Assembly: GCF_021049265.1 (NCBI RefSeq)
Contig: NZ_CP088018.1
Coordinates: forward strand, 310,001 to 374,000
Direction: 5' to 3'
From: Ruania suaedae
GTDB lineage: Bacteria > Actinomycetota > Actinomycetes > Actinomycetales > Beutenbergiaceae
DNA: 64,000 nt
The notes below the pieces were generated by a model. That model saw only the letters and a program-made list of their open reading frames with translations, was not told the origin of the DNA and did not search any database. Below, piece after piece: positions 1-64,000 of the stretch (the first letter of the stretch is position 1; each line of letters starts with the position of its first letter). The translations under genes were made by a program, and so were the position numbers.

Positions 1-296
1 GCCGGATCGCCCTCCGCGAAGACCCGGTAGGCGGGGTCGAGCGTGCGCAGGTCCAGCTCGGCGTCGATGTCACGTCCGAGGAGGGAGAAGAAGTGCTCGA
101 AGACCTCCGGCATCAGGTACCAGGAGGGCCCGGTGTCGAACCGGAAGCCGTCGCGTTCCCAGGAGCCGGCCCGCCCGCCGAGACTCTCCTGACGCTCGAG
201 CAGGTGGACCTCGTGCCCGTCCGCCGCGAGCAGCGCCGCGGTGGCCAGGCCCGCGATGCCGCCGCCCACGATCGCGACCACCTGGGGCGCGCTCAT
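1..296 (-). CDS. crtI: Phytoene desaturase (partial, N-terminus)
   Basis: This is the N-terminal part of an FAD-dependent phytoene desaturase, which introduces double bonds into phytoene to make coloured carotenes; the rest lies beyond the left edge. The ATG at 296 begins MSAPQVVAIVGGGIAGL, a Rossmann dinucleotide-binding motif at residues 11-17. It is followed by the CrtI-type stretch LGGRAGSWERDGFRFDTGPS and WYLMPEVFEHFF. The start overlaps the stop of crtB by 4 bp (ATGA), so it is the fourth gene of the idi-crtE-crtB-crtI operon. The family assignment is strong. Which carotenoid is made (lycopene, decaprenoxanthin and so on) cannot be told, because the cyclase or elongase genes are outside the window. 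Confidence 0.93.
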   Translation of the reverse strand, partial: MSAPQVVAIVGGGIAGLATAALLAADGHEVHLLERQESLGGRAGSWERDGFRFDTGPSWYLMPEVFEHFFSLLGRDIDAELDLRTLDPAYRVFAEGDP

Positions 297-1153
297 CGGC
301 GTGCTCCGACCGCGGTCATCACGATGCGAGCCTTAACCCGGTCCGGCACCCGCACACGTCGTCGTCCGATCTCGCTCGCCGGGGTGCGGCGCAGGCGCTG
401 GGAGAGTTCGCCGAAGAGGCCGTGCGCCGCCAGCACCGCGCGCCGGCTGCGCACGGGCAGCGCCGCGATCGCCTCACGTGCGGCAGCCAGATCGGCGTCG
501 ATCTCGTCCAGCAGCACGTCGCGCTCGGCATCGGTCAGGTGCTCGGCATCGGTGCCGGGCAGGTAGTTGCGGCCACGATCGTCGCGGTCGGCGGCCAGGT
601 CCCGCAGGAAGTTCACCTTCTGGAAGGCTGCTCCCAGCCGGATCGCCCCCGGGCTCAGGCGCCGGTAGGCGGCGTCGTCGCAGTCGGTGAACACCCGCAG
701 GCACATCAACCCGACCACCTCGGCCGACCCGTGCACGTAGGAGTCCAGGCCCGGCTGGTCGTGGGTGCTGATGTGCAGGTCGGTGCGCATCGAGTCGAAG
801 AACGGGTCGATCAGCTCGGCGGTGATGCCGTACCGGCGCGCGGTGGCGGCGAAGGCGTGCACGATCAGATTGGCACTGCGCCCGCACGCCAGCGCCGCGT
901 GGACCTCCTGCTGCAGCCCGTCGAGCAGGCGGGCGCGGTCGTCGTCGGCGAACGTGGGGTCGGGATCGTCGACGAGCTCGTCCGCCACCCGCACCAGCGC
1001 GTAGACGGTGCGCACGTGCGTGCGGTCCGGCTCCCCCAGCAGCGCGGTGGCCCAGCCGAAGGAGGTCGAGTACTGCCGGATCACCACCTCGGCGCTCGCG
1101 TGGGCCACGGCGTCGTAGCGTTCGGCGTCGGACTGCGACTTCACAGGCTTCAC
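293..1153 (-). CDS. crtB: Phytoene synthase
   Basis: Condenses two geranylgeranyl diphosphates into phytoene, the first committed step of carotenoid synthesis. The 286-residue length is normal for squalene/phytoene synthases. Both aspartate-rich substrate-binding motifs are present: DELVDD at about residues 58-63 and RDLAADRDDRGRNYLP in the second half. I chose the GTG at 1153 because its GTGA overlaps the crtE stop; an upstream extension of the frame lies inside crtE and is not conserved-looking. The stop overlaps the crtI ATG. The gene is third in a tightly coupled operon and is presumably controlled with it by the MarR regulator at 2794. Confidence 0.95.
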   Translation of the reverse strand: MKPVKSQSDAERYDAVAHASAEVVIRQYSTSFGWATALLGEPDRTHVRTVYALVRVADELVDDPDPTFADDDRARLLDGLQQEVHAALACGRSANLIVHAFAATARRYGITAELIDPFFDSMRTDLHISTHDQPGLDSYVHGSAEVVGLMCLRVFTDCDDAAYRRLSPGAIRLGAAFQKVNFLRDLAADRDDRGRNYLPGTDAEHLTDAERDVLLDEIDADLAAAREAIAALPVRSRRAVLAAHGLFGELSQRLRRTPASEIGRRRVRVPDRVKARIVMTAVGARR

Positions 1154-2193
1154 GCGGCGCTCCAGGAGAGGTCGTGGGCGAGCCAGGCCGCACCGATCAG
1201 TTCGGTGCCGGCCTGCCCGAGCAGCACCGCGCGCTCGCGGGCTGCCCGCTCGTGCTGTTCGGCCAACTCTTCCACGCGCGCACGTGCGCCGCACTCGACC
1301 AGCAGCTCGCGCACCGTGGCCAGCGCCGCCGGCCCCACCGCGGGGTCGCCGACGTGCGGGCGGACCTGCTCCCACACGCCCGTGGTCGCGGCGTGGGCCA
1401 GCAGCGCGGTGCGCTTGCCCTCACGCAGGTCCGAGAGCGGGCTCTTTCCGGTGCTGGCCTCGTCGCCGAACATCCCGCCCAGGTCGTCCCGCAGCTGGTA
1501 GGCGATCCCGAGCAGCCGGCCGACCTCGCCGATCTCGTGGACGAGCTCGTCGGCCGCGCCGGCGAGGACTGCACCGGCCCGCAGCGGCAGCGCGAAGGAA
1601 TACGCGGCGGTCTTGAGTTCCTCCATCCGCAGGATCTCACTGACCTCGGCGGAGTCGTCCAGCACGGCGCGCACATCGGCGAGCTCACCCGCGGCGCTGT
1701 CCAGCAGGGCATCGTCCATGAGGGCCAGTAGCCGGGTGACCCGCGCCGGGGTGGCGCCGCACCCGGCCACCAGCCCCATCGCACCGACCAGCGCGAGATC
1801 GCCGGCGAGGATCCCCGCGGCCTCGCCGTAGCGGCGCGAGACCTCGCTGCCGGCGCCGGCGGCCTGTGCCGTCCGGGCGAACGAGCCGGAGACGTTCAGC
1901 CGGCCGCGCCGGCTCTGGTCGCCGTCGATGACGTCGTCGTGCACCACGAACGCCGTGTGCAGCAGCTCGACCGCGGCCCCGATCGTCGCGGTGTGATCGC
2001 CATCGGCGCCGCCGCACGCGTTCGCGCCGGCGCGCACCAGGCGCGGGCGGAGCCGCTTGCCGCCGTCGCTCGCCGCGCGCAGCGCCACCCAGAGGTCCCC
2101 GGCGCCGCGGGCGGCCATCCGGGGCGCCCGGGAGGCGAAGTAGGCATCGAGCCGAGCCTGCACGGCGAGGTCGTGCTCGTCGTCGCTGGTCAT
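1150..2193 (-). CDS. crtE: Geranylgeranyl diphosphate synthase
   Basis: All-trans polyprenyl diphosphate synthase that extends IPP/DMAPP to the C20 precursor used by CrtB. It has 347 residues. The first aspartate-rich motif is HDDVIDGDQSRRG (DDVID at residues 86-90), with GGKRLRP at about 44-50. The second region, YQLRDDLGGMFGDE, is a slightly atypical version of DDxxD. The ATG at 2193 overlaps the idi stop (ATGA), and the stop overlaps the crtB GTG. The order idi-crtE-crtB-crtI matches carotenoid operons of other high-GC Gram-positive bacteria. A general prenyl synthase is an alternative on sequence alone, but the context makes crtE very likely. Confidence 0.94.
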   Translation of the reverse strand: MTSDDEHDLAVQARLDAYFASRAPRMAARGAGDLWVALRAASDGGKRLRPRLVRAGANACGGADGDHTATIGAAVELLHTAFVVHDDVIDGDQSRRGRLNVSGSFARTAQAAGAGSEVSRRYGEAAGILAGDLALVGAMGLVAGCGATPARVTRLLALMDDALLDSAAGELADVRAVLDDSAEVSEILRMEELKTAAYSFALPLRAGAVLAGAADELVHEIGEVGRLLGIAYQLRDDLGGMFGDEASTGKSPLSDLREGKRTALLAHAATTGVWEQVRPHVGDPAVGPAALATVRELLVECGARARVEELAEQHERAARERAVLLGQAGTELIGAAWLAHDLSWSAA

Positions 2194-2720
2194 GGCGCCA
2201 GCTCCCGGTCCAGGATCGGCACCTGCTCGGCCATCCACGGGCTCACCGCCCACGGGGTCAGGCGCACCAGGTCGACCACTGCCGACCATTCGACCCAGCG
2301 CCAGGAGACGACCTCGGCCGGGTCGGGGACCGGATCGGCCTCGACGGCGGCGGTGTAGACCGGGCAGACCTCGTTCTCGACCACGCCGGAGTCGTCCACG
2401 GCGCGGTAGCGGAACTCCGGGATCTTCGGTGTCACGGCGCCCACGCCCAGTCCGAGCTCCTGGCCGGCGCGGCGGCGGACCGCATCCTCGAGGTCCTCTC
2501 CGGGGCGTGGGTGCCCGCACCAGGAGTTGGTCCAGACGCCTGGCCACGCGCGCTTGGTCAGCGCCCGCCGCGTGAGGAGCACCCGGCCGGCCGGGTCGAA
2601 GGCGTAGCACGAGAAGGCCTGGTGCAGGGGCGTGGCGCGATGATGAGTCGCCTCCCGTGGGGCGGTCCCGCTGGGCCGCCCGGCCTCGTCGAGAAGGATC
2701 ACGAGGTCCTCGGAATCCAT
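2190..2720 (-). CDS. idi: Isopentenyl-diphosphate delta-isomerase, type 1
   Basis: Nudix-fold enzyme interconverting IPP and DMAPP and supplying the starter unit for CrtE. It has 176 residues from the ATG at 2720, which has a good ribosome site (AAGGAG six bases upstream). A second in-frame ATG at 2744 lacks one and lies inside the operator-like region. Type-1 features are visible: metal-binding His in THHRATPLHQAFSCY, the catalytic Cys in NSWCGHP (about residue 68), and the Nudix-like GEDLEDAVRRRAGQELG. It is the first gene of the carotenoid operon, divergent from a MarR gene across about 73 bp. Confidence 0.95.
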   Translation of the reverse strand: MDSEDLVILLDEAGRPSGTAPREATHHRATPLHQAFSCYAFDPAGRVLLTRRALTKRAWPGVWTNSWCGHPRPGEDLEDAVRRRAGQELGLGVGAVTPKIPEFRYRAVDDSGVVENEVCPVYTAAVEADPVPDPAEVVSWRWVEWSAVVDLVRLTPWAVSPWMAEQVPILDRELAP

Positions 2721-2745
2721 GGGGCTCCTTCCGTCCGTGCTCATC

Positions 2746-2760
2746 GCTAGGTAATCTAGC
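2746..2760. promoter_or_regulatory. Probable MarR (CrtR-type) operator
   Basis: Perfect inverted repeat GCTAG-GTAAT-CTAGC in the space between idi and the divergent MarR gene, in an AT-richer patch with TTGCTAGATTACC on the idi strand. In Corynebacterium glutamicum the MarR protein CrtR represses the crtE operon from the equivalent position. The role here is inferred from position and symmetry. Confidence 0.6.
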
Positions 2761-2793
2761 AATAAGCCTGCTGAGTAAAAAAGGGATGCGTGC

Positions 2794-3321
2794 ATGAGCC
2801 GAGCTGTGATCGACGCCCCGGACGACGGGTACTGGTTCGACCGGAGTACCGAGGGCCGGGAGATCCTGGCCGCGCTCCGGCGCTTCCGCGAGGCCGACGA
2901 TGCCTTCCGCCGGTCGCTGGTGCGCTCCATGGGAATGAATGTGACGGATGTGCAGGCGATCCGCCACGTGATCGCCGCCGACCGGGACCAGCAGCCGCTC
3001 AGCCCGCGCGAGCTCGCCGGCCGGCTGGGCATCTCCACTGCCTCGACCACCACGCTGCTGGACCGGCTCGCCGCGCACGGTCACATCGAGCGGATCCCGC
3101 ACGCCAGCGACCGTCGGCGCATCGTCGTCCACGCCACGGCCTACGCGCACGAGCAGGTGCGCTCACACCTCGCCACGATGCACGCGGAGATGGCCCGGAT
3201 CGCGGGCGAGGTGCCTGCCCACTGCCGCGGCGCCGTCGTGGGCTTCCTGCACCGAATGGCCGAGCACGTGGAGGACGTCACCGAGCACGCCGGCGAGGAG
3301 GCTGTGCTCGGCGACGGCTGA
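2794..3321 (+). CDS. MarR-family regulator of the carotenoid operon (CrtR-like)
   Basis: A 175-residue winged-helix MarR protein. The recognition part LSPRELAGRLGISTASTTTLLDRLAAHGHIERI at about residues 69-101 is followed by the wing HASDRRRIVVHAT. The ATG at 2794 has AAGGG about eight bases upstream. It is divergent from idi-crtE-crtB-crtI, with a palindrome in the shared promoter. CrtR of C. glutamicum has this arrangement and responds to geranylgeranyl diphosphate, so this protein probably represses carotenoid synthesis until the precursor accumulates. The regulatory link and ligand are inferred from context; the family is clear. Confidence 0.88.
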   Translation: MSRAVIDAPDDGYWFDRSTEGREILAALRRFREADDAFRRSLVRSMGMNVTDVQAIRHVIAADRDQQPLSPRELAGRLGISTASTTTLLDRLAAHGHIERIPHASDRRRIVVHATAYAHEQVRSHLATMHAEMARIAGEVPAHCRGAVVGFLHRMAEHVEDVTEHAGEEAVLGDG

Positions 3322-3323
3322 AC

Positions 3324-4058
3324 TCAGCCGAGCGAGGCCCCGAGCGTCTCCAGCAGCCCGATCCGGGCGGCGGCGTCGCGCAGCAGCAGGAAGCCGGCGA
3401 TCCCCATCACCCACGCGATCGTCTCCCCGGAGGACCTCGCCATCCATGCGGACAGCCGCCGCAGCGCGGGTTCGACCACCCGGCGGGCGGCGATCCGCGC
3501 CCCCAGCAGCACCAGCGCGGGCAGCACCATGATCATGCAATAGCCGGTCAGCAGCAGCACCCGCTGCGCCGGCGCCACCTCGGCCGCGGTGAGCATCCCG
3601 ACGGCGCCCAGGTAGGGGAGCATCGTGGCCACCTCGAGGGCGGCCGCCGCGAGCGCCAGGCCCACCAGCGCCGGCCAGCCACCGCGCCCCTCGGCCGAGA
3701 CCGTCCGCTCCCGCCACCGGGCCAGCCGCCCCGGCGGTGCGGGAGCCGCCGAGGCGTCCTTGCGCCCCCGGCCCACGAAGAACGACCCCGCGAAGAGTGC
3801 CGCCCCCAGCGCCAGCTGCCCGTAGGTCAGCACCGGGGAGTCCTCCTCCAGTGCGGTCAGCAGCGACTCGGCGCCGGCCAGCAGCAGCAGGCCGACCAGC
3901 CAGTAGAACAGGGCCACGGTCAGCAGGAACGCCAGCACCCGCCCGGGGCGCAGCCGGCCGGCGGAGAGCATCAACCAGATCGGGATGAGCAAGGTGCCGA
4001 AGCTGGTCGAGTCCACCAACGCCAGCACGGCGAGCGTTCCGAGCAGGGTCGCGGTCAT
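3324..4058 (-). CDS. GAP (Sap)-family integral membrane protein
   Basis: A 244-residue membrane protein of the LysE-like GAP/Sap family, whose members include mycobacterial proteins implicated in peptidolipid or sulfolipid export. It opens with TLLGTLAVLALVDSTSFGTLLIPIWLMLSAG, contains about six hydrophobic segments, and has a hydrophilic middle loop GRGRKDASAAPAPPGRLARWRERT at about residues 97-120. I used the ATG at 4058; a GTG two codons upstream is also possible. The stop is three bases from the end of the MarR gene (tail to tail). The substrate is unknown. Confidence 0.72.
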   Translation of the reverse strand: MTATLLGTLAVLALVDSTSFGTLLIPIWLMLSAGRLRPGRVLAFLLTVALFYWLVGLLLLAGAESLLTALEEDSPVLTYGQLALGAALFAGSFFVGRGRKDASAAPAPPGRLARWRERTVSAEGRGGWPALVGLALAAAALEVATMLPYLGAVGMLTAAEVAPAQRVLLLTGYCMIMVLPALVLLGARIAARRVVEPALRRLSAWMARSSGETIAWVMGIAGFLLLRDAAARIGLLETLGASLG

Positions 4059-4170
4059 GCCCACCAGGCTGGGCCCTGCCCCTCCCGGGCGGCATCGGCC
4101 GGGAGGAGCGTGCCGATCTCATCCTTTCGTCGCATCGGTGCACCGTGCGCGCGGGCGCGAGAATGGAGCG

Positions 4171-5346
4171 ATGCAGCGGTGGATGGAGGTGTGGCGCGGG
4201 CGGCTGCGCGGGACGCCGCGCCGGCAGGTGATCACCGAGGCGGTGGCGGTGACCGTGGTGGGCCTCGCGCTGCACGCACTCGGCGTGGGCCCAGTGCTCA
4301 GCGACGCCCCGCTCACGGCCGCCCCGCACTGGCACCTGCCCCTGCTGCTCACCGGCGGGCTGATCCTGCTGGCCAAGCGCCAGCGCCCCGTCGCAGCCCT
4401 CGGTGCCGGCGCGGCGGTCTTCGTCCTCGACCTGCTGATCGGCGGCAGCCTCGGCGTCACACTCGTGCTCATCGACCTGCTGTACACCCTCGCCCTGCAC
4501 GGATCGGCGCTCGCCGTGCGCCGGCTCGTGGCCGGCACCGCGATGCTCCTCGCGGCCGTGACGGTGCTCGGCTGGGCGCTGCTGCAAGACCTGCGCGCCG
4601 GCCTGCTGCTGGGCCTGCAGGCCTTCGCCGTGCTCGCGACCCCCACCTGGTGGGGGACCTCGGTGCGGCGGCAGGCCGAGTTGGCGGGGCTCGCCTCGGC
4701 CCGTGCTACCGACCGCGAACGGCTGGCACGGATGGAGCACGAGGAGGCGCTGCGCGACGAACGCGAGCAGATGGCGCGCGACCTGCACGATGCCGTGGCC
4801 GGGAACCTCTCGGCCATCGCCCTGCATGCCGAGGCGGGCCTGGCGCGGCCGGCCGGGGACCCGGCCACCCATCAGGCGCTGGGCGCCGTGCGATCCTCCA
4901 GCCGGTCCGCGCTCGCCGAGATGCGGACCATGATCCACCTGCTGCGTGGCGGCAGCCCGGAGCGATCGGCCACCGGTCTCAGCGATCGGCGCGGCGTCGA
5001 GGAGCTGGTCGCCGCTCACCGCGGCACGGTGTCCCTTCCCGATCTGCCCCGGCTCCCGACGGCGGTCGACCAGACCGCGTTCCGGCTCCTGCAGGAGGCA
5101 CTGACGAACGCCACGAAGCACGGCACGGGCTCGCCCGAGGCGCAGGTCGCCCTCGCCCGGGGCTGCCTCGAACTGGTGGTGCGCAACGAGGCCCGCCGGG
5201 TCGAGCCGGAGGCGGGCGGTCTGGGGCTGGAGATCATGGCCGAGCGAGCCTGCGCCGTCGGGGGCTCGTGCACGGCTGGGCTCGAGGGGCCCGGCGGCAC
5301 GGTCTGGACCGTGCGGGCGCGGTTACCGATCGAGGAGGAGACATGA
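4171..5346 (+). CDS. NarL-type two-component sensor histidine kinase
   Basis: A 391-residue membrane sensor. The N-terminal half (residues about 18-160) has several transmembrane segments and almost no extracellular domain, so it probably senses the membrane or an intramembrane signal. A coiled region (170-200) leads to the HisKA_3 phospho-acceptor motif EREQMARDLHDAVAGNLSAI with His206. The ATPase N-box LLQEALTNATKHG and the G-box GGLGLEIMAERACAVGG follow. The ATG at 4171 has GGAG upstream. The stop overlaps the start of the response regulator by 4 bp. The signal is unknown; cell-envelope stress is typical of such small kinases, but this is inference. Confidence 0.9.
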   Translation: MQRWMEVWRGRLRGTPRRQVITEAVAVTVVGLALHALGVGPVLSDAPLTAAPHWHLPLLLTGGLILLAKRQRPVAALGAGAAVFVLDLLIGGSLGVTLVLIDLLYTLALHGSALAVRRLVAGTAMLLAAVTVLGWALLQDLRAGLLLGLQAFAVLATPTWWGTSVRRQAELAGLASARATDRERLARMEHEEALRDEREQMARDLHDAVAGNLSAIALHAEAGLARPAGDPATHQALGAVRSSSRSALAEMRTMIHLLRGGSPERSATGLSDRRGVEELVAAHRGTVSLPDLPRLPTAVDQTAFRLLQEALTNATKHGTGSPEAQVALARGCLELVVRNEARRVEPEAGGLGLEIMAERACAVGGSCTAGLEGPGGTVWTVRARLPIEEET

Positions 5347-6002
5347 CGGTGCGGGTGCTGCTTGCCGATGATCACGCAGCGGTGCGGGCAGGGCTGCGGA
5401 TGGTGCTCGAGACCGATCCGCAGATCGTGGTGGTCGGGGAGGCAGCCGATGGGGAGAGCGCCGTGACGAACGCTCGCGCCCTCGCCCCGGACGTGGTGCT
5501 GATGGACATCCGGATGCCGCGGATGGACGGGGTGGAGGCGACCACCCGCGTCGTGGCAGCGGGGACGGCGCAGGTGCTGGTGCTCACCACCTTCGACCTG
5601 GACGAGTACGTGGTGGCGGCCCTGCGGGCCGGTGCGGCCGGCTTCCTGCTCAAGACCGCCGACGGCCCAGCCCTGGTCGACGCGGTGCACCGGGTTGCCG
5701 CCGGGGAGGGGGTGGTCGCGCCGGAGGTCACCCGCACGCTGTTGGCGGCCTTCGTCTCCTCACGGCCGGGGCCGGGGGAGGTGCCGGGGCCGTCGGCAGA
5801 CGAGCCGTTCCCGGGGCTCACCGCGCGTGAGCGGGAGGTGCTCGACTGCCTCGGGCAGGGCCTGTCGAACCAGGAGATCAGCCGCACGCTCCACATCACC
5901 GAGGCGACGACGAAGTCGCACGTCTCCCGGGTACTGACCAAGCTGGGGTGCCGTTCGCGGGTGCAGGCGGCGATCCTGGCGCGGGAGGCAGGGAGGTCGT
6001 GA
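5343..6002 (+). CDS. NarL/FixJ-family response regulator
   Basis: A 219-residue DNA-binding response regulator and partner of the kinase encoded just upstream (ATGA overlap). The receiver domain (residues 1-120) has the acidic pair in LLADDH, the phospho-acceptor Asp55 in LMDIRMPRMDG, the Thr in LTTFD and the Lys in LLKTAD. A proline/glycine linker (about 138-152) leads to a LuxR-type helix-turn-helix, FPGLTAREREVLDCLGQG followed by LSNQEISRTLHITEATTKSH. Its targets are unknown; nothing nearby is obviously controlled by it. Confidence 0.92.
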   Translation: MTVRVLLADDHAAVRAGLRMVLETDPQIVVVGEAADGESAVTNARALAPDVVLMDIRMPRMDGVEATTRVVAAGTAQVLVLTTFDLDEYVVAALRAGAAGFLLKTADGPALVDAVHRVAAGEGVVAPEVTRTLLAAFVSSRPGPGEVPGPSADEPFPGLTAREREVLDCLGQGLSNQEISRTLHITEATTKSHVSRVLTKLGCRSRVQAAILAREAGRS

Positions 6003-6014
6003 AAATCTCGCGGG

Positions 6015-8165
6015 TCAGCGCTCGGCGACCACCGCGGAGCCGTGCGCGGGCACGCGCAGCTCCCCCTCGACCGTGGCGCCGGTGATCAGCTCGGTGCCGG
6101 AGGCGGGGACGGAGGCCTCGCCGTCGGTGTGGTTGAGCACGAACAGGAAGCTCCGTCCTTCGTCGTCGCCCTCACGCACGCGGCGCACCACCTCGACGCC
6201 CCGAGGTGCGGGCGCCACGGGCGCCACGCCCGCCTGGCCCAGGACCTGCTCGATCAGCGCCGCGGTGCCGGCCTCGTCCTGACGTGTCGCCACATACCAG
6301 GCAGCCCCCTCGCCGACGGCGTTGCGCGTGAGGGCCGGGCCGCCGGGCAGCGGGCCGTCGGTGAAGGTGCGGAGCACCTCGGCCGTGGTGACCTCCAGGC
6401 GCTCGGTCCACACGTCCGCCGTCGTGCCGTCGTCCAGGGTGACCTGCTCGTCGGCGAGGAGGGGGAAGAACTCGTCCGTGCGCATGCCGAGCAGCTCCCG
6501 GAAGGCGCCGGGGTAGCCGCCCAGGCGGATGTGGTCGCGCTCGTCGACGATGCCGGAGAAGTAGGTGATGACCACGTGTGCGCCGCGCTCGGCGGCCGCG
6601 GCGATCGCGGCGGCGTGCTCGTCGGTGACCAGGTAGAGCGAGGGCACCAGGACGACGTCGTAGCCGTCCAGGTCCTCACCCGGGTGGACCACGTCCACGG
6701 TGACGTTGCGGTACCAGAGCTCGCGGTAGAGCGCCCGGATGCGGTCGCCGTAGGTCACGTCCACGCTCGGGTGCGAGTCGAGCTCGATCGCCCACCAGGC
6801 GTGATAGTCGAAGAGCATCGCCACCCGGGCCGGGACGCGGGCGCCGGCGACGTCGCCGAGGGCTGCCAGCGTTTCGCCCAGGCGCACGCTCTCGCGCCAG
6901 CCGCTCGAGTTCCGGCCGGCGTGCGGCACCAGCGCCGAGTGGAACTTCTCCGCGCCCGCCTTGGACTGGCGGAACTGGAAGAACATCACCGAGTCGGCCC
7001 CACGGGCCACGTGGGCGAGGGAGTTGCGGATCATCTCGCCCGGCCCCTTGGCGCGGTTGCGCGGCTGCCAGTTGACGGCGCCGCTGGAGTGCTCCATCAG
7101 GATCCACGGTTTGCCGCCCGCCACCCCGCGGGTCATGTCGGCGGCCAGGGCCAGATCGATCTCGCGCTCGGGATCGTCGGCGATCGTGTAGTGGTCGGTG
7201 GCCACCACATCGACCTCCCGCGCCCAGCGGTGGTAGTCCATCCACTTGGTGCTCAGACTGACCATGAAGTTCGTGGTGGCCGGCACGTGCGGGGTGATCG
7301 GCCGGACGGCGTCACGCAGCTTCTTGTAGTACTCCAGCAGGGTGTCGGAGGAGAAGCGCGCGAAGTCGAGCTGCTGGGTGGGGTTGGCGTAGGTCGGCGC
7401 CGCCCACGGGGGAAGGACGTCCTTGAAGGCGCTGTAGCGTTGGGACCAGAATGCGGTGCCCCAGGCCTCGTTCAGCTTGTCGATCATCCGGTAGCGGCGC
7501 CGCAGCCAGGTACGGAAGGCCCGCTCGGCCGACTCGGAGTAGTCGTGGGGGACGTGACAACCGATCTCGTTGTCGATGTGCCACAGCGCCAGGGCCGGGT
7601 GCGTGGCGTAGCGCTCGGCGATCGCGGCGGCCATCTTCACCGCGTAGTCGCGGTAGACGGGGGAGGAGGGTGCGTAGGCCTGGCGGCCACCCTGGTGGAG
7701 CACCACGCCCTCGGCGGTGCGCGGCAGGATCTCCGGGTGGTTCGCCGTCAGCCACGGCGGGGGAGAGGCGGTGGCGGTCGCGAGGGCGACCCGTACGCCC
7801 GCCGCCTGCAGCCGGTCCATGATGTTGTCCAGCCACGACCAGTCGTAGCGCCCCTCCCGCGGCTCGATGCTGGCCCACGAGAAGATCGCGAGGCTGATGA
7901 GGTTCACCCCGGCCTCGCGCATGAGCTCGATGTCCTCGAGGCGCACCTCCATCGGCCACTGCTCGGGGTTGTAGTCACCGCCGTAGCCGAGCGCGTGCAG
8001 GCCGATCGGCCAGTCCGGCACGGTCGCCTTCTCGGCGTCGTCCCCGGAGCTGCTGGTCGGCTCGGTCTCGGGCGCGGGCTGCGCCTCATCCTCAGTCGTC
8101 GACTCGCGATCGGAGGTCGCCTCGGGGCGGGGCTCGGTCTCGGGGGAGGTGACATCGTCGGCCAT
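6015..8165 (-). CDS. Beta-galactosidase, GH42
   Basis: Retaining GH42 glycosidase for terminal beta-galactosides or arabinosides, probably cytoplasmic because no signal peptide is visible. From the ATG at 8165 it has 716 residues. GH42 hallmarks are GYGGDYNPEQWP near residue 60, the acid/base Glu200 in LWHIDNEIGCH, and the nucleophile Glu358 in WILMEHSSGAVNWQ. A trimerisation and a C-terminal beta domain follow. Residues 1-48 are an acidic, disordered-looking extension (TSPETEPRPEATSDRESTTE and so on) that ordinary GH42 enzymes lack. A promoter just upstream predicts transcription starting almost at this ATG, supporting the long form. No transporter or regulator is adjacent. Confidence 0.9.
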   Translation of the reverse strand: MADDVTSPETEPRPEATSDRESTTEDEAQPAPETEPTSSSGDDAEKATVPDWPIGLHALGYGGDYNPEQWPMEVRLEDIELMREAGVNLISLAIFSWASIEPREGRYDWSWLDNIMDRLQAAGVRVALATATASPPPWLTANHPEILPRTAEGVVLHQGGRQAYAPSSPVYRDYAVKMAAAIAERYATHPALALWHIDNEIGCHVPHDYSESAERAFRTWLRRRYRMIDKLNEAWGTAFWSQRYSAFKDVLPPWAAPTYANPTQQLDFARFSSDTLLEYYKKLRDAVRPITPHVPATTNFMVSLSTKWMDYHRWAREVDVVATDHYTIADDPEREIDLALAADMTRGVAGGKPWILMEHSSGAVNWQPRNRAKGPGEMIRNSLAHVARGADSVMFFQFRQSKAGAEKFHSALVPHAGRNSSGWRESVRLGETLAALGDVAGARVPARVAMLFDYHAWWAIELDSHPSVDVTYGDRIRALYRELWYRNVTVDVVHPGEDLDGYDVVLVPSLYLVTDEHAAAIAAAAERGAHVVITYFSGIVDERDHIRLGGYPGAFRELLGMRTDEFFPLLADEQVTLDDGTTADVWTERLEVTTAEVLRTFTDGPLPGGPALTRNAVGEGAAWYVATRQDEAGTAALIEQVLGQAGVAPVAPAPRGVEVVRRVREGDDEGRSFLFVLNHTDGEASVPASGTELITGATVEGELRVPAHGSAVVAER

Positions 8166-8173
8166 GACGAGAG

Positions 8174-8201
8174 CGTATTGACCAGGTGTGAATCGGTCCA
8201 A
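8174..8201 (-). promoter_or_regulatory. Promoter of the GH42 gene
   Basis: Reading leftward: -35 TTGGAC (8201-8196), a 16-bp spacer, and -10 CAATAC (8179-8174). The expected start of transcription falls within a base or two of the ATG at 8165, so the mRNA may be leaderless. Predicted from sequence only. Confidence 0.45.
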
Positions 8202-8368
8202 TCGCGCGGATCCCGGTCGGAGATGGGCGACGTTGCTCGCACCGGTGTGGCCGTGACCCAATCGTTGCCGGGTTGTGATCGCGATGCGATCTACGCGGGA
8301 CCGATCGGGGTCACGATGGAGGCAGGTCCGGGCGCCCGCCGCTCAGACCGGCGCAATGGGGCGTCGCT

Positions 8369-8689
8369 GGGGTCGAGGTCGGCCCATCCCCTGCCTGACC
8401 TCGACCCCGCCTCTCGTGTGGAGGCGGCGGCGGGTGGGCCCGGACCGTAGCCCTCATGGGTGCCGCTCTTCCCGTGCCAAACCTGCCGTGCCGCCTCGAG
8501 GACTGTCCCGCGGGTCGTCGTGTGGGCCGACGCGGAGGTGGGCCCGTCGGCAGCGAGCCTCCCCGACGGGTGGGCCCGGGTGAATACGGGTGGCTCTGGA
8601 CGCCTCTGAGGGCCTCCGACCGGAGGCGATTCCGCCGTGCTGGTCTCGACGGGCGCCCCGATGCGGGTCCGACGACGTCGCCCGTCGAG
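8369..8689. other. Hairpin-rich non-coding stretch (possible structured RNA)
   Basis: The 766 bases from 8166 to 8931 contain no convincing gene. Within them are four strong inverted repeats: GGGGTCGAGGTC/GACCTCGACCCC (8369-8380 with 8397-8408, 12 bp); CCCGTCGG/CCGACGGG (8543-8550 with 8563-8570); GCCTCC/GGAGGC (8612-8617 with 8622-8627); and CTCGACGGGCG/CGCCCGTCGAG (8645-8655 with 8679-8689, 11 bp). GGTGGGCCCG also occurs three times. None is followed by a T-run. This could be a structured leader or small RNA, or only a GC-rich spacer. Confidence 0.4.
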
Positions 8690-8733
8690 TTGGGGCGTCG
8701 AGCCTGGTCAGCGGGCCGGAGGGTGAGGTCGTC

Positions 8734-8818
8734 TCACCCTCGATTCACCCGGTAGTTCACCCTTCAATCACCCTTTGTCACCCCGTTCTCACCCCCGATT
8801 CGGGCTCGTAGTTCACCC
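8734..8818 (+). promoter_or_regulatory. Extended PHO-box-like direct-repeat array
   Basis: Seven exact TCACCC units start at 8734, 8745, 8757, 8768, 8778, 8789 and 8813; a degenerate eighth slot (ATTCGGG) sits near 8798. The spacings of 10-12 bp put every unit on the same face of the helix. Streptomyces PhoP binds 11-nt direct repeats of consensus GTTCACC, and two units here match that exactly (8755 and 8811). The array reads in the direction of the surface-protein gene at 8932. PhoP control is inferred; the repeats themselves are plain in the sequence. Confidence 0.65.
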
Positions 8819-8931
8819 CCTTGATTTCGCATCGGCGCAGGTCAGAGCGCTTTACGCCTGTTAGAAATGCAGTCGTACGTCTGGCCAATGGGTCGGGGGT
8901 CGGTCCATTTGTCTGGTCGAGGGAGCGCAGG

Positions 8932-11211
8932 GTGAGTTACAGCTACCGGCACGGTCGCGCACAGCGTCGTCGCGGTTCGATCGGCACCGGGATGTCCGCT
9001 CTCCTGGCCGCAGTGCTCGTCGCCGGGCTGAGCGCGAGCTCGCTTCCCGCGGATGCGGAACCGCTCGAGACGACGTCGGCCACCGAGGGTGCGTCGACCT
9101 CGGCGCTGCAGTCGACGGAGCCGGAGCAGCCGGCCGAGACGCCCGAGCCCGAGCAGCCCCCCGCCTCCGAGCCGACGGTCTCCGAGGATGCCGACGATGC
9201 CGCCTCCACCGAGGACGTGACCGAGGAGCCGGCCGAGTCTGCCGGCGAGGACACCGAGCAGGGCGAGAGCGACTCCTCCCCGACCGAGCAGGTCGAGTCC
9301 GGCGAGGACGAGACCGCGGAGTCGCTCCAGTCCGGTCGTCAAGCCTCACGGCAGGCCACGACGGAGGATGCTCCTATCGGCGTGATGTCCGTGCCATCTC
9401 CGACCAACACCACGGCCGTCATCAACGTCAACGTCGGTGGCAGCCGGACCGGCAACACCGCGGTGGCCCCGCTTGCCGGGGTCACGCTGCGGCTATACAC
9501 GGGTGGGTCCGCTGGACCGAGCGCCCCGGTGACCGCGAGCTGGGCCACCTGCGTCTCGGACTCCGACGGCGACTGCTCGTTCTCGGTGCCGCAAACGCAG
9601 CCTCTAGAGCGGTACCGCGATTGCTTCCTCTTCTTCTGCGGTGACTGGATCGTGACCCAGCCGGCCGGAGAGAACAACGGTGCTCAGTTCTGGGTGAAGC
9701 AGGAGGGTGCCCCGGCCGGCTGGTACGCGAACACCGCTCTCGTGACCGGATCCGCCGCGAACAACAACGCCCGCGACTACACCTTCCGGGCCCCGGCTCT
9801 CACGGCCGGCCAGACGTATGAGTCCGGCGCCCAGTTCATGAACAGCAACAGCAGTTCCCCGCAGAGCCCCTCAACCGGGATCTGGCAGAACGGCCGGGCC
9901 AATCCGCAGCTGCCGCAGACCTGCGAGGCCGGCCTCCGGGTCGCGCTGGTCCTGGACCTGTCCGGTTCGGTGAACGACGCCGGCGCGGTGGGCGACCTGC
10001 GCAACTCCGCCAAGGGTTTCGTCGACGCACTTGCCGGCACCGGTTCCTCGATCGGCCTCTACACCTTCGCGACCACCGCACCCCGCAACGGCGAGAACAG
10101 CGGCCGCAACTATGACCCCCTGCCGATCGACTCCGGTAGCAACCAGCAGACGATCAAGGACCGGATCGACCGGTACGACGCCGGCGGCGGCACGAACTGG
10201 GACCGCGGTATCTGGCAGGTCGCCAACGACTCCGACCAGTACGACCTGGCGATCATCGTCACCGACGGCCTGGCCACCTTCTACGGTTCCGGCAGCAACC
10301 CCGCCGGTCCCGGCAACAACACCCGCTTCATCGAGACCGAGCAGGCGATCTACTCCGCCAACGCGCTCAAGGCCGAAGGCACCCGGGTTCTCGCCGTCGG
10401 CGTCGGCGACGGGATCAGCGGGAACGCAGCCAACCTCGCGGCCGTCTCCGGACCCACGCCCTACCAGCAGGGCAGCTCGGCGAACAACGCCGACTACTTC
10501 CAGGCCGGCTGGCAGCAGCTGGGCCCGTTGCTCAGCGAGCTCGCCCGCGGCGCCACCTGTCAGGCGACTGTCTCGGTGACCAAGTTGGCGCAGGAGTACG
10601 GGGACCCCACGGCCGACCCGGCCGCGGGATGGACCTTCGCGGCCGCCCGCACCGCGGGCTCGGGCACGATCACCCCGTCCGCCACGCAGACCACGGGCGC
10701 CACCGGCACCGTCGACTACCGGATCGCGTTCGCCTCCACCAGCGCGACCGCCACCGTTCGCCTCACCGAGCTGCCCACCGCGGCCCAGCAGGCCGAGGGA
10801 TGGGCCCTCGAGAACGTGACGTGCACCGTCAACGGCTCCAGCCGCGCGGTCACGCCCACCGGGAACGCCGTCTCACTGACCGGCATCACCCGGGGCGACA
10901 CGGTGGCCTGCACCTTCGTCAATGTCCAGCAGCTCGTGCCCGACATCGAGATCGTCAAGCGCGCCTGGGACACCCCCAGCGCGCCCGTCCCGGCCGGCAC
11001 CCCCGAGGTCCAGCCCGGCGCCGATGTCGTCAGCGGCAAGGTCCTGACCTGGACGTACCTGGTCACCAACACCGGTGAGACCCCGTTGACCGGCATCTCG
11101 GTCACCGATGACCAGCTGCCCGGCGGCGTCACCTGCCCCGGGACCACGCTCGCGGTCGGGGCCTCCATGACCTGCACCGCGTCCGGGCCTGTCACGGCGC
11201 TAGCTCCGTAG
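8932..11211 (+). CDS. Secreted von Willebrand factor A surface protein
   Basis: A 759-residue exported protein. A GTG start with GAGGGAG upstream leads to a long basic signal peptide (RAQRRR, then MSALLAAVLVAGLSASS, cleavage near PADA-EP at 42). An acidic Glu/Pro/Ser/Thr-rich stalk spans about 43-150. A prealbumin-like beta domain follows, then a vWA domain (about 335-525) with an intact MIDAS: DLSGS at 342-346, Thr421 in GGTNWDRG and Asp445 in IIVTDG. Two or three beta domains end in a DUF11/DUF7507-like repeat (VKRAWDTPS...LTWTYLVTNTGETPL). Odd point: it stops right after that repeat with no LPXTG sorting signal or membrane tail. It heads the SipW/TasA-type cluster and lies below the PHO-type array. 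An adhesive or fibre-tip role is inferred. Confidence 0.85.
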   Translation: MSYSYRHGRAQRRRGSIGTGMSALLAAVLVAGLSASSLPADAEPLETTSATEGASTSALQSTEPEQPAETPEPEQPPASEPTVSEDADDAASTEDVTEEPAESAGEDTEQGESDSSPTEQVESGEDETAESLQSGRQASRQATTEDAPIGVMSVPSPTNTTAVINVNVGGSRTGNTAVAPLAGVTLRLYTGGSAGPSAPVTASWATCVSDSDGDCSFSVPQTQPLERYRDCFLFFCGDWIVTQPAGENNGAQFWVKQEGAPAGWYANTALVTGSAANNNARDYTFRAPALTAGQTYESGAQFMNSNSSSPQSPSTGIWQNGRANPQLPQTCEAGLRVALVLDLSGSVNDAGAVGDLRNSAKGFVDALAGTGSSIGLYTFATTAPRNGENSGRNYDPLPIDSGSNQQTIKDRIDRYDAGGGTNWDRGIWQVANDSDQYDLAIIVTDGLATFYGSGSNPAGPGNNTRFIETEQAIYSANALKAEGTRVLAVGVGDGISGNAANLAAVSGPTPYQQGSSANNADYFQAGWQQLGPLLSELARGATCQATVSVTKLAQEYGDPTADPAAGWTFAAARTAGSGTITPSATQTTGATGTVDYRIAFASTSATATVRLTELPTAAQQAEGWALENVTCTVNGSSRAVTPTGNAVSLTGITRGDTVACTFVNVQQLVPDIEIVKRAWDTPSAPVPAGTPEVQPGADVVSGKVLTWTYLVTNTGETPLTGISVTDDQLPGGVTCPGTTLAVGASMTCTASGPVTALAP

Positions 11212-11253
11212 GCACCCGAGTCCGTAGACCCCCGACCCCATAGACCTCCAACT
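11206..11253 (+). repeat. Three imperfect 16-bp tandem repeats carrying stops in all frames
   Basis: CCGTAG, CCGTAG and CCATAG recur exactly 16 bp apart (11206, 11222, 11238), each followed by a C-rich tract. The period of 16 places the TAG triplets at 11209, 11225 and 11241, one in each reading frame. The first is the stop codon of the vWA gene. Confidence 0.6.
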
Positions 11254-11295
11254 TTCCACAACCGCCCACGAGGGCAACCACCAAGGGAGAAAGCA

Positions 11296-11931
11296 ATGAA
11301 GAAGACCACCACTGGCCTGCTGGCCGGAGCCGCAGGCGCAGCGCTGTTGCTGGGCGGTACCACCTTCGCACTGTGGAGCGACAGCGAGGACATCGACGGC
11401 GGCACCATCACCGCCGGTACCCTCGACGTCGCCCTGCTCGGCGACCCGGTCTGGGAGGACATCTCCGAGGACCGCACCGACGCCGGCCACGAGATCGACC
11501 TGTCGACCTTCCGCATCGTCCCCGGTGACGTCATCCAGGGCCGTTACGCCGTGGACGTCGCCCTCCAGGGCGAGAACATGGTGGCCGCCTTCGGCATCAC
11601 CGGTGACGAGGGCCAGACGGGCACCCTGCTGGACGGCCTCGAGGTCGTCGTCGAGGTCGAGGACGAGACCGGCACCGTCGTGGCCTCCGGCACCGGTGCG
11701 GGCGTCGACCTGAACGTCAACCTTGCCTCGGATGACAACGGCAACAACGACCCGGCCCTGCCGACCGTGCCCGTCGCGCTCGACGGCACCGCCAACCACA
11801 CCGTCGTCGTCACCGTGACCTTCGACGAGGACACCGACGAGCAGGAGCTCGCGCTGGCCACCGCCACGCTCGAGGGCCTCTCCGTCACCCTCGACCAGGT
11901 CCGCGACGCGGGCGCCGGCGGCGGTTTCTGA
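11296..11931 (+). CDS. TasA-like protein with SipW-type signal peptide (1)
   Basis: A 211-residue exported protein of the SipW-dependent (TasA/camelysin-like) class. The N-terminus MKKTTTGLLAGAAGAALLLG followed by GTTFALWSDSEDIDGGTITAG is the diagnostic signal: a hydrophobic core, then an aromatic and Ser/Asp segment, then the mature TAGTLDVAL. Mature residues form a predicted beta sandwich with acidic loops. It ends TLDQVRDAG, and YAVDVALQGENMVAAFGI aligns with the protein at 12641, so the two are paralogues. A strong ribosome site (AAGGGAG) precedes the ATG. A stable hairpin after the gene may make it the most abundant product of the cluster. Probably a fibre or matrix subunit, by family analogy. 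Confidence 0.82.
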   Translation: MKKTTTGLLAGAAGAALLLGGTTFALWSDSEDIDGGTITAGTLDVALLGDPVWEDISEDRTDAGHEIDLSTFRIVPGDVIQGRYAVDVALQGENMVAAFGITGDEGQTGTLLDGLEVVVEVEDETGTVVASGTGAGVDLNVNLASDDNGNNDPALPTVPVALDGTANHTVVVTVTFDEDTDEQELALATATLEGLSVTLDQVRDAGAGGGF

Positions 11932-11936
11932 TCCCC

Positions 11937-11977
11937 TCGAGGCGGCGGTAGGGCTCCCCGAACCACCGCCGCCTCGA
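11937..11977 (+). terminator. Hairpin between the first TasA-like gene and the signal peptidase gene
   Basis: A perfect 13-bp stem, TCGAGGCGGCGGT/ACCGCCGCCTCGA (11937-11949 with 11965-11977), has a 15-base loop and starts six bases after the stop codon. No T-run follows, so it may act as a partial terminator or a 3' stabiliser separating a highly expressed subunit gene from the genes below. Confidence 0.6.
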
Positions 11978-12065
11978 CGGCCTCGTTGTACCCGCACCAC
12001 CGCCTCAACCGCACCACCCGGGAGGTGTGACTCCCCCGCACATCTCCCACCGAAGGAGCACCACC

Positions 12066-12644
12066 GTGACCGCCACCGCCGAACCCGCCGTGACCGCGGC
12101 AGCACCGCGCGGTGGCGTGTGGCGGTCGGTGGGCACCGGCGTCACCACGGTGCTGCTGCTGGGACTGCTCGTCCTGGCGCTCGCGGTGGCGGTCGTCCCC
12201 CGCCTGATGGGCGGGTCGGCACTGACGGTCCTGACCGGATCGATGGAGCCGACCCACGCACCCGGAGACATGGTCGTCGCGGTGCCGCAGGAGAGCTATC
12301 AGGTGGGGGACGTGGTCACCTTCCAGCCGGTCTCGGACGATCCGACCCTGATCACCCACCGCATCGTCGGCACCCAGGTCGGCGCGGACGGCACCCGGTA
12401 TGTCACCCGCGGGGACGCCAACGGCGCCGACGACGACCCCATCCAGGGCGAGCAGATCATGGGCGAGGTCGTCTACGCGGTGCCCTATGTCGGGCACCTG
12501 AGCAACGCCGTCGGGAACCACCGGCCGGCGGTCGTCGCGGGCGTCGCGATCATCCTGCTCGGCTACAGCGCCTACGCCATCACCTCCGCCGCCATCGGGC
12601 GCCGGCGGAACAGCACATCTCAGTACGAGGGAGTCAGCACGTGA
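12066..12644 (+). CDS. SipW-type signal peptidase I
   Basis: Membrane-bound S26B signal peptidase of the ER/SipW class, expected to process the special signal peptides of its neighbours. It has 192 residues from the GTG at 12066 (AAGGAG upstream). One membrane span lies at about 24-45 (TTVLLLGLLVLALAVAVV), then the catalytic Ser59 in LTGSMEPTHAPGD. The second catalytic residue is His98 in LITHRIVG, rather than the Lys of ordinary bacterial LepB; this marks the class. GDAN and a C-terminal span (AGVAIILLGYSAYAIT) follow. The stop overlaps the next gene (GTGA). Genetic linkage to three cognate-looking substrates strongly supports the assignment. Confidence 0.92.
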   Translation: MTATAEPAVTAAAPRGGVWRSVGTGVTTVLLLGLLVLALAVAVVPRLMGGSALTVLTGSMEPTHAPGDMVVAVPQESYQVGDVVTFQPVSDDPTLITHRIVGTQVGADGTRYVTRGDANGADDDPIQGEQIMGEVVYAVPYVGHLSNAVGNHRPAVVAGVAIILLGYSAYAITSAAIGRRRNSTSQYEGVST

Positions 12645-13240
12645 GGAAGACATGGCGAGTACCACTGCTCGCCGGGGCCGCCCTGATGGCGGGCCTGGTA
12701 TCGGCAGGCGGTACGTTCGCGCTCTGGAACGGATCCGGCACGAGCGCAGCCGGAGCGATCACCTCTGGCAACCTCGACATCGAGATCCTCGGCGAGAGCT
12801 GGACCGAGACGTCTCCGGACGTCGACGCCGCACCCCAGGAGATCGATCCCGACACTTTCCTGGTGCGCCAGGGCGATACCTTCCTCGTCAGCTACGAGGT
12901 CCGCACCGAGCTGCAGGGTGAGAACATGCTCGGCGAACTCAGCGTCGGCTGGGACCAGGCGGCCGACCTGCCGGCCGGAGTGAGCGGTGAGTACCTGCTC
13001 CTCGATGGTGACGACGCCCCGCTGATGACGGCGCCCGCGCCGCTGGGAACGGCCACCACCATCGCCGACGCCCTCGACACCGACGATGCCGGCCGCACCG
13101 ACACGTTCACGCTCCAGGTCGAGCTCGACACCGCCGGCCTGGACGACCGCTTCGGTCCCGGCAGCACCCAGGTCCTGACCGATCTGGGCCAGATCACCGT
13201 CGCCCTCGACCAGGTGCGTACCGGGGAGGGGTTCCAGTGA
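12641..13240 (+). CDS. TasA-like protein with SipW-type signal peptide (2)
   Basis: A 199-residue exported protein with the same class of signal (VRKTWRVPLLAGAALMAGLV, then SAGGTFALWNGSGTSAAGAI). It is paralogous to the protein at 11296: both have the YEV/YAV...LQGENM block and end in LDQVR plus a few residues. The GTG at 12641 overlaps the signal peptidase stop and has GAGGGAG upstream. It overlaps the next start too, so synthesis is translationally coupled through 14666. Likely a second fibre or accessory subunit (compare TapA/CalY roles in Bacillus), by analogy only. Confidence 0.82.
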   Translation: MRKTWRVPLLAGAALMAGLVSAGGTFALWNGSGTSAAGAITSGNLDIEILGESWTETSPDVDAAPQEIDPDTFLVRQGDTFLVSYEVRTELQGENMLGELSVGWDQAADLPAGVSGEYLLLDGDDAPLMTAPAPLGTATTIADALDTDDAGRTDTFTLQVELDTAGLDDRFGPGSTQVLTDLGQITVALDQVRTGEGFQ

Positions 13241-13944
13241 CCGCCACCACCAGCCGGCTGCGCTCCGCGGCCATCGTCGCCGGATCCGGCCTCGTCGGCG
13301 CCATGCTCGGCGTCGGAGGAGCCTCGCTCGCCCTCTGGCACGACGAGGTGACCCTCACCGGCGCGATCGGCGACGGCTACGAGTACTTCGCCGCCGGGGA
13401 CCCCGGCTCGCCCGTTCCGGCGCCCTCGGGCTCGGTGGCCGCGACCGTCGGCTCCGCCGAGGCGACCACGCTCGTGCAGGACGGTGAGCTGGCCGTCGTC
13501 TTCCAGACCGACTCCCTCAGCCAGGGCAACAAGGGCCTGGCCTACGAGCTCACCGCACCCGACTGGGGCGCCGGCGTGCTCGGCTCCGCCGATGTCGAGA
13601 TCTACTGGGTCGACTCCCCGGAGTCCTGCAGCCCGGACCTCGCCGCACCGGCGCCGCCGGCCACCGTGAGTGGTCTCACGTCCACCCCGGTGAGCGCCGG
13701 CTACTCCGACACCACCACCCCGGTCACCGAGTTCTGGTGCCTGGTGGCCACCCTCGACGGCCTGCCCGGCGAGGGGGAGTACGAGAACGAGGCGAGCGTC
13801 ACCGCCCTCGACCCGGACCAGAGCGAGGTCAGCGACTCCGACACCTGGAACGCGGACGTCCTCTCCGACATCGACCCGGCCGACGAGCCCGACCACTCGA
13901 TCACCTTCAGCTACGAGACGTTCCGTCCGGGGGAGACACCGTGA
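13237..13944 (+). CDS. Exported protein with SipW-type signal peptide (3)
   Basis: A 235-residue secreted protein with a signal resembling its neighbours (SGLVGAMLGVGGASLALWHD, then EVTLTGAIGDGYEYFAAG). The rest is an acidic beta-rich region with three cysteines (two near PESCSPD and EFWCLVAT, possibly a disulfide). It ends HSITFSYETFRPGETP. It does not align with the two TasA-like proteins beyond the leader. The GTG at 13237 overlaps the previous stop, and its own stop overlaps the GTG of the LPETG gene. No known domain beyond the leader was recognised. Given the cluster, a minor subunit or anchor adaptor is plausible. Confidence 0.7.
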   Translation: MTATTSRLRSAAIVAGSGLVGAMLGVGGASLALWHDEVTLTGAIGDGYEYFAAGDPGSPVPAPSGSVAATVGSAEATTLVQDGELAVVFQTDSLSQGNKGLAYELTAPDWGAGVLGSADVEIYWVDSPESCSPDLAAPAPPATVSGLTSTPVSAGYSDTTTPVTEFWCLVATLDGLPGEGEYENEASVTALDPDQSEVSDSDTWNADVLSDIDPADEPDHSITFSYETFRPGETP

Positions 13945-14666
13945 GCATCAGCCCGACCCCGCGCCGCTATCTGGCTGCCGGAGCCTTGACCCTCGCAGGC
14001 GTGGCCGCCATGGCCCTCCCGGCATCCGCGGACACCTACGACGACGCCATCCAGCTCTCCTGGGACGGCACCTCCTACGCCGACTCCACCACCGAGTCCT
14101 TCGTCGGCACCCCTGTCACCGTGCCGGGCGACACCGCCGAGCGCACCCTCCTGGTCCGCAACGACGGGCCCACCGACGCCACCCTGCGCGCCAGCATCAT
14201 CGACATCGAGCTCAACGAGCCGGATGCGGCCGACGTGCACCACAACCCCGACCACGTCGCCCCCGCGGGCGAGTACGCCGGGGCCGGGGACCAGGGCAAC
14301 TACTACGACGACGTCCACCTGGTCTGGGACGGCGGTGAGGCCTCGTTCACCGATCTCGACGCCGAGGGCACCACGGTCATCCTGGAGATCCCGCTCGCCC
14401 AGGGCGAGGAGGTCCCGGTGACGATCGGCTACGACTACCCGGTCGGCGCCACCTCCGGCAACCACGCCAACGTGGCCGAGCGTCTCGCCAGCTTCGACGT
14501 GCTGCTGGAGCTGGGCGGGGAACTTCCCGCCGAGCCGACCCCCACCCCCGACCTGCCCGAGACCGGGGCCGATCTCGGCCTCGCCGGGCTCGCCGCGGTC
14601 CTGGCGGTCGGGGTCGGTGCGGCGCTCCTCAGAGGCCGAGCTCTGGCAGCTCGGTCCACGCGCTGA
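13941..14666 (+). CDS. LPETG-anchored surface protein
   Basis: A 241-residue exported, wall-anchored protein. A conventional signal peptide (RRYLAAGALTLAGVAAMALP, cleavage near ASA-DT) is followed by a beta domain of about 165 residues, a short proline/threonine spacer (EPTPTPD), the sortase motif LPETG at 205-209, the hydrophobic span GLAGLAAVLAVGVGAALL and a basic tail RGRALAARSTR. It is the last gene of the overlapping series, coupled by GTGA. It is the only member of the cluster with a wall anchor, so it may tether the SipW-dependent proteins to peptidoglycan. Its 3' end overlaps the convergent aldo/keto reductase gene by 38 bp. No sortase gene is in the window. Confidence 0.85.
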   Translation: MSISPTPRRYLAAGALTLAGVAAMALPASADTYDDAIQLSWDGTSYADSTTESFVGTPVTVPGDTAERTLLVRNDGPTDATLRASIIDIELNEPDAADVHHNPDHVAPAGEYAGAGDQGNYYDDVHLVWDGGEASFTDLDAEGTTVILEIPLAQGEEVPVTIGYDYPVGATSGNHANVAERLASFDVLLELGGELPAEPTPTPDLPETGADLGLAGLAAVLAVGVGAALLRGRALAARSTR

Positions 14667-15591
14667 ATCGCGGGCGCGCCAGCAGTCCCAGGTTCTCGCG
14701 CACCTCGGTCTCGGTCTGCATCCCCAGCACCACCGAGGCCACGCACTCCTGCCGCAGCGGTAGCTCCACCGCCAGCTGCGGCAGAGTCGCGCCGTGCCGG
14801 GCGGCCATCGCCGCGATCTCGCGCGCCCGGTCCAGCTGTGCCCGTGGCGCCGGCTCGTAGTCGAAGGTGGCCGCCTCCGGGACCTGCGGGCGCGCGAGGA
14901 TGCCGGAGTTGAACACCCCCGCCAGCACCACCCTCCGGTCACCGGCCGCCGCACGCACCCGGTCGAACCCGTCGTTGCGCAGCAGCGTGTACTGGCCGGC
15001 CAGCATCACGGTGTCGATGTCGTAGCGTTCGAGCGCCACCGCTGCGGTGACCGCATCGTTGGTGCCCACCCCCACGGCCCGGACCACACCCTCGGCGCGC
15101 AGCGCCAGGAGCGCCTCCAGGCCGCGCTCCAGCGCATCCGGCTCGCCACTGACGTCGGGGTCGTGCACGAGCGCGATGTCCAGGTAGCCCAGGCCGGTCC
15201 GCTCCAGGCTCTCCTCGACCGAGCGCCGGACCGCGCCGGGCTCGAAGCCCCACTCGCGCGTCAGGTCCCCGGGCACCTCGAACATCTCGTCGTCACGATC
15301 CCGCGGCGGCACCCGCGGCACCAGCAGCCGTCCCACCTTGGTGGAGACGACGAACTCCTCCCGCGGCCGCCCGGCGAGCGCGGCTCCGAGCCGGCGCTCC
15401 GACAGCCCCAGCCCGTAGTGCGGCGCCGTGTCGAAGTAGCGGATCCCGCCCTCCCAGGCGGCGTCCACGCACCGCTGGGAGGTCTCGTCGTCGATCGCCC
15501 GGTACAGGTTGCCGAGCCCGGCGGCCCCGAACCCGATCTCGGTCAGCGCCAGGCCCGCGAGATCGCGCGTGCGCATCACGTGTGCTGTCAC
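14629..15591 (-). CDS. Aldo/keto reductase, probable L-fucose dehydrogenase
   Basis: NAD(P)-dependent aldo/keto reductase of about 320 residues, resembling the D-threo-aldose/L-fucose dehydrogenase subgroup. Features: LAGLALTEIGFGAAGLGNLY, the catalytic DTAPHYGLGLSE (Asp and Tyr), the active-site Lys in VVSTKVGRL, and the His in IALVHDPD. I used the GTG at 15591 because it overlaps the SDR stop; an ATG at 15576 is an alternative. With the SDR, FAH and enolase-family genes beside it, the likely reaction is oxidation of L-fucose to L-fuconolactone, the first step of the non-phosphorylating pathway. The lactonase is not seen here; the lactone may open spontaneously. Confidence 0.8.
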   Translation of the reverse strand: MTAHVMRTRDLAGLALTEIGFGAAGLGNLYRAIDDETSQRCVDAAWEGGIRYFDTAPHYGLGLSERRLGAALAGRPREEFVVSTKVGRLLVPRVPPRDRDDEMFEVPGDLTREWGFEPGAVRRSVEESLERTGLGYLDIALVHDPDVSGEPDALERGLEALLALRAEGVVRAVGVGTNDAVTAAVALERYDIDTVMLAGQYTLLRNDGFDRVRAAAGDRRVVLAGVFNSGILARPQVPEAATFDYEPAPRAQLDRAREIAAMAARHGATLPQLAVELPLRQECVASVVLGMQTETEVRENLGLLARPRFSAWTELPELGL

Positions 15592-16361
15592 TGCGGCCGC
15601 AGCCGCAGCTCGTGCATGCCACCGTCGACGGCCAGGCTCACGCCGACGGTCGAATGACTGCGTGGATGCGCCAGATACGCGACGGCGTCCGCCACCTCCG
15701 CCGGGTCCACCAGCCGCCCGTGCGGCTGGCGCGCGCGCAGCGCAGCCCGTTCGCCCTCGGGATCGTCCGCGGCGTCCAGCAACCGCCCGATCCACGGGGT
15801 GTCCGCGGTGCCCGGGCTGACGCAGTTCACCCGGATGCCCTCGCGGACGTGGTCGGCGGCCATCGCCCGGGTCAGCGCCAGCACCGCGCCCTTGGAGGCG
15901 CTGTACAGCGCGCGCTGCGGGAGCCCTGCGGTGGCAGCGATCGAGCTGGTGTTCACGATCGCCGCATGCTCGGAGGCGCGCAGGTGCGGCAGGCAGGCCC
16001 GGCTGACCCGGGCGATCCCGACCACGTTCACGTCCAGCACCCGGGTCCACTCGGCATCGTCGTTGCCGGCCACGTCGCCCTGGGCGCCGATCCCGGCGTT
16101 GTTGACCAGGATGTCGATCCCGCCGTGCGTAGCGACCACCTGCTCGACGGCGGAGCTCACCTGTGCGCTGTCCGTCACGTCCGCGCGGACTCCGAGGACG
16201 CCGTCGGGAAGCCCCATGACGGGAGCCGGCTCGCCCTCGGGAAGGTCGCGGTCGAGCACGACCACGCGGGCGCCGTCGGCGTGCAGGCGGGTCGCGACAG
16301 CGGCGCCGATCCCGGACGCGCCACCGGTGACCACCGCCACCAGGCCGCCGAAGGCGGTCAT
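15588..16361 (-). CDS. SDR, probable 2-keto-3-deoxy-L-fuconate dehydrogenase
   Basis: Short-chain dehydrogenase/reductase, 257 residues. The cofactor motif TGGASGIG lies at residues 12-19, followed by NNAGIG and the catalytic Ser of NTSSIAAT with YSASKGA (Tyr-x-x-x-Lys). It ends with the typical GVSLAVDGGM. Acidic residues after the second strand (VVVLDRD) suggest NAD rather than NADP. The start overlaps the FAH stop and the stop overlaps the AKR start. In the Xanthomonas L-fucose pathway the equivalent SDR oxidises 2-keto-3-deoxy-L-fuconate to the 2,4-diketo acid. The role is assigned from context; the family is certain. Confidence 0.82.
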   Translation of the reverse strand: MTAFGGLVAVVTGGASGIGAAVATRLHADGARVVVLDRDLPEGEPAPVMGLPDGVLGVRADVTDSAQVSSAVEQVVATHGGIDILVNNAGIGAQGDVAGNDDAEWTRVLDVNVVGIARVSRACLPHLRASEHAAIVNTSSIAATAGLPQRALYSASKGAVLALTRAMAADHVREGIRVNCVSPGTADTPWIGRLLDAADDPEGERAALRARQPHGRLVDPAEVADAVAYLAHPRSHSTVGVSLAVDGGMHELRLRPQ

Positions 16362-17212
16362 ACGGACGCGCCCATGACCGTGCGCTGACGGCCGAGGCCC
16401 TCGATCTCGACCTCGACCACGTCGCCGGCGCTCAGGTACGGGAACCGCCCGGAGACGGCCACGCCCTCGGGGGTGCCGGTGAGGATCACATCGCCCGGGT
16501 CGAGCGCGAGGTACTGGCTCAGGTGCCACACGATGTGGTCGACGTCGAAGATCATGTCGGCGGTGGTCGAGTCCTGCCGCGGCTCGCCGTTGACCCAGCT
16601 GCGCAGGAAGAGGTTCGTCGGGTCGACCTCGTCGGCGGTGACCAGCCACGGGCCGAGCGGGGAGAAGTCCGGAGCGCACTTGCCCTTGCTCCACTGGCCA
16701 CCGGACTCCACGAGCTGGAACTCGCGCTCGGAGAGGTCATCGGCGGTGACGAAGCCGGCGATGTGCGCGCGGGCGTCGGCGGGGGAGTCCAGGTAGAGCG
16801 CGCGGGAGCCGATCACGATCCCCAGCTCCACCTCCCAGTCGGTCCTTGCGGCCCGGCGCGGGATGGCCACCGGATCGTTCGGGCCGGTGAGGGTGTTGGC
16901 GGCCTTGAAGAACAGGATCGGCATCTCCGGCGGCTCCGCCCCGGACTCGGCGGCATGGGCGGCGTAGTTCTGGCCGATGCACAGGATCGAGCCGGCGCGG
17001 GCGAGAGGGGAACCCGTCCGCAGCTCGCCGGCGCCCTCGAGCACCGGCAGTGCGCCGTCGTTGGCGGCCTGCTGGATCCGCTCCAGCGAGTCCGGCCCCA
17101 GGTGCTCCCCGGTGAGGTCGGGCACCACCGAGCGCAGGTCGAACGCAGTACCGGACTCGTCGAGCAGCACCGGGACCTCCTGGCCGGGCGCTCCGAGGCG
17201 TGCGAGCTTCAT
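16358..17212 (-). CDS. FAH-family hydrolase, probable 2,4-diketo-3-deoxy-L-fuconate hydrolase
   Basis: Fumarylacetoacetate hydrolase-fold protein, 284 residues, predicted to cleave 2,4-diketo-3-deoxy-L-fuconate to pyruvate and L-lactate. Family signatures: CIGQNYAAHAAESG, PILFFKAANTLTGP, the metal-binding DWEVELGIVIG, ADDLSEREFQL and GDVILTGTPEGVAV. The ATG at 17212 is the first gene of the leftward FAH-SDR-AKR operon, divergent from the L-fuconate dehydratase gene. Alternatives are other FAH-type acylpyruvases, but the neighbouring enzymes match the L-fucose route step by step. Confidence 0.84.
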   Translation of the reverse strand: MKLARLGAPGQEVPVLLDESGTAFDLRSVVPDLTGEHLGPDSLERIQQAANDGALPVLEGAGELRTGSPLARAGSILCIGQNYAAHAAESGAEPPEMPILFFKAANTLTGPNDPVAIPRRAARTDWEVELGIVIGSRALYLDSPADARAHIAGFVTADDLSEREFQLVESGGQWSKGKCAPDFSPLGPWLVTADEVDPTNLFLRSWVNGEPRQDSTTADMIFDVDHIVWHLSQYLALDPGDVILTGTPEGVAVSGRFPYLSAGDVVEVEIEGLGRQRTVMGASV

Positions 17213-17237
17213 GGATCCTCCATTGGTGACTGGCGCA

Positions 17238-17267
17238 TTGACCAGGCAAACATCCGATGTCTAGGCT
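17238..17267 (+). promoter_or_regulatory. Promoter with overlapping operator for the fuconate dehydratase gene
   Basis: -35 TTGACC (17238-17243), an 18-bp spacer and -10 TAGGCT (17262-17267). A perfect inverted repeat ACATC-C-GATGT (17250-17260) sits between the two boxes, well placed for repression by the GntR protein encoded at 18619. It lies in the shared region of the two divergent L-fucose transcription units. Confidence 0.55.
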
Positions 17268-17294
17268 CGGCCACCGTACCTACGGGAGGCAGCC

Positions 17295-18584
17295 ATGAGC
17301 AAGATCGTCGCCATCGACGTCACCGACATCCGATTTCCCACGTCCACCCAGCTGGACGGCTCCGACGCGATGAACCCCGATCCGGACTACTCGGCTGCCT
17401 ACCTGCGCCTCGACACCGACGGCTCCGGTGATGCTGCGGCCCGGTCCGGCTACGGCTTCGTGTTCACCATCGGCCGCGGCAACGACGTGCAGGCCGGTGC
17501 GGTACGAGCGCTGGCCGAGCGCCTGATCGGCCGCGACGTCGAGGAGCTGCTCGCCGATCTGGGCGGGGTGTGGCGAGAGCTCGTCTACGACTCCCAGTGG
17601 CGCTGGCTCGGCCCGGAGAAGGGCGTCGCGCACATGGCGGTGGGCGCCGTCGTCAATGCGCTCTGGGACCTGCGCGCCAAGCGCGCCGGGATGCCGCTGT
17701 GGCAGCTGCTGGCGAGCCTGAGCCCGGAGGAGATCGTCGACCTCGTCGACTTCCGCTACCTCACCGACGCCCTCACCCGCGAGGAGGCGCTGGAGATCCT
17801 CGCCGCCGCCCAGGCCGGGCGCGCCGAGCGGGAGGCCACCCTCCTGGCCGAGGGCTACCCCGCCTACACCACCACGCCGGGCTGGCTCGGCTACTCCGAC
17901 GAGAAGCTCGAGCGGCTCAGCAAGGAGGCCGTGGCGGACGGGTTCACCCAGATCAAGCTCAAGGTCGGCGGCGACCTCACCGATGACGTGCGCCGGCTAC
18001 GGATCGCACGCGCCGCCGTCGGGCCGGACATCCGGATCGCGATCGATGCCAACCAGCGGTGGGACACCGCCGAGGCGATCGCGTGGGTGAACGCGCTCGC
18101 CGAGTTCGACATCGCCTGGATCGAGGAGCCCACCAGCCCCGACGACGTGCTCGCCCACGCGGCCATCGCCCGCGGGGTGGCGCCGATCCCGGTGGCCACC
18201 GGCGAGCACGCCGCCAACCGGGTGATGTTCAAGCAGCTGCTGCAGGCCGGCGGCGCGCAGGTGGTGCAGATCGACGCCACCCGGGTGGCCGGCGTCAACG
18301 AGAACATCGCCATCCTGCTGCTCGCCGCCAAGTTCGGAGTGCGGGTGTGCCCGCACGCCGGTGGCGTGGGGCTGTGCGAGGCGGTGCAGCACCTGTCGAT
18401 GTTCGACTACGTGGCGGTCTCGGGCACGCGCGAGGATCGGATGATCGAGTTCGTCGACCACCTGCACGAGCACTTCGTGGACCCGGTGCGGGTGAGCGGC
18501 GGGGTGTTCCAGGCGCCGCGGCTGCCCGGTGCGGGGATGCAGATGCACGAGGCCTCGGTGCACCAGTACACCTGGGGCGGCTGA
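17295..18584 (+). CDS. L-fuconate dehydratase (enolase superfamily)
   Basis: Mandelate-racemase-type enolase superfamily enzyme, 429 residues, removing water from L-fuconate to give 2-keto-3-deoxy-L-fuconate. The N-terminus has the fuconate dehydratase signature [20 protein letters not shown]. The KxK catalytic pair is at 221-223 (QIKLKVGG). Metal ligands are Asp251 (IAIDANQRW), Glu277 (AWIEEPTSP) and Glu304 (ATGEH), and the catalytic His is His354 (CPHAGGVGL). A GGGAGG ribosome site precedes the ATG. It is followed 34 bp later by the GntR gene, with the other pathway genes divergent. This is the firmest marker of the L-fucose function of the locus. Confidence 0.93.
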
Positions 18585-18618
18585 GCAGAGAGAACTGAGC
18601 CGAGAGAGAGGATGACTC

Positions 18619-19320
18619 GTGGCCGTCACCGATACCGCGATCGAGACCATCAAGGCGATGATCGTCTCCGGCGAGCTCGAGCCCGGTCAGCGCCTCCCCC
18701 CGGAGAAGGAGCTCAGTGAGCGCCTCGGCCTGTCCCGGAACTCGTTGCGGGAGGCCGTGAAGTCCCTCGCCCTGATCCGGGTGCTCGACGTGCGCCGCGG
18801 GGACGGCACCTACGTCACCTCGCTCGAACCTCGTCTGCTGCTGGAGGCGATGAGCTTCGTGGTGGACCTCCACCGGGACGACTCGGTGCTGGAGATCTTC
18901 GAGGTGCGGCGACTGCTGGAGCCGCACGCCGCGGCCCGGGCGGCCGTGCGGGTCACCGAGAGCGAGCTCGCGGCGCTGCAGGCCGAGGTCGACGGCGTCT
19001 CCCCGGAGGCGAGTGTGGAGGACCTCGTGGCCCACGACATGCGCTTCCACGCCGCGATCACCGAGGCCGGCGGGAACGACTACCTCGCGAGCCTGCTGGA
19101 GGCGCTCTCCAGCGCCACCGTGCGGGCACGGGTGTGGCGCGGGATCACCCAGGACCGGGTGGCCGACCGGACCCTGTCGGAGCACCGGGCGATCCTGGCG
19201 GCGCTGCGCCGCCGGGACTCGGAGATGGTGCGGGCCGCGCTGACGGTGCACATCGGGGGAGTGGAGACGTGGCTGCGCCAGGCGGCCGAGGAGGCGGCCG
19301 GCCCGGCCCAGCCCGGCTGA
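18619..19320 (+). CDS. GntR (FadR subfamily) regulator of L-fucose genes
   Basis: A 233-residue regulator. The winged helix at residues 1-70 (IKAMIVSGELEPGQRLPPEK, then ELSERLGLSRNSLREAVKSL) is followed by an all-helical FCD ligand domain with metal-binding His/Asp residues (LVAHDMRFHAAITEAGGN and LSEHRAILAAL). The GTG at 18619 is used. It follows the fuconate dehydratase gene closely, and a palindrome lies in the divergent promoter of the pathway genes, so it probably represses them until a fuconate-type intermediate binds. It ends one base before the stop of the convergent glpD gene. Confidence 0.88.
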   Translation: MAVTDTAIETIKAMIVSGELEPGQRLPPEKELSERLGLSRNSLREAVKSLALIRVLDVRRGDGTYVTSLEPRLLLEAMSFVVDLHRDDSVLEIFEVRRLLEPHAAARAAVRVTESELAALQAEVDGVSPEASVEDLVAHDMRFHAAITEAGGNDYLASLLEALSSATVRARVWRGITQDRVADRTLSEHRAILAALRRRDSEMVRAALTVHIGGVETWLRQAAEEAAGPAQPG

Positions 19321-21060
19321 CTACTCCCCCAGTGCGGCGAGCGGCACGACGTCCTCGACCGCGCGGCGGGCGGCGTCGGCCTCGGCGTCGGTCATCGTGC
19401 CCAGGGCGGCCTCCTCCGCAGCGGCCATCTCCGCGTAGGCGCTGATCTCGTGGCGGGTGGTCTTCTCGTCCCAGCCCAGCAGCGGCCCGGCGATCTGCGC
19501 CATCTCCTCCAGGGCGCTCACGCCCCGGTCACGCTGCTCGAAGAACAGCCGGATCCGGCGCATCAGGATGTCCTCCAGGTGCAGCGCCCCCTCGTACTCG
19601 ACCGCCATCACCACCTCGGCGCGCAGATAGGCCGGCGCGGACTCGAGCGGCTTGCCGAGCTCGGGGTCCTCGTCCACCAGCGCGAGCAGGGTCTGCAGGT
19701 CGGAGCCGTACCGGCCCAGCAGGTGCTCCAGCCGGGCCTTGTCCCAGCCGTAGCGGGCGGCGATCTGTGGCGCCTGCCGGGTGATCGCCTTCAGCCTGGG
19801 TGCCCCGATGAGCGGGGTGTCGGGGGTGACCGAGCGGCGCTTGCGGGCCTCGGCCTCGCCGAGGGCGTGGTCGACGGCGTGCTCGGCCATCAGTCGGTAC
19901 GAGGTGAGCTTGCCCCCGGAGATGATCGTCAGGCCCGGCGCCGACTCGACCACGGTGTGGTCGCGGGAGACCTTCGTGGAGGCCTCCCCGCCGTCCTTGG
20001 TGCCGGGCTGGACCAGGGGGCGAAGCCCCGCGTAGACCCCGACGACGTCCTCGAACGTGAGGTTCGAGGAGAGGACGTCGTTGGCGTGGTCGAGGATGTA
20101 GTCGATGTCGGCGCGGGTGGCCACGGGGTGCAGGCGGCCCTCGTCCCAGGGCGTGTCGGTGGTGCCGATGATCCAGTACCGGGCCCACGGGATGATGAAC
20201 AGCACCGACTTCTCCGTACGCAGGAACAGCCCGACGTCACCGGAGATGCGCTCCTTGGGGATGACCACGTGGGCACCCTTGGAGGCCAGCACCTCCAGGC
20301 CGCCGTCGGTGCCGCCGAGCGCCTCGGTCTCCTCGGTCCACACCCCCGTGGCGTTGATGACGCGCTTGGCGCGGATCGTGTGGCGGGTGCCGGTCTCCAG
20401 GTCGACGACCTCGGCGCCCTCGACCCGGCCGCCCGGCCCCTTGACGTAGTCGACCACCTGGGTGCGGGCGGCGGCGTGGGCCCCGAACGAGGCGGCGGTG
20501 CGGATGAGGGTCATGACCAGCCGGGCGTCGTCGACCCGCGCGTCGTAGAAGCGGATGCCGCCCACGAGCTTGTCGCTGCGCACGTCCGGGAAGAGCTTCT
20601 CCACCCCGGCGCGGGAGTAGTGCTTCTGCACCGGCACGGCCATGCCGCGGTGCCCGATCACGGCCATCGCGTCGTAGAGGCCGATGCCGAGAGCGCTGTA
20701 GGCCCGCTCGATCACCGGCTGCTTCAGCGGCCACAGGAACGGCTGGGCCTTGACCAGGTGCGGGGCCGTCCTGGTCAGCAGCAGCCCCCGCTCCCGCAGG
20801 CCCTCGGCGACCAGCTTGAAGTCGAGGTTGTACAGGTAGCGCACGCCGCCGTGCACCAGCTTGGACGACCACGACGACGTCCCCGCGGCCCAGTCCTGCA
20901 TCTCCACCACGCCGGTGCTCAGGCCGCGCGTGACGGCGTCGAGCGCGACGCCCGCCCCGGTGATCCCGCCGCCGACGACCAGGACGTCGAGCGGCTCGCC
21001 GCTGGTCATGGCCTCCAGGGCGGCGGCCCGGCTGTGCTTCGTCAACGCTGAACGTGTCAC
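19321..21060 (-). CDS. glpD: Glycerol-3-phosphate dehydrogenase (FAD)
   Basis: Membrane-associated flavoprotein oxidising sn-glycerol-3-phosphate to dihydroxyacetone phosphate and feeding electrons to the quinone pool. It has 579 residues from the GTG at 21060 (AGGAGA upstream). Features are the FAD motif VLVVGGGITGAGVALDAVTR (residues 27-46), the GlpD block TSSWSSKLVHGGVRYL, and FIIPWARYWIIGTTDTPW. A C-terminal helical domain follows. The divergent DeoR gene and repeats in between suggest joint control with the cluster at 22259-26457. A polyol-phosphate dehydrogenase of the EryB type is an alternative, since EryB is a GlpD homologue found beside RpiB- and FGGY-family genes. Confidence 0.88.
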   Translation of the reverse strand: MTRSALTKHSRAAALEAMTSGEPLDVLVVGGGITGAGVALDAVTRGLSTGVVEMQDWAAGTSSWSSKLVHGGVRYLYNLDFKLVAEGLRERGLLLTRTAPHLVKAQPFLWPLKQPVIERAYSALGIGLYDAMAVIGHRGMAVPVQKHYSRAGVEKLFPDVRSDKLVGGIRFYDARVDDARLVMTLIRTAASFGAHAAARTQVVDYVKGPGGRVEGAEVVDLETGTRHTIRAKRVINATGVWTEETEALGGTDGGLEVLASKGAHVVIPKERISGDVGLFLRTEKSVLFIIPWARYWIIGTTDTPWDEGRLHPVATRADIDYILDHANDVLSSNLTFEDVVGVYAGLRPLVQPGTKDGGEASTKVSRDHTVVESAPGLTIISGGKLTSYRLMAEHAVDHALGEAEARKRRSVTPDTPLIGAPRLKAITRQAPQIAARYGWDKARLEHLLGRYGSDLQTLLALVDEDPELGKPLESAPAYLRAEVVMAVEYEGALHLEDILMRRIRLFFEQRDRGVSALEEMAQIAGPLLGWDEKTTRHEISAYAEMAAAEEAALGTMTDAEADAARRAVEDVVPLAALGE

Positions 21061-21124
21061 GACATCTCCTGTGGGCTCCGAGGTCTGGACTGACGCTCCG
21101 ATCGTGGCGCGGTCCCGCACTGAT

Positions 21125-21151
21125 GTGCAAACGGTTCACACAAACGTGCAC
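21125..21151. promoter_or_regulatory. Candidate DeoR/GlpR operator upstream of glpD
   Basis: GTGCA (21125-21129) pairs with TGCAC (21147-21151). Inside, CAAACG is repeated 13 bp apart (21128 and 21141), flanking GGTTCACA. The position, 65-90 bases upstream of glpD, and the presence of a DeoR gene on the other side suggest an operator. Inferred. Confidence 0.4.
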
Positions 21152-21234
21152 GGTGGTCGGAGGTCCGCGCACGAACCGGTGTGCTCGACCCTACGGCGCC
21201 ACCGGCCCGCCCGGCGACCGGAACGGCACGGCTG

Positions 21235-21293
21235 CGTCGGTCTGCGGCAGCATCCGTCCGCAGACCGACGTATGCGTGTCCGTGCGGTCAGCG
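21235..21293 (+). repeat. Dispersed hairpin element, copy A
   Basis: CGTCGGTCTGCGG (21235-21247) and CCGCAGACCGACG (21258-21270) form a perfect 13-bp stem with a 10-base loop, followed by TATGCG and GCGGTCAGCG. The 55 bases from 21239 to 21293 match 33033-33087 without gaps at about 43 positions. Both copies lie just upstream of a gene in the same orientation. Confidence 0.6.
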
Positions 21294-21336
21294 CGTAGGC
21301 TCGCGGTGGACGATCGTTCGGCCTTCGGGAGGCGTG

Positions 21337-22167
21337 GTGGCGGGTGTGCAGCGCAGCGCCGGTGCTCGCAAGGGCCGCGCTCCCGCGGAGGTGAGTGCCC
21401 GGCGCCGGAACCGGATCGTCGACCTGGTCCAGCGCGACGGCTCGGTCACCATCGACGAGCTCGGCGCCACCTTCGGCGTCTCCACCGTGACGATCTACCG
21501 CGACCTGGCCGACCTGGAGTCCCTCGGCATGATCGTGCGCCAGCGCGGGGTCGTCACGGCGGCCGGCTCGAACCTGCAGGAGGCCCCGGCTCGCTTCCGC
21601 CTCGGGCAGCAGGAGCCGGCCAAGCTCGCCATCGCCCGCCATGCCGCGGCCTCGGTGCCGCGCGGCAGCGCGGTGATGCTGGACGACTCCACCACCGGCG
21701 TGCTCACCGCCCGCGCCCTGGCCGCTCGCGCCCCGCTGACCGTGGTGACCAACTCGCTCCTGGTGGCCGAGGAGGTCCGGGCCGGCGCCGGCATGCGCCT
21801 GGTGCTCACCGGGGGCGAGTACGAGGCCTGGGCGGAGGCGCTGCTGGGCCCGGTCACCGCCACGGTGGTCGCCTCCCTGGCTGCCGATGTGTGCATGGTC
21901 TCGGTCTCCGGTATCACCGACGGCGTGACGTACCACCCCTACGCCGAGGTCGCCGCGGTGAAGAAGGCGATGATGCGCGCCTCGGCCCGCAGCGTCGCGC
22001 TCGTCGACCACACCAAGTTCCGCCGCCGCGCCCTGCACGAGGTGGCCCCGCTGACGGCATTCGACACCGTGATCACCGACGCCGGCACCGACCCCGAGGT
22101 GCTGGAGCGCCTGCGAGGGGCAGGTGTCACCGTGGAGGTGGCGGAGAGCCTCGCCAGCCCGTCGTAG
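21337..22167 (+). CDS. DeoR/GlpR-family transcriptional regulator
   Basis: Sugar-phosphate-responsive repressor of about 276 residues. The DeoR helix-turn-helix is RRNRIVDLVQRDGSVTIDEL, GATFGVSTVTIYRDLADLE, GMIVRQRG. The C-terminal DeoRC domain has the usual SGITDGVTYHPYAEVAAVKKAMM and DHTKFRRRALHEVAPLTAFD. Several GTG codons could start it; 21337 has GGGAGG four bases upstream, and 21334 or 21346 are alternatives. It lies between glpD (divergent) and the isomerase/kinase cluster (same strand, 91 bp downstream). Operator-like symmetric elements sit on both sides, so it probably controls both. Confidence 0.87.
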   Translation: MAGVQRSAGARKGRAPAEVSARRRNRIVDLVQRDGSVTIDELGATFGVSTVTIYRDLADLESLGMIVRQRGVVTAAGSNLQEAPARFRLGQQEPAKLAIARHAAASVPRGSAVMLDDSTTGVLTARALAARAPLTVVTNSLLVAEEVRAGAGMRLVLTGGEYEAWAEALLGPVTATVVASLAADVCMVSVSGITDGVTYHPYAEVAAVKKAMMRASARSVALVDHTKFRRRALHEVAPLTAFDTVITDAGTDPEVLERLRGAGVTVEVAESLASPS

Positions 22168-22177
22168 CCCTTCTCAC

Positions 22178-22211
22178 AAACTATGGAGTTTTCTGCACTG
22201 CGCTTGATAAT
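22178..22211 (+). promoter_or_regulatory. Promoter/operator of the isomerase-kinase operon
   Basis: AAACT-ATGG-AGTTT (22178-22191) is a perfect inverted repeat just upstream of a good -10 box, GATAAT (22206-22211). No convincing -35 is seen, which suits a regulated promoter. DeoR control is inferred. Confidence 0.45.
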
Positions 22212-22258
22212 CTGGTCACAGTCGACGGCGCCGCCGAGCGCCGGGAAGCAGGGAGATC

Positions 22259-22717
22259 ATGGGACTTCGCATCATCGTCGGCGCTGACAGCGCCGGGTAC
22301 GACTACAAGGAGAAGATCAAGGCCGACTTCGAGGCCGACGACCGGGTCGACTCGGTCGTCGATGTCGGCGTGGGATCCGGCGAGGACGTCGACTACCCGC
22401 ATGTCGCGGTCGACGCCGCCCGCAAGGTCGCCGCCGGCGAGGCCGACCGGGCCCTGCTGATCTGCGGCACCGGGATGGGGGTGGCGATCGCGGCCAACAA
22501 GGTGCCCGGCATCCGCGCCTCCGTCGCGCACGACAGCTTCTCGGTGGAGCGCCTGGTCAAGTCCAACAACGCCCAGGTCCTCACCTTCGGCCAGCGCGTG
22601 ATCGGCCTCGAGCTCGCTCGCAAGCTCGCCGGGGAATGGCTGGAGCACGTCTTCGATCCGACCTCACCCTCGAAGCAGAAGGTGGACGCCATCTGCTCCT
22701 ACGAGCCCGAGGGCTGA
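22259..22717 (+). CDS. RpiB/LacAB-family sugar-phosphate isomerase
   Basis: A 152-residue aldose-ketose phosphate isomerase of the RpiB fold. Signatures: [36 protein letters not shown] and the anion-hole/catalytic region [20 protein letters not shown], followed by [20 protein letters not shown]. It matches the D-erythrulose-4-phosphate isomerase (EryI/DerI-like) branch at least as well as housekeeping ribose-5-phosphate isomerase. The ATG is preceded by GGGAG. It is the first gene of a four-gene operon (isomerase, HAD phosphatase, FGGY kinase, polyol-phosphate dehydrogenase). The exact substrate cannot be told from sequence. Confidence 0.85.
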
Positions 22718-22719
22718 GC

Positions 22720-23556
22720 GTGCCTGACCTGCCCGAGCGGCTCTACGACGCCTACGTCTTCGACCTCGACGGCACGATCTACCTCGGCGAGGAGTTCCTC
22801 CCGGGCGCCGAGCGCCTGGTGCGCGAGCTGCGCCGCCGGGAGATCCCGGTCCGGTTCCTGTCCAACAACCCCACCAAGGACCCGGCCCAGTACGCCGAGA
22901 AGCTGGACCGCCTCGGCCTGCCCACCCCGGTGGACGAGATCGCCAACACCGTGGTGGTGATGGTGCGCTGGCTGCTCGAGCACCACCCGGGCAAGACGGT
23001 CTACCCGATCGCCGAGGAACCGCTGGTCCGGGCCCTCGCCGAGGCCGGTATCGCGATGAGCGAGGATCCGGCCGAGATCGACATCGTCATCGCCAGCTAC
23101 GACCGGGCCTTCGAGTACCGCAAGTTGCAGATCGCCTTCGACGCCATCTGGTTCCACCAGCGCGCGATCCTCGTCACCACCAACCCGGACCGTTACTGCC
23201 CCTTCCCGGGCGGTCGCGGTGAGCCCGACGCCGCCGCCATCGTGGCCGCGATCGAGGCCTGCACGGGCGCCACGCTGGCCAAGAACGTCGGCAAACCCGA
23301 TCCGGACATGCTCACCGCGGCGCTCGCGGGCGTGGACGTCGACCCCCGCCGGGCCATGATGATCGGCGACCGGCTCGGCACCGACATCCAGATGGCGGTC
23401 AACACGCAGATGTCCTCCACGCTCGTGCTCACCGGCGATTCCACCCGCGCCGAGGCCGAGGCGCTGCCGGCGGCGAACCAGCCCACCTTCATCCTCGAGC
23501 GCGTCGACCACCTGATCCCGGCGCCGCTGCGCGCCGAGCTCGGCTGGACCGACTGA
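22720..23556 (+). CDS. HAD-IIA (NagD/AraL-like) phosphatase
   Basis: A 278-residue HAD hydrolase. The nucleophile motif is YVFDLDGTIYLGEEFLPGA (the first Asp attacks, the second is the acid). Motif II RFLSNNPTK and a C2-type cap follow, then motif III KNVGKPDPDM and motif IV MMIGDRLGTDIQMA. The GTG at 22720 begins three bases after the isomerase stop. In Bacillus subtilis AraL, a HAD-IIA phosphatase, sits in the ara operon beside AraM, a glycerol-1-phosphate dehydrogenase, and AraB. The same trio is found here, suggesting removal of a toxic or side-product sugar phosphate. That role is inferred. Confidence 0.85.
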   Translation: MPDLPERLYDAYVFDLDGTIYLGEEFLPGAERLVRELRRREIPVRFLSNNPTKDPAQYAEKLDRLGLPTPVDEIANTVVVMVRWLLEHHPGKTVYPIAEEPLVRALAEAGIAMSEDPAEIDIVIASYDRAFEYRKLQIAFDAIWFHQRAILVTTNPDRYCPFPGGRGEPDAAAIVAAIEACTGATLAKNVGKPDPDMLTAALAGVDVDPRRAMMIGDRLGTDIQMAVNTQMSSTLVLTGDSTRAEAEALPAANQPTFILERVDHLIPAPLRAELGWTD

Positions 23557-23560
23557 GCAC

Positions 23561-25111
23561 ATGAGCACCTGCCTGCTCGGCATCGACGTCGGCACCGAGA
23601 GCGTGCGCGTGGCCGTCGTCGATCCGGACGGCAGCGTGCGCGGCGTGGCGAGCCGGCGGCACGCCACGCGCCACCCGCACCCGGGTTGGGCCACCCAGGA
23701 TCCCGGCGACTGGTGGACCGGCCTGCGGGCCGCCGTCGGTGAGGTGCTGGCGCAGACCGGGACCAGCGCACAGCAGGTCGCCGGGGTCGGGTACGCCGCC
23801 ACGACGATGACCGTGGTCCCGATGGCGGCCACCGGCGAGCATCTGGCCGACGCGCTGCTGTGGATGGACGTGCGCGCGGTGGACCAGGCCGCCCGCGCGG
23901 CCACCTCCTCCTCGAGCGCCCTGCGCTACATCGGCGACGGCGCAGCCCCCGCCAGCGCCGAGTGGTTCCCCTTCAAGGCGGCCTGGCTCGCCGAGCACGA
24001 GCCGGAGCTGTTCGCCCGCACCGACCGGCTGGTGGATGCCGCCGACTGGCTCACCCACCGGCTGACGGGGACCTGGACGCAGAACATCAACACCGCCGCC
24101 CTGCGGATGTTCCACAACCGCGACACCGGCGGCTGGCCGGCCGACTTCTACCAGCACGTCGGCGCCGGTGCCGCGCTGGCCAAGGTGCCCGAGCAGGTGC
24201 TCGACCTGGGGGCGCCGGTCGGCGGCCTCACCCACGCGGCGGCCACCGAGCTCGGACTGGTCGCAGGCACCCCGGTGGCGCAGGGCTGCGGGGACGCCTG
24301 GGCCGGGCAGATCGGCCTCGATGTGCTCGCCCCGGGCCGGATGGCGCTGATCACCGGGTCCTCGCACGTGCTCACCGGGCAGACCCACGCCGCCGTCAGC
24401 GGCGCCGGCTTCTTCGGCGCCTACACCGACGCCGTGCTGCCCGGGCAGTACACGGTCGAGGCCGGCCAGGCCTCCACCGGCTCGGTGCTGCGGTGGTTCG
24501 TGGAGAACTTCGCCCGCGACGTGGTCGCCGAAGCGGAGAAGCGAACGACCCAGAGCGCATTCGACCTCCTCAACGCACGCTCGGCCCACCTGCCGCCCGG
24601 CGCCGACGGCCTGGTGATGAACGAGTACTTCCAGGGCAACCGCACGCCCTACACCGACGCCCGCGCCCGCGGCAGCCTGTGGGGACTGAGTCTGGGCCAC
24701 ACCCGCGAGCACGTGTACCGGGCCATCCAGGAGGCCATCTGCTACGGCACCGCCCACAACCTGCGCGTGCTCTCTGCCGCGGGCTCGCCGGTGGAGCGGA
24801 TGGTGGCCTGCGGCGGCGCCACCCGGAGCCGGGACTTCATCCAGCGGCACGCCGATGTCACCGGCATCCCGATCGAGCTGACCGAGGTGCCCGACGCCGT
24901 CGTGCTCGGCTCGGCGATCCTCGCGGCCACCGGCGCAGGCCTGTACCCGAGCGTGAGCGAGGCCGCCGCTGCCATGGTGCGCACCGCCGTCGTGCTCGAC
25001 CCCGATCCCGGACGCCACGAGGCCTACCGGCCCTTTGTGGACGCCTACACCCAGACCTACCCGCTGCTGCGCGGCCCGATGCACGCGCTCGCTGACCAAG
25101 GAGAACGATGA
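23561..25111 (+). CDS. FGGY-family carbohydrate kinase
   Basis: A 516-residue sugar or polyol kinase. The phosphate-1 motif is LGIDVGTESVRVAVVDPDGS. DAADWLTHRLTGTW lies in the middle, and the C-terminal FGGY domain carries VERMVACGGATRSRDFIQRHADV and VPDAVVLGSAILAATGAG. It resembles ribulokinase/erythritol kinase members more than glycerol kinase. It starts five bases after the HAD stop and overlaps the dehydrogenase start by 4 bp. With RpiB-type and GlpD-type enzymes nearby it may phosphorylate a C4 or C5 polyol or ketose. No transporter for the substrate is in the cluster. Confidence 0.87.
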   Translation: MSTCLLGIDVGTESVRVAVVDPDGSVRGVASRRHATRHPHPGWATQDPGDWWTGLRAAVGEVLAQTGTSAQQVAGVGYAATTMTVVPMAATGEHLADALLWMDVRAVDQAARAATSSSSALRYIGDGAAPASAEWFPFKAAWLAEHEPELFARTDRLVDAADWLTHRLTGTWTQNINTAALRMFHNRDTGGWPADFYQHVGAGAALAKVPEQVLDLGAPVGGLTHAAATELGLVAGTPVAQGCGDAWAGQIGLDVLAPGRMALITGSSHVLTGQTHAAVSGAGFFGAYTDAVLPGQYTVEAGQASTGSVLRWFVENFARDVVAEAEKRTTQSAFDLLNARSAHLPPGADGLVMNEYFQGNRTPYTDARARGSLWGLSLGHTREHVYRAIQEAICYGTAHNLRVLSAAGSPVERMVACGGATRSRDFIQRHADVTGIPIELTEVPDAVVLGSAILAATGAGLYPSVSEAAAAMVRTAVVLDPDPGRHEAYRPFVDAYTQTYPLLRGPMHALADQGER

Positions 25112-26457
25112 GCCTGATCGAGACCGCCCTCGCCGACGCCACCGACACCCGCGCCATCGCGATCGGCACGGACGTGCTCACGCGCACCGGCGATGTGTAC
25201 ACCGAGCTGTTCGGCACCCGGATGGCGATCGTGGTCGCCGACGAGAACACCTGGGCCGTGGCGGGTGAGCAGGTGACGGCCTCCCTGACGGTGGCCGGTG
25301 TGCCGCTCGCCGAGCCGTTCGTCTTCCCCGGCGTGCCCACCCTGTACGCCAGCTACGAGAACGTGGAGACCCTGCGCGAGCACCTGCGCCCGCTGGACGC
25401 GATCGCGGTCTCCATCGCCTCGGGCACCCTGAACGACCTCACCAAGCTGGCTTCGGGTGAGCTGGAGCGCGAGTACCTGAACGTGGCCACCGCTGCCTCG
25501 ATGGACGGGTACACCGCCTATGGCTCCTCGATCACCAAGGACGGTTTCAAGCAGACCATCTTCTGCCCGGCGCCGGCCGGTCTGGTGGCCGACCACCGCG
25601 TCCTCGCCGCGGCGCCGGCGCGACTGACCGCCACCGGGGTGGGCGACCTGATCGAGAAGGTGCCCGCCGGCGCCGACTGGATCATCGCCGACGAGCTGGG
25701 GATCGAACCGATCGACACCAGTGTGTGGGACCTCGTCCAAGGACCGCTGCGCGCCTCGCTGAGCAATCCCGAAGGCCTGCGCGACGGCGAACCGGACGCG
25801 ATCTCCGGCCTCACCGAGGGCCTGATCATGTCCGGGCTGAGCATGCAGGCCTACCAGTCCTCCCGGCCCGCCTCCGGTGCCGGGCACCAGTTCTCCCACC
25901 TGTGGGAGATGGAGAAGCTCGGCATGGACGACGAGCCGCCGCTCTCGCACGGGATGAAGGTCGGGCTCGGGACCATCTCCCTGTGCGCCCTGTACGAGGT
26001 GGTGCTCCGGCGCGACCTGAGCGCGGTCGACATCGAGGCCGTCGTGGCCGGCTGGCCCAGCTGGGCGGAGCGCGAGGCGCAGATCCGGGCCACCTTCCCC
26101 GGCGACCTGGTCGAGGCGACCGTTGCCCAGAGCAAGGCCAAGCACCTGACTCCGGAGCAGCTACGGGAGCGGCTGACCCTGGTGCGGCAGACGTGGCCGC
26201 GCATCGCCGAGCGGGTGCGCGAGCAGCTGCTGCCCGCCGCCGAGATCGAGCACATCCTGGAGGTGGTGGGGGCGGTGACGCATCCGGCGCAGATCCGGGT
26301 GGACCGGGACCGATTCCGGGCGACCTACCTGCGCGCCCAGGCCATCCGCAGCCGCTACACCCTGCTGGACCTGCTGTTCGAGACCGGGCTGCTGACCGAG
26401 TGCGTGGACGAGCTCTTCACCGAGGGCGGTTTCTGGGGTCAGCGCCCCTGGTCCTGA
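25108..26457 (+). CDS. sn-Glycerol-1-phosphate dehydrogenase-like protein (EgsA/AraM family)
   Basis: A 449-residue metal-dependent NAD(P) alcohol dehydrogenase. Family features: ASGTLNDLTKLAS (nucleotide binding), TAASMDGYTAYGSSI with the metal-ligand Asp, and His ligands in ASGAGHQFSHLWE and LSHGMKVGLGT. An extended helical C-terminus follows. The ATG at 25108 overlaps the kinase stop and has AAGGAG upstream. Bacterial members reduce dihydroxyacetone phosphate to glycerol-1-phosphate, but homologues act on other polyol phosphates. As the last gene of this operon it may oxidise the phosphorylated product of the FGGY kinase. Confidence 0.84.
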   Translation: MSLIETALADATDTRAIAIGTDVLTRTGDVYTELFGTRMAIVVADENTWAVAGEQVTASLTVAGVPLAEPFVFPGVPTLYASYENVETLREHLRPLDAIAVSIASGTLNDLTKLASGELEREYLNVATAASMDGYTAYGSSITKDGFKQTIFCPAPAGLVADHRVLAAAPARLTATGVGDLIEKVPAGADWIIADELGIEPIDTSVWDLVQGPLRASLSNPEGLRDGEPDAISGLTEGLIMSGLSMQAYQSSRPASGAGHQFSHLWEMEKLGMDDEPPLSHGMKVGLGTISLCALYEVVLRRDLSAVDIEAVVAGWPSWAEREAQIRATFPGDLVEATVAQSKAKHLTPEQLRERLTLVRQTWPRIAERVREQLLPAAEIEHILEVVGAVTHPAQIRVDRDRFRATYLRAQAIRSRYTLLDLLFETGLLTECVDELFTEGGFWGQRPWS

Positions 26458-26500
26458 CGACGCCGGGAATCTCCCTCCCGGGGTGATGGTTGGCCACGGT

Positions 26501-26518
26501 GGCGGGTGATCACCCGCC
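26501..26518. promoter_or_regulatory. Perfect 18-bp palindrome
   Basis: GGCGGGTGATCACCCGCC has no unpaired centre. It lies 44 bases after the dehydrogenase stop and 22 bases before the next ATG, overlapping the 5' region of the luciferase-like gene. The symmetry fits a dimeric repressor site better than a terminator, which would need a loop. Function unknown. Confidence 0.4.
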
Positions 26519-26540
26519 GGTCGTCACAGAAGGGCTACGC

Positions 26541-27518
26541 ATGTCACCGGTTCTGTCGTTGCTGGACCTCGCCGTCGTCGGACGGGAGCAGACCACCCGG
26601 GAGAGCCTGGAGGGCACGGTGGCCCTGGCCCGGGCGGCCGAGCAGGCCGGGTACGCGCGCGTCTGGTACGCCGAGCACCACAACAACCCGGCCATCGCCT
26701 CCTCGGCCACGAGCGTGCTGATCGCGCACGTGGCGGCCCACACGCGCTCGATCCGGCTCGGCGCGGGCGGGGTGATGCTGCCCAATCACGCGCCGCTGGT
26801 GATCGCCGAGCAGTTCGGCACCCTCGCCACCCTGCACCCGGGCCGCATCGACCTGGGCCTGGGGCGAGCACCTGGGACCGACCAGAACACCATGCACGCC
26901 CTGCGGCGGGACGCGCGCGCGGCGGAGACGTTCCCGGCGGACGTGGCCGAGCTGAACGGGTACCTGCGCGGGCGCACCACGATCGAGGGCGTGAACGCTT
27001 ACCCCGGGCACGGCACCGAGGTGCCGCTGTACATCCTCGGTTCGTCGCTGTTCGGGGCCCAGCTCGCGGCCGGTCTCGGTCTGCCGTACGCCTTCGCCTC
27101 GCACTTCGCCCCGGCGGCGCTGGAGCAGGCGGTGGCCACCTATCGGGCGGAGTTCACGCCGTCGGAGCAGCTGGCCGAGCCGTATGTGATCGCCGCCGTC
27201 GGGGTGGTGGCCGCCGACTCCTCGGCCGAGGCGGCCGATCAGCTCCTGACGGCGCAGCGCCGCCGCGTGGGCCTGCTGCTGCCGCCGGGGCGCACCGTCA
27301 CCGATGAAGAGGCCGACATGGTGCTCGCCTCACCGCAGGGCCGGCAGCTGCTGGAGATGATGCGCTACACCGCCGTCGGCACGAAGGGCGAGGTGGCCGA
27401 GTACCTGCGCTCCTTCGCTTCGCATGCCGACGCGGACGAGCTGATGGTGGCGCTGCACGCCGACGGCGTCAGCGAGCGGGTGCGGGCGGCGGAGATCGTC
27501 GCCGAGGCGATGGCCTGA
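26541..27518 (+). CDS. LLM-class flavin-dependent oxidoreductase
   Basis: Luciferase-like monooxygenase-fold protein, 325 residues, of the MsnO8/YhbW-like subgroup. Signatures: [34 protein letters not shown] and [26 protein letters not shown] (residues about 73-95, given here approximately), followed by [14 protein letters not shown]. The ATG at 26541 with AAGGG upstream is preferred to an upstream in-frame ATG, which lies beyond the palindrome. It is a single gene, convergent with a CPBP membrane protein 13 bp away. Uses FMNH2; the substrate is unknown. Confidence 0.88.
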
Positions 27519-27531
27519 TCCGCCGCCGGGC

Positions 27532-28335
27532 TCATCGCGGCGCCGGGAGCGGCCCGCGATCCACGGCCGCACCGGTGCTCGGGCTCGCCTCCCGCCGTCG
27601 CTCCTTCGCCAGTAGGACCACGGTGACCGTCACGCCGGCGATCCCGAGGAACGGGGCCACCAGACCGGCGTAGGGGAGGCTCGAGGAGAACGTCGAGAAG
27701 TCCCACAGGCCATGCAGCAGCATCGCCGGGACCAGGGACCCCGTCGAGCGGAACGCCAGGTAGTAGACCGATCCCAGGCCGAACTGGATGACGACCTGGA
27801 GGAACGCGAGCGAGCCGATGCCGAAGAAGTAGTTGGGCAGGTGCAGCAGCGAGAACAGCAGCGTGGACAGGAGCCAGACGCCCACCTCGCCGAAGCGGCT
27901 GCGCAGCACCACGAAGAGCTGGCCGCGCGCGATCACCTCCTCGTTGAACCCCACCAGGACGCTGCCGAGGACGAGCAGGATCCACATGAGGCCGGTCACC
28001 CGGGAGAACTCGCCGAACGCGAGGTTCCCGACGGCGACGGCGGCCATGATCACCGGCACGACGACGCCCGCTCTCGGGAGTCGTCGCCGCTCCGTCAAGG
28101 ACGCACGCCACCACCCGAAGATCGAGATGAGGACCACCAGGACGACGAGACCACCCGAGAGGGGCGCCACGTACCACCTCAGCAGCGTCTCCTCGCTCTC
28201 CCCGACCCGGGCGTAGTCGATTCCGTTGACGATCCAGATGGCGTAGAAGACCGCGAGGTAGGCGATGAATGCGCTCAGGCCCAGCCAGACGCGGGGGCGG
28301 ACGCGAAAGGCGGTGGCGCCGGAGTTCGTGCTCAT
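27532..28335 (-). CDS. CPBP (CAAX-like) intramembrane metalloprotease
   Basis: A 267-residue polytopic membrane protein of the CPBP/Abi family. Conserved motifs are the glutamate pair GFNEEVIARGQLFVVLRSR (EExxxR), the histidine in LFSLLHLPNYFFG and the second His in AMLLHGLWDFS, together forming the proposed metal site. About seven membrane spans are visible. I chose the ATG at 28335; a GTG five codons upstream is possible. It is divergent from the GPP34 gene across a region of nested inverted repeats. The substrate is unknown. Confidence 0.85.
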   Translation of the reverse strand: MSTNSGATAFRVRPRVWLGLSAFIAYLAVFYAIWIVNGIDYARVGESEETLLRWYVAPLSGGLVVLVVLISIFGWWRASLTERRRLPRAGVVVPVIMAAVAVGNLAFGEFSRVTGLMWILLVLGSVLVGFNEEVIARGQLFVVLRSRFGEVGVWLLSTLLFSLLHLPNYFFGIGSLAFLQVVIQFGLGSVYYLAFRSTGSLVPAMLLHGLWDFSTFSSSLPYAGLVAPFLGIAGVTVTVVLLAKERRREASPSTGAAVDRGPLPAPR

Positions 28336-28366
28336 GGCGGTAGTGGACACCGTGTGGCCAGGACAC

Positions 28367-28416
28367 GGTCAAGAGGGCGGGCGTCTTGACCCTGTGCCGG
28401 GAACAGGGTCTTGACT
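28367..28416. promoter_or_regulatory. Nested inverted repeats between the CPBP and GPP34 genes
   Basis: GGTCAAGA (28367-28374) pairs perfectly with TCTTGACC (28384-28391). Overlapping it, GACCCTGT (28388-28395) pairs with ACAGGGTC (28403-28410). A third TCTTGAC copy begins at 28409, 25 bp after the second. Three half-sites of the same motif in a divergent promoter suggest an operator; TTGACT at 28411 could also be a -35 box. Confidence 0.45.
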
Positions 28417-28455
28417 GGTCTCGACCACGGTCACGTGACGAGAACGGATGCGCAG

Positions 28456-29184
28456 ATGACTGAACGGCATGAGGTTCCAGGTCCTGAGCGCGCGACGTCG
28501 GAGGACGCCGCCGCAGGGGAGCCGACGCTGGCGGAGGATCTGCTGCTGCTGTTCCAGCCCGATTCGGGGACTATCGCCGGTGAGGGGACCCTCTACTACG
28601 TGCTGGCCGGAGCGGTGCTGGCCGACCTCGGGCTCGCAGGGCAGGTGCGGACCGGCACCGGGCGGTTGGGATCGGTGACCGTGGCGGCCGTGGCCGAGGA
28701 CCCGCCGACGGACCGCCTCTTTCGCGCGAGCTGGGAGTACGTCGCGGAGCGGGCGCGGGGCGTGCAGACCGTCCTCGCCGCGACCGGACCGACGTTGCGC
28801 GAACCACTGCTGGCCCGGCTCGTCGAACGCGGGGATGTCGTCCGCCGCTCGTACAAGGCGCTCGGACTGTTCCCGGCCACGGCGTTGAAAGGCGGCGACA
28901 ACGGTCGCCGGGACGGACTGCTCGCGCAGGTGCGCGCCGTGCTCGTCGACGGCGTGGAGCCGACGCCGCGCCTCGCTGCGCTCGCGGCGCTGGTCTACGG
29001 CAGCGGCACGCTGCCGCAGTTCCACCGCGACATCCCGTGGACCTCCGCGGTGATCGCGCGCGCGGAGGAGCTGAAGGAGGGCAACTGGGGAGCCGGTGCC
29101 GCGGCGAAGGCGGTCACGCGAACCATCACCGCGACCATCGTCAACAACGTCGTCGTCGCGGCGGCGGTGCTCCCACGGAGCTGA
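28456..29184 (+). CDS. GPP34 (GOLPH3/VPS74-like) family protein
   Basis: A 242-residue protein with the GPP34 fold, named for the eukaryotic phosphatidylinositol-4-phosphate-binding Golgi protein and common in actinobacteria. Recognisable parts: TLAEDLLLLFQPDSGT (start of the domain), YYVLAGAVLADLGLAG, VRRSYKALGLFPATALKGGD and the C-terminal AALAALVYGSGTLPQF. The ATG at 28456 follows the operator-like repeats. The bacterial function is not established; lipid-membrane binding is the family theme. It is convergent with the YceI gene four bases away. Confidence 0.85.
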   Translation: MTERHEVPGPERATSEDAAAGEPTLAEDLLLLFQPDSGTIAGEGTLYYVLAGAVLADLGLAGQVRTGTGRLGSVTVAAVAEDPPTDRLFRASWEYVAERARGVQTVLAATGPTLREPLLARLVERGDVVRRSYKALGLFPATALKGGDNGRRDGLLAQVRAVLVDGVEPTPRLAALAALVYGSGTLPQFHRDIPWTSAVIARAEELKEGNWGAGAAAKAVTRTITATIVNNVVVAAAVLPRS

Positions 29185-29188
29185 GCGA

Positions 29189-29902
29189 TCAGGACGGCTC
29201 GAGCACGAGACTGAACTCGACCTGTCCCTCGTCCTCGACCGTGACGAACCCGAGGTCCGGCGCGACCACGTCGTAGTCGGAGAAGCTGATCGGGACGATG
29301 CCCACCACCTGGAGCTCGTCCTCGGACGTCGCGATCTCGGCGTCCACGGTGACCTCCTGGGTGACGCCGTGGATGGTCATCTCACCCTCAAGGTCGACCT
29401 CGGTGGTGTCGGTCAGGGTGACAGGGCTGGTCAGCTCGAAGGTCGCCGTCGGATAGGTGTCGGTCTCGAGCGCGGTTCCGCGGAAGTAGGCGTCCCGCTG
29501 GGATTCGTCGGTGGCGATCGAGGCCATGTCCACCTCGAGGCCCGCCTCGGTGAGGTCGTCGCCGTCGATGGTGATCTCGCCGGTGACCGACTCGGTGCGG
29601 CCGGTGACCGTGATGTCCTCTCCGCTGAGCACCTCGTCCACCCGGTACCCGGCGTAGGAGCCGTCGGCGACGGTCCAGCGTCCGGACAGAGTGGACTCTG
29701 ACTCGGCCTCCGCCGTGTTGCCGGTGTCGCTGGTCTCGTTGCCGGAGGTGGTCGGGCTGCTCGGCGCGGCCAGGCTGGGCTCCTCGTCGGCGCCCGCGTT
29801 GACCCAGTCCGCGTACAGGCCCGGGCCCACCAGCGCACCGGTACCGCCGAGCACCAGCACCCCCGTGGCCGTCCCGATCAGAACCTTCGTGCGTGTCTTC
29901 AT
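29189..29902 (-). CDS. YceI-family protein, membrane anchored
   Basis: A 237-residue protein with an N-terminal anchor or signal (TKVLIGTATGVLVLGGTGAL), a Ser/Thr/Glu-rich spacer (about residues 40-73) and a YceI lipocalin-like domain. That domain has WTVADGSYAGYRVDEVL, TVTGRTESVTGEITIDGDD, RDAYFRGTALETDTYPTATF and GEMTIHGVTQEVTV. YceI proteins bind isoprenoid-type lipids in a beta-barrel pocket. The ATG at 29902 has GGAG eight bases upstream. Extracytoplasmic. The ligand is unknown; quinone or carotenoid-like isoprenoids are typical of the fold. Confidence 0.88.
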   Translation of the reverse strand: MKTRTKVLIGTATGVLVLGGTGALVGPGLYADWVNAGADEEPSLAAPSSPTTSGNETSDTGNTAEAESESTLSGRWTVADGSYAGYRVDEVLSGEDITVTGRTESVTGEITIDGDDLTEAGLEVDMASIATDESQRDAYFRGTALETDTYPTATFELTSPVTLTDTTEVDLEGEMTIHGVTQEVTVDAEIATSEDELQVVGIVPISFSDYDVVAPDLGFVTVEDEGQVEFSLVLEPS

Positions 29903-29982
29903 CCGGTCTCCATGAGTAGGTGGTGCAGGCGAACAGGCGTCACGTCGTGTTCGTAGCCGGACCGATGGCGGATGGTGATGGC

Positions 29983-30831
29983 ATGCTGGAGCGCGTGACT
30001 GCCGCGCCGCCCCTGCCCGACCTGCACCGCCAGGACTCGATGCCCTCGATGGCCACGCTACTGCCCGCCGTCGGCGTCGCCCTCTCGGCGTTCGTGCTGT
30101 TCGGACTGATGATTCCCGGCTGGGGGCACGCGCTGCTGGCGGTGAGCCTCGCAGGCGCCTGGTGGGTCTCACGCGAGCTCGGCAAGGACCTGAGCCTCAT
30201 CGGCGCCGGGATCGCGATCGTCACCCTCACCTCGGTGGAGGCCGACGTGCACTGGGACCGGTTCTTCACGATCGGCATCGTGCTCATCGCGGCGGTCCTG
30301 GCGCCCTCGCTGATCGACCGGCTGGTCTACAAGCGCCACACCATCCGCTTCCCCTGGCGCACCGGGCAGAAGTGGACGCCGGTGGAGAAGGGCTACATCG
30401 TCGCGGTGCCGGTGCTCGGCTGGTTGATCCTGCCGTTCTACTTCATCACCTCGGGCACCTACCTGAACTGGCCGGAGGTGACCGAGGCCGGTGAGCTGGC
30501 GCGGTTCTTCATCGGCGTGAACTTCGTGGGCACGTGGGACGAGCTGTTCTTCATCTGCACCTGCTTCGCGCTGCTGCGCCGGCACTTCCCGGTGTGGCTG
30601 GCGAACCTGCTGCAGGCGACGATCTTCGTCTCGTTCCTGTGGGAGCTCGGCTACCGGGAGTGGGGGCCCTTCCTCACCGCCCCGTTCGCGCTGCTGCAGG
30701 GGTGGATCTTCACCAAGACCGGCTCGCTGACCTACGTGCTGATCGTGCATCTGCTCTTCGACGTGGTGGTCTTCCTCGCCATCGTGCACGCCCACAACCC
30801 CGGGGTGATGGGCTTCTTCCTGGTGGGGTGA
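29983..30831 (+). CDS. CPBP-like integral membrane protein
   Basis: About 282 residues with eight or so membrane spans. The core resembles CPBP proteases but with a modified first motif (NFVGTWDELFFICTCFALLRR instead of EExxxR). The later part is ILQATIFVSFLWELGYREWG-like (approximate) and YVLIVHLLFDVVVFLAIVHAH with the C-terminal His and Asp. The change of EE to DE may alter or remove proteolytic activity. The start is uncertain: ATG codons at 29965, 29983 and in MPSMATLL are in frame. It is followed 20 bp later by the gene at 30852. No function is assigned. Confidence 0.72.
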   Translation: MLERVTAAPPLPDLHRQDSMPSMATLLPAVGVALSAFVLFGLMIPGWGHALLAVSLAGAWWVSRELGKDLSLIGAGIAIVTLTSVEADVHWDRFFTIGIVLIAAVLAPSLIDRLVYKRHTIRFPWRTGQKWTPVEKGYIVAVPVLGWLILPFYFITSGTYLNWPEVTEAGELARFFIGVNFVGTWDELFFICTCFALLRRHFPVWLANLLQATIFVSFLWELGYREWGPFLTAPFALLQGWIFTKTGSLTYVLIVHLLFDVVVFLAIVHAHNPGVMGFFLVG

Positions 30832-30851
30832 GGAGCGTCTACGGTGGGTCC

Positions 30852-31313
30852 ATGGTTCGCCCTGTTCCCACCCTGATCCTGACCGAGCAGGAGGTGCTGC
30901 TCGCGCTGAGCGGCGGACTCGCCGAACTCGGAGCGCTCGGCGGATCACTGGCCGGTCCGGCCGGTGCGGTGGGGGGTGCCTCAGGGGCGCGGGCCGGCGC
31001 GCGGGTGGCCAAGCTCGACGGGCGCCGCCGCGACTGGTCCTCGCCGCTGCCGGAGACCGTGCTCGACAGGCTCCGGCTGGCCCTCGGCGAGCCGCACGAG
31101 TGGAGGACCGAGACCCCGGAGGGTGAGCGGACCGCGCTGGTCGGGGTGGTGGGCTCCGGCGCGATGTCGATGAACCCATGTGTGATCGAGGTGCTGCATC
31201 ATCCCCTGGGCGTCCAGCTCGCCGCGCATGCGCGCGAGGGCTTGATCAAGCAGCGCACGTGTGAGAAGGCGTTGGAGCGGATCGAGCGGGAAGTCCTCGG
31301 GCCCACGCCGTGA
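30852..31313 (+). CDS. Hypothetical protein
   Basis: A 153-residue protein that I do not recognise. It begins MVRPVPTLILTEQEVLLALS, then has a Gly/Ala-rich hydrophobic stretch (about residues 20-52), a basic region (RAGARVAKLDGRRRDW), and a helical C-terminus with PCVIEVLHHPLGVQLAAHAR and two cysteines. GGTGGG upstream of the ATG is a fair ribosome site. It follows the CPBP-like gene by 20 bp in the same direction and may be co-transcribed. Codon usage at third positions fits a real gene. Confidence 0.6.
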   Translation: MVRPVPTLILTEQEVLLALSGGLAELGALGGSLAGPAGAVGGASGARAGARVAKLDGRRRDWSSPLPETVLDRLRLALGEPHEWRTETPEGERTALVGVVGSGAMSMNPCVIEVLHHPLGVQLAAHAREGLIKQRTCEKALERIEREVLGPTP

Positions 31314-31356
31314 GGTGAGGGGCGAGGCCCCCTTGGCGGGCACGCCGGAGGCTGCC

Positions 31357-31362
31357 TACGAT
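31357..31362 (+). promoter_or_regulatory. Probable promoter of the GH172 gene
   Basis: -10 TACGAT at 31357-31362 with TTGGCG at 31333-31338 as -35 and an 18-bp spacer. It lies 55 bases upstream of the chosen GTG. The surrounding CGATCG-AGTAGT-CGATCG is also symmetric. Confidence 0.4.
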
Positions 31363-31416
31363 CGAGTAGTCGATCGCGGTGATGTGCCGCTGCCCCGACA
31401 CGTGAGGATCCGAACC

Positions 31417-32508
31417 GTGCATCTCCCCGACATCGCGGCACTGGGCACCACCGTCACCCGCTCGATCAGCCCGGAGAACCCCACCGGAGCCAAGGCCGGT
31501 GGCGGCCGGGCCACCGAGGGCACCGGGGCACGCTTTGCCACCGATCTCGGCCGGGGGTGGAAGATCTCGCCCAGCGTGGACCTCCCACCCGGTGGCACCC
31601 ACGTGCTCGCCGACCTCTCGGGCCCCGGCCGGATCACCCACATCTGGCTGACCACCGATCCGGGAAGCTGGCGCCGGCTACTGCTGCGCGCATCCTGGGA
31701 CGGCAGTGCCGAGCCCGCGATCGAGGTGCCGGTGGGGGACTTCTTCGGCCAGGGCTGGGGGCAGTTCGCCCAGCTCTCCTCGCAGATGGTGGCGGTCAAC
31801 CCGCACGGTGGGTTCAACTCCTACTGGCCGATGCCGTTCTCGGACGGCGCGCTGCTCACCCTGGAGAACCTCGCCGAGCAGCCGGTCACGGTCTACTACC
31901 AGGTGACCTACGACGTCGGGCCGGATGTGGTGGCCGATGGCCGCCTGCACGCGCAGTGGTGCCGCTCCAACCCGCTCGAGACCGGCCGCACGCACGTGCT
32001 GCTGGACGAGGTGCGGGGCCGCGGTCACTACGCCGGTACCTACCTGGCCTGGGGCGTGAACGCGCGCGGCTGGTGGGGCGAGGGGGAGATCAAGTTCTAC
32101 CTCGACGGCGACCGTGACTCCACCGAGCCCGGCGGCCCGTTCGCCACCATCGTGGGCACCGGTACCGAGGACTACCTCGGTGGGGCGTGGGACTTCTCCG
32201 TGCCGGGGCAGGGGTACACCTCCTACTCCACCCCCTATCTCGGGCTGCACCAGATCATCCGGCCGGACGGTCAGTACGAGTCCCAGCAACGGTTCGGGAT
32301 GTACCGCTGGCACGTGCTGGACCCGATCCGGTTCGAGCGCGATCTCACCGCCGACATCCAGGCGCTCGGGTGGCGTAGCGATCGCAAGGACGGCCGCCGC
32401 TATCTGCAGCGCCACGACGACATCGCCTCGACGGCCTTCTTCTACCTCGATGCTCCGAGCACCAACCGCCCGGCGACCCCGACCCACGACGAGCTCGAGA
32501 CGCTCTGA
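31417..32508 (+). CDS. DUF2961 / GH172 glycoside hydrolase
   Basis: A 363-residue DUF2961 protein, the domain now classified as GH172 (known members include difructose dianhydride hydrolases and D-arabinofuranosidases). Hallmarks are TRSISPENPTGAKAGGGRAT near the start, SGPGRITHIWLTTD, VPVGDFFGQGWG, NSYWPMPF, GEGEIKFYLDGD and the catalytic-region GTGTEDYLGGAWDF. The GTG at 31417 is preferred for its AGGA site; a GTG at 31402 is possible. No signal peptide is seen, so it is probably cytoplasmic. No neighbouring sugar genes indicate its substrate. Confidence 0.87.
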   Translation: MHLPDIAALGTTVTRSISPENPTGAKAGGGRATEGTGARFATDLGRGWKISPSVDLPPGGTHVLADLSGPGRITHIWLTTDPGSWRRLLLRASWDGSAEPAIEVPVGDFFGQGWGQFAQLSSQMVAVNPHGGFNSYWPMPFSDGALLTLENLAEQPVTVYYQVTYDVGPDVVADGRLHAQWCRSNPLETGRTHVLLDEVRGRGHYAGTYLAWGVNARGWWGEGEIKFYLDGDRDSTEPGGPFATIVGTGTEDYLGGAWDFSVPGQGYTSYSTPYLGLHQIIRPDGQYESQQRFGMYRWHVLDPIRFERDLTADIQALGWRSDRKDGRRYLQRHDDIASTAFFYLDAPSTNRPATPTHDELETL

Positions 32509-32518
32509 GCGGACCGGC

Positions 32519-32986
32519 TCAGAGGGCGTCGAGCACCTGCGGGTCCTCGCACCCGGCCGCGAAGCCGGCGAGCCGGCGGCGCACGTCCCGGCCGAGCACC
32601 CAGGCCCCGACCCGTTCGGCCACGGGGGCCAGCCACCGCGGCCGGCAGCGGAAGCTGTACTTCCAGGTGGCCAGGGTCCTGCCCTCGCCCATGTCCTCGA
32701 ACCGCCAGCCGCCGGCCAGCATCTCGAAGAACCACGGCCCGGTGACCATCCGCATCCCGACGTTGCGCGGCGGCGCGTAGGAGACGTACTCGCTCACCAT
32801 CCGCAGTCCGCTGCGGTGCACGGTGGCGGTGCGTACGCCCTTGCCGGGCTCGGGGGCGCCGTCCAGGAACCACTGACGGCGGATGAACGGGTCCCAGCGC
32901 AGCCGCGCCGCTCCCGTGGTCTGGGAGACGGCGAAGGCGGTGGCGGCCGGGACCGGGACCTCGGCCTGCGCCTGGACGATCGGCAT
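32519..32986 (-). CDS. SRPBCC (START-like) family protein
   Basis: A 155-residue polyketide-cyclase/START-fold protein. It begins MPIVQAQAEVPVPAATAFAV, followed by the characteristic LRWDPFIRRQWFLDG, MRMVTGPWFFEMLAGGWRF and ATWKYSFRCRPRWLAPVAER. The fold makes a deep hydrophobic ligand cavity, and many members are uncharacterised lipid or aromatic binders. It is convergent with GH172 (11 bp apart) and divergent from the amidohydrolase gene. Two other ATGs upstream are in frame but lie in the repeated hairpin region, so I used 32986. Confidence 0.8.
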   Translation of the reverse strand: MPIVQAQAEVPVPAATAFAVSQTTGAARLRWDPFIRRQWFLDGAPEPGKGVRTATVHRSGLRMVSEYVSYAPPRNVGMRMVTGPWFFEMLAGGWRFEDMGEGRTLATWKYSFRCRPRWLAPVAERVGAWVLGRDVRRRLAGFAAGCEDPQVLDAL

Positions 32987-33032
32987 GGCAGGAGTCTGCC
33001 ACCCGCCGCCGGCGCGATCGACACGCCGGCGT

Positions 33033-33087
33033 GGTCTGCGGCGCCATGATGCCGCAGACCGACGTATTCCGGTCTCTGTGGTCAGCG
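33033..33087 (+). repeat. Dispersed hairpin element, copy B
   Basis: GGTCTGCGGC (33033-33042) pairs with GCCGCAGACC (33051-33060) around an 8-base loop, followed by GACGTATTCC and TGTGGTCAGCG. Aligned without gaps to copy A at 21239-21293, it shares both stem arms, the GACGTAT block and GGTCAGCG. It ends 21 bases before the amidohydrolase GTG. Confidence 0.6.
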
Positions 33088-33108
33088 GGGACCTCGTAAG
33101 GTGCCGGG

Positions 33109-34632
33109 GTGAATGAACCGCCTCCGTTCGTGCTGCACCGGGTCCGCCGGCCCGGGCGCCGCGAGCTCGTGGACGTCTCGGTCCGCGCCGGCCGTATCGA
33201 CGCCATCGCCCCCGTCGCCGCCACGCCGCCATCCGCCGGGGAGCGGATCGACGCCGACGGCGCCGTCCTGCTGCCGGGCCTGTGGGACTCCCACGTGCAC
33301 TTCCGGCAGTGGGCGCTGCGCCGTGAACGCCTGGACCTGACCGCGGCGGACTCGGCCGGCGAAGCGCTGCACACGGTACGGGCGGCGATGGCGGGTGCGC
33401 CCGGCACCGAGGCGATCGTGGGCTACGGGTTCCGGGACGCGACCTGGCCCGAACCGCCCACGCAGGAGGCCATCGACGACGCGGCCGCCGGCCGCCGGGT
33501 CGTCCTCATCGCCTGGGACCTGCACTGCGCGTGGCTGTCCACCCCCGCCGCCCGATGGCTCGAGGTTCATCCCGACCCCGACGGCGTGGTCCGCGAGGCA
33601 CAGTGGTTCGCCGCCTCCCGGCGCCTGGACGAGCGCACCGACGGCGAGGATGCGGGCGCCCTGCGCCGGGCCGCCGACGCCGCCGCGCGTCAGGGCGTGG
33701 TCGGCATCCTCGATCTCGAGATGGCCGACAACCTCGCCACCTGGCCCGGGCGGGTGGCGGCCGGTGTGCGGTCGCTGCGGGTGCGGGCCGGCTTCTACCC
33801 CGACCGTCTCGACGCCGTGCTCGCCGCCGGTCTGCGCAGCGGCGACGCCCTGCCCGGGACCGACGGGCTCGTGACGGTCGGGCCGCTGAAGATCATCGCC
33901 GACGGCTCCCTCAACACCCGGACGGCGTACTGCCGCCACGCCTACGCCGCCGCCAGCGAGCCCGGGGCCGGCGAGCACGGTCATCAGGAGCACGGTCATC
34001 TCGAGTACGACACGGCGACCCTCACCGCGATGCTCGTCCGCGCCCGCCGCGCCGGGCTCGGCACCGCCGTGCACGCGATCGGGGACGCCGCCGTGACCGT
34101 GGCGCTGGACGCCTACGCCGGCGCACGGACCGCCGTCGGGGACGTGGGCCTGCCGACGAGCATCGAGCACGCCCAGCTGGTCCACCCGGACGACCTGCCC
34201 CGGTTCGCCGGCCTCGGCGTCACCGCCGGCGTGCAGCCGGAGCACGCGATGGACGATCGCGACATCGCCGAGGAGTACTGGCCCGGGCGCACCGGTGAGG
34301 CGTTCGCGCTGCGCGGGCTGCTCGACGCCGGTGCGCGGCTACGGCTCGGATCCGACGCCCCCGTCGCGCCACTGGATCCGTGGGCCGCCATCGCCGCGGC
34401 GGTCACCCGGAGCCGGGACGGCCGGCAGCCGTGGCATCCCGAGCAAGGCCTCACGGTGGTCGAGGCCCTGGCTGCGAGCGTCGACGGCGCGGCGCTCGAG
34501 GTCGGCGCCGGTGACCGGGGCGACCTGGTGCTCGTGGCCGAGGACCCGCTCGCCGTGCCGCCCGGGGCGCTGCGGGGCATGGAGGTCCTGGGCACCGTGC
34601 TCGGCGGCCGGTGGACGCACCGCTCGCTCTGA
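33109..34632 (+). CDS. YtcJ-like amidohydrolase
   Basis: A 507-residue metal-dependent hydrolase of the amidohydrolase superfamily (YtcJ/N-substituted formamide deformylase-like). Metal-binding motifs: HxH in LLPGLWDSHVHFRQW, the later His in GTAVHAIGDAAVTVALD and TSIEHAQLVHPDDL, and the Asp of LRLGSDAPVAPLDPW. The GTG at 33109 sits just after the repeated hairpin. The substrate is unknown. It is followed by a DUF421 gene 51 bp later with its own weak promoter. Confidence 0.85.
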   Translation: MNEPPPFVLHRVRRPGRRELVDVSVRAGRIDAIAPVAATPPSAGERIDADGAVLLPGLWDSHVHFRQWALRRERLDLTAADSAGEALHTVRAAMAGAPGTEAIVGYGFRDATWPEPPTQEAIDDAAAGRRVVLIAWDLHCAWLSTPAARWLEVHPDPDGVVREAQWFAASRRLDERTDGEDAGALRRAADAAARQGVVGILDLEMADNLATWPGRVAAGVRSLRVRAGFYPDRLDAVLAAGLRSGDALPGTDGLVTVGPLKIIADGSLNTRTAYCRHAYAAASEPGAGEHGHQEHGHLEYDTATLTAMLVRARRAGLGTAVHAIGDAAVTVALDAYAGARTAVGDVGLPTSIEHAQLVHPDDLPRFAGLGVTAGVQPEHAMDDRDIAEEYWPGRTGEAFALRGLLDAGARLRLGSDAPVAPLDPWAAIAAAVTRSRDGRQPWHPEQGLTVVEALAASVDGAALEVGAGDRGDLVLVAEDPLAVPPGALRGMEVLGTVLGGRWTHRSL

Positions 34633-34683
34633 TCGCCGCCTTCGCTACCCTCGAGGACGAGCGAGGAACGGGAGAGGACCGAC

Positions 34684-35226
34684 GTGGGCGAGCTGTTGCT
34701 GATCACACCGACGGAGGCGCTCGCGGTGGTGGCCGGCACGGTCGGCATGTACCTCGCGATGGTGCTGCTGGTGAAGATCCTCGGCCAGCGCATGCTCGCC
34801 ACGATGTCCAGCTACGACCTCGCCGCCGTGGTGGCCTTCGGCGCGATCATCGGCCGCGCCAGCCTGGGGGAGGTGCCGCGGCTCGCAGCCGGGATCCTCG
34901 CGCTCACCACCCTGATCCTGCTGCAGGCCGTCGCCGGCCGGCTGCGGGTGACGCGTGCGGGCAACCACGCCGTGGCCGTGCCCCCGGTGGTGCTGATGGC
35001 GGGCTCGAGCGTCATCGAGGAGAACATGAAGCGTTGCCACGTGGTCCAGCACGAGCTCGCCTCGCGGCTGCGCCAGGCGGGCATCCGTCACCGCGGCGAG
35101 GTGGCGGCCGTCATCTTCGAGCCCTCCGGTGCGATCAGTGTGCTGCGCCGCGGGGACGGTATCGAGGCCCAGCTGCTCGAGGGCGTGCGCGGGGCGGAGC
35201 TGGTGCCGCGCGAACTGCTCCGCTGA
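34684..35226 (+). CDS. DUF421 (YetF-like) membrane protein
   Basis: A 180-residue protein with three N-terminal membrane spans (EALAVVAGTVGMYLAMVLLV; LAAVVAFGAIIGRASLG; LAAGILALTTLILLQAVAGR) and a cytoplasmic YetF-type domain (VLMAGSSVIEENMKRCHVVQ, IRHRGEVAAVIFEPSGAISV). The motif KILGQRMLATMSSYDLAAVV is typical. The GTG at 34684 has GAGAGGA upstream. DUF421 proteins are implicated in spore and membrane functions in Bacillus; no specific role can be given here. Confidence 0.85.
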   Translation: MGELLLITPTEALAVVAGTVGMYLAMVLLVKILGQRMLATMSSYDLAAVVAFGAIIGRASLGEVPRLAAGILALTTLILLQAVAGRLRVTRAGNHAVAVPPVVLMAGSSVIEENMKRCHVVQHELASRLRQAGIRHRGEVAAVIFEPSGAISVLRRGDGIEAQLLEGVRGAELVPRELLR

Positions 35227-35265
35227 TCTGCTCGTCCACGGTCCTTCGGCTCCTGTCGGCCCGGC

Positions 35266-35298
35266 GTTCGCCCACCGATCACAGGCCGTTCACCTCTC
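35266..35298 (+). promoter_or_regulatory. Three-unit PHO box upstream of the GH92-phosphatase gene
   Basis: Consecutive 11-bp units GTTCGCCCACC, GATCACAGGCC and GTTCACCTCTC match the Streptomyces PhoP consensus GTTCACC at 6, 5 and 7 of 7 leading positions, in exact 11-bp register and in the direction of the phosphatase gene 97 bp away. A phosphatase-bearing protein under phosphate-starvation control makes biological sense. Direct PhoP binding is inferred. Confidence 0.65.
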
Positions 35299-35394
35299 GC
35301 TGGTCGGATGTGCAACGTCCCGTTCCGGTCCTCGGGGCCGACGTATGCCAGAAGAACGGCAGTGGCGTCGGCCGGTTGGAGAGCTCGTTCACCC

Positions 35395-38300
35395 ATGTCC
35401 TCAGTTCCTGTCCGTCCGCCGCGTCGTCGCGCGCGGCTGCTCGCCTCCGCGCTCGCGGCCACTCTCCTCGCCGGCCTCGGCTCGGCTGCTGTCACAGCGC
35501 CGGCGTCCGCCGACACCCGCACGCCGTTCGAGGCGGTCGACCCGTTCATCGGCACCGAGCTCGATCTGAGCGAGAACAAGAGCAACGACGCCTACGGCAA
35601 CACCTTCCCCAGCGGCGCGCTGCCGTTCGGGATGGTCCAGCCCAGCCCGACGACGTACAACACCGATCCTGACGCCCACCACCTGGTGCGGGAGAAGGGT
35701 GGCTACGAGTACACCGCGGACCAGATCCGCGGCTTCGGGATGACCCGCTACTCCGGGACCGGCTGCCACGAACGCTTCGGCGGGTACGAGTTCCCGACGA
35801 CGCCCTACACCGGCGCCCTGGACGAGGACGTGCTGCCGGTGAGCCCGGCGGTGGATCACCGCAGCTACTTCCTGGACTTCAGCCACGACGCCGAGGTCGC
35901 CGAGCCCGGTTACTACGCGGTCGAGACCGACAACGGCGTGCTGACCGAGCTGACCTCCACCACCCGCACCGCGGTCAGCCGGTTCGCCTTCCCGGAGGGC
36001 GCCGACAGCGCCACCCTGGTGCTGGACGCCGCGGGTGCGAACAACCGCATCCACGATGTGGTGCTGGACATCGATCCGGAGACCCGGACCGTCAGCGGAT
36101 GGACCTACGGGGCCGACGTCTGTGACGACGGCACCCACTACCGCGCTCACTTCTCGACCACCTACGACCAGCCGTTCGAGTCGTGGGGGACCTGGGAGGG
36201 CGCCACGATGACCGCCGACGGTGTATCCGCCGAACGCCTCAGCGGCGACGAGGGCATCGACTTCCGGCACCAGGTCGGCGGATGGCTGACCTTCGCCGAC
36301 GGCGCCGAGGTGACCGCGCGCACCGGCTTCAGCTATGTCAGCATCGAGGGCGCCGAGCAGAACCGGCAGAGCGAGACCGCCGATCTGAGCTTCGACCAGA
36401 CCCGGACCCAGGCGCAATCCGCCTGGGAGGACGCGCTTGGCGTCATCGACGCCGCGGGCGGCACCGCCGACCAGCGGACCCAGTTGTACACCGCGCTCTA
36501 CCACTCGCTCCTGCACCCCAACGTGCACCAGGACGTCACCGGCGAGTACCGCGGCAAGGACGGCGAGATCCACACCGTCGAGGACGGCCGCGACCACTAC
36601 AAGATTTTCGCCGGGGGTGGCTGGGACATGGTGCGCAGCCACGCTCAGCTGCTCGCGATGCTCTACCCCGAGGTGGCCGAGGACCTCACCCGGACCATCG
36701 TCGACCAGGTCCGACAGCGCGGGTCCTGGGAGGCGTTCCGCGGTGTGGACAGCTACCAGAACCTCATCGCCACGCTGGACGCCTTCGGTGCCACCGATTA
36801 CGACCGCCAGTGGGTGCTCGACTCCATCGCCTCCACCCAGGGCCTGCCCTCGGGCGACTCCGGACGCTTCCAGGCGTTCCAGTACTTCGCCACCGGGATG
36901 ATCGAGAACGGCAAGGGCGGGGACGCCACCTCCCGCGTTCTCGATCACGCCGTCACCGACTTCTCCGTGGCCCAGCTGGCGGCCCGGCTGGGTGAGGACG
37001 AGGTCCACGACACCTTCATGGCGCGCGCGCAGAACTGGCGGATGGTCTTCGACCCCGAGACGCAGGAGATCCGCCCGCGCTCGCGCAACAGCTTCGACCG
37101 CGGCTTCAACCTGGCCGAGCGCGGCAACCAGTTCCACCAGTCCACCGGCCACCAGTGGAACTGGCACGTGCAGCACAACCTCGGATCGCTGATCGAGATG
37201 CGTGGCGGAGCACAGGCCTCCGAGGCGGTGCTCGACCGTCTGATGGCCGACCTCGACGCCGGCGCCTACGACCAGACCGGCAACTACCTGTCCAACCAGC
37301 CCGCCCTGAGCACGCCGTGGGTCTACCACTGGCTCGGCAAGCCGCACGAGACCACCGACGTGCTGTACCGGGCCATGGATCAGATGTACGGCACCGACCC
37401 CGCCGGCCTGCCGGGCAACGACGACCAGGGTTCGCTCAGCTCCTGGGTCGTCTTCTCCCACCTGGGTCTCTACCCGGCCATCTACGGCACCGCGAACCTG
37501 CTCGTCACCGCCCCGATGTTCGACGCCATCACGATCTCTAGCGCCGGCTCCGAGCGCGTCTACGAGATCGAGGCACCGGGCGTCTCCGACGGTGCTCGCT
37601 ACACCACCGGGCTGAGCGTGAACGGGGCCCCGCAGTCCGCCTCCTGGATCGGGGAGGATTTCGCCCGCGACGGCGGAGACCTCACCTTCGAGATGTCCGC
37701 CACCCCGGGCGACTGGGGCGCCGGCGAGGCCGACGTGCCGCCCTCGTACACGGAGGGGACGAACGCCCGCAACAACGTCGGCACCGTGCCGCACGGCGCC
37801 GCGCTGATGGGGTCGATGGACCTGAGCAACTGGGCGTTCTCCCGGGCGGGTCTGGAGAGTTCCGGTGCCGCTCCGGGAGCCGAGCTGGAGCACCCGGTGC
37901 ACGAGAGCCTGGTCTTCACCTGGCCCGACGCCGAACCCGGTGAGCCCGACAATTGGATCCCGCACGGTCAGCGGATCGAGGTGGAGCCTCAGCAGGCGGC
38001 CACCATCTCCTTCCTGGGCCTGGCCACCAACGGCCCCTCACAGGGTGAGGCGACCGTGGAGTACACCGACGGCTCCACCCAGCAGGTGCCGGTCCACATG
38101 ACCGACTGGGCGCAGAGCCCGGGCGGCGGTAACTCCACCGTCTTCGAGGTGGGTAACCGGGTCAGCAGCAACGGCGGCATCGGGGGAGGGACCTTCCGGG
38201 TCTTCGCCACCCGGCCGGCTGCGCTGGACCCGGACAGGACCGTCGAGGCGGTCACCCTCCCGGGCGCCGACCACGGCGGACTGATGCACCTGTTCGACGT

Positions 38301-40962
38301 GGCGCTCTCCCCGGAGGGCTGGACGGACCCCGATGCCCCCCTCGGGGACCCCGAGCGCATCGTCCTCAACCCCAGCGAGGATCCGTCCAGCTCGCAGTAC
38401 GTGACGTGGCGCTCGCGCAGCCAGGGCCCCCTCGCGGGGTCGGTCGAGGTGCGCCCGGCCGCCGGTGGCGAGACCGTGACCGTGGCCGCGGAGCAGAAGC
38501 CCGAGCGCTCCGTGGGCGGCTACCCCTCCCGCAGCCACAGCGCGCTGCTGACGGACCTGACGCCGCAGACGGCCTACGAGTACCGGGTGGCCTCCGGGGA
38601 CCGCTGGAGCGAGTGGCTGAGCTTCACCACCGCTGCCGACGCGTTCGAGCCCTACACCTTCCTCTACTTCGGTGACGCGCAGAACGGGATCCCGACGATC
38701 TTCCCGCGTGCCATCGACGCGGCCGTGGCCGATCACCCGGACGCTGAGCTCGGACTGTACGCGGGCGACCTGATCGACCACGCACCGAACGACCAGCAGT
38801 GGACCGACTGGTTCGATGCCACCGAGCCGCTGCGCACCGACCGGCAGGTGCTGACCACGCTCGGCAACCACGAGATCGGCGGCCAGCCGTTCATCGAGGC
38901 GTTCACCGACAGCTTCGAGTACGCCGCGAACGGGCCGGTGCCCTCGGACGCACGCGAGTACGCCGCCACCCACGGCGAGCACCTCGCGCAGGTGCTGCAG
39001 GACACGGCGTACGTGACCGACTACCAGGGTGTGCGGTACATCTCCGTCAACGCCAACCACGACGACATCTGCCCCATCTCCCGGCCGCCGGGCCAGCCCG
39101 ACGACTGTGAGGTCAACCGCCAGGCGTGGTTCACGGCGCAGGCGCACTGGCTCGAGCGGGTGCTGCAGGAGAACCCGCACGACTGGTCGGTGGTGCTGGC
39201 TCACCAGCCGATCTTCTCGGTGGGGGTCTCCGGCGGCGGACTGCGGGATGAGGTCATGTACCGCGAGCACATCGTGCCCGTGCTCGAGCGCAACGACGTG
39301 GACCTGGTCCTGCAGGGCCACGACCACACCTACGGCCGGGGTGTGCACAACTCCTCGACCACCGACATCGACGGCGTCAGCGCCGGTCCGGTCTACGTGG
39401 TCTCCAACGCCGGGGAGAAGATGTACGACCTTCCCTCGGACGAGGACAACCGCTGGACGCAGAACCACGCCGACCTGCAGGTGCGGGTGCAGGACGTGGC
39501 GACGTATCAGTCGATCCGGGTCGAGGAGGACACCCTGACCTACGAGTCGGTCGCGACCTGGGTGGCGCCCCGCGGTGCGGGCGGCCCGGTGGCCGAGGGT
39601 GACGTGGTGGACTCCTTCACGGTGACCCGCTACGACGACGGCACCAAGTGGGTGACCGATGACGGCGTGCAGGTCCCGGGTGAGGACGAGCCGGCGCAGA
39701 ACCTGCCGCTGCCCACGCCCGAGGCCTTCGACGACGACACCTACGGGGAGGTCGCCTGGGAGGACGACTTCTCCGAGGATCTGCTCGAGGAGTACACCGT
39801 CCACGGTGCCGGGTCGGAGCCGGCGGCGCAGGTGTCGGTCGACACCGACGCCGGCCTGCTGACGACGTCGGCCGACGGCCGGGCGTGGACGCAGCTCGCG
39901 CTTCCGGCGGAGGTGGGCGAGCAGTTCGCCCTCGTCGTCGAGCCCGAGTCGTTCCTCGACTCCGATGTGGAGGAGGACAGCCTGTTCCTGGGGCTGACGG
40001 CCGGTCCGGACGAGCGGGTGCACTCCTGGTACAACCACAGCCGCGGGGAGCACGGTATCGACGTGCGACTCGACGGTGGCAACGATGGCCTCGCCGCCGG
40101 CCCGGGCCGTCCCTACCCGCTCGGGTGGGAGCCCGGCGACCGGTTCGCCGTCCGGGTCGACCACGGCGAGCTGACCGTCTGGCTCGAGCAGGGCGAGGAG
40201 TGGGAGCTGGTCCGGCGCGGGCTGCTCGATCTCACGATCGACGCCGAGGCCTATGCCGACTGGGCGCCGTCGGTGGCCATGCGCCAGGACGGGGGCGAGC
40301 TGAGCCTCGATCGGATCACCCTGTTGCGGCCCGCCGACGAGACGGACCCGACGGACCCCACGGACCCGACGGATCCGACGGACCCGACTGATCCGACCGA
40401 TCCCACGGACCCGACTGATCCCACGGACCCGACGGATCCGACCGATCCCACGGACCCGACCGATCCGACGGACCCGAATGATCCCACGGACCCGACGGAT
40501 CCGACGGACCCGACCGACCCGGGCGAGCAGCCGGGCGGCGACCCCTCCGAGTCCGATCTGGTCGACTCGCTACGCGGCGCCATCGAGGTGCCGGCCACGA
40601 TCGTCCGCGGTGACGACGTCACCGTCGGCCTTGGGCAGGACGTCACCGGTGAGGTGAGCGGTTACCTCTTCTCCCACGCGGTCTCGCTCGGCACACAGCC
40701 GGTCGCGGATGCCTCGGTCACCTTCGCGGTCCCGGCCGACGTCGCGCTGGGGGAGCACCGCCTAGCGGTGTACGGCGCCGACGGTGAGCTCATCGGGTGG
40801 GCCCCGACCACGGTGATCGACGCCGTCGAGGACGAGCCGGGCCTCGACCTCCCGGCCACGGGCGCGAGCCTGGGCCTGGCGGCCGTGGCGCTGCTGTTGC
40901 TCGCCCTCGGGGTGCTGCTGGCCCTGCGCCGCCGGACGATGGCGGGAGGCCTCGGACACTGA
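35395..40962 (+). CDS. Wall-anchored GH92 mannosidase fused to a purple-acid-type phosphatase
   Basis: A 1855-residue secreted protein. Signal peptide 1-40 (LLASALAATLLAGLGSAAVT, cleavage after ASA). GH92 module about 45-785, with PFIGT, GGGWDMVRSHAQ, GHQWNWHV and GNDDQGSLSSWVVFSHLGLY (base Asp pair 676-677). At the general-acid site the usual GNEP is SNQP, with Gln635 replacing Glu. A beta-sandwich follows (about 785-980), then a phosphatase N-domain (985-1080) and a metallophosphatase (1086-1395) with all motifs: GDAQ 1093, GDL 1124, GNHE 1157-1160, AHQPIF and GHDH 1308-1311. A lectin-like domain, a (DPT)n spacer, a beta domain and the sorting signal LPATG (1819-1823) complete it. Loss of the acid and the fused phosphatase fit hydrolysis of mannosyl-phosphate caps followed by release of phosphate. 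A PHO box lies upstream and a 16-bp terminator stem downstream. Family calls are firm; the substrate is inferred. Confidence 0.9.
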   Translation: MSSVPVRPPRRRARLLASALAATLLAGLGSAAVTAPASADTRTPFEAVDPFIGTELDLSENKSNDAYGNTFPSGALPFGMVQPSPTTYNTDPDAHHLVREKGGYEYTADQIRGFGMTRYSGTGCHERFGGYEFPTTPYTGALDEDVLPVSPAVDHRSYFLDFSHDAEVAEPGYYAVETDNGVLTELTSTTRTAVSRFAFPEGADSATLVLDAAGANNRIHDVVLDIDPETRTVSGWTYGADVCDDGTHYRAHFSTTYDQPFESWGTWEGATMTADGVSAERLSGDEGIDFRHQVGGWLTFADGAEVTARTGFSYVSIEGAEQNRQSETADLSFDQTRTQAQSAWEDALGVIDAAGGTADQRTQLYTALYHSLLHPNVHQDVTGEYRGKDGEIHTVEDGRDHYKIFAGGGWDMVRSHAQLLAMLYPEVAEDLTRTIVDQVRQRGSWEAFRGVDSYQNLIATLDAFGATDYDRQWVLDSIASTQGLPSGDSGRFQAFQYFATGMIENGKGGDATSRVLDHAVTDFSVAQLAARLGEDEVHDTFMARAQNWRMVFDPETQEIRPRSRNSFDRGFNLAERGNQFHQSTGHQWNWHVQHNLGSLIEMRGGAQASEAVLDRLMADLDAGAYDQTGNYLSNQPALSTPWVYHWLGKPHETTDVLYRAMDQMYGTDPAGLPGNDDQGSLSSWVVFSHLGLYPAIYGTANLLVTAPMFDAITISSAGSERVYEIEAPGVSDGARYTTGLSVNGAPQSASWIGEDFARDGGDLTFEMSATPGDWGAGEADVPPSYTEGTNARNNVGTVPHGAALMGSMDLSNWAFSRAGLESSGAAPGAELEHPVHESLVFTWPDAEPGEPDNWIPHGQRIEVEPQQAATISFLGLATNGPSQGEATVEYTDGSTQQVPVHMTDWAQSPGGGNSTVFEVGNRVSSNGGIGGGTFRVFATRPAALDPDRTVEAVTLPGADHGGLMHLFDVALSPEGWTDPDAPLGDPERIVLNPSEDPSSSQYVTWRSRSQGPLAGSVEVRPAAGGETVTVAAEQKPERSVGGYPSRSHSALLTDLTPQTAYEYRVASGDRWSEWLSFTTAADAFEPYTFLYFGDAQNGIPTIFPRAIDAAVADHPDAELGLYAGDLIDHAPNDQQWTDWFDATEPLRTDRQVLTTLGNHEIGGQPFIEAFTDSFEYAANGPVPSDAREYAATHGEHLAQVLQDTAYVTDYQGVRYISVNANHDDICPISRPPGQPDDCEVNRQAWFTAQAHWLERVLQENPHDWSVVLAHQPIFSVGVSGGGLRDEVMYREHIVPVLERNDVDLVLQGHDHTYGRGVHNSSTTDIDGVSAGPVYVVSNAGEKMYDLPSDEDNRWTQNHADLQVRVQDVATYQSIRVEEDTLTYESVATWVAPRGAGGPVAEGDVVDSFTVTRYDDGTKWVTDDGVQVPGEDEPAQNLPLPTPEAFDDDTYGEVAWEDDFSEDLLEEYTVHGAGSEPAAQVSVDTDAGLLTTSADGRAWTQLALPAEVGEQFALVVEPESFLDSDVEEDSLFLGLTAGPDERVHSWYNHSRGEHGIDVRLDGGNDGLAAGPGRPYPLGWEPGDRFAVRVDHGELTVWLEQGEEWELVRRGLLDLTIDAEAYADWAPSVAMRQDGGELSLDRITLLRPADETDPTDPTDPTDPTDPTDPTDPTDPTDPTDPTDPTDPTDPTDPTDPNDPTDPTDPTDPTDPGEQPGGDPSESDLVDSLRGAIEVPATIVRGDDVTVGLGQDVTGEVSGYLFSHAVSLGTQPVADASVTFAVPADVALGEHRLAVYGADGELIGWAPTTVIDAVEDEPGLDLPATGASLGLAAVALLLLALGVLLALRRRTMAGGLGH
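40345..40524 (+). repeat. Twenty 9-bp units encoding Asp-Pro-Thr
   Basis: The units run in frame: 14 DPT, one DPN, four DPT and a final DPG. Codons vary (GAC/GAT, CCG/CCC, ACG/ACC/ACT), so it is not a recent slippage product. It encodes the flexible wall-spanning spacer between the enzyme modules and the LPATG anchor. Confidence 0.85.
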
Positions 40963-40966
40963 GGCC

Positions 40967-41001
40967 GGCTGCCGTGCGCGCACGATGCGCGCACGGCAGC
41001 C
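40967..41001 (+). terminator. Strong intrinsic terminator-like hairpin
   Basis: A perfect 16-bp stem, GGCTGCCGTGCGCGCA with TGCGCGCACGGCAGCC, and a 3-base loop (CGA) start four bases after the GH92-phosphatase stop codon. No T-run follows, as is common in high-GC actinobacteria. Confidence 0.8.
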
Positions 41002-41010
41002 GATCTGTCC

Positions 41011-41016
41011 TAGGCT
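41011..41016 (+). promoter_or_regulatory. -10 box of the lipoprotein gene (leaderless)
   Basis: TAGGCT lies seven bases before the ATG at 41024, which predicts transcription beginning at or next to the start codon. The ribosome-site region is missing as expected for a leaderless mRNA. Confidence 0.45.
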
Positions 41017-41023
41017 CTCCGAT

Positions 41024-41845
41024 ATGCACGGACGGTGGAGGGGCGCTGCGGCCGCAGCCACGGTTCTCGGCTCGGCACTCGCCCTCGGTGGATGCTCGGT
41101 GATCGGCGTCGAGCAGCAGGAGCCGCTGGTGTGCGAGGGCGAGTCGCCACCGAGCACCTCGCCCGGTGAGTCCTCCCCCTTGCTGACGCTCGCCGAGGGC
41201 GAGAGCCCGTGGGACCTGGTCACCGTCGTCTACGCCGACGGCGTCGTGGTCCACGCCGACGGCGGTTCCACCCTCGCCCCGCCTCGGGGCCCGGGCGTCG
41301 AGACCCCGGCCGAGACCGACGGCGCGCAGACCCCGTGGCGCAGTGGCTACGTCTTGCCCTGCGTGGTGACCGAGCTGCGCGAGCGTGCCGAGCAGGCACT
41401 GTTCGGCAACCCCGACTTCGGCCGGATCAGTCGCCCCGACCTGGAGACGACCTACCTGCGCTATGACGACGGCGTCTCGACGGCGGCCGCCGAGGCGCAC
41501 GGGCACGGCACGGGCTACTCCGACGGCCTGACCTGGTCGCAGCGGCGCGCCCGCGACGACCTGCGCGGGCTCACCGACCTGCTGCGCGTGAACCTGGTGG
41601 TGACCGGGGAGGAGGTGCCCGTCGAGGCCGTCCAGCTGGACGGTGAGATCCCCGACGGTGCCACTCTTGCGTCCACCTGGCCCGGACCGCCGGCGGCCGA
41701 GGTACTCGGCGAGGAGGGCTGCGGGGTCCTGGCCGAGGAGGTCACCGACGAGGCGGTGCAGTACGGACTCGAGCGGGGCCTGGGCAGTGCCGGCGAGGAC
41801 CTCCGCCTCCGCGCGCTCCCGCCGGCGGTCTCCGGCTGCGGGTAG
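41024..41845 (+). CDS. Lipoprotein, paralogue of the one at 44053
   Basis: A 273-residue lipoprotein with the signal and lipobox VLGSALALGGC (Cys24). The mature part is acidic and has no domain I recognise. It shares with the lipoprotein at 44053 the blocks PPxxxPGExxPLLTxAxG, PWDLVTVVYADG/PYDLTRVVYEDG, Y(V)LPC/YLGEC, TYLRYD/TYLTRYG, WPGPPAAEVLGEEGCG/WPGPPLADIVGDGACG and a C-terminal Cys, so the two are clear paralogues. Conserved cysteines suggest disulfides. It is probably a surface-exposed protein of unknown role; transcription appears leaderless. Confidence 0.75.
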   Translation: MHGRWRGAAAAATVLGSALALGGCSVIGVEQQEPLVCEGESPPSTSPGESSPLLTLAEGESPWDLVTVVYADGVVVHADGGSTLAPPRGPGVETPAETDGAQTPWRSGYVLPCVVTELRERAEQALFGNPDFGRISRPDLETTYLRYDDGVSTAAAEAHGHGTGYSDGLTWSQRRARDDLRGLTDLLRVNLVVTGEEVPVEAVQLDGEIPDGATLASTWPGPPAAEVLGEEGCGVLAEEVTDEAVQYGLERGLGSAGEDLRLRALPPAVSGCG

Positions 41846-41942
41846 CACGGGCACGGGTAGCGCTGCCCATCGTCACCGCGCGACGGTCGGCCTAGGTTCG
41901 TCCCGAGAGCCGGGGAGGTCCCGGCACCGAGGGAGAAGACCG

Positions 41943-42611
41943 TTGAAGGCCGTCACCACGATCCGGGTTCGTCAGGCTGCCGCTGCGGCCGCGATGGGCA
42001 TGCTGCTGACGCTGACCGCGTGCAGCCAGTCCGATGTTGAGGGCGATGCCCCGGCAGCGACCGGGACCGAGGACGTGCAGGAGGAGAGCCCGGCGGCCGA
42101 GGAGGTGGCAGAGCCTGCTGAGGAAGAGACCACCGAGGAGGAGGCCCCTGAGGAGGAACCGGCCGCCGCGGGTGATGTCGTCGTGCCGGCCGAGGACTTC
42201 GACCCGTGCGGTGCCGTCACCGCCGAACAGGTCGGCGAGGCGGCCGGTTTCGCCGTCGGCGAGGGATCGGCCGAGGAGTTGATGGGCTCCCAGACCTGCA
42301 CCTTCGCCTCCAGCGAGGGCCTGGCGGCGAGCGTGCTGCTGCAGTGGATCCCGGTGGAGGGCGATCTGGACGCCACCGTCGAGTCCGCCACCAGCGCCTA
42401 CGAGAACGTCAGCGAGCCCGAGGACGTGACGGTTCCCGGTACCGCCCGGTCGGTGGCCGTCACCGGCGAGACGATGAGCATGCCGGCCGCCGTCGTGATC
42501 TCTCAGGTCGAGGGCGGCTTCTTCCAGGTGATGGTGATCGGTGAGGACGGGGACGTGGCCCAGGCCGCTGCCCTGACCGAGGTCACGATCGCCTCGCTCA
42601 GGACTGCTTGA
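41943..42611 (+). CDS. DUF3558-like lipoprotein
   Basis: A 222-residue lipoprotein starting at TTG (GGGAG seven bases upstream). The signal MGMLLTLTAC gives a lipidated Cys, followed by a long Glu/Ala/Thr-rich linker (about residues 30-78). The C-terminal domain DFDPCGAVTAEQVGEAAGFA...GSQTCTFAS carries the two-Cys pattern of DUF3558 proteins, common in actinobacteria and of unknown function. -10 TAGGTT is at 41893-41898. The 3' end overlaps the convergent photolyase gene by 14 bp. Confidence 0.75.
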   Translation: MKAVTTIRVRQAAAAAAMGMLLTLTACSQSDVEGDAPAATGTEDVQEESPAAEEVAEPAEEETTEEEAPEEEPAAAGDVVVPAEDFDPCGAVTAEQVGEAAGFAVGEGSAEELMGSQTCTFASSEGLAASVLLQWIPVEGDLDATVESATSAYENVSEPEDVTVPGTARSVAVTGETMSMPAAVVISQVEGGFFQVMVIGEDGDVAQAAALTEVTIASLRTA

Positions 42612-43956
42612 TCACCTGGTAGGCGTCGAGGGCCGCGCGCCGGCTCTCCTTCACGTCCACCACCGGCTCCGGGTAGTCGTCGGTGCCTGCCTCCGGTACC
42701 CACCGCCGGATGTAGGCGCCGTCGGGGTCGAACTTCTTCTCCTGGGTGATCGGGTTGAAGATCCGGAAATAGGGGGCGGCGTCGGCGCCCGAGCCGGCCA
42801 CCCACTGCCAGTTGCCCGGGTTGTTGGCCTCGTCGGCGTCCACCAGGGTGTCCCAGAACCACCGTTCCCCCACCCGCCAGTCCACGAGCAGGTTCTTGAT
42901 CAGGAATGAGGCGGTGACCATCCGCACCCGGTTGTGCATGGATCCGGTCTCCCAGAGCTCGCGCATACCCGCGTCCACCATCGGGACGCCGGTGCGGCCG
43001 TAGCGCCACTGGTCCAGGACCTCCTCGGGCGGGTCGCCCCAGGGGAACTCGTCGAACTGGCGGCGGATGTTCACCTCCGCCAGATCCTCGGCGTGGAAGG
43101 CCACGTGATGGTGGAACTCCCGCCAGCCGACCTCGCTGAGGAACTTGCCCTGGTTCCTGCGGGCATCCTCGGGCAGGTCCCGGTGGAGCCGGTCCCAGAT
43201 CTGGAACGGGCTGATCTCCCCGAACGCCAGGGACGGGGACAGCAGCGAGGTCACCTGGGCCGCGGGCTCGTCGCGGCGGTGGTACTCGGCCAGGGCCTCG
43301 GTGGCGAAGTCCTCGAGCCGGCGCGCGGCGTCCAGCTCCCCCGGTTCCCACGTCTCGCGCAGACCGCCGGCCCAGTCCGGCTTCGTGGGCAGCAGCTCCC
43401 AGTCCGCCAGGCGGTCGGAGTCCGGGAGCGAGGAGGGGGCCGGGATCTTCCTCGTCTCCGGCAGCGGACCGCGGGGCTCGGGCCCGGCCAGGAATGCCTT
43501 CCAGAACGGCGTGAACACCTGGTACGGGTCGCCCTGACCGGTCCGGAGGGTCCACGGCTCGCTCAGCAGGTTCGCGGCGAAGCTCTCCACCTCCACGCCG
43601 TCCTCGCGCAGCCTCTCCTTCAGCTCGGCATCGGCGTGGCGCCCGTGGCTGTAGCGGCGGTTCCACACCACCCGCCCGGCTCCGGTCGCGGCGACGACGT
43701 CACGCACCTGCTCCGGGCCGTGCCCGCGCCGCAGCACCAGCGCGCCACCTCGGTCACCGACGCGACCGGCGAGCTGGTCCAGGCTGTGGTGGAGCCACCA
43801 CCGCGCGGCACCGCCCAGTGGGCGTACCCCGGGCGTGTCCTCCTCCAGCACATACAGGAGGATGACCGGCGCGTCATCGTCGACGGCACTGCGCAGCGCG
43901 GGGTTGTCGGTCAGCCGTAGGTCACGGCGCAGCCAGACGAGAGTGGGTGCGGTCAT
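42598..43956 (-). CDS. Deoxyribodipyrimidine photolyase (cryptochrome/photolyase family)
   Basis: A 452-residue FAD photolyase that repairs UV-induced cyclobutane pyrimidine dimers using blue light. The N-terminal antenna domain begins MTAPTLVWLRRDLRLTDNPA. The C-terminal FAD domain contains SPSLAFGEISPFQIW, KFLSEVGWREFHHHVAFH, RTGVPMVDAGMRELWETGSM, HNRVRMVTASFLIKNLLVDW and NNPGNWQWVAGSGADAAPYF, the class I CPD signature including the DNA-contacting residues. The ATG at 43956 is used. A single gene; with the carotenoid operon it points to a light-exposed lifestyle. Confidence 0.93.
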   Translation of the reverse strand: MTAPTLVWLRRDLRLTDNPALRSAVDDDAPVILLYVLEEDTPGVRPLGGAARWWLHHSLDQLAGRVGDRGGALVLRRGHGPEQVRDVVAATGAGRVVWNRRYSHGRHADAELKERLREDGVEVESFAANLLSEPWTLRTGQGDPYQVFTPFWKAFLAGPEPRGPLPETRKIPAPSSLPDSDRLADWELLPTKPDWAGGLRETWEPGELDAARRLEDFATEALAEYHRRDEPAAQVTSLLSPSLAFGEISPFQIWDRLHRDLPEDARRNQGKFLSEVGWREFHHHVAFHAEDLAEVNIRRQFDEFPWGDPPEEVLDQWRYGRTGVPMVDAGMRELWETGSMHNRVRMVTASFLIKNLLVDWRVGERWFWDTLVDADEANNPGNWQWVAGSGADAAPYFRIFNPITQEKKFDPDGAYIRRWVPEAGTDDYPEPVVDVKESRRAALDAYQVIKQS

Positions 43957-44052
43957 CACCTCAGTCTGCACCGGCGCGCGGGGAGTTGTCTCCACTGACG
44001 TCCGGCCCTCGGCGCCCTACGGTGGGGGCAACACAGCCGCCAGGAGGCACCG

Positions 44053-44856
44053 TTGCGACGCCATGCACCTCTCGCCCTCGCCGTGCTGGTGGCTGTGCTC
44101 ACGTCGTCCGGGTGCACCGACGGCGGCAGCGGTGGGCCGGTCACGGTCGAGCCCTGTGACCGGGGGACCCCACCACCGACGGAGCCAGGAGAGCGTGACC
44201 CCCTGCTGACGATCGCCGTCGGGCAGGGACCCTACGATCTCACCCGGGTGGTGTACGAGGACGGGTGGGTGCTCTCGCTCGCCGATGCCGCTCCCGAGGC
44301 ACTGGCCGCGATGCAGCTGCCACGCTCTGTGCCCTCCCCCTATGACGACGGTCCGATGGCGTGGCAGATCGGCTACCTGGGGGAGTGCGCCCTGACCCAA
44401 CTGACCGACCTCGCCGAGCGTGCGGTGAGTGAGGACGTCACTGTCGGCTCCCCGATGATCACCGATCAACCGACGACGTACCTCACCCGATACGGCGAGC
44501 CGGAGCCGGTGACGGTGGCGGCGTACGCGCTCGACCGGGGGCAGGACGTCGGCGGGCTCGACCCGGGCCAGCAGGCAGCGCGGGAAGAACTGCGCGCGGT
44601 CGAGCGGCTCGCCGGTACTGCGATCGACAGCGGCGAGGTGCTGGCGGTCACCTCCGTGCGGATCTGGGGGCGCGTGGGCGCGGATTTGCCCGCTGACTGG
44701 CCGGGGCCGCCACTGGCGGACATCGTCGGTGACGGAGCGTGCGGTGAGCTGACCGGTGAGCAGGCACGCGCCGTGTACGAGTACCTGAGTGCTGAACCGG
44801 ACGGGTGGGGAGGCCTCTACGGTGCTGTCGTGCCGCCGGGCCTCCCGGCGTGCTGA
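44053..44856 (+). CDS. Lipoprotein, paralogue of the one at 41024
   Basis: A 267-residue lipoprotein. The TTG at 44053 is supported by AGGAGG five bases upstream; the signal LALAVLVAVLTSSGC carries the lipobox. The mature part shares several blocks with the protein at 41024 (PPPTEPGERDPLLTIAVGQG, YDLTRVVYEDG, WPGPPLADIVGDGACGELTG). The pair flanks a DUF3558-like lipoprotein and the photolyase. A possible -10 is TACGGT at 44018-44023. Function unknown; secreted and membrane attached. Confidence 0.75.
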   Translation: MRRHAPLALAVLVAVLTSSGCTDGGSGGPVTVEPCDRGTPPPTEPGERDPLLTIAVGQGPYDLTRVVYEDGWVLSLADAAPEALAAMQLPRSVPSPYDDGPMAWQIGYLGECALTQLTDLAERAVSEDVTVGSPMITDQPTTYLTRYGEPEPVTVAAYALDRGQDVGGLDPGQQAAREELRAVERLAGTAIDSGEVLAVTSVRIWGRVGADLPADWPGPPLADIVGDGACGELTGEQARAVYEYLSAEPDGWGGLYGAVVPPGLPAC

Positions 44857-44898
44857 CCGCCCGGGAATGCGGTGGTCCCGCCTGAGGTTGTGCGGGCC

Positions 44899-45357
44899 AT
44901 GAGACTTCACGGCGAGTACGAACCCAGTCCCAGCGCGTGGGTACGCGACCAGGTCGAGACCTACGAGGCGAGCGGCGGGCAGGAGGCGAACACGCTGATG
45001 GGCCGCCCCGAGTGGCCGATCGTGGTCCTCACCTCGACGGGCGCGCAGTCGGGCAAGCTGCGCAAGAACCCGGTGATGCGGGTGGAGTCCGGCGGTGCCT
45101 ACGCCGCCGTCGCGTCCAAGGGCGGGGCCCCGGAACACCCGGTCTGGTACTACAACTTCCTCGCCCACCCGGTGGTCCAGCTCCAGGACGGGCCCGAGCC
45201 GTCGCTGTACCGGGCACGGCTGGTCGAGGGCGCCGAGCGGGAGGAGTGGTGGCAGCGCTCGGTGCAGGTGTACGCCCCCTACGCCGAGTACCAGGAGAAG
45301 ACCGACCGGCTCATCCCGGTCTTCGTACTGGAGCCGGTGGAGCAGCAGGACTCCTGA
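44899..45357 (+). CDS. Ddn-like deazaflavin-dependent nitroreductase family protein
   Basis: A 152-residue split-barrel protein of the Ddn/DUF385 family, typically F420H2-dependent. Signatures: PIVVLTSTGAQSGKLRKNPV (the RKTPV-like cofactor motif), AYAAVASKGGAPEHPVWYYN, FLAHPVVQLQDG and QVYAPYAEYQEKTDRLIPVF. The ATG at 44899 is used. It implies that the host makes F420, which is common in actinobacteria. It is convergent with the dihydroxyacetone kinase gene. The substrate is unknown; quinone or detoxification roles are usual for the family. Confidence 0.88.
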   Translation: MRLHGEYEPSPSAWVRDQVETYEASGGQEANTLMGRPEWPIVVLTSTGAQSGKLRKNPVMRVESGGAYAAVASKGGAPEHPVWYYNFLAHPVVQLQDGPEPSLYRARLVEGAEREEWWQRSVQVYAPYAEYQEKTDRLIPVFVLEPVEQQDS

Positions 45358-45372
45358 GTCGCGTCGACCCGG

Positions 45373-47058
45373 TCAGCCGGCTGCGGTGCGCACCACCAGC
45401 GCGAGCGAGATCGCCCCGGGGTCCGGGTGCCCGACGCTGCGTTCGGCCAGCGGTCTGGCGCGCCCGATCCGGGGGGTGAGGTCCGCCGTCGCGTCCGCCT
45501 CGGTGGTGGCGATCTCGGCCGCGGCCGGCCAGGCCTGCGCGAGGTCACGCGAGTCCTGCTCCAGCGCCTCGGTGAACGGGATGAGCGCGTCGAGCATCGT
45601 CTTGTCGCCGCGCTCGGCCTTGCCGTAGGACAGGATGTGGTCCAGTCCGGCGCGCACGGCCGCCCGCACTTGCGCCCCGGTGACGGCGGAGGAGTCCTCG
45701 AGCGCACCGGCCGCGGCCCGTAGGCCCGCCCCCCACAGCGCACCGGAGGTGCCGCCCGCACGGTCGCCCCAGGCGTCCCCGGCGGCCGCCAGGGCCGAGG
45801 CGACCCCGGCGCCGGCGTTGACGGCCTCCCCCAGGGCGGCCAGCGCCGCGTCGGCTCCGCTGGTCATCCCGCGGCCGTGGTCGCCGTCACCGGCGATCGA
45901 GTCGAGCTTGCCCAGCTCGGCCTCGTGCTCGTGCAGTGCCTGGGTGATCCGCTGTCCGATCGCGACCAGCTCCCGGGCGCTCGCCTGCGACTGCGGCGAG
46001 GCGGGGCCGTAGGTGGTGGCGACGGCCTCCTCGATCTCGGCCGGGTCGCGGCGGGTGGTGGCGATGGCGCTGCCACGCCGGAAGGCCGGGGTCTGTGCGG
46101 GGGCGAGCCAGAGGTCCTCCAGTTCGGCGTCCAGCCAGAACAGGGTGAGGGAAACGCCCGCCATGTCCAGGCTGGTGATGAGCTCGCCGACCTCGGGCGC
46201 CACGATCTCCACGCCGGCCTGCTCCAGCAGCGGGGCGATGTCGTTCCAGAGGACGAACATCTCCTCGTACTTGATGCCGCCGAGACCATTCACGAGCACG
46301 GCCGCGCGGCTCGCGCCCTCGGGGCGCTCGTCGAGCAGCTTCTCGACCAGCATCCGCGCCAGGTCTGCCGAGGGCAGCACGTCCTGCTCGCCGATGCCCG
46401 GCTCGCCATGCACCCCCATGCCCACCGCCATGCGTCCCTTCGGCACGGTGAACAGCGGCTCCGCATCGCCCGGCAGTGTGCACCCGGCGAACGCGACCGC
46501 GAAGGAGTAGGTGGCGTCATTGGCCCGCTGGGCCACGTCCACCACGCCGTCGAGGTCGTACCCGGCCTCGGCGGCGGCGCCGGCGATCTTGAACACCACG
46601 AGGTCACCGGTGGTACCGCGGCGCTTGTGTCGCTCCTCGGGGGAGGCGGAGGTGACGTCGTCGGCCACCACGACGGTGCGCGTCGGGATACCTTCGGCGT
46701 TCAGTCGCTCCTGAGCGAGGTCGAAGTTGAGCACGTCCCCGGCGTAGTTGCCGTACGAGAGGAAGACCCCGCCGCCACGCTGGGCGGACTTGGCCACGGC
46801 GTGCACCTGCTGGGCGGAGGGGGAGGCGAAGATGTTCCCGACCACGGCGCCGTCGGCCATCCCCGGTCCCACCCACCCGGCGAAGGCCGGGTAGTGGCCG
46901 GAACCGCCGCCGATCACCACGGCCACCTTGCCCTCGGGTGTGTCGGTCGCGCGCACGCACCCGCCGGAGACCGGCTGGACGGCGTCGGCGTGCAGCCGAC
47001 AGAAGCCGGCGAGCATGTCGTGGGCGAACTGGGTCGGATCGTTGAACACCGTTGTCAT
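45373..47058 (-). CDS. Dihydroxyacetone kinase family protein (DhaK-DhaL fusion)
   Basis: A 561-residue ATP-dependent kinase with DhaK (residues 1-340) and DhaL (about 365-561) in one chain. DhaK: VAVVIGGGSGHYPAFAGWVG, GNIFASPSAQQ, and the substrate-binding His217 in MGVHGEPGIGEQ. DhaL: the Mg-ADP aspartates in LDSIAGDGDHGRGM, then GDRAGGTSGALWGAGLR and GDKTMLDALIPF. The ATG at 47058 has GAGGAG upstream. It could phosphorylate dihydroxyacetone, but actinobacterial relatives act on D- or L-erythrulose, which would link it to the polyol cluster at 19-26 kb. A LacI-type operator lies about 80 bp upstream. Confidence 0.88.
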   Translation of the reverse strand: MTTVFNDPTQFAHDMLAGFCRLHADAVQPVSGGCVRATDTPEGKVAVVIGGGSGHYPAFAGWVGPGMADGAVVGNIFASPSAQQVHAVAKSAQRGGGVFLSYGNYAGDVLNFDLAQERLNAEGIPTRTVVVADDVTSASPEERHKRRGTTGDLVVFKIAGAAAEAGYDLDGVVDVAQRANDATYSFAVAFAGCTLPGDAEPLFTVPKGRMAVGMGVHGEPGIGEQDVLPSADLARMLVEKLLDERPEGASRAAVLVNGLGGIKYEEMFVLWNDIAPLLEQAGVEIVAPEVGELITSLDMAGVSLTLFWLDAELEDLWLAPAQTPAFRRGSAIATTRRDPAEIEEAVATTYGPASPQSQASARELVAIGQRITQALHEHEAELGKLDSIAGDGDHGRGMTSGADAALAALGEAVNAGAGVASALAAAGDAWGDRAGGTSGALWGAGLRAAAGALEDSSAVTGAQVRAAVRAGLDHILSYGKAERGDKTMLDALIPFTEALEQDSRDLAQAWPAAAEIATTEADATADLTPRIGRARPLAERSVGHPDPGAISLALVVRTAAG

Positions 47059-47135
47059 CGCAGACTCCTCGAGGTCACGCCGGCTTCGATCGTGGCCGCG
47101 TCGGGGTGGCGACGACGCCACGGCTCGGTCGTTCG

Positions 47136-47149
47136 TGTGAACGCTCTCA
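47136..47149. promoter_or_regulatory. LacI-type operator upstream of the dihydroxyacetone kinase gene
   Basis: TGTGAACGCTCTCA fits the dyad TGnGAnCGnTCnCA recognised by many LacI-family repressors. It lies 78-91 bases upstream of the kinase start. No LacI gene is adjacent. Inferred. Confidence 0.45.
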
Positions 47150-47258
47150 ATCCTGCCGCGTCCAGGCCCTGATCCGCCAGGTGGTACTCATGCTGAGACA
47201 ACGGGGGAGGGCGGGCCGGAGAATCGCGACGCCTGCCCCGGCGCGGGCTCCGCCGTCG

Positions 47259-47714
47259 TCAGATCACGGCGGTGAGCGCGGTCATCAGCAGCGACAGCAG
47301 CGTGGTGGCCGCGGCCGAGAGGCCCAGGGCCAGTCCGGCGGCGGCCGCCAGCCGGGGCGCAGCGGCGCGGCGGATACCGATCGCTCCCGCGATCGTCGCT
47401 GTCACGGCGAGCAGCCCCAGGACGACGTTCAACGGGCCGTACACCAGGCTCAGCATGCTGGAGACGCTCAGATCCAGCGACACCGCCAGGGTCGGGAGGA
47501 AGTAACTCATGCCCTGCTGCACCAGCCCGAGCACCACGATCGCGATGCCTGCGGCGAGCGCGATCCGCCCCGGCGGGTTCGTGGATGCCTGAGGGTGTGG
47601 CGAGTACCCGTACGCGCCCGGCCCCGCGGCTCGGGCGGGCGCTCCCGGAGCGGAGTAGCTCCCGCCGTCCGGCGCGTCATAGGGCTGGGGCGAGGGTGGC
47701 GTCGACATGGCCAT
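47259..47714 (-). CDS. Small membrane protein with proline-rich N-terminus
   Basis: A 151-residue protein. A Pro/Tyr/Gly/Ser-rich cytoplasmic N-terminus (residues about 1-48) is followed by three or four hydrophobic segments (IALAAGIAIVVLGLVQQGMS; LSLVYGPLNVVLGLLAVTAT; AGLALGLSAAATTLLSLLMT). The arrangement is like DUF4190-type actinobacterial membrane proteins. Starts at 47714 or two codons later are both possible. Function unknown. It lies 56 bp downstream of the GH65 stop on the same strand. Confidence 0.65.
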   Translation of the reverse strand: MAMSTPPSPQPYDAPDGGSYSAPGAPARAAGPGAYGYSPHPQASTNPPGRIALAAGIAIVVLGLVQQGMSYFLPTLAVSLDLSVSSMLSLVYGPLNVVLGLLAVTATIAGAIGIRRAAAPRLAAAAGLALGLSAAATTLLSLLMTALTAVI

Positions 47715-47769
47715 AGTCTGCTCGCCCCGGCGCACCCGGTCGAGGGGCGCGCCGGGGCAGAGGTCCCCG

Positions 47770-50193
47770 TCAGACCTGCGGCACCCGCCGCGTCGGCTCA
47801 CGCCCGGCCGGGTGGGTCACCGGGAGCACCCCCGTGGGAGCGGGGATCGAGTGACGGACCGGCTCGGTGCCGACGAGGTCGACCGGTTCCCCGTGGTGGC
47901 TGGTATGCATCGACTCGCCCTCGACCAGCCGGTAGGCGGCACTCTCCTCACCGTCCTCGCGGCGTACGTCCACCTCCACCACGCACCCGTCCCAGCGCAC
48001 GCGGAAGCGCAGCCTCGTCAGTGCCTCGGGCAGGCGCGGAGCGAAGGAGATCTGCCCGCCGTGGTCGCGCATCCCCCCGAAGCCCGAGACGGCGACCTGC
48101 CAGGAGCCGCCCATGGAGGCGATGTGCAGGCCGTCGTCGACGTTGCCGTGCAGGTCGCCCAGGTCCACCAGGGCCACCTCGGCCCAGTAGTCGTAGGCGA
48201 GCTCCAGGTGACCGGTCTCGGCGGCCAGCACGGCCTGCGTGGCGGCCGAGAGTGAGGAGTCGCGCACCGTTCGCGCCTCGTAGTAGGCGAAGTTACGCGC
48301 CTTTTCCTGCGCACTGAACAGATCGCCGCGCAGCTGCATCGCCAGCACCAGGTCCGCCTGCTTGATGACCTGCTTGCGGTAGATCTGGAAGTAGGGGTAG
48401 TTCAGCAGCAGCGGGTAGAAGTCGGGTGAGGTGCCCTCGAAGTCCCACTCGTCCCGGCGGGTGAACCCCTCGGACTGGGCGTGCACCTGTAGTTCGTCGT
48501 CGTAGGGGATGGCCATCGCGGTGGCGGCCCGGCGCCAGCCGGCGATCTCGTCGGCAGTGACCTGCAGGGCGTTGGCGCTCTCGGGATTGCGCTCGCACGC
48601 GGCTGCGGCTGCGGCGAGGTTGGCCTGCGCCATGACGTTCGTGTAGAGGTTGTCGTCCACGATGGCGGTGTACTCGTCGGGCCCGGTGACACCGTCGATG
48701 TGGAAGCTACCGTCGGTGTTGAAGTGCCCGAGCGAGGCCCACAGCCGGGCAGTCTCGGTCAGCAGCTCAGTACCCGGTCCACGGTCGAACTCGGTGTCGC
48801 CGGTGGCGGCCACGTACCGGGCGGTGGCGTCGGCCACGGCCGAGTTGACGTGGAAGGCGGCGGTCCCGGCCGGCCAGTAGCCCGAGCACTCCTTGCCGGT
48901 GATCGTCCGCCAGGGGAAGGCCGCTCCGCGCAGGCCGAGCTCGGTGGCGCGCTCTCGCGCCTGGGGCAGGGTGTCGCGCCGCCAGACCAGATGGTCACGT
49001 GCGGCCTGAGGCATCGTGTAGGTGAGCATCGGCAGCGCGAACAGGTCGGCGTCCCAGAACGTGTGTCCGTCGTAGCCGATCCCGCTCAGGCCCTTGGCGC
49101 CCAGGCCCTGGCCCTCGGCACGGGCCGAGCACTGCAGCACGTGGAACATGGAGACGCGCACGGCCTGCTGAAGCCCGGGATCGCCGTCGAACTCGACGTC
49201 GGAATGCTGCCAGAAATCGTCCAGGTAGGCCCGCTGCTTGGCGGCCAGCTCGTCCCAGCCGATCAGCTTGCCGACGGCCAGTGCGGCTTCGACCTGGTCC
49301 CGCAATGCCGGCCCCGAGCGGCGGTGGGACCAGCCGTAGGCGAGATACTTGACCATCGTCAGCTTCGAGCCTTTGGGTAGCTGTGCGGTCACGGTGTAGC
49401 GGGCGAGGTCCTTATCGGCCTCGATCGTGGTCTGAGCGCCTTGGGGGACCTCGAGGACGTGATCCATCCCGACCGCCATGCGCAGCTTGCTGCGACGGGT
49501 GCGATGGACGAGTACGGCTTGATGATCGCGTGCACCGGAGGCCTCGGCCTTGAGCGGCCGGTCCAGCACGGCCGCGTCGCGCGGGTCCGAGGAGGGCGCG
49601 GCGTTCTGCTCGTTGGCGAGCAGGTCCGAGTAGAGCGCCACGTAGACGTTGTCGTCCAGCGCCTCGACCTCATAGTGGATCGCGGCGAGCGAACGGTGCG
49701 CGAAGGAGACCAGGCGCCGGGAGGTGACGCGTACCGACTGTCCGTTCGGGGAGGTCCACTCGGTGGAGCGGTCCAGGGTCCCGCTGCGCAGGTCGAGGGT
49801 GCGCTCATGGGAACGGGTGGTGCCGTAGCGCAGATCGAACGGGGAGTCGCCGACGAACAACCGGATGAGCTTGCCGTCGGTGACGTTGACGACCGTCTCA
49901 CCGGACTCGGGGAAGCCGTAGCCGGACTCGGCGTGGGGAAGCGGGCGCTCCTCGTAGAAGCCGTTGATGTAGGTGCCGGGGACGGCGCGTGGCTCGCCTT
50001 CCTCGAGGCTGCCGCGCATCCCGAAATGGCCGTTGGACAGGGTAAAGAGCGTTTCACTCGCCGCGACCTCGTCCGGCATCAAGCCACTGCGGGTCAGCCG
50101 CCAGGGGTGGATGGCGTAGCCGCGGCGCGACCCCGCGTAGGTGGTGGAGTCGCCGCTCTCGGCGGCGTCGTGCTGGCCGTGTCCGTTGGTCAT
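47770..50193 (-). CDS. GH65 alpha-glucan disaccharide phosphorylase/hydrolase
   Basis: An 807-residue GH65 protein: N-terminal beta-sandwich, (alpha/alpha)6 catalytic barrel and C-terminal beta domain. Markers: ETLFTLSNGHFGMRGSLEEG near the start, GIGYDGHTFWDADLFALPML, GAAFPWRTITGKECS and the general acid Glu507 in DGVTGPDEYTAIVDDN. HGNVDDGLHIASMGGSWQ lies downstream. GAGGAG precedes the ATG, which overlaps the stop of the beta-phosphoglucomutase gene. Such pairs usually phosphorolyse maltose, trehalose or kojibiose to beta-glucose-1-phosphate. Which disaccharide is cut, and whether it is a phosphorylase or hydrolase, cannot be decided here. Confidence 0.88.
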   Translation of the reverse strand: MTNGHGQHDAAESGDSTTYAGSRRGYAIHPWRLTRSGLMPDEVAASETLFTLSNGHFGMRGSLEEGEPRAVPGTYINGFYEERPLPHAESGYGFPESGETVVNVTDGKLIRLFVGDSPFDLRYGTTRSHERTLDLRSGTLDRSTEWTSPNGQSVRVTSRRLVSFAHRSLAAIHYEVEALDDNVYVALYSDLLANEQNAAPSSDPRDAAVLDRPLKAEASGARDHQAVLVHRTRRSKLRMAVGMDHVLEVPQGAQTTIEADKDLARYTVTAQLPKGSKLTMVKYLAYGWSHRRSGPALRDQVEAALAVGKLIGWDELAAKQRAYLDDFWQHSDVEFDGDPGLQQAVRVSMFHVLQCSARAEGQGLGAKGLSGIGYDGHTFWDADLFALPMLTYTMPQAARDHLVWRRDTLPQARERATELGLRGAAFPWRTITGKECSGYWPAGTAAFHVNSAVADATARYVAATGDTEFDRGPGTELLTETARLWASLGHFNTDGSFHIDGVTGPDEYTAIVDDNLYTNVMAQANLAAAAAACERNPESANALQVTADEIAGWRRAATAMAIPYDDELQVHAQSEGFTRRDEWDFEGTSPDFYPLLLNYPYFQIYRKQVIKQADLVLAMQLRGDLFSAQEKARNFAYYEARTVRDSSLSAATQAVLAAETGHLELAYDYWAEVALVDLGDLHGNVDDGLHIASMGGSWQVAVSGFGGMRDHGGQISFAPRLPEALTRLRFRVRWDGCVVEVDVRREDGEESAAYRLVEGESMHTSHHGEPVDLVGTEPVRHSIPAPTGVLPVTHPAGREPTRRVPQV

Positions 50194-50999
50194 CGGGTCT
50201 CCTCGACGGTCGACGCAGCGGGTGCGGTGGGCGGCTGCTCGAGTGAGGACCGGTCGGGCATCAGCTCGGCCAGGTCGGCCACGACGATGTCGGCCCCGGC
50301 CTCGGCGAGGGCGTCGGCATGCCCGAGGCGGTCCACTCCGATGACGTACCCGAACTCGCCGGCGCGGCCGGCCTGGACGCCGGCGATCGCATCCTCGATC
50401 ACCACGGCGGCGCCGGGGGAGACGTCGAGCGCCTCGGCGCCGGCGAGGAAGGTGTCGGGGGCGGGCTTGCCGGGTAGCGAGCGCTCGGCCGCGACCACGC
50501 CGTCGATCCGGTGATCGAACAGGTCGATCAGTCCGGCAGCGGTCAGCACCGCCACGGCGTTGGCGGACGCGGTGACCACGGCAGCCGGGATCCCGGCGGC
50601 CCGGACGGCCTCGAGATAGGCCACCGAGCCGGGGAAGGTCTCCACGCCGCGCTCCTCGAGGATGCGGCGCACGTCGGCGTCCTTGCGGTTGCCGATCCCG
50701 CAGACGGTCCCGGCCTCGGGCGGGTCCTGCGGGGTGCCCTCCCCGGGGTGGATGTCGCGGGAGGCGAGGAAGGTGCGGACGCCGTCGTAGCGCCGGCGCC
50801 CGTCCACGTAGGCGGCGTAGTCGGCCTCGGTGAACTCGGGCAGCCCGCGCTCGGAGAGGATCGCGTCGAAGGTGGTCTTCCACGCGGCGAAGTGCAGGGT
50901 GGCGGTCCGGGTGAGGACGCCGTCGAGGTCGAACAGGCACGCGCGCACGTGTGCGGGCAGGCCCAGGTCGGCAAGGGTCTGGGGGGAGGGGGAGGCCAT
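50190..50999 (-). CDS. HAD-superfamily beta-phosphoglucomutase
   Basis: A 269-residue HAD phosphatase-fold mutase converting beta-glucose-1-phosphate to glucose-6-phosphate. The nucleophile/acid motif is CLFDLDGVLTRTATLHFAAW. The helical cap follows (PEFTEADYAAYVDGRRRYDG), then motif II VVTASANAVAVL, the Lys of GKPAPDTFLAGAEAL and the metal Asp of VVIEDAIAGVQAG. Its stop overlaps the GH65 start (ATGA), so the two proteins are made together. In mycobacteria related HAD and GH65 units are fused in one chain. It is the first gene of its operon. Confidence 0.85.
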   Translation of the reverse strand: MASPSPQTLADLGLPAHVRACLFDLDGVLTRTATLHFAAWKTTFDAILSERGLPEFTEADYAAYVDGRRRYDGVRTFLASRDIHPGEGTPQDPPEAGTVCGIGNRKDADVRRILEERGVETFPGSVAYLEAVRAAGIPAAVVTASANAVAVLTAAGLIDLFDHRIDGVVAAERSLPGKPAPDTFLAGAEALDVSPGAAVVIEDAIAGVQAGRAGEFGYVIGVDRLGHADALAEAGADIVVADLAELMPDRSSLEQPPTAPAASTVEETR

Positions 51000-51063
51000 G
51001 TCCCCCGACGCTAGTCCGAACAGGTGGGGGGCTGTCGAGCCGGTGGGTGGAGTTTCGCGGATC

Positions 51064-51079
51064 GTTGCGCTCCCGCAAC
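51064..51079. promoter_or_regulatory. Inverted repeat upstream of the mutase-GH65 operon
   Basis: GTTGCG-CTCC-CGCAAC, perfectly symmetric, 65 bases upstream of the mutase ATG. The form is that of a LacI-family operator and fits control of a disaccharide operon. Inferred. Confidence 0.45.
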
Positions 51080-51215
51080 ATGGCGACCACGGAACGCTGG
51101 CGGTGGTCCCGCCCGGCCCAGGGGCCGAAAAATTGACCCCTTCGGCGGGTTGACCCGGAGTTTCGGGCCCCCTCGTGCTGGGCCGGGCGCGGGAGCGTCC
51201 CTCAGCCGCGCCGGA

Positions 51216-52859
51216 TCACTTCGGGCGCCGCCGCAGCGCGGGCCGTGCCGGCGCGCGAGCCGGTTCGGTGACCCGCTCCGCCTTGGCCGACTCCTGAACC
51301 CCCCGGAACAGCGCGAAGGCCATCACGAAGACCAGGATGAAGATGGGCAGGCCCACCACGGTGATGACTTCCTGCAGCGCCGTCAGCCCGGCCTCACCGG
51401 CGACGACGATGAGCGAGGCGGCCAGCATGCCCTCGGCCACACCCCAGAAGACCCGCTGGCGGACCGGGCCCGAGCCGGCGTCGCCGGTGCAGAGCATGTC
51501 CACCACCAGTGAGGCCGAGTCGGAGGAGGTGGCGAAGAAGATGGCCACGATCACCACGGCCAGGCCCTGGACCAGCGTTGCGGCGGGGAAGTTGGCGAAG
51601 AACTCGAACATCGCCCCGGGGATGTTCTCCTCGCCCACCACCAGTTGCGAGAGGTCGCCGCCGCTGCCGCCGATCCCGTCGATGTCCATCGCGGACCAGC
51701 CGAAGATCGAGAACCACACCACGGTGAACAGGGTCGGCGCCACCAGCACCCCAACCACGAACTGCCGGATCGTGCGGCCCTTGGAGATGCGGGCCAGGAA
51801 GATCCCCATGAACGGCGCCCAGGTCACGGTCCAGGCCCAGTAGAAGACCGTCCAGCTGGCCTGCCAGCCCCACCCCTCGGGGTCGGTGTACTGGGCCATC
51901 GCGTCGTTCCAGAAGGACAGCGGGATGATCGAGGTGGCGTAGATGCCGACGGACTCGATGATCTGCCGCAGCAGGAAGACGGTGGACCCGGTCACCAGCA
52001 CGAACACCATCAGCCCGACTGCGGCTCCGATGTTGATGTTCGACAGGCGCTTGATGCCGTTGTCCAGGCCCGCCACGATCGAGGTGACGGCGACCGCGGT
52101 CAGGACCGCGATGATGATCACCTTCACCAGCACCGAGTCCGGGGCTCCGATCAGCTCGGCGAGCCCGGCATTGATCTGCTGGGTTCCCAGGCCCACCGAG
52201 ACCGCGACCCCGAACAACGTGCCGAGGATGGCGAAGATGTCGATCGTCTTGCCGATCGGGCCGTAGATCCGGTCCCGCAGGATCGGGTAGAACACCGAGC
52301 TCACCCGCATCGGGAGCTTGTACCGGTAGACGAAGAACGCGAACGCCAGCCCCGGCAGCGTGAAGATCGTCCAGGTGTGCAGTCCGAAGTGGAAGATCGA
52401 GAAGCCCATCGCGTCCTCGGCGGCCTCGGGCGAGTAGGGCACCACGTCCGCCCGCGGCGGCTCGGTGAAGTGCGAGATCGGCTCGGCGACGCCCCAGAAC
52501 ATCAGGATGGTGCCGATGCCGCCGGCGAAGAGCATCGCGAACCAGGAGAGGTTGCGGTACTCGGGCTTGTCGTCGTCACTGCCGAGGCGCATCCTCCCGA
52601 ATCGGCTGACGGCGAGCCCGACGAGGAAGATCAGCCAGACCGAGACACCGAGGATGAAGAACCAGCCGAGGTTGGTGACCACCCACTCACGCCCGGCGGT
52701 GAAGACCCGCCCGGTCTGGTCGGGAAAGGCCAGCAGCAGCGCGAGGAAGAGCACCATGAGCCCGGCCGAGACGAAGAAGATCGTCGGGTTGGTGCGAAGG
52801 CCGAGAGCGCGCGCCCAGCGGTCGAGCGTTCCTGAAGATTCGCGGGTCTCCTCGGTCAT
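51216..52859 (-). CDS. BCCT-family betaine/choline/carnitine transporter
   Basis: A 547-residue transporter with 12 membrane spans, importing compatible solutes such as glycine betaine. Family signatures: LSWFAMLFAGGIGTILMFWG followed by VAEPISHF, and the substrate-site tryptophans in SWTVFYWAWTVTWAPFMGIF. Also FFATSSDSASLVVDML. The C-terminus is basic (PARAPARPALRRRPK), as in osmosensing members. GGAAGG precedes the ATG. It is divergent from the secreted lyase-like gene. It probably serves osmoprotection, since no betaine-catabolic genes are near. Confidence 0.92.
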   Translation of the reverse strand: MTEETRESSGTLDRWARALGLRTNPTIFFVSAGLMVLFLALLLAFPDQTGRVFTAGREWVVTNLGWFFILGVSVWLIFLVGLAVSRFGRMRLGSDDDKPEYRNLSWFAMLFAGGIGTILMFWGVAEPISHFTEPPRADVVPYSPEAAEDAMGFSIFHFGLHTWTIFTLPGLAFAFFVYRYKLPMRVSSVFYPILRDRIYGPIGKTIDIFAILGTLFGVAVSVGLGTQQINAGLAELIGAPDSVLVKVIIIAVLTAVAVTSIVAGLDNGIKRLSNINIGAAVGLMVFVLVTGSTVFLLRQIIESVGIYATSIIPLSFWNDAMAQYTDPEGWGWQASWTVFYWAWTVTWAPFMGIFLARISKGRTIRQFVVGVLVAPTLFTVVWFSIFGWSAMDIDGIGGSGGDLSQLVVGEENIPGAMFEFFANFPAATLVQGLAVVIVAIFFATSSDSASLVVDMLCTGDAGSGPVRQRVFWGVAEGMLAASLIVVAGEAGLTALQEVITVVGLPIFILVFVMAFALFRGVQESAKAERVTEPARAPARPALRRRPK

Positions 52860-53007
52860 GGTGCGCCTTCCGTTCGGCCGTTCGCAGCGGCGACGGCTCA
52901 GGCGGTGGAGTCGCTGCGCCCACGCACCCCGAGCCGATCGATCGCACCACTGTGGTCCACATCACCCGTCGAGGCAAGCGGCCACCCCGGGCGCGGCACG
53001 GGTCGAT

Positions 53008-53025
53008 GTTCAGTTGCGTTCAGTT
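53008..53025. promoter_or_regulatory. Tandem GTTCAGTT repeats, probable DeoR-type operator
   Basis: GTTCAGTT at 53008-53015 and again at 53018-53025, ten bases apart, with GTGCG after. They lie 66-83 bases upstream of the secreted lyase-like gene. Direct repeats one helical turn apart suit a DeoR-type helix-turn-helix such as that of the regulator encoded at 56593. Inferred. Confidence 0.45.
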
Positions 53026-53090
53026 TCGTGCGCATCGTCTGCCGCGGTGCGAGAGTCGTCCCACCCCGCCCGATCCGGCAAGGAGCTTCC

Positions 53091-56000
53091 ATGACATCGA
53101 CGTCCATGCGCCCACGGGCGCGTTCCATGGCTGCGGTCCTGGTCGCCGCCCTGATCGCCGCCGCCGCCGTGATCGGCGCGCCCGCTGCGCACGCCGCCGG
53201 GACGCCCGCGCTCACCAACCCCACCTTCGCCGAGGTCGGGGCCAACGGGGTCCCAGCGGGCTGGGGGACCTGGGCACCGGCGGGCGCCGCCACGGTCACC
53301 GTGGACCAGAGCGCCGGCCCCGAGGGTGGCCCTGCGGTCGCGATCGCCTCGGACTCCGGCCCCGACGCCCGCCTCGCCCTCACCCAGCGGGTCGACGTCG
53401 GCCCCTCGCATGCCCGCGAGCTCACCCTGACCGGATGGGTCCGGGGCGAGGGCCTCACCGGCGGCTTCAGCATGCTGCGGATCCAGGCCTACGACGCGGC
53501 CGGCAAGGTCGTCGTTCCCGTCAGATCCGGGCCCTACCTGACAGGGACCTTCGACTGGCGCACCTACTCCACCGACATCGTGCTGCCCGAGAACGCGGCC
53601 CGGATCTCGGTCGAACCTATCCTCGACCGGGCCGGCGGCACCATCTGGTTCGCCGACCTCTCGATCACCGAGACCGTCGACGAGGGCGCCACCCTCACCG
53701 CCTCGCCGAACGAGCGCGGCCCGGTCGAGCTCTCCTGGGCATTCGAGGAGGTCGAGGCCGACCGCTATGCGGTCCACCGCACCGAGGGGACCACCCCGCC
53801 GACGGCGTCCCCCGAGACCCGCCTCAAGGTCGCCCTGGCACCGACCACCGCCGACGCCACGGCCGAGCCCGCGACCACCTACACCTACCTCGTGACCGCG
53901 CTCGATGCCGAGGGCGAGGTGCTCGCGACCAGCCCGCCCGCCACCACCACCACGGCCGGCACCTTCGCCGACCGGACCGTGCTGAGCCTGGTCACCGCCC
54001 TGGCGGGCGAGGACGGCACCCACGTCAGCTGGGCGGTGGCCGACGGTGACCCCACCACTGATCTGACCATCCAGGTCGGCTCGTCCAGCCCGACGGCGGT
54101 CTCCGGCTACGAGGGCAGCGCCCAGGTGGCTGCCGCGAGCCCGGGCACCGAGGTGGCACTGCGCTCGGGCGACACCGAGCTGGCGCGCGCCGAGGTGGGC
54201 GCCTCCCAGCACCCCCGCTCGCTCGTGGATGCCGACGTCGCCACCCGTATCCAGGCCGATCTCGCGGCCGGGGAGCCGACCGTCACCGGCGCGTGGGAGG
54301 CCCTCGCCGCCCGCCTCGACGGCACCGGATCCGCCTACCCGGGCTCGGCCACCGAGCTCTACCGGGCCCGGGACGCGGCCTTCGCCTACGCCGTGACCGG
54401 CGAGGAGTCCTACGCGCAGACCGCTTACGACGCCGTCATGGCCGGCGCCGACTGGATCGTGGCCCGGGACCTCAACATGGGCCTCGAGCTCGGACGCGGG
54501 GCGCTGAACCTCGCCCCCGCCTACGACCTCGCCCACGCCGGCTGGACCGAGGACCAGCGCGCCGACGTACGCGACCTCATGACCCGCACCACCGACCTGC
54601 TCTCGACCTATCACCACGACACCCTCGACGGTGCCGACCGCGCCTCCAACTGGGTGGCCGTGACCCACGGCACCGAGCTCGCGCTGCTGCTCGCCGCCCG
54701 TGGCGACGGTGACTTCGGTACCCATGACGAGCGCATCACCTACCTCATCAACCAGGTGGCGCGGCACCTGCAGGACGGCTACACCGAGACGGGCTGGACG
54801 CAGGAGGGCTGGGACTACTTCCACTACGCCCAGCTCTACCTCTTCCCCTCGCTGTTCATGGCCCAGGACTCCGGCGTGCACGCCCTGGACCCGGTGCTGG
54901 CCGAGGTCGACTTCTGGAACCTCGCCCTGCACACGGTCTCCTCGCGCACCGACGGCGACGTCTCCCAGTTCGGCGTCTCCGGTCCCGCGAACCAGGTCAG
55001 CGGCACCTTCCCGCTGCTGTTCCCGACCGCCCCCGAGGGCGTGCTGCCGGGCCTGAAGCACCTGTACGACCACGTGCAAGGGGTGGACGCGGCCGAGCCG
55101 CGATTCGACGACGTGCACAGCATGTTCGCCGTCCTGTACTACCCCTCGGAGGTGAGCAGCGACCCGGCCGAGATGAGTGGCGAGGCCGCGCAGCAGGCCC
55201 AGCAGGCCCTGCTCGACGACGAGGCGGGCTTCTACGCCTTCCGCTCCGACGTGGCCGGCGTCGAGGACGCGCTCCTTTCGATCTCCAACCGCAACACCCA
55301 GCACAAGGGCTGGGCCGCGGCGGAGACCTTCGCCCTCTCCTGGATGGGGCACGACACCACCTGGGCAACCCAGGGCGGCAAGAACCAGGACCCGCTGCTG
55401 TGGAGCAAACCGCTCGTCGACGGCGAGCTGGAGCCCTTCGAGAACCAGTACAACACCGTGCGCGGGGAGGGCGTGAGCCTGGCCTCCCGGGCCTTCGAGG
55501 AGCAGGGCGGCGGGTACGTCCACCTCGACGGCTCGGCCAACTTCGAGGTCGCCACCGCCGAGCGCGAGCAGGTCGTCGATCTCGCCCCCGGTGAGGAGGC
55601 CGACGCGATCGTGGCCATCCGCGACACCTTCGCCGACACCACCTCCCACCGCTGGGACTGGCAGCTGCGCCCGGACGAGTCCGTCACCATCGCCACCTTC
55701 CCCGACGGCGCCGCGCACGAACCGCTGTTCACCTTCACCGGTGCTGACGGCGCGACGTTGTCCGGGTTCGTGCCCGACCGGGACGGCCTGACGGTCGAGG
55801 TCATCGACCGGACCCTGCGGCTGAGCCGGACGGGCACCGATGCCGAGTTCGGGATCGTGCTCGCCACCTCCGCCGACGGCCCGCTCGAGGCCGAGCTCCT
55901 CGACGGCGACCTCATCCTCGACGGGCGCACCGTCGACCTGGACGACCTCGGCTCGGTCGAAGCCGGATTCCCGACGGAGGCCGACGACGCGACGCAAGCC

Positions 56001-56570
56001 CCCGCCGTCGGGACGCTCAGCTCGGACAACGGCTGGGACACCGGCCTGCGCGACGGCGACTACACGATCACCATGACCCTGTGGTGGGGCAGCAACGCCA
56101 GCCGGGTGCACCTGTACGAGAACGGCACTCTCATCGCCTCCGAGCGGGTGCAGGCGGCCAGCCCGGGCGCCCAGGAGGTCGAGTTCGCGATCTCGGGCCG
56201 CACCGACGGTGAGTACGTCTACACCGCCGACCTGGTCAACAGCGCCGGCACCACCACGACCGCGCCGCTGACCGTCACCGTGACCGACGCCGCGCCCGGG
56301 GTCCCCGTGCTCAGCCACGACAACTGGGACGGCGACGGCTCCTTCACGCTCACCGGCAACCTGTGGTGGGGGACCAACGCCGACCGCTACCGGCTCTACC
56401 AGGGTGAGGAACTCCTCGCCGAGGGCGGTCTCGAGGCGGCCACCCCCGGTCACCAGCGGATGACCCACGAGGTCAACGCGCTCGAGCCGGGACGCCACGT
56501 CTACCGCGTGGAGTGGATCAATGACGCGGGGTCCACCTCCTCGCGGGAGCTGACCGTGCGCGTGCGCTGA
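53091..56570 (+). CDS. Secreted multidomain protein, polysaccharide-lyase-like
   Basis: A 1159-residue secreted protein. The signal peptide (SMAAVLVAALIAAAAVIGAP, cleavage after AHA near 36) is followed by a carbohydrate-binding-like beta domain (37-200), two fibronectin-type domains (to about 385) and a helical-barrel region. In that region are ASNWVAVTHGTELALLLAAR and TETGWTQEGWDYFHYAQLY, which resemble heparinase II/III and related (alpha/alpha) lyases. A beta-rich region follows, then two chitinase-A-N-terminus-like modules (SSDNGWDTGL...TLWWGSNASRVHLYENG and SHDNWDGDGS...NLWWGTNADRYRLYQG). AAGGAG precedes the ATG. The hybrid regulator gene follows 22 bp later. Activity on a polysaccharide is inferred; no catalytic residues are certain. 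Confidence 0.7.
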   Translation: MTSTSMRPRARSMAAVLVAALIAAAAVIGAPAAHAAGTPALTNPTFAEVGANGVPAGWGTWAPAGAATVTVDQSAGPEGGPAVAIASDSGPDARLALTQRVDVGPSHARELTLTGWVRGEGLTGGFSMLRIQAYDAAGKVVVPVRSGPYLTGTFDWRTYSTDIVLPENAARISVEPILDRAGGTIWFADLSITETVDEGATLTASPNERGPVELSWAFEEVEADRYAVHRTEGTTPPTASPETRLKVALAPTTADATAEPATTYTYLVTALDAEGEVLATSPPATTTTAGTFADRTVLSLVTALAGEDGTHVSWAVADGDPTTDLTIQVGSSSPTAVSGYEGSAQVAAASPGTEVALRSGDTELARAEVGASQHPRSLVDADVATRIQADLAAGEPTVTGAWEALAARLDGTGSAYPGSATELYRARDAAFAYAVTGEESYAQTAYDAVMAGADWIVARDLNMGLELGRGALNLAPAYDLAHAGWTEDQRADVRDLMTRTTDLLSTYHHDTLDGADRASNWVAVTHGTELALLLAARGDGDFGTHDERITYLINQVARHLQDGYTETGWTQEGWDYFHYAQLYLFPSLFMAQDSGVHALDPVLAEVDFWNLALHTVSSRTDGDVSQFGVSGPANQVSGTFPLLFPTAPEGVLPGLKHLYDHVQGVDAAEPRFDDVHSMFAVLYYPSEVSSDPAEMSGEAAQQAQQALLDDEAGFYAFRSDVAGVEDALLSISNRNTQHKGWAAAETFALSWMGHDTTWATQGGKNQDPLLWSKPLVDGELEPFENQYNTVRGEGVSLASRAFEEQGGGYVHLDGSANFEVATAEREQVVDLAPGEEADAIVAIRDTFADTTSHRWDWQLRPDESVTIATFPDGAAHEPLFTFTGADGATLSGFVPDRDGLTVEVIDRTLRLSRTGTDAEFGIVLATSADGPLEAELLDGDLILDGRTVDLDDLGSVEAGFPTEADDATQAPAVGTLSSDNGWDTGLRDGDYTITMTLWWGSNASRVHLYENGTLIASERVQAASPGAQEVEFAISGRTDGEYVYTADLVNSAGTTTTAPLTVTVTDAAPGVPVLSHDNWDGDGSFTLTGNLWWGTNADRYRLYQGEELLAEGGLEAATPGHQRMTHEVNALEPGRHVYRVEWINDAGSTSSRELTVRVR

Positions 56571-56592
56571 CGGGAACTGGCGGCGGGGCACA

Positions 56593-57663
56593 ATGGGCGT
56601 CATGCTCCCGACCGAGCGTCGTGCCCAGCTGCTACGGGAGCTGCGTGTGCACGGGGCCGTGCGCACCGAGGAGTTCGCGATGCGGGTCGGCTCCTCCGGG
56701 ATGACGGTCCGGCGTGATCTCGCCGACCTCGAGCAGGCGGGCCTGCTGCGGCGCGTCCACGGTGGCGCCGAGGCGCCCGGCGAGCCGTCCGCTCCGCGCG
56801 GGAGTGCGCCGGTGGCGACGATCGGGATGGTGGTGCCCTCGGCCACGTACTACTTCCCGGACGTGATCCGCGGGGCCCGGGCGGCGGTCGCCGCCGCCGG
56901 CAGCCGGATGATCCTCGCCGTCTCGGACTACTCCCAGGCGCGCGAGCGCGAACAGATCGGGCGTCTGCTCGCCCGCGGCGTGGACGGGCTGCTCGTCGCG
57001 CCCGCCTCCCACGCCACCGCCGACCCGGAGACCTACGAGCTGCTCGCCGGGGCACCCGCCGCCGTCGTGGTGCTCGAGCGCAGCCTCGAGGCCTCTCCCT
57101 GGGAGGGCGAGCTCGACGTGGTCCGCTGCGACCACGACGTCGGCGGTCGGCTGTCGGCCACGCACCTGCTGCAGACCGGCTGCACCCGGCTGCTGGTGGC
57201 CACCCGGGCCGGCCCGACGGCACCGCTGGTCCGGGCGGGTGTACGCCGCGTGGTCGAGGAGGCCGGGCTGGGTATGGAGACGGTGACGCTCCCCCCGGCG
57301 GATGCCCCCGGGTCGGTGGTGGCCGAGGCGATGGCGGATCTGGTCGGGCGGGCCCGCTCCGGCGCGATCGACGGAGTGGTGGTGGTCCCGGACGAGGTGG
57401 CCATCGGCCTGGTGGACCTCGCCGAGGACGCCGGCGTCCGGGTGCCGCAGGACCTGGCCGTGATCGCCTACGACGACGAGGTGGCCGCGCTCTGCGCGAC
57501 CCCGCTCACGGCCATCGCCCCGCCTCGCCACGACGCCGGGGAGGCCGGTGCCCAGTTGTGCCTGCGCCGGGTGCTCTCCCGGCTGCGCTCCGGCGAGCCC
57601 CGGGCCTGGTCGAGCCTGGCGCTCTCGCCGACGTTGCGGGTACGGGCGACGACACGGGGGTAG
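56593..57663 (+). CDS. Hybrid regulator: DeoR helix-turn-helix with LacI-type sugar-binding domain
   Basis: A 356-residue regulator. The N-terminus is a DeoR-type winged helix: ERRAQLLRELRVHGAVRTEE, MRVGSSGMTVRRDLADLEQA, GLLRRVHGGA. From residue about 75 it continues as a periplasmic-binding-protein/LacI effector domain: IGMVVPSATYYFPDVIRGAR, LLARGVDGLLVAPAS, RCDHDVGGRLSATHLLQTGC, AVIAYDDEVAAL and LTAIAPPRHDAGEAG. The pairing is unusual because DeoR proteins normally carry a different, isomerase-like domain. The ATG at 56593 is used; 56602 is an alternative. It directly follows the secreted lyase-like gene and probably controls it. Confidence 0.85.
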   Translation: MGVMLPTERRAQLLRELRVHGAVRTEEFAMRVGSSGMTVRRDLADLEQAGLLRRVHGGAEAPGEPSAPRGSAPVATIGMVVPSATYYFPDVIRGARAAVAAAGSRMILAVSDYSQAREREQIGRLLARGVDGLLVAPASHATADPETYELLAGAPAAVVVLERSLEASPWEGELDVVRCDHDVGGRLSATHLLQTGCTRLLVATRAGPTAPLVRAGVRRVVEEAGLGMETVTLPPADAPGSVVAEAMADLVGRARSGAIDGVVVVPDEVAIGLVDLAEDAGVRVPQDLAVIAYDDEVAALCATPLTAIAPPRHDAGEAGAQLCLRRVLSRLRSGEPRAWSSLALSPTLRVRATTRG

Positions 57664-57799
57664 GGCTCAGGGTTCGGTGTCGTCCGTTCTTCGACGTCGA
57701 TTGCGAGCGATGGCAACGAAAATGAGCGATGTCGGTGGTCGGGTGCAGGATGTGGTTGTCGGAACGCATCGGAGCAGCGAATCGCGGGGGAGGTGAACC

Positions 57800-59239
57800 A
57801 TGGGCACGGAATCGACACCGCTCGACGCGGCTACCGATGATGTGCTCATCCTCGTCCGGCGTGCGCGCACGCAGCTGGCAGAAGCGGCAGTCGGAAGGCA
57901 TCACGCCGGCGCCCTCGACCATCTCGATGACTCCGCCCGGATAGATCTGCTGCGCGAGCTGGAGCAGCTCGTGGGGGCCGTCAGCGCGACGCAGGCTCGG
58001 TTGGCAGCCGACCTGGACGCCTCGGTGCGGGGCGCGCGGGCCGAGCGTGGCGTCCCCGCCGAGGCCCGCGGAGCCGGCGTCGCCGCCCAGGTCGCCCTGG
58101 CGCGCCGGGTCTCACCGGTGCGCGGCTCCCAGCTGCTGGGGCTGGGGAAGGTGCTCGTCCACGAGATGCCGCACACGAGGGCCGCCCTGGCGTCGGGCGC
58201 GATGAGCGAGTGGCGAGCGACGCTGCTCGCGCGGGAGTCCGCCTGCCTGACCCTGGCGGATCGCAGGGCCTTCGACGTCCGGATGTGCGCGGATCCCGCT
58301 CGGTTCGACGGCTGGGGCGATCGCCGGCTTATCGCTGAAGCGCGTGCACTCACCGCCAGGCTGGACCAGGAAGCAGTGGTCCGACGGAACGCCCGGGCAA
58401 CGGCCGATCGCCGAGTGACGATCCGACCGGTCCCGGACGTGATGACGCAGGTGACGGCACTGCTTCCGGTGGCGCACGGAGTGGCCGTGTACGGGGCGCT
58501 CACCCGGCGTGCTGACGAACTCCGCAGCCAGGGCGATGACCGGACCAGGGGCCAGATCATGGCTGACACGCTCGTGGAGCGCGTCACGGGCCGGGCCCGT
58601 GCCGAGGAGGTGCCGGTGGGGGTACAGATCATCATGACCGATCGTGCGCTGCTCGACGGGGCTGACGATCCGGCCTGGGTACCCGGTCACGGAGTCGTTC
58701 GCGCGCAGTGGGCACGAGAGCTGGTCGCGCGGGCACATCGCCACGGTTCGGTGGTCGGCAATTGGATGCTGCGGTTGTTCACTGGTCCGGACGGCAGCGA
58801 GCTGGTCGCCATGGACTCCCGTGCCCGCCGCGCGCCCTCGGGGCTCGCCAGGTTCATCACCGCGCGTGACCGGACATGCCGCACACCGTGGTGCGACGCC
58901 CCGATCCGCCACATCGATCACGTCCTCGACCATGCTGCCGGCGGGCCCACCAGTGCGGACAATCTGCAGGGCTTGTGCGAGCGGTGCAACTACGCCAAAC
59001 AAGCGCCCGGGTGGTCGGCTGCGACGGTGCCGGGTCATGCGTCGGGGGGTGGCGCCCACGCGGTGCGGACGCGGACCCCGAGTGGTCACAGCTACCTCTC
59101 CCGCGCCCCACAGCCGATGGGGGTGCCGCCGCCGGACGCCGAGCCTGACCCGCTGCAGCGGTTGCGAGAACAGGGATACTCGGTGGACATCGTGCGCCCG
59201 GACCCCGACGATCCGCGCGTGTGGAGGAGAGCCGCGTGA
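57800..59239 (+). CDS. DUF222 and HNH endonuclease domain protein
   Basis: A 479-residue protein of the actinobacterial DUF222-HNH family (related to the mycobacterial 13E12 repeat family). The N-terminal DUF222 region is helical (about 30-330). The HNH motif is TCRTPWCDAPIRHIDHVLDH followed by GGPTSADNLQGLCERCNYAK, with the Cys pairs for zinc and the catalytic His. GGGAGG precedes the ATG. Copies are often numerous within a genome. The cellular role is unknown, and selfish or recombination functions have been suggested. No flanking inverted repeats were found. Confidence 0.88.
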   Translation: MGTESTPLDAATDDVLILVRRARTQLAEAAVGRHHAGALDHLDDSARIDLLRELEQLVGAVSATQARLAADLDASVRGARAERGVPAEARGAGVAAQVALARRVSPVRGSQLLGLGKVLVHEMPHTRAALASGAMSEWRATLLARESACLTLADRRAFDVRMCADPARFDGWGDRRLIAEARALTARLDQEAVVRRNARATADRRVTIRPVPDVMTQVTALLPVAHGVAVYGALTRRADELRSQGDDRTRGQIMADTLVERVTGRARAEEVPVGVQIIMTDRALLDGADDPAWVPGHGVVRAQWARELVARAHRHGSVVGNWMLRLFTGPDGSELVAMDSRARRAPSGLARFITARDRTCRTPWCDAPIRHIDHVLDHAAGGPTSADNLQGLCERCNYAKQAPGWSAATVPGHASGGGAHAVRTRTPSGHSYLSRAPQPMGVPPPDAEPDPLQRLREQGYSVDIVRPDPDDPRVWRRAA

Positions 59240-59325
59240 GTGACGGTCGGCGACGCTGACCGGTCGCAGCATTCGCACGATGCCCAGCTTTCGATAGGCG
59301 ACACGCACATCACGAGGAGGAACCG

Positions 59326-59454
59326 ATGTCATTACCCACCGAGCCCGACGAGCAGCACGAGGACATTCCGCGGTTGGAGGAGGACGAGTCCGTCCCGCCC
59401 CGGCCGGAGGAGGAGGCCGCTGATCTGGGCCGGTCCGAGCCGGACCGGCACTGA
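59326..59454 (+). CDS. Small acidic protein, 42 residues
   Basis: An ATG with an excellent ribosome site (GAGGAGG six bases upstream) opens a 42-residue frame reading MSLPTEPDEQHEDIPRLEED followed by ESVPPRPEEEAADLGRSEPD and RH. It is rich in Glu, Asp and Pro and probably disordered. I do not recognise it. The gap between the HNH gene and the convergent sigma factor gene has room for nothing else, and the strong ribosome site argues that it is translated. Confidence 0.6.
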   Translation: MSLPTEPDEQHEDIPRLEEDESVPPRPEEEAADLGRSEPDRH

Positions 59455-59461
59455 CCCGGGC

Positions 59462-60595
59462 TCAGCCCTGGAGCCGCGCCGCCCGGGTGAGCAGGTGCAT
59501 CCGCTCCGCCTGGCTCGTGGCCTCCTCGGCCGCGCCGGCATAGAGCGAAGCCGCGACGACGGCGTCTCCGGCGCGCTCGTGCACCCAGGCGGCGACGGCG
59601 GTGCGGCGTGGGACGCCGTCGGGAACCTGATCGAGTGCACCCAGGCCCGCGTGCGGGCCCGCGACATGGGTGAGCGCCACCGCCCGGTTCATCAGCACCA
59701 CCGGGTTCGAGGGTTGTAGCCCGACCAACTCGTCGTACCAGGACAGGATCTGCGGCCAGTCGGTCTCGGCGGCGCTCGCGGCGTCGTCGTGCAGGGCCGC
59801 GATCGCCGCCTGCACCTGGTACTCACCCAGCCGGTCCTGGGCGAGTGCGCCCTGCAGGATGGCGACACCCTCGGCGATCATCACCGTGTCCCAGCGGGTG
59901 CGGTCCTGCTCGTCCAGGGGCACCAGCGTGCCGGCATCGGTGAACCGCGCCCGCCGGCGCGCATGGTGCAGCAGCATCAGCGCCAGCAGCCCGTCGATCT
60001 CCGGATCCCGATCGGCGGCGGCCAGCTGCCGGGTGAGACGGATCGCCTCCTGCGCCACGTCCACCGGCCCGGTGAAGCCGTGATCGAACATCAGGTAGAG
60101 CACGCGCAGCACGGTGCCCATGTCGCCGACGCCGTCCAGGCGCGCTCCCCGCAACGTCCGTTTCGCGCGGCTGATGCGCTGGGCCATCGTCGCCTCCGGC
60201 ACCAGGTAGGCGCGGGCGATCTGCGCCGTCGTGAGGCCCGCCACCGCCCGCAGTGTCAGGGCGATCGCCGAGGCCGGGCTCAGCTCGGGGTGGCAGCACC
60301 GGGTGAGCAGCAGCAGCGTGTCGTCCTCGTTCTCGGTGGCCCCGGCAGCCGGCTCGACGGCGGCCCTCTCCTCCCGCCGGCGTCGCGCCTGCTCCGCACG
60401 CACCTGGTCCAGGAACTTGCGCCACGCCACCCGCACCAGCCAGCCGGCCGGATCGCCGGGCATGCGCTCGGGCCAGTGCGCGAGTGCCGCGATCATCGCC
60501 TCCTGCACCGCGTCCTCGGCGGCCGTGAGCTCGGCCCCGCGGCGCACCAGCACTGCCAGTGTCCGGGGGCCGAGCTCGCGCAGCAGCTCCTCCAT
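59462..60595 (-). CDS. ECF42-type RNA polymerase sigma factor
   Basis: A 377-residue sigma factor. Region 2 (AEDAVQEAMIAALAHWPERM and PAGWLVRVAWRKFLDQVRAE) and region 4 (LTLRAVAGLTTAQIARAYLV, MAQRISRAKR) are followed by a long helical C-terminal extension of tetratricopeptide-like character (VVLMNRAVALTHVAGPHAGL). That extension, about 200 residues, defines the ECF42 group, which needs it for activity instead of using an anti-sigma factor. The ATG at 60595 overlaps the stop of the YCII gene (ATGA), the standard partner. The target genes are unknown. Confidence 0.9.
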   Translation of the reverse strand: MEELLRELGPRTLAVLVRRGAELTAAEDAVQEAMIAALAHWPERMPGDPAGWLVRVAWRKFLDQVRAEQARRRREERAAVEPAAGATENEDDTLLLLTRCCHPELSPASAIALTLRAVAGLTTAQIARAYLVPEATMAQRISRAKRTLRGARLDGVGDMGTVLRVLYLMFDHGFTGPVDVAQEAIRLTRQLAAADRDPEIDGLLALMLLHHARRRARFTDAGTLVPLDEQDRTRWDTVMIAEGVAILQGALAQDRLGEYQVQAAIAALHDDAASAAETDWPQILSWYDELVGLQPSNPVVLMNRAVALTHVAGPHAGLGALDQVPDGVPRRTAVAAWVHERAGDAVVAASLYAGAAEEATSQAERMHLLTRAARLQG

Positions 60596-61005
60596 CAGTC
60601 GACGGCCGGCGGTTCGGACAGGAACGGCCGCACCTCGATCCACTCCTTGATGGGGCGACCGCCGTGCCCGGGGGCGGCGGAGAGGAATGCCGCCGCTTCA
60701 TAGGCCCGTTCGGTCGACTCGACGTCGATGATCATCCAGCCCGCGATCAGATCCTTCGACTCCGCGAACGGACCGTCGGTCAACGGCGGCTTCCCGTCGC
60801 CGTCGAAGCGGACGAACGTCCCCTCGGGTGAGAGGGCCTGGGCATCGACGAACTCGCCCCGCTCCCGAAGCGTGTCCGCGACGTGGTTCATGAAGGCGAT
60901 GTGCGCCTCGAGCTCCTCGGGCTTCCACTGGTCCATCGGGACGAAGTCCTCGTCCCCCGGGGCGGGGGCGCCACGGTAGTGCTTGAGCAACAGGTACTTG
61001 GCCAT
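60595..61005 (-). CDS. YCII/DGPF-domain protein
   Basis: A 136-residue dimeric ferredoxin-like-fold protein. MAKYLLLKHYRG is followed by FMNHVADTLRERGEFVDAQA, FVRFDGDGKPPLTDGPFAES (the DGPF motif), KDLIAGWMIIDVESTERAYE and WIEVRPFL. It is translationally coupled to the ECF42 sigma factor gene, as in other actinobacteria, where one or several DGPF proteins are both partners and targets of the sigma factor. GAGGAGAGG precedes the ATG. The biochemical role is unknown. Confidence 0.9.
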   Translation of the reverse strand: MAKYLLLKHYRGAPAPGDEDFVPMDQWKPEELEAHIAFMNHVADTLRERGEFVDAQALSPEGTFVRFDGDGKPPLTDGPFAESKDLIAGWMIIDVESTERAYEAAAFLSAAPGHGGRPIKEWIEVRPFLSEPPAVD

Positions 61006-61136
61006 GAGTTCCTCTCCTCGCTGTGTGCCGGCCCTCTGCCGGCCTCGACCAGGAGACGGAGCCGATCCGCTCGTCTCGACATCGCGTCGATTCTTGCGCC
61101 TCATCCTCTCGCGCGGGGGAGTTCGCGGCCCACCCG

Positions 61137-61163
61137 GTGGCACCCGGACGGGCCCGGTGCCAC
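61137..61163. promoter_or_regulatory. Inverted repeat in the divergent YCII-ald region
   Basis: GTGGCACC (61137-61144) pairs with GGTGCCAC (61156-61163) around 11 bases, about 90 bases upstream of the alanine dehydrogenase start in a 247-base divergent spacer. It could be an operator or leader hairpin; nothing else distinctive was seen in this spacer. Confidence 0.3.
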
Positions 61164-61252
61164 GCTGGGGCCGTGTCCGGACCAGGGCACGGCCCAGCCC
61201 GGGTCCCACAGGCCCCACGCCCAGGGGTCGGCCACCGAAAGGGCGAGTGCGG

Positions 61253-62353
61253 ATGCGCATCGGCGTCGTCACCGAGGTCAAGAACAACGAGAACCGTGTG
61301 GCCGCCACGCCTGCCGGCGTCCACGAGCTGGTGGGTCGAGGTCACCGGGTACGGGTCCAGGCCGGCGCCGGGTCAGGTTCCTCCTTCGAGGACGAGACCT
61401 ACGCCCGCGCCGGTGGCGAGATCACCGACTCGGCGAGCGAGGTGTGGGACTGGGCCGAGCTCGTGCTCAAGGTGAAGGAGCCCGTGTCCTCGGAGTACGG
61501 CCACCTGCGTGAGGGCCTGACGCTGTTCACCTATCTCCACCTTGCCGCTGATGAGGACCTCACCCGCGCACTGCTGAGCTCGGGTGCGACCGCGATCGCC
61601 TACGAGACGGTCCAACGACCTGACGGCTCGTTGCCGTTGCTGGCCCCGATGAGTGAGGTCGCCGGCCGGCTCGCCACCCAGGTCGGGGCCCATCATCTGA
61701 TGCGCCCCTACCGCGGGCGCGGTCAGCTGCTCGGCGGCGTGCCCGGCTCCCCACGCGGGCGGGTGCTGATCATCGGCGGCGGCGTCGCCGGGGAGCAGGC
61801 CGCCACGATCGCCGTCGGGATGCAGGCGGAGGTGACCATCCTCGACCTCTCGCTGCCTCGCCTGCGTGAGCTGGACGCGCGCTTCGGCACGCGGATCAGC
61901 ACCGCCCGCTCCAGCCCGTACGTCATCGCCGAGCAGGTCAGGGAAGCCGACCTCGTCATCGGTGCTGCCCTCGTCCCCGGTGCCCACGCGCCGACGCTGG
62001 TCACCGACGCGATGGTCGCCACCATGCGGCCGGGGTCGGTCCTGGTGGACATCGCCATCGACCAGGGTGGTTGCTTCGAGGGCTCGCGCCCGACCACCCA
62101 CGACGATCCGGTGTTCGCCGTGCACGAGTGCCTCTACTACTGCGTGGCGAACATGCCGGGCGCGGTGCCGGTCACCTCCACGATCGCCCTGACGAACGCC
62201 ACGCTCCCGTACGTGGCCGCCATCGCGGACGCGGGTTGGGGCGAGGCCGTCCGCGAGGACCCCGCGCTCGCGGCCGGGGTGAACGTGAGCGGCGGCAGGC
62301 TCGTCAACGCTGCGGTCGGGCAGGCGCACGACCTGCCGGCCGCACCGCTCTGA
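61253..62353 (+). CDS. ald: Alanine dehydrogenase
   Basis: A 366-residue NAD-dependent L-alanine dehydrogenase (alanine to pyruvate and ammonia). MRIGVVTEVKNNENRVAATP contains the catalytic Arg, and the Lys is in VLKVKEPVSSEY. The NAD-binding domain has RVLIIGGGVAGEQAATIAVG, and LVDIAIDQGGCFEGSRPTTH with VFAVHECLYYCVANMPGAVP are family blocks. The ATG at 61253 has GAAAGGG upstream. It supports growth on alanine and redox adaptation. A single gene; no Lrp regulator is adjacent. Confidence 0.94.
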   Translation: MRIGVVTEVKNNENRVAATPAGVHELVGRGHRVRVQAGAGSGSSFEDETYARAGGEITDSASEVWDWAELVLKVKEPVSSEYGHLREGLTLFTYLHLAADEDLTRALLSSGATAIAYETVQRPDGSLPLLAPMSEVAGRLATQVGAHHLMRPYRGRGQLLGGVPGSPRGRVLIIGGGVAGEQAATIAVGMQAEVTILDLSLPRLRELDARFGTRISTARSSPYVIAEQVREADLVIGAALVPGAHAPTLVTDAMVATMRPGSVLVDIAIDQGGCFEGSRPTTHDDPVFAVHECLYYCVANMPGAVPVTSTIALTNATLPYVAAIADAGWGEAVREDPALAAGVNVSGGRLVNAAVGQAHDLPAAPL

Positions 62354-62361
62354 GCCGGCCG

Positions 62362-63306
62362 TCAGTCGTGCACGGCCGCCTCATGGCGAAGGTGGCCGAC
62401 CGGTTCGATCTGGAACGTGCAGTGCCCGACGTCGAAGTGCCCCTCCAGGCACTCGGCCAGGCCGTCCAGGACCCGGCACTCGAGCTCGCGGTCGAGGTCG
62501 CCACCGGCCGCGACCACCACGTGCGCGGACAGCACCGGCACCCCGCTGGTGATCGTCCACGCGTGCAGGTCGTGCACGTCGACCACCTCCTCGACGGACG
62601 TGATGTGCTCGCGCACCCGGTCCAGATCGATCCCGCGCGGCGTGGACTCCAGCAGCACGTCGGCCACGTCCTTGAGCAGGGACAGGGCGCGCGGAAGGAT
62701 CAGCAACCCGATGGCGAACGAGGCGAGCGCGTCGGCTCGGGCCCAGCCGGTGGTCATGATGATCACGCCCGCGACGATGACCGCGATCGAGCCGATCAGG
62801 TCGCCGAAGACCTCCAGGTAGGCGCCGCGCAGGTTCAGACTCTCACCCCGCGCCCGCACGAGCAGCAGCAGTGAGACCAGGTTCGCCGCGCCGCCGACGA
62901 CGGCGGCGATGAGCATGGGGGTGGTCTGGATCTCCGGCGCGCTTCCCCAGCGCAGGAAGGCCTCCCGGATCACCAGCACCCCGACGGCGCACAGCACCAT
63001 CGCATTGACCATCGCCGCGAGCACCTCCGCCCGCTGCCATCCGAACGTCCGCGCAGGGGTGGCGGGCCGTGCCGCCAGGTGGGCCGCGACGAGCGCGATC
63101 CCCACCCCGGCGGAATCGGTGAGCATGTGCCCTGCGTCGGCGAGCAGGGCGAGCGACCCCGAGACCCAGGCCCCGGCCGCCTGGGCGAGCATGGCGGTCA
63201 GGGTGATCGCGAGCACCAGCTGCAGGCGCCGCCGGTTCGCGCGGGTCGCGGTCACGCGGTGATCGTGGCTGCGGTGGCCCTCACCGGGCCGGTCTGCCGA
63301 TGTCAC
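62362..63306 (-). CDS. Cation diffusion facilitator (CzcD/ZitB-like)
   Basis: A 314-residue metal/proton antiporter that exports Zn2+ or related divalent cations. A His-containing N-terminus (GEGHRSHDHRV) is followed by six membrane spans. The metal-site motifs are SLALLADAGHMLTDSAGVGI (HxxxD in span 2) and GAYLEVFGDLIGSIAVIVAG (span 5). A cytoplasmic ferredoxin-like domain (VDVHDLHAWTITSGVPVLSA) follows. The GTG at 63306 has GGGAGG upstream. It is divergent from a copper ATPase gene across a CsoR-like operator, so it may share metal-dependent regulation. Confidence 0.9.
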   Translation of the reverse strand: MTSADRPGEGHRSHDHRVTATRANRRRLQLVLAITLTAMLAQAAGAWVSGSLALLADAGHMLTDSAGVGIALVAAHLAARPATPARTFGWQRAEVLAAMVNAMVLCAVGVLVIREAFLRWGSAPEIQTTPMLIAAVVGGAANLVSLLLLVRARGESLNLRGAYLEVFGDLIGSIAVIVAGVIIMTTGWARADALASFAIGLLILPRALSLLKDVADVLLESTPRGIDLDRVREHITSVEEVVDVHDLHAWTITSGVPVLSAHVVVAAGGDLDRELECRVLDGLAECLEGHFDVGHCTFQIEPVGHLRHEAAVHD

Positions 63307-63351
63307 GCGGTCCTCCCACACGGGGTCGATGGCTTGCCCATCATACGGCCC

Positions 63352-63383
63352 GGGGGTATGGTTTCGATACCCCCTAGAGGTAT
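63352..63383. promoter_or_regulatory. CsoR-like copper operator
   Basis: ATACC-CCCTAGA-GGTAT (63367-63383) is a symmetric site with the GTAxCC/GGxTAC-type arms seen in CsoR operators. It overlaps a second repeat, GGGGGTAT (63352-63359) with ATACCCCC (63367-63374). It lies just upstream of the copper ATPase ATG and within the shared promoter of the divergent cation exporter gene. CsoR binding is inferred. Confidence 0.6.
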
Positions 63384-63398
63384 GGAAGCGGAGCGGTG

Positions 63399-64000
63399 AT
63401 GAGCATGACGGACCAGACGCGCAGTGATCTCCAGCGCACCGAGCTGGAGATCGGCGGGATGACCTGCGCCTCCTGCGCGGCCCGGGTGGAGAAGCGCCTC
63501 AACAGGCTTGAGGGAGCCACTGCCAGCGTCAACTACGCCACCGAGAAGGCCCGCATCTTCGCGCCGCCGACCCTGAGCGTGCCGGAACTGATCGCCGCGG
63601 TCGAGCAGGCCGGTTACAGCGCCCAGGAGCTGCGCCCAGCCGGCAGCCGGCCAGAGAGTGCGGCGCCCGCTTCGGCTGTGCCCGAGTCGCCCGAGGACGC
63701 CCGCGACCCCTCAGCAGCCCACGGTCTCGCCGCGATGCGCCAGCGGCTGGTCGTCAGTGCCCTGCTCTCGGCGCCAGTGATCGTGCTGGCGATGGTGCCG
63801 GCCCTGCAGTTCACCTTCTGGCAGTGGCTTTCCCTCACCCTGGCAGCGCCGGTGGTGGTGTGGGGCGCGGCTCCCTTCCACCGCGCCGCCTGGACCAACC
63901 TCAGGCACGGCGCGGCCACCATGGACACCCTCATCTCCATGGGGACGATCGCGGCGTTCACCTGGTCGCTGTGGGCGCTCTTCCTCGGCAGCGCCGGAAG
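63399..64000 (+). CDS. Copper-translocating P-type ATPase (partial)
   Basis: The first 200 residues of a P1B-type ATPase that runs past the right edge. An N-terminal heavy-metal-associated domain ELEIGGMTCASCAARVEKRL (metal-binding Cys pair CxxC) is followed by an Ala/Pro/Ser-rich linker (about 75-105). The first membrane helices follow (VSALLSAPVIVLAMVPALQF; WLSLTLAAPVVVWGAAPFHR; TLISMGTIAAFTWSLWALFL). The GMTCASC motif and the MDTLISMGT block indicate Cu+ export of the CopA type. GGAG precedes the ATG; an ATG two codons later is possible. Confidence 0.92.
   Translation, partial: MSMTDQTRSDLQRTELEIGGMTCASCAARVEKRLNRLEGATASVNYATEKARIFAPPTLSVPELIAAVEQAGYSAQELRPAGSRPESAAPASAVPESPEDARDPSAAHGLAAMRQRLVVSALLSAPVIVLAMVPALQFTFWQWLSLTLAAPVVVWGAAPFHRAAWTNLRHGAATMDTLISMGTIAAFTWSLWALFLGSAG

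Follow-up and report, generated by a model that had tools for sequence, protein, structure and literature searches.

Architecture and setting of the fusion protein

The window analyzed here, a 64,000-nucleotide stretch of the Ruania suaedae genome (contig NZ_CP088018.1, positions 310,001 to 374,000), carries on its forward strand, at 35395-40962, one uninterrupted frame of 1855 amino acids with no inner stop in its translation. An in-frame ATG upstream, at 35308, is a second possible start, and the start at 35395 is supported because an orthologue (L082) shows the same MSSV start region. The first 40 residues (35395-35514) have the look of a signal peptide, judged by eye from a basic start, a hydrophobic run and an AxA before residue 40. 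They are followed by a two-part GH92 catalytic module (residues 45-785, 35527-37749), recognized by Pfam (PF17678 and PF07971; GH92N at 48-313 and GH92 at 319-768, both far above the cut-off) and in the AlphaFold model. Next comes a beta-rich linker domain (residues 786-975, 37750-38319), defined by alignment and model and conserved across the clade described below, to which a Pfam search at E 0.001 assigned no family.

The second enzyme module comprises a Pur_ac_phosph_N domain (residues 986-1079, 38350-38631; PF16656, E 5.6e-18) and a metallophosphatase domain (residues 1090-1313, 38662-39333; PF00149, E 2.4e-13), the latter also recognizable by its fold. A pattern search located the motifs GDAQ (D1094), GDL (D1125), GNHE (N1158, H1159), AHQP (H1270) and GHDH (H1309, H1311), and the metal ligands D1094, D1125, N1158, H1270, H1309 and H1311 are invariant in an alignment of 14 fusions carrying this phosphatase type (type A below). 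The N-terminal domain, the Metallophos domain and the full set of metal ligands together identify the module as purple-acid type. Beyond it lie a putatively lectin-like beta-sandwich (residues about 1441-1645, 39715-40329), seen in the model and with weak fold matches to the GH43 proteins 5joz and 5jox (E about 1e-5, TM <0.3); an Asp-Pro-Thr repeat, read from the sequence as a likely wall-spanning spacer (40342-40560, approximate boundaries); and an LPATG sorting signal at residue 1819 with a hydrophobic stretch and a basic tail (40849-40959). Two sortase-family genes match in the same genome, and together these features mark the protein as an LPXTG-type sortase substrate. Pfam, the motif search and the 1855-residue frame thus bear out the original prediction that one chain carries a GH92 module, a purple-acid-type phosphatase with its metal motifs and an LPATG anchor.

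Mean pLDDT in the AlphaFold model is 91.6 for residues 45-975 and 84.5 for residues 976-1645. The solved structure nearest in fold to the GH92 module is BT3130 (6f8z, TM 0.89), with CcMan5 (2xsg) at TM 0.80 (normalised to the target), and the nearest to the phosphatase module is red kidney bean purple acid phosphatase (TM 0.69, 17% identity).

Nine proteins neighbouring the gene were scanned, and none was mannan-related (GPP34, DUF2961, amidohydrolase, photolyase and dihydroxyacetone kinase are examples). Directly downstream, at 40985-41845 of the forward strand, lies a predicted lipoprotein without a Pfam family; it also adjoins the fusion gene in both orthologue loci from the genus (65% and 56% identity), and tblastn did not find it in the remaining fetched loci. 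An order-wide GH92 search found a single GH92 in the window's genome, where GH76 gave no match and GH38 gave five. Because no GH76 matched, the organism is not an evident degrader of the yeast-mannan backbone despite its five GH38 matches, and with this gene complement it may take only phosphorylated ends.

Residue 582 and the general acid

The original prediction held that the GH92 module lacks its general acid, and located the loss at Gln635 (codon 37297-37299), within an SNQP at residues 633-636 confirmed here by motif search. The loss is upheld; its location is not. Alignments to BT3990, BT3130, the E. faecalis GH92 and CcMan5 place the acid at residue 582 (codon 37138-37140), a Gln within the motif FHQSTG that begins at residue 580. 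Its counterparts are Glu533 of BT3990, Glu535 of BT3130, Glu494 of the E. faecalis enzyme and Gln536 of CcMan5 (profile alignment, chain 2xsg), and the general acids given in the literature are Glu533 of BT3990, Glu535 of BT3130, Glu598 of AnGH92A from Aspergillus and Glu489 of SpGH92 (PMC5930347, PMC12858847, PMC5215778). In the alignments the acid Glu closes an F/Y-x-E motif that precedes GNEP/GNQP by roughly 50-70 residues; for BT3990, chain and precursor numbering were matched by hand via the His584-Glu585 pair. The E. faecalis GH92 (6dwo) has SNQP, yet keeps Glu at FxE, and PDB 7fe2 is by its title the E494Q mutant of that enzyme.

Across 106 aligned rows, all 56 members of the window's clade have Gln at residue 582 and all 50 other GH92s have Glu. 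The general base Asp677 (codon 37423-37425), aligned with Asp644 of BT3990 and Asp685 of AnGH92A, is Asp in all 106, and every one of the 56 clade rows keeps the NDD motif as well. At residue 635 both amino acids occur: within the clade 49 rows have Gln and 7 have Glu, and among the 50 rows that retain the catalytic Glu the split is 26 Glu to 24 Gln. On these counts and the alignments above we rejected residue 635 as the acid. By alignment, then, this is a GH92 module without its catalytic Glu, with Gln instead at the true acid position. The likeness to the Cellulosimicrobium enzyme that had been invoked in its support carries over to the corrected site, where Q582 aligns with CcMan5 Q536, and not to residue 635, which is ordinary.

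Two further assignments were considered and set aside. Mannoside phosphorylases do without the general base; in this protein the base is present and the acid missing, the opposite of what would be expected of a phosphorylase. R118, R471 and R603, examined as phosphate ligands, distinguish the clade in our sample, but the BT3130 alignment also has an Arg near 118.

The 106 rows combine the window, the loci of a genome-contig scan and GH92s added from an order-wide sample. A first scan of genome contigs found no relatives. A second profile scan, with an alignment of 14 relatives as query, gave 121 confirmed stretches, and the best 80 of these correspond to 76 distinct loci: 59 in one actinobacterial clade, 16 other GH92s and one (L157) unreadable at the column. 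Dropped from the 106-row counts were L157, L087 (one stop), L125 and L136 (both among the 59 clade loci, with frame breaks at the column), L152 (5' cut) and, as a poor row though it has Glu at 582, L226; duplicate readings (the low part of L219 and the high part of L224) were left out as well. Tallied apart from the 106 are L199 (5874-8876, reverse strand) and L230 (1787-4558, reverse strand), which lie outside the clade, have Gln at the acid position (FAQGTS) and form a second lineage with no fused phosphatase. A quick tree, with the trait column named for removal, groups its 13 clade rows (SH-aLRT 100), and a larger tree in which the column was kept does so for its 65 clade rows. Of 396 genomes sampled evenly across the phylum, only the window's and one other gave a match at E 1e-200, and the protein of the other has Glu.

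Phosphatases fused within the clade and beyond it

The original prediction had proposed a search for other fusions of GH92 to a metallophosphatase, and such fusions occur in 26 of 55 intact clade loci with the window not counted. Sixteen carry the window's phosphatase type (type A) and ten carry a second purple-acid type (type B) located 200 or more residues further on. With two further loci in which the partner is a PAP2 phosphatase, 28 of the 55 have a fused phosphatase and 27 have none. This total excludes, among others, the type-A members of genomes G003, G005, G012, G013 and G285 and the unfused ones of G188, G149 and G248. Hosts of type A include Phytoactinopolyspora, Aeromicrobium, Nocardioides, Citricoccus, Phycicoccus, Cellulomonas, Myceligenerans, Sediminivirga and Streptomyces; examples of type B come from Microbacterium, Mycetocola, Frigoribacterium and Sanguibacter, and the PAP2 fusions are in Actinomyces polynesiensis and Ancrocorticia populi.

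The three partners differ from one another. Types A and B are 26% identical, and their best unfused relatives are different proteins, at about 42-45% identity. The PAP2-superfamily module has a fold unrelated to the purple-acid types; a pattern search located its KX6RP and PSGH motifs, whereas the pattern for the third motif gave no match and that one was read by eye (RIVLSFHYPTD in L126). A single group of all 25 fused purple-acid rows was rejected with an AU p of 1.6e-39 (quick tree, group set by architecture), and this value for A plus B, together with the different PAP2 fold, led us to reject one origin for all fused phosphatases. Within the phosphatase tree, two unfused proteins coded in Microbacteriaceae (L237, L238) join the Streptomyces type-A rows (support 99), such that type A does not occupy one side of a branch; two recruitments of type A, or its later departure from the fusion, may explain this. 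The GH92 tree, built with the trait column kept, shows type B and PAP2 as one clade each and type A as scattered (7 changes). Judged from these sequence comparisons, the phosphatases joined to the clade have at least three origins.

Unfused relatives of both purple-acid types exist as stand-alone proteins. Three genomes with an unfused GH92 (G084, G136 and G149) encode a stand-alone type-B-like phosphatase, which could act in trans, though we offer this only as a lead. At one locus (L278, 4705-11096, reverse strand), two genes for stand-alone purple-acid-type phosphatases lie side by side, and they are among the closest unfused relatives of the phosphatase in the window. Giant proteins of 2450-2627 residues with a purple-acid-type phosphatase were also seen in the same genus, at L162 (5755-13107, forward), L164 (5366-13213, forward) and L163 (5160-13043, reverse), and the two put through Pfam, L162 and L164, match DUF2341 as well.

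Around the 27 unfused loci (nearest two genes on each side, genes above 900 aa excluded), neither metallophosphatase nor PAP2 appears among the 25 commonest of 122 families in 97 neighbours. Two neighbours match the HAD-like hydrolase family, which includes phosphatases, and a wider profile search around these loci gave one weak phosphatase match (L092, E 5.6e-5).

GH92s outside the clade served as the control. An order-wide search of 149 genomes had given 73 GH92 matches, of which we took 35 non-clade proteins with frames of at least 1000 residues and one of 924, and one from the phylum sample was added (n = 37); 29 non-clade matches with open frames below 935 aa, which leave little room for a second enzyme, stand outside both this control and the residue-582 counts. 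Three of the 37 have no 60-residue tail, hence 34 C-terminal tails were scanned with Pfam at E 0.001, and all 18 matching families were inspected: a phosphatase family was found in 0 of 34. Local profiles of type A, type B and PAP2 likewise gave no match in the 37 control proteins or in the 16 non-clade loci. Fisher's exact test on 28/55 versus 0/34 gives 4.6e-8, a value to be taken only as a guide because the rows share ancestry and similarity to the query decided which clade loci were sampled. Two of the 34 control tails match GH76, joining an exo-mannosidase to an endo-mannanase family.

Proposed function and relation to known systems

We consider it probable that the window's protein is anchored to the cell wall and processes phosphate-linked mannose in two steps on a single chain, a reading that starts from the observed architecture, acid loss and repeated fusion and from which we infer the substrate, the activities, the order of the steps and the fungal source. 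With its fold and its base Asp677 intact, the Gln582 module would be efficient only where the leaving group can depart without protonation, because it is an inverting GH92 without the acid. Phosphate is such a group, with CcMan5 as the precedent (PMC5930347). The module would cleave Man-alpha-1-phospho-6-Man to give mannose, with inversion, and a 6-phosphomannosyl end, and the purple-acid-type phosphatase on the same chain would then release phosphate from this monoester, leaving the mannan end neutral. Both sites would be kept at the cell surface and near the glycan, for example fungal cell-wall mannan, by the lectin-like domain and the LPATG anchor. Phosphomonoesterase chemistry is common to purple acid and PAP2 phosphatases, and that of all three partners fits the product of the first step. 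The presence of three different phosphatases on one acid-less clade is our main argument, and it suggests that the product of the GH92 site feeds the phosphatase site; that phosphatases with different origins were fused again and again speaks strongly for a linked pathway. Against this reading stand the 27 of 55 intact clade loci that are unfused, with no clear phosphatase neighbour among the families listed around them, the missing GH76 match in the window's genome and the broad range of phosphoesters on which purple acid phosphatases act.

The two modules might instead share a polymer and act on separate bonds, the phosphatase scavenging phosphate from a variety of phosphoesters and the GH92 attacking a different mannose-1-phosphodiester, for example in bacterial, algal or protist glycans. 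Both purple-acid types have the stand-alone relatives described above, and the genome's want of GH76 and the unrelated neighbours of the gene are consistent with such a division of labour. We nevertheless judge it unlikely, as repeated fusion within the clade against 0 of 34 tails elsewhere points to linked steps. It is more doubtful still that the steps run in reverse, with the phosphatase domain acting as a phosphodiesterase to free mannose-1-phosphate and the Gln-GH92 then hydrolysing mannose-1-phosphate or the trimmed end. The third partner speaks against this order, being a phosphatase of the PAP2 fold, a family known mainly for monoesters. Phosphate would be usable as a leaving group by a Gln-GH92 in either sequence of steps, and for one metallophosphatase, from mycobacteria, phosphodiesterase action is described alongside phosphatase action (PMC7642983), but CcMan5, a Gln-GH92, is reported to take the diester itself (PMC5930347).

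We see very little prospect that the GH92 module has lost all or nearly all catalysis and binds mannan so as to steer the phosphatase. The E598Q variant of AnGH92A is reported inactive on the mannosides tried, alpha-1,3 manno-oligosaccharides and yeast mannan (PMC12858847), but CcMan5 is active despite its Gln (PMC5930347); all 56 clade rows retain Asp677 and NDD, and in 27 of 55 loci there would be no phosphatase to steer, such that GH92 catalysis seems to be under selection. An ordinary alpha-mannosidase that draws its proton from another residue and is fused by chance to an unrelated phosphatase is scarcely credible: Glu533 variants of BT3990 to Gln or Ala retain some alpha-1,2-mannobiose activity (Zhu et al., cited in PMC10167667), so weak ordinary mannosidase action is compatible with Gln582, but the Gln is invariant in 56 rows and no other GH92 tail of the 34 holds a phosphatase.

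Extending the two-step reading from the protein to its relatives, we lean, by a narrow balance, towards an unrecognised actinobacterial class, a monophyletic acid-less GH92 subfamily for mannosyl-1-phosphate bonds into which a phosphatase has been built at least three times. The sequence rule that follows, Gln at FxE and not GNEP/SNQP, would separate likely mannosyl-phosphate hydrolases from ordinary GH92 mannosidases and make the activity of a whole uncharacterised subfamily predictable. An alpha-mannosidase of C. cellulans has been used to expose mannose-6-phosphate on yeast-made proteins (PMC9246025); if active, isolated GH92 modules of the clade would be new tools for the same task, and the fusions would strip the phosphate as well.

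Among characterized enzymes, the Glu-type GH92s (BT3990, BT3130, EfMan-I, SpGH92 and AnGH92A) share with the window's module the fold, the base Asp, an NDD or DED motif and often SNQP or GNEP; they differ in having Glu at the acid position, and the 34 tails scanned held no phosphatase. The plant purple acid phosphatase of red kidney bean (PDB 6hwr) likewise has an N-terminal beta domain, the metallophosphatase fold and the metal motifs, but it is only 17% identical, and the window's phosphatase is part of a glycosidase anchored to the wall. CcMan5 (CcGH92 of Cellulosimicrobium cellulans; PDB 2xsg, 4aq0) acts on a mannosyl phosphodiester (PMC5930347). It resembles the window's module in its GH92 fold and in having Gln at the general-acid position (Q536 against Q582), but its sequence match (E 2e-28, against 2.8e-67 for BT3130) ranks below BT3130, BT3965, BT2199 and BT3990; as so distant a relative, it cannot lend its activity by descent, and the analogy rests on the residue. 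The Gln changes in CcMan5 and in the clade look independent, judged by sequence match with CcMan5 outside the tree. Its solved chains span 774-790 residues, and we know of no phosphatase on the CcMan5 chain.

For yeast mannan breakdown by B. thetaiotaomicron, a GH38 for phosphate-attached mannose and phosphatases have been described (PMC10154615). The same two steps are proposed there, mannose off the phosphate and then the phosphate off, but by separate enzymes, with GH38 in place of GH92 and after import into the cell. The original prediction knew of no enzyme joining both steps, and our literature search, thin on subscription journals, likewise turned up no report of such a fusion. The chemistry of each step is already described; what appears new is their proposed union on one chain.
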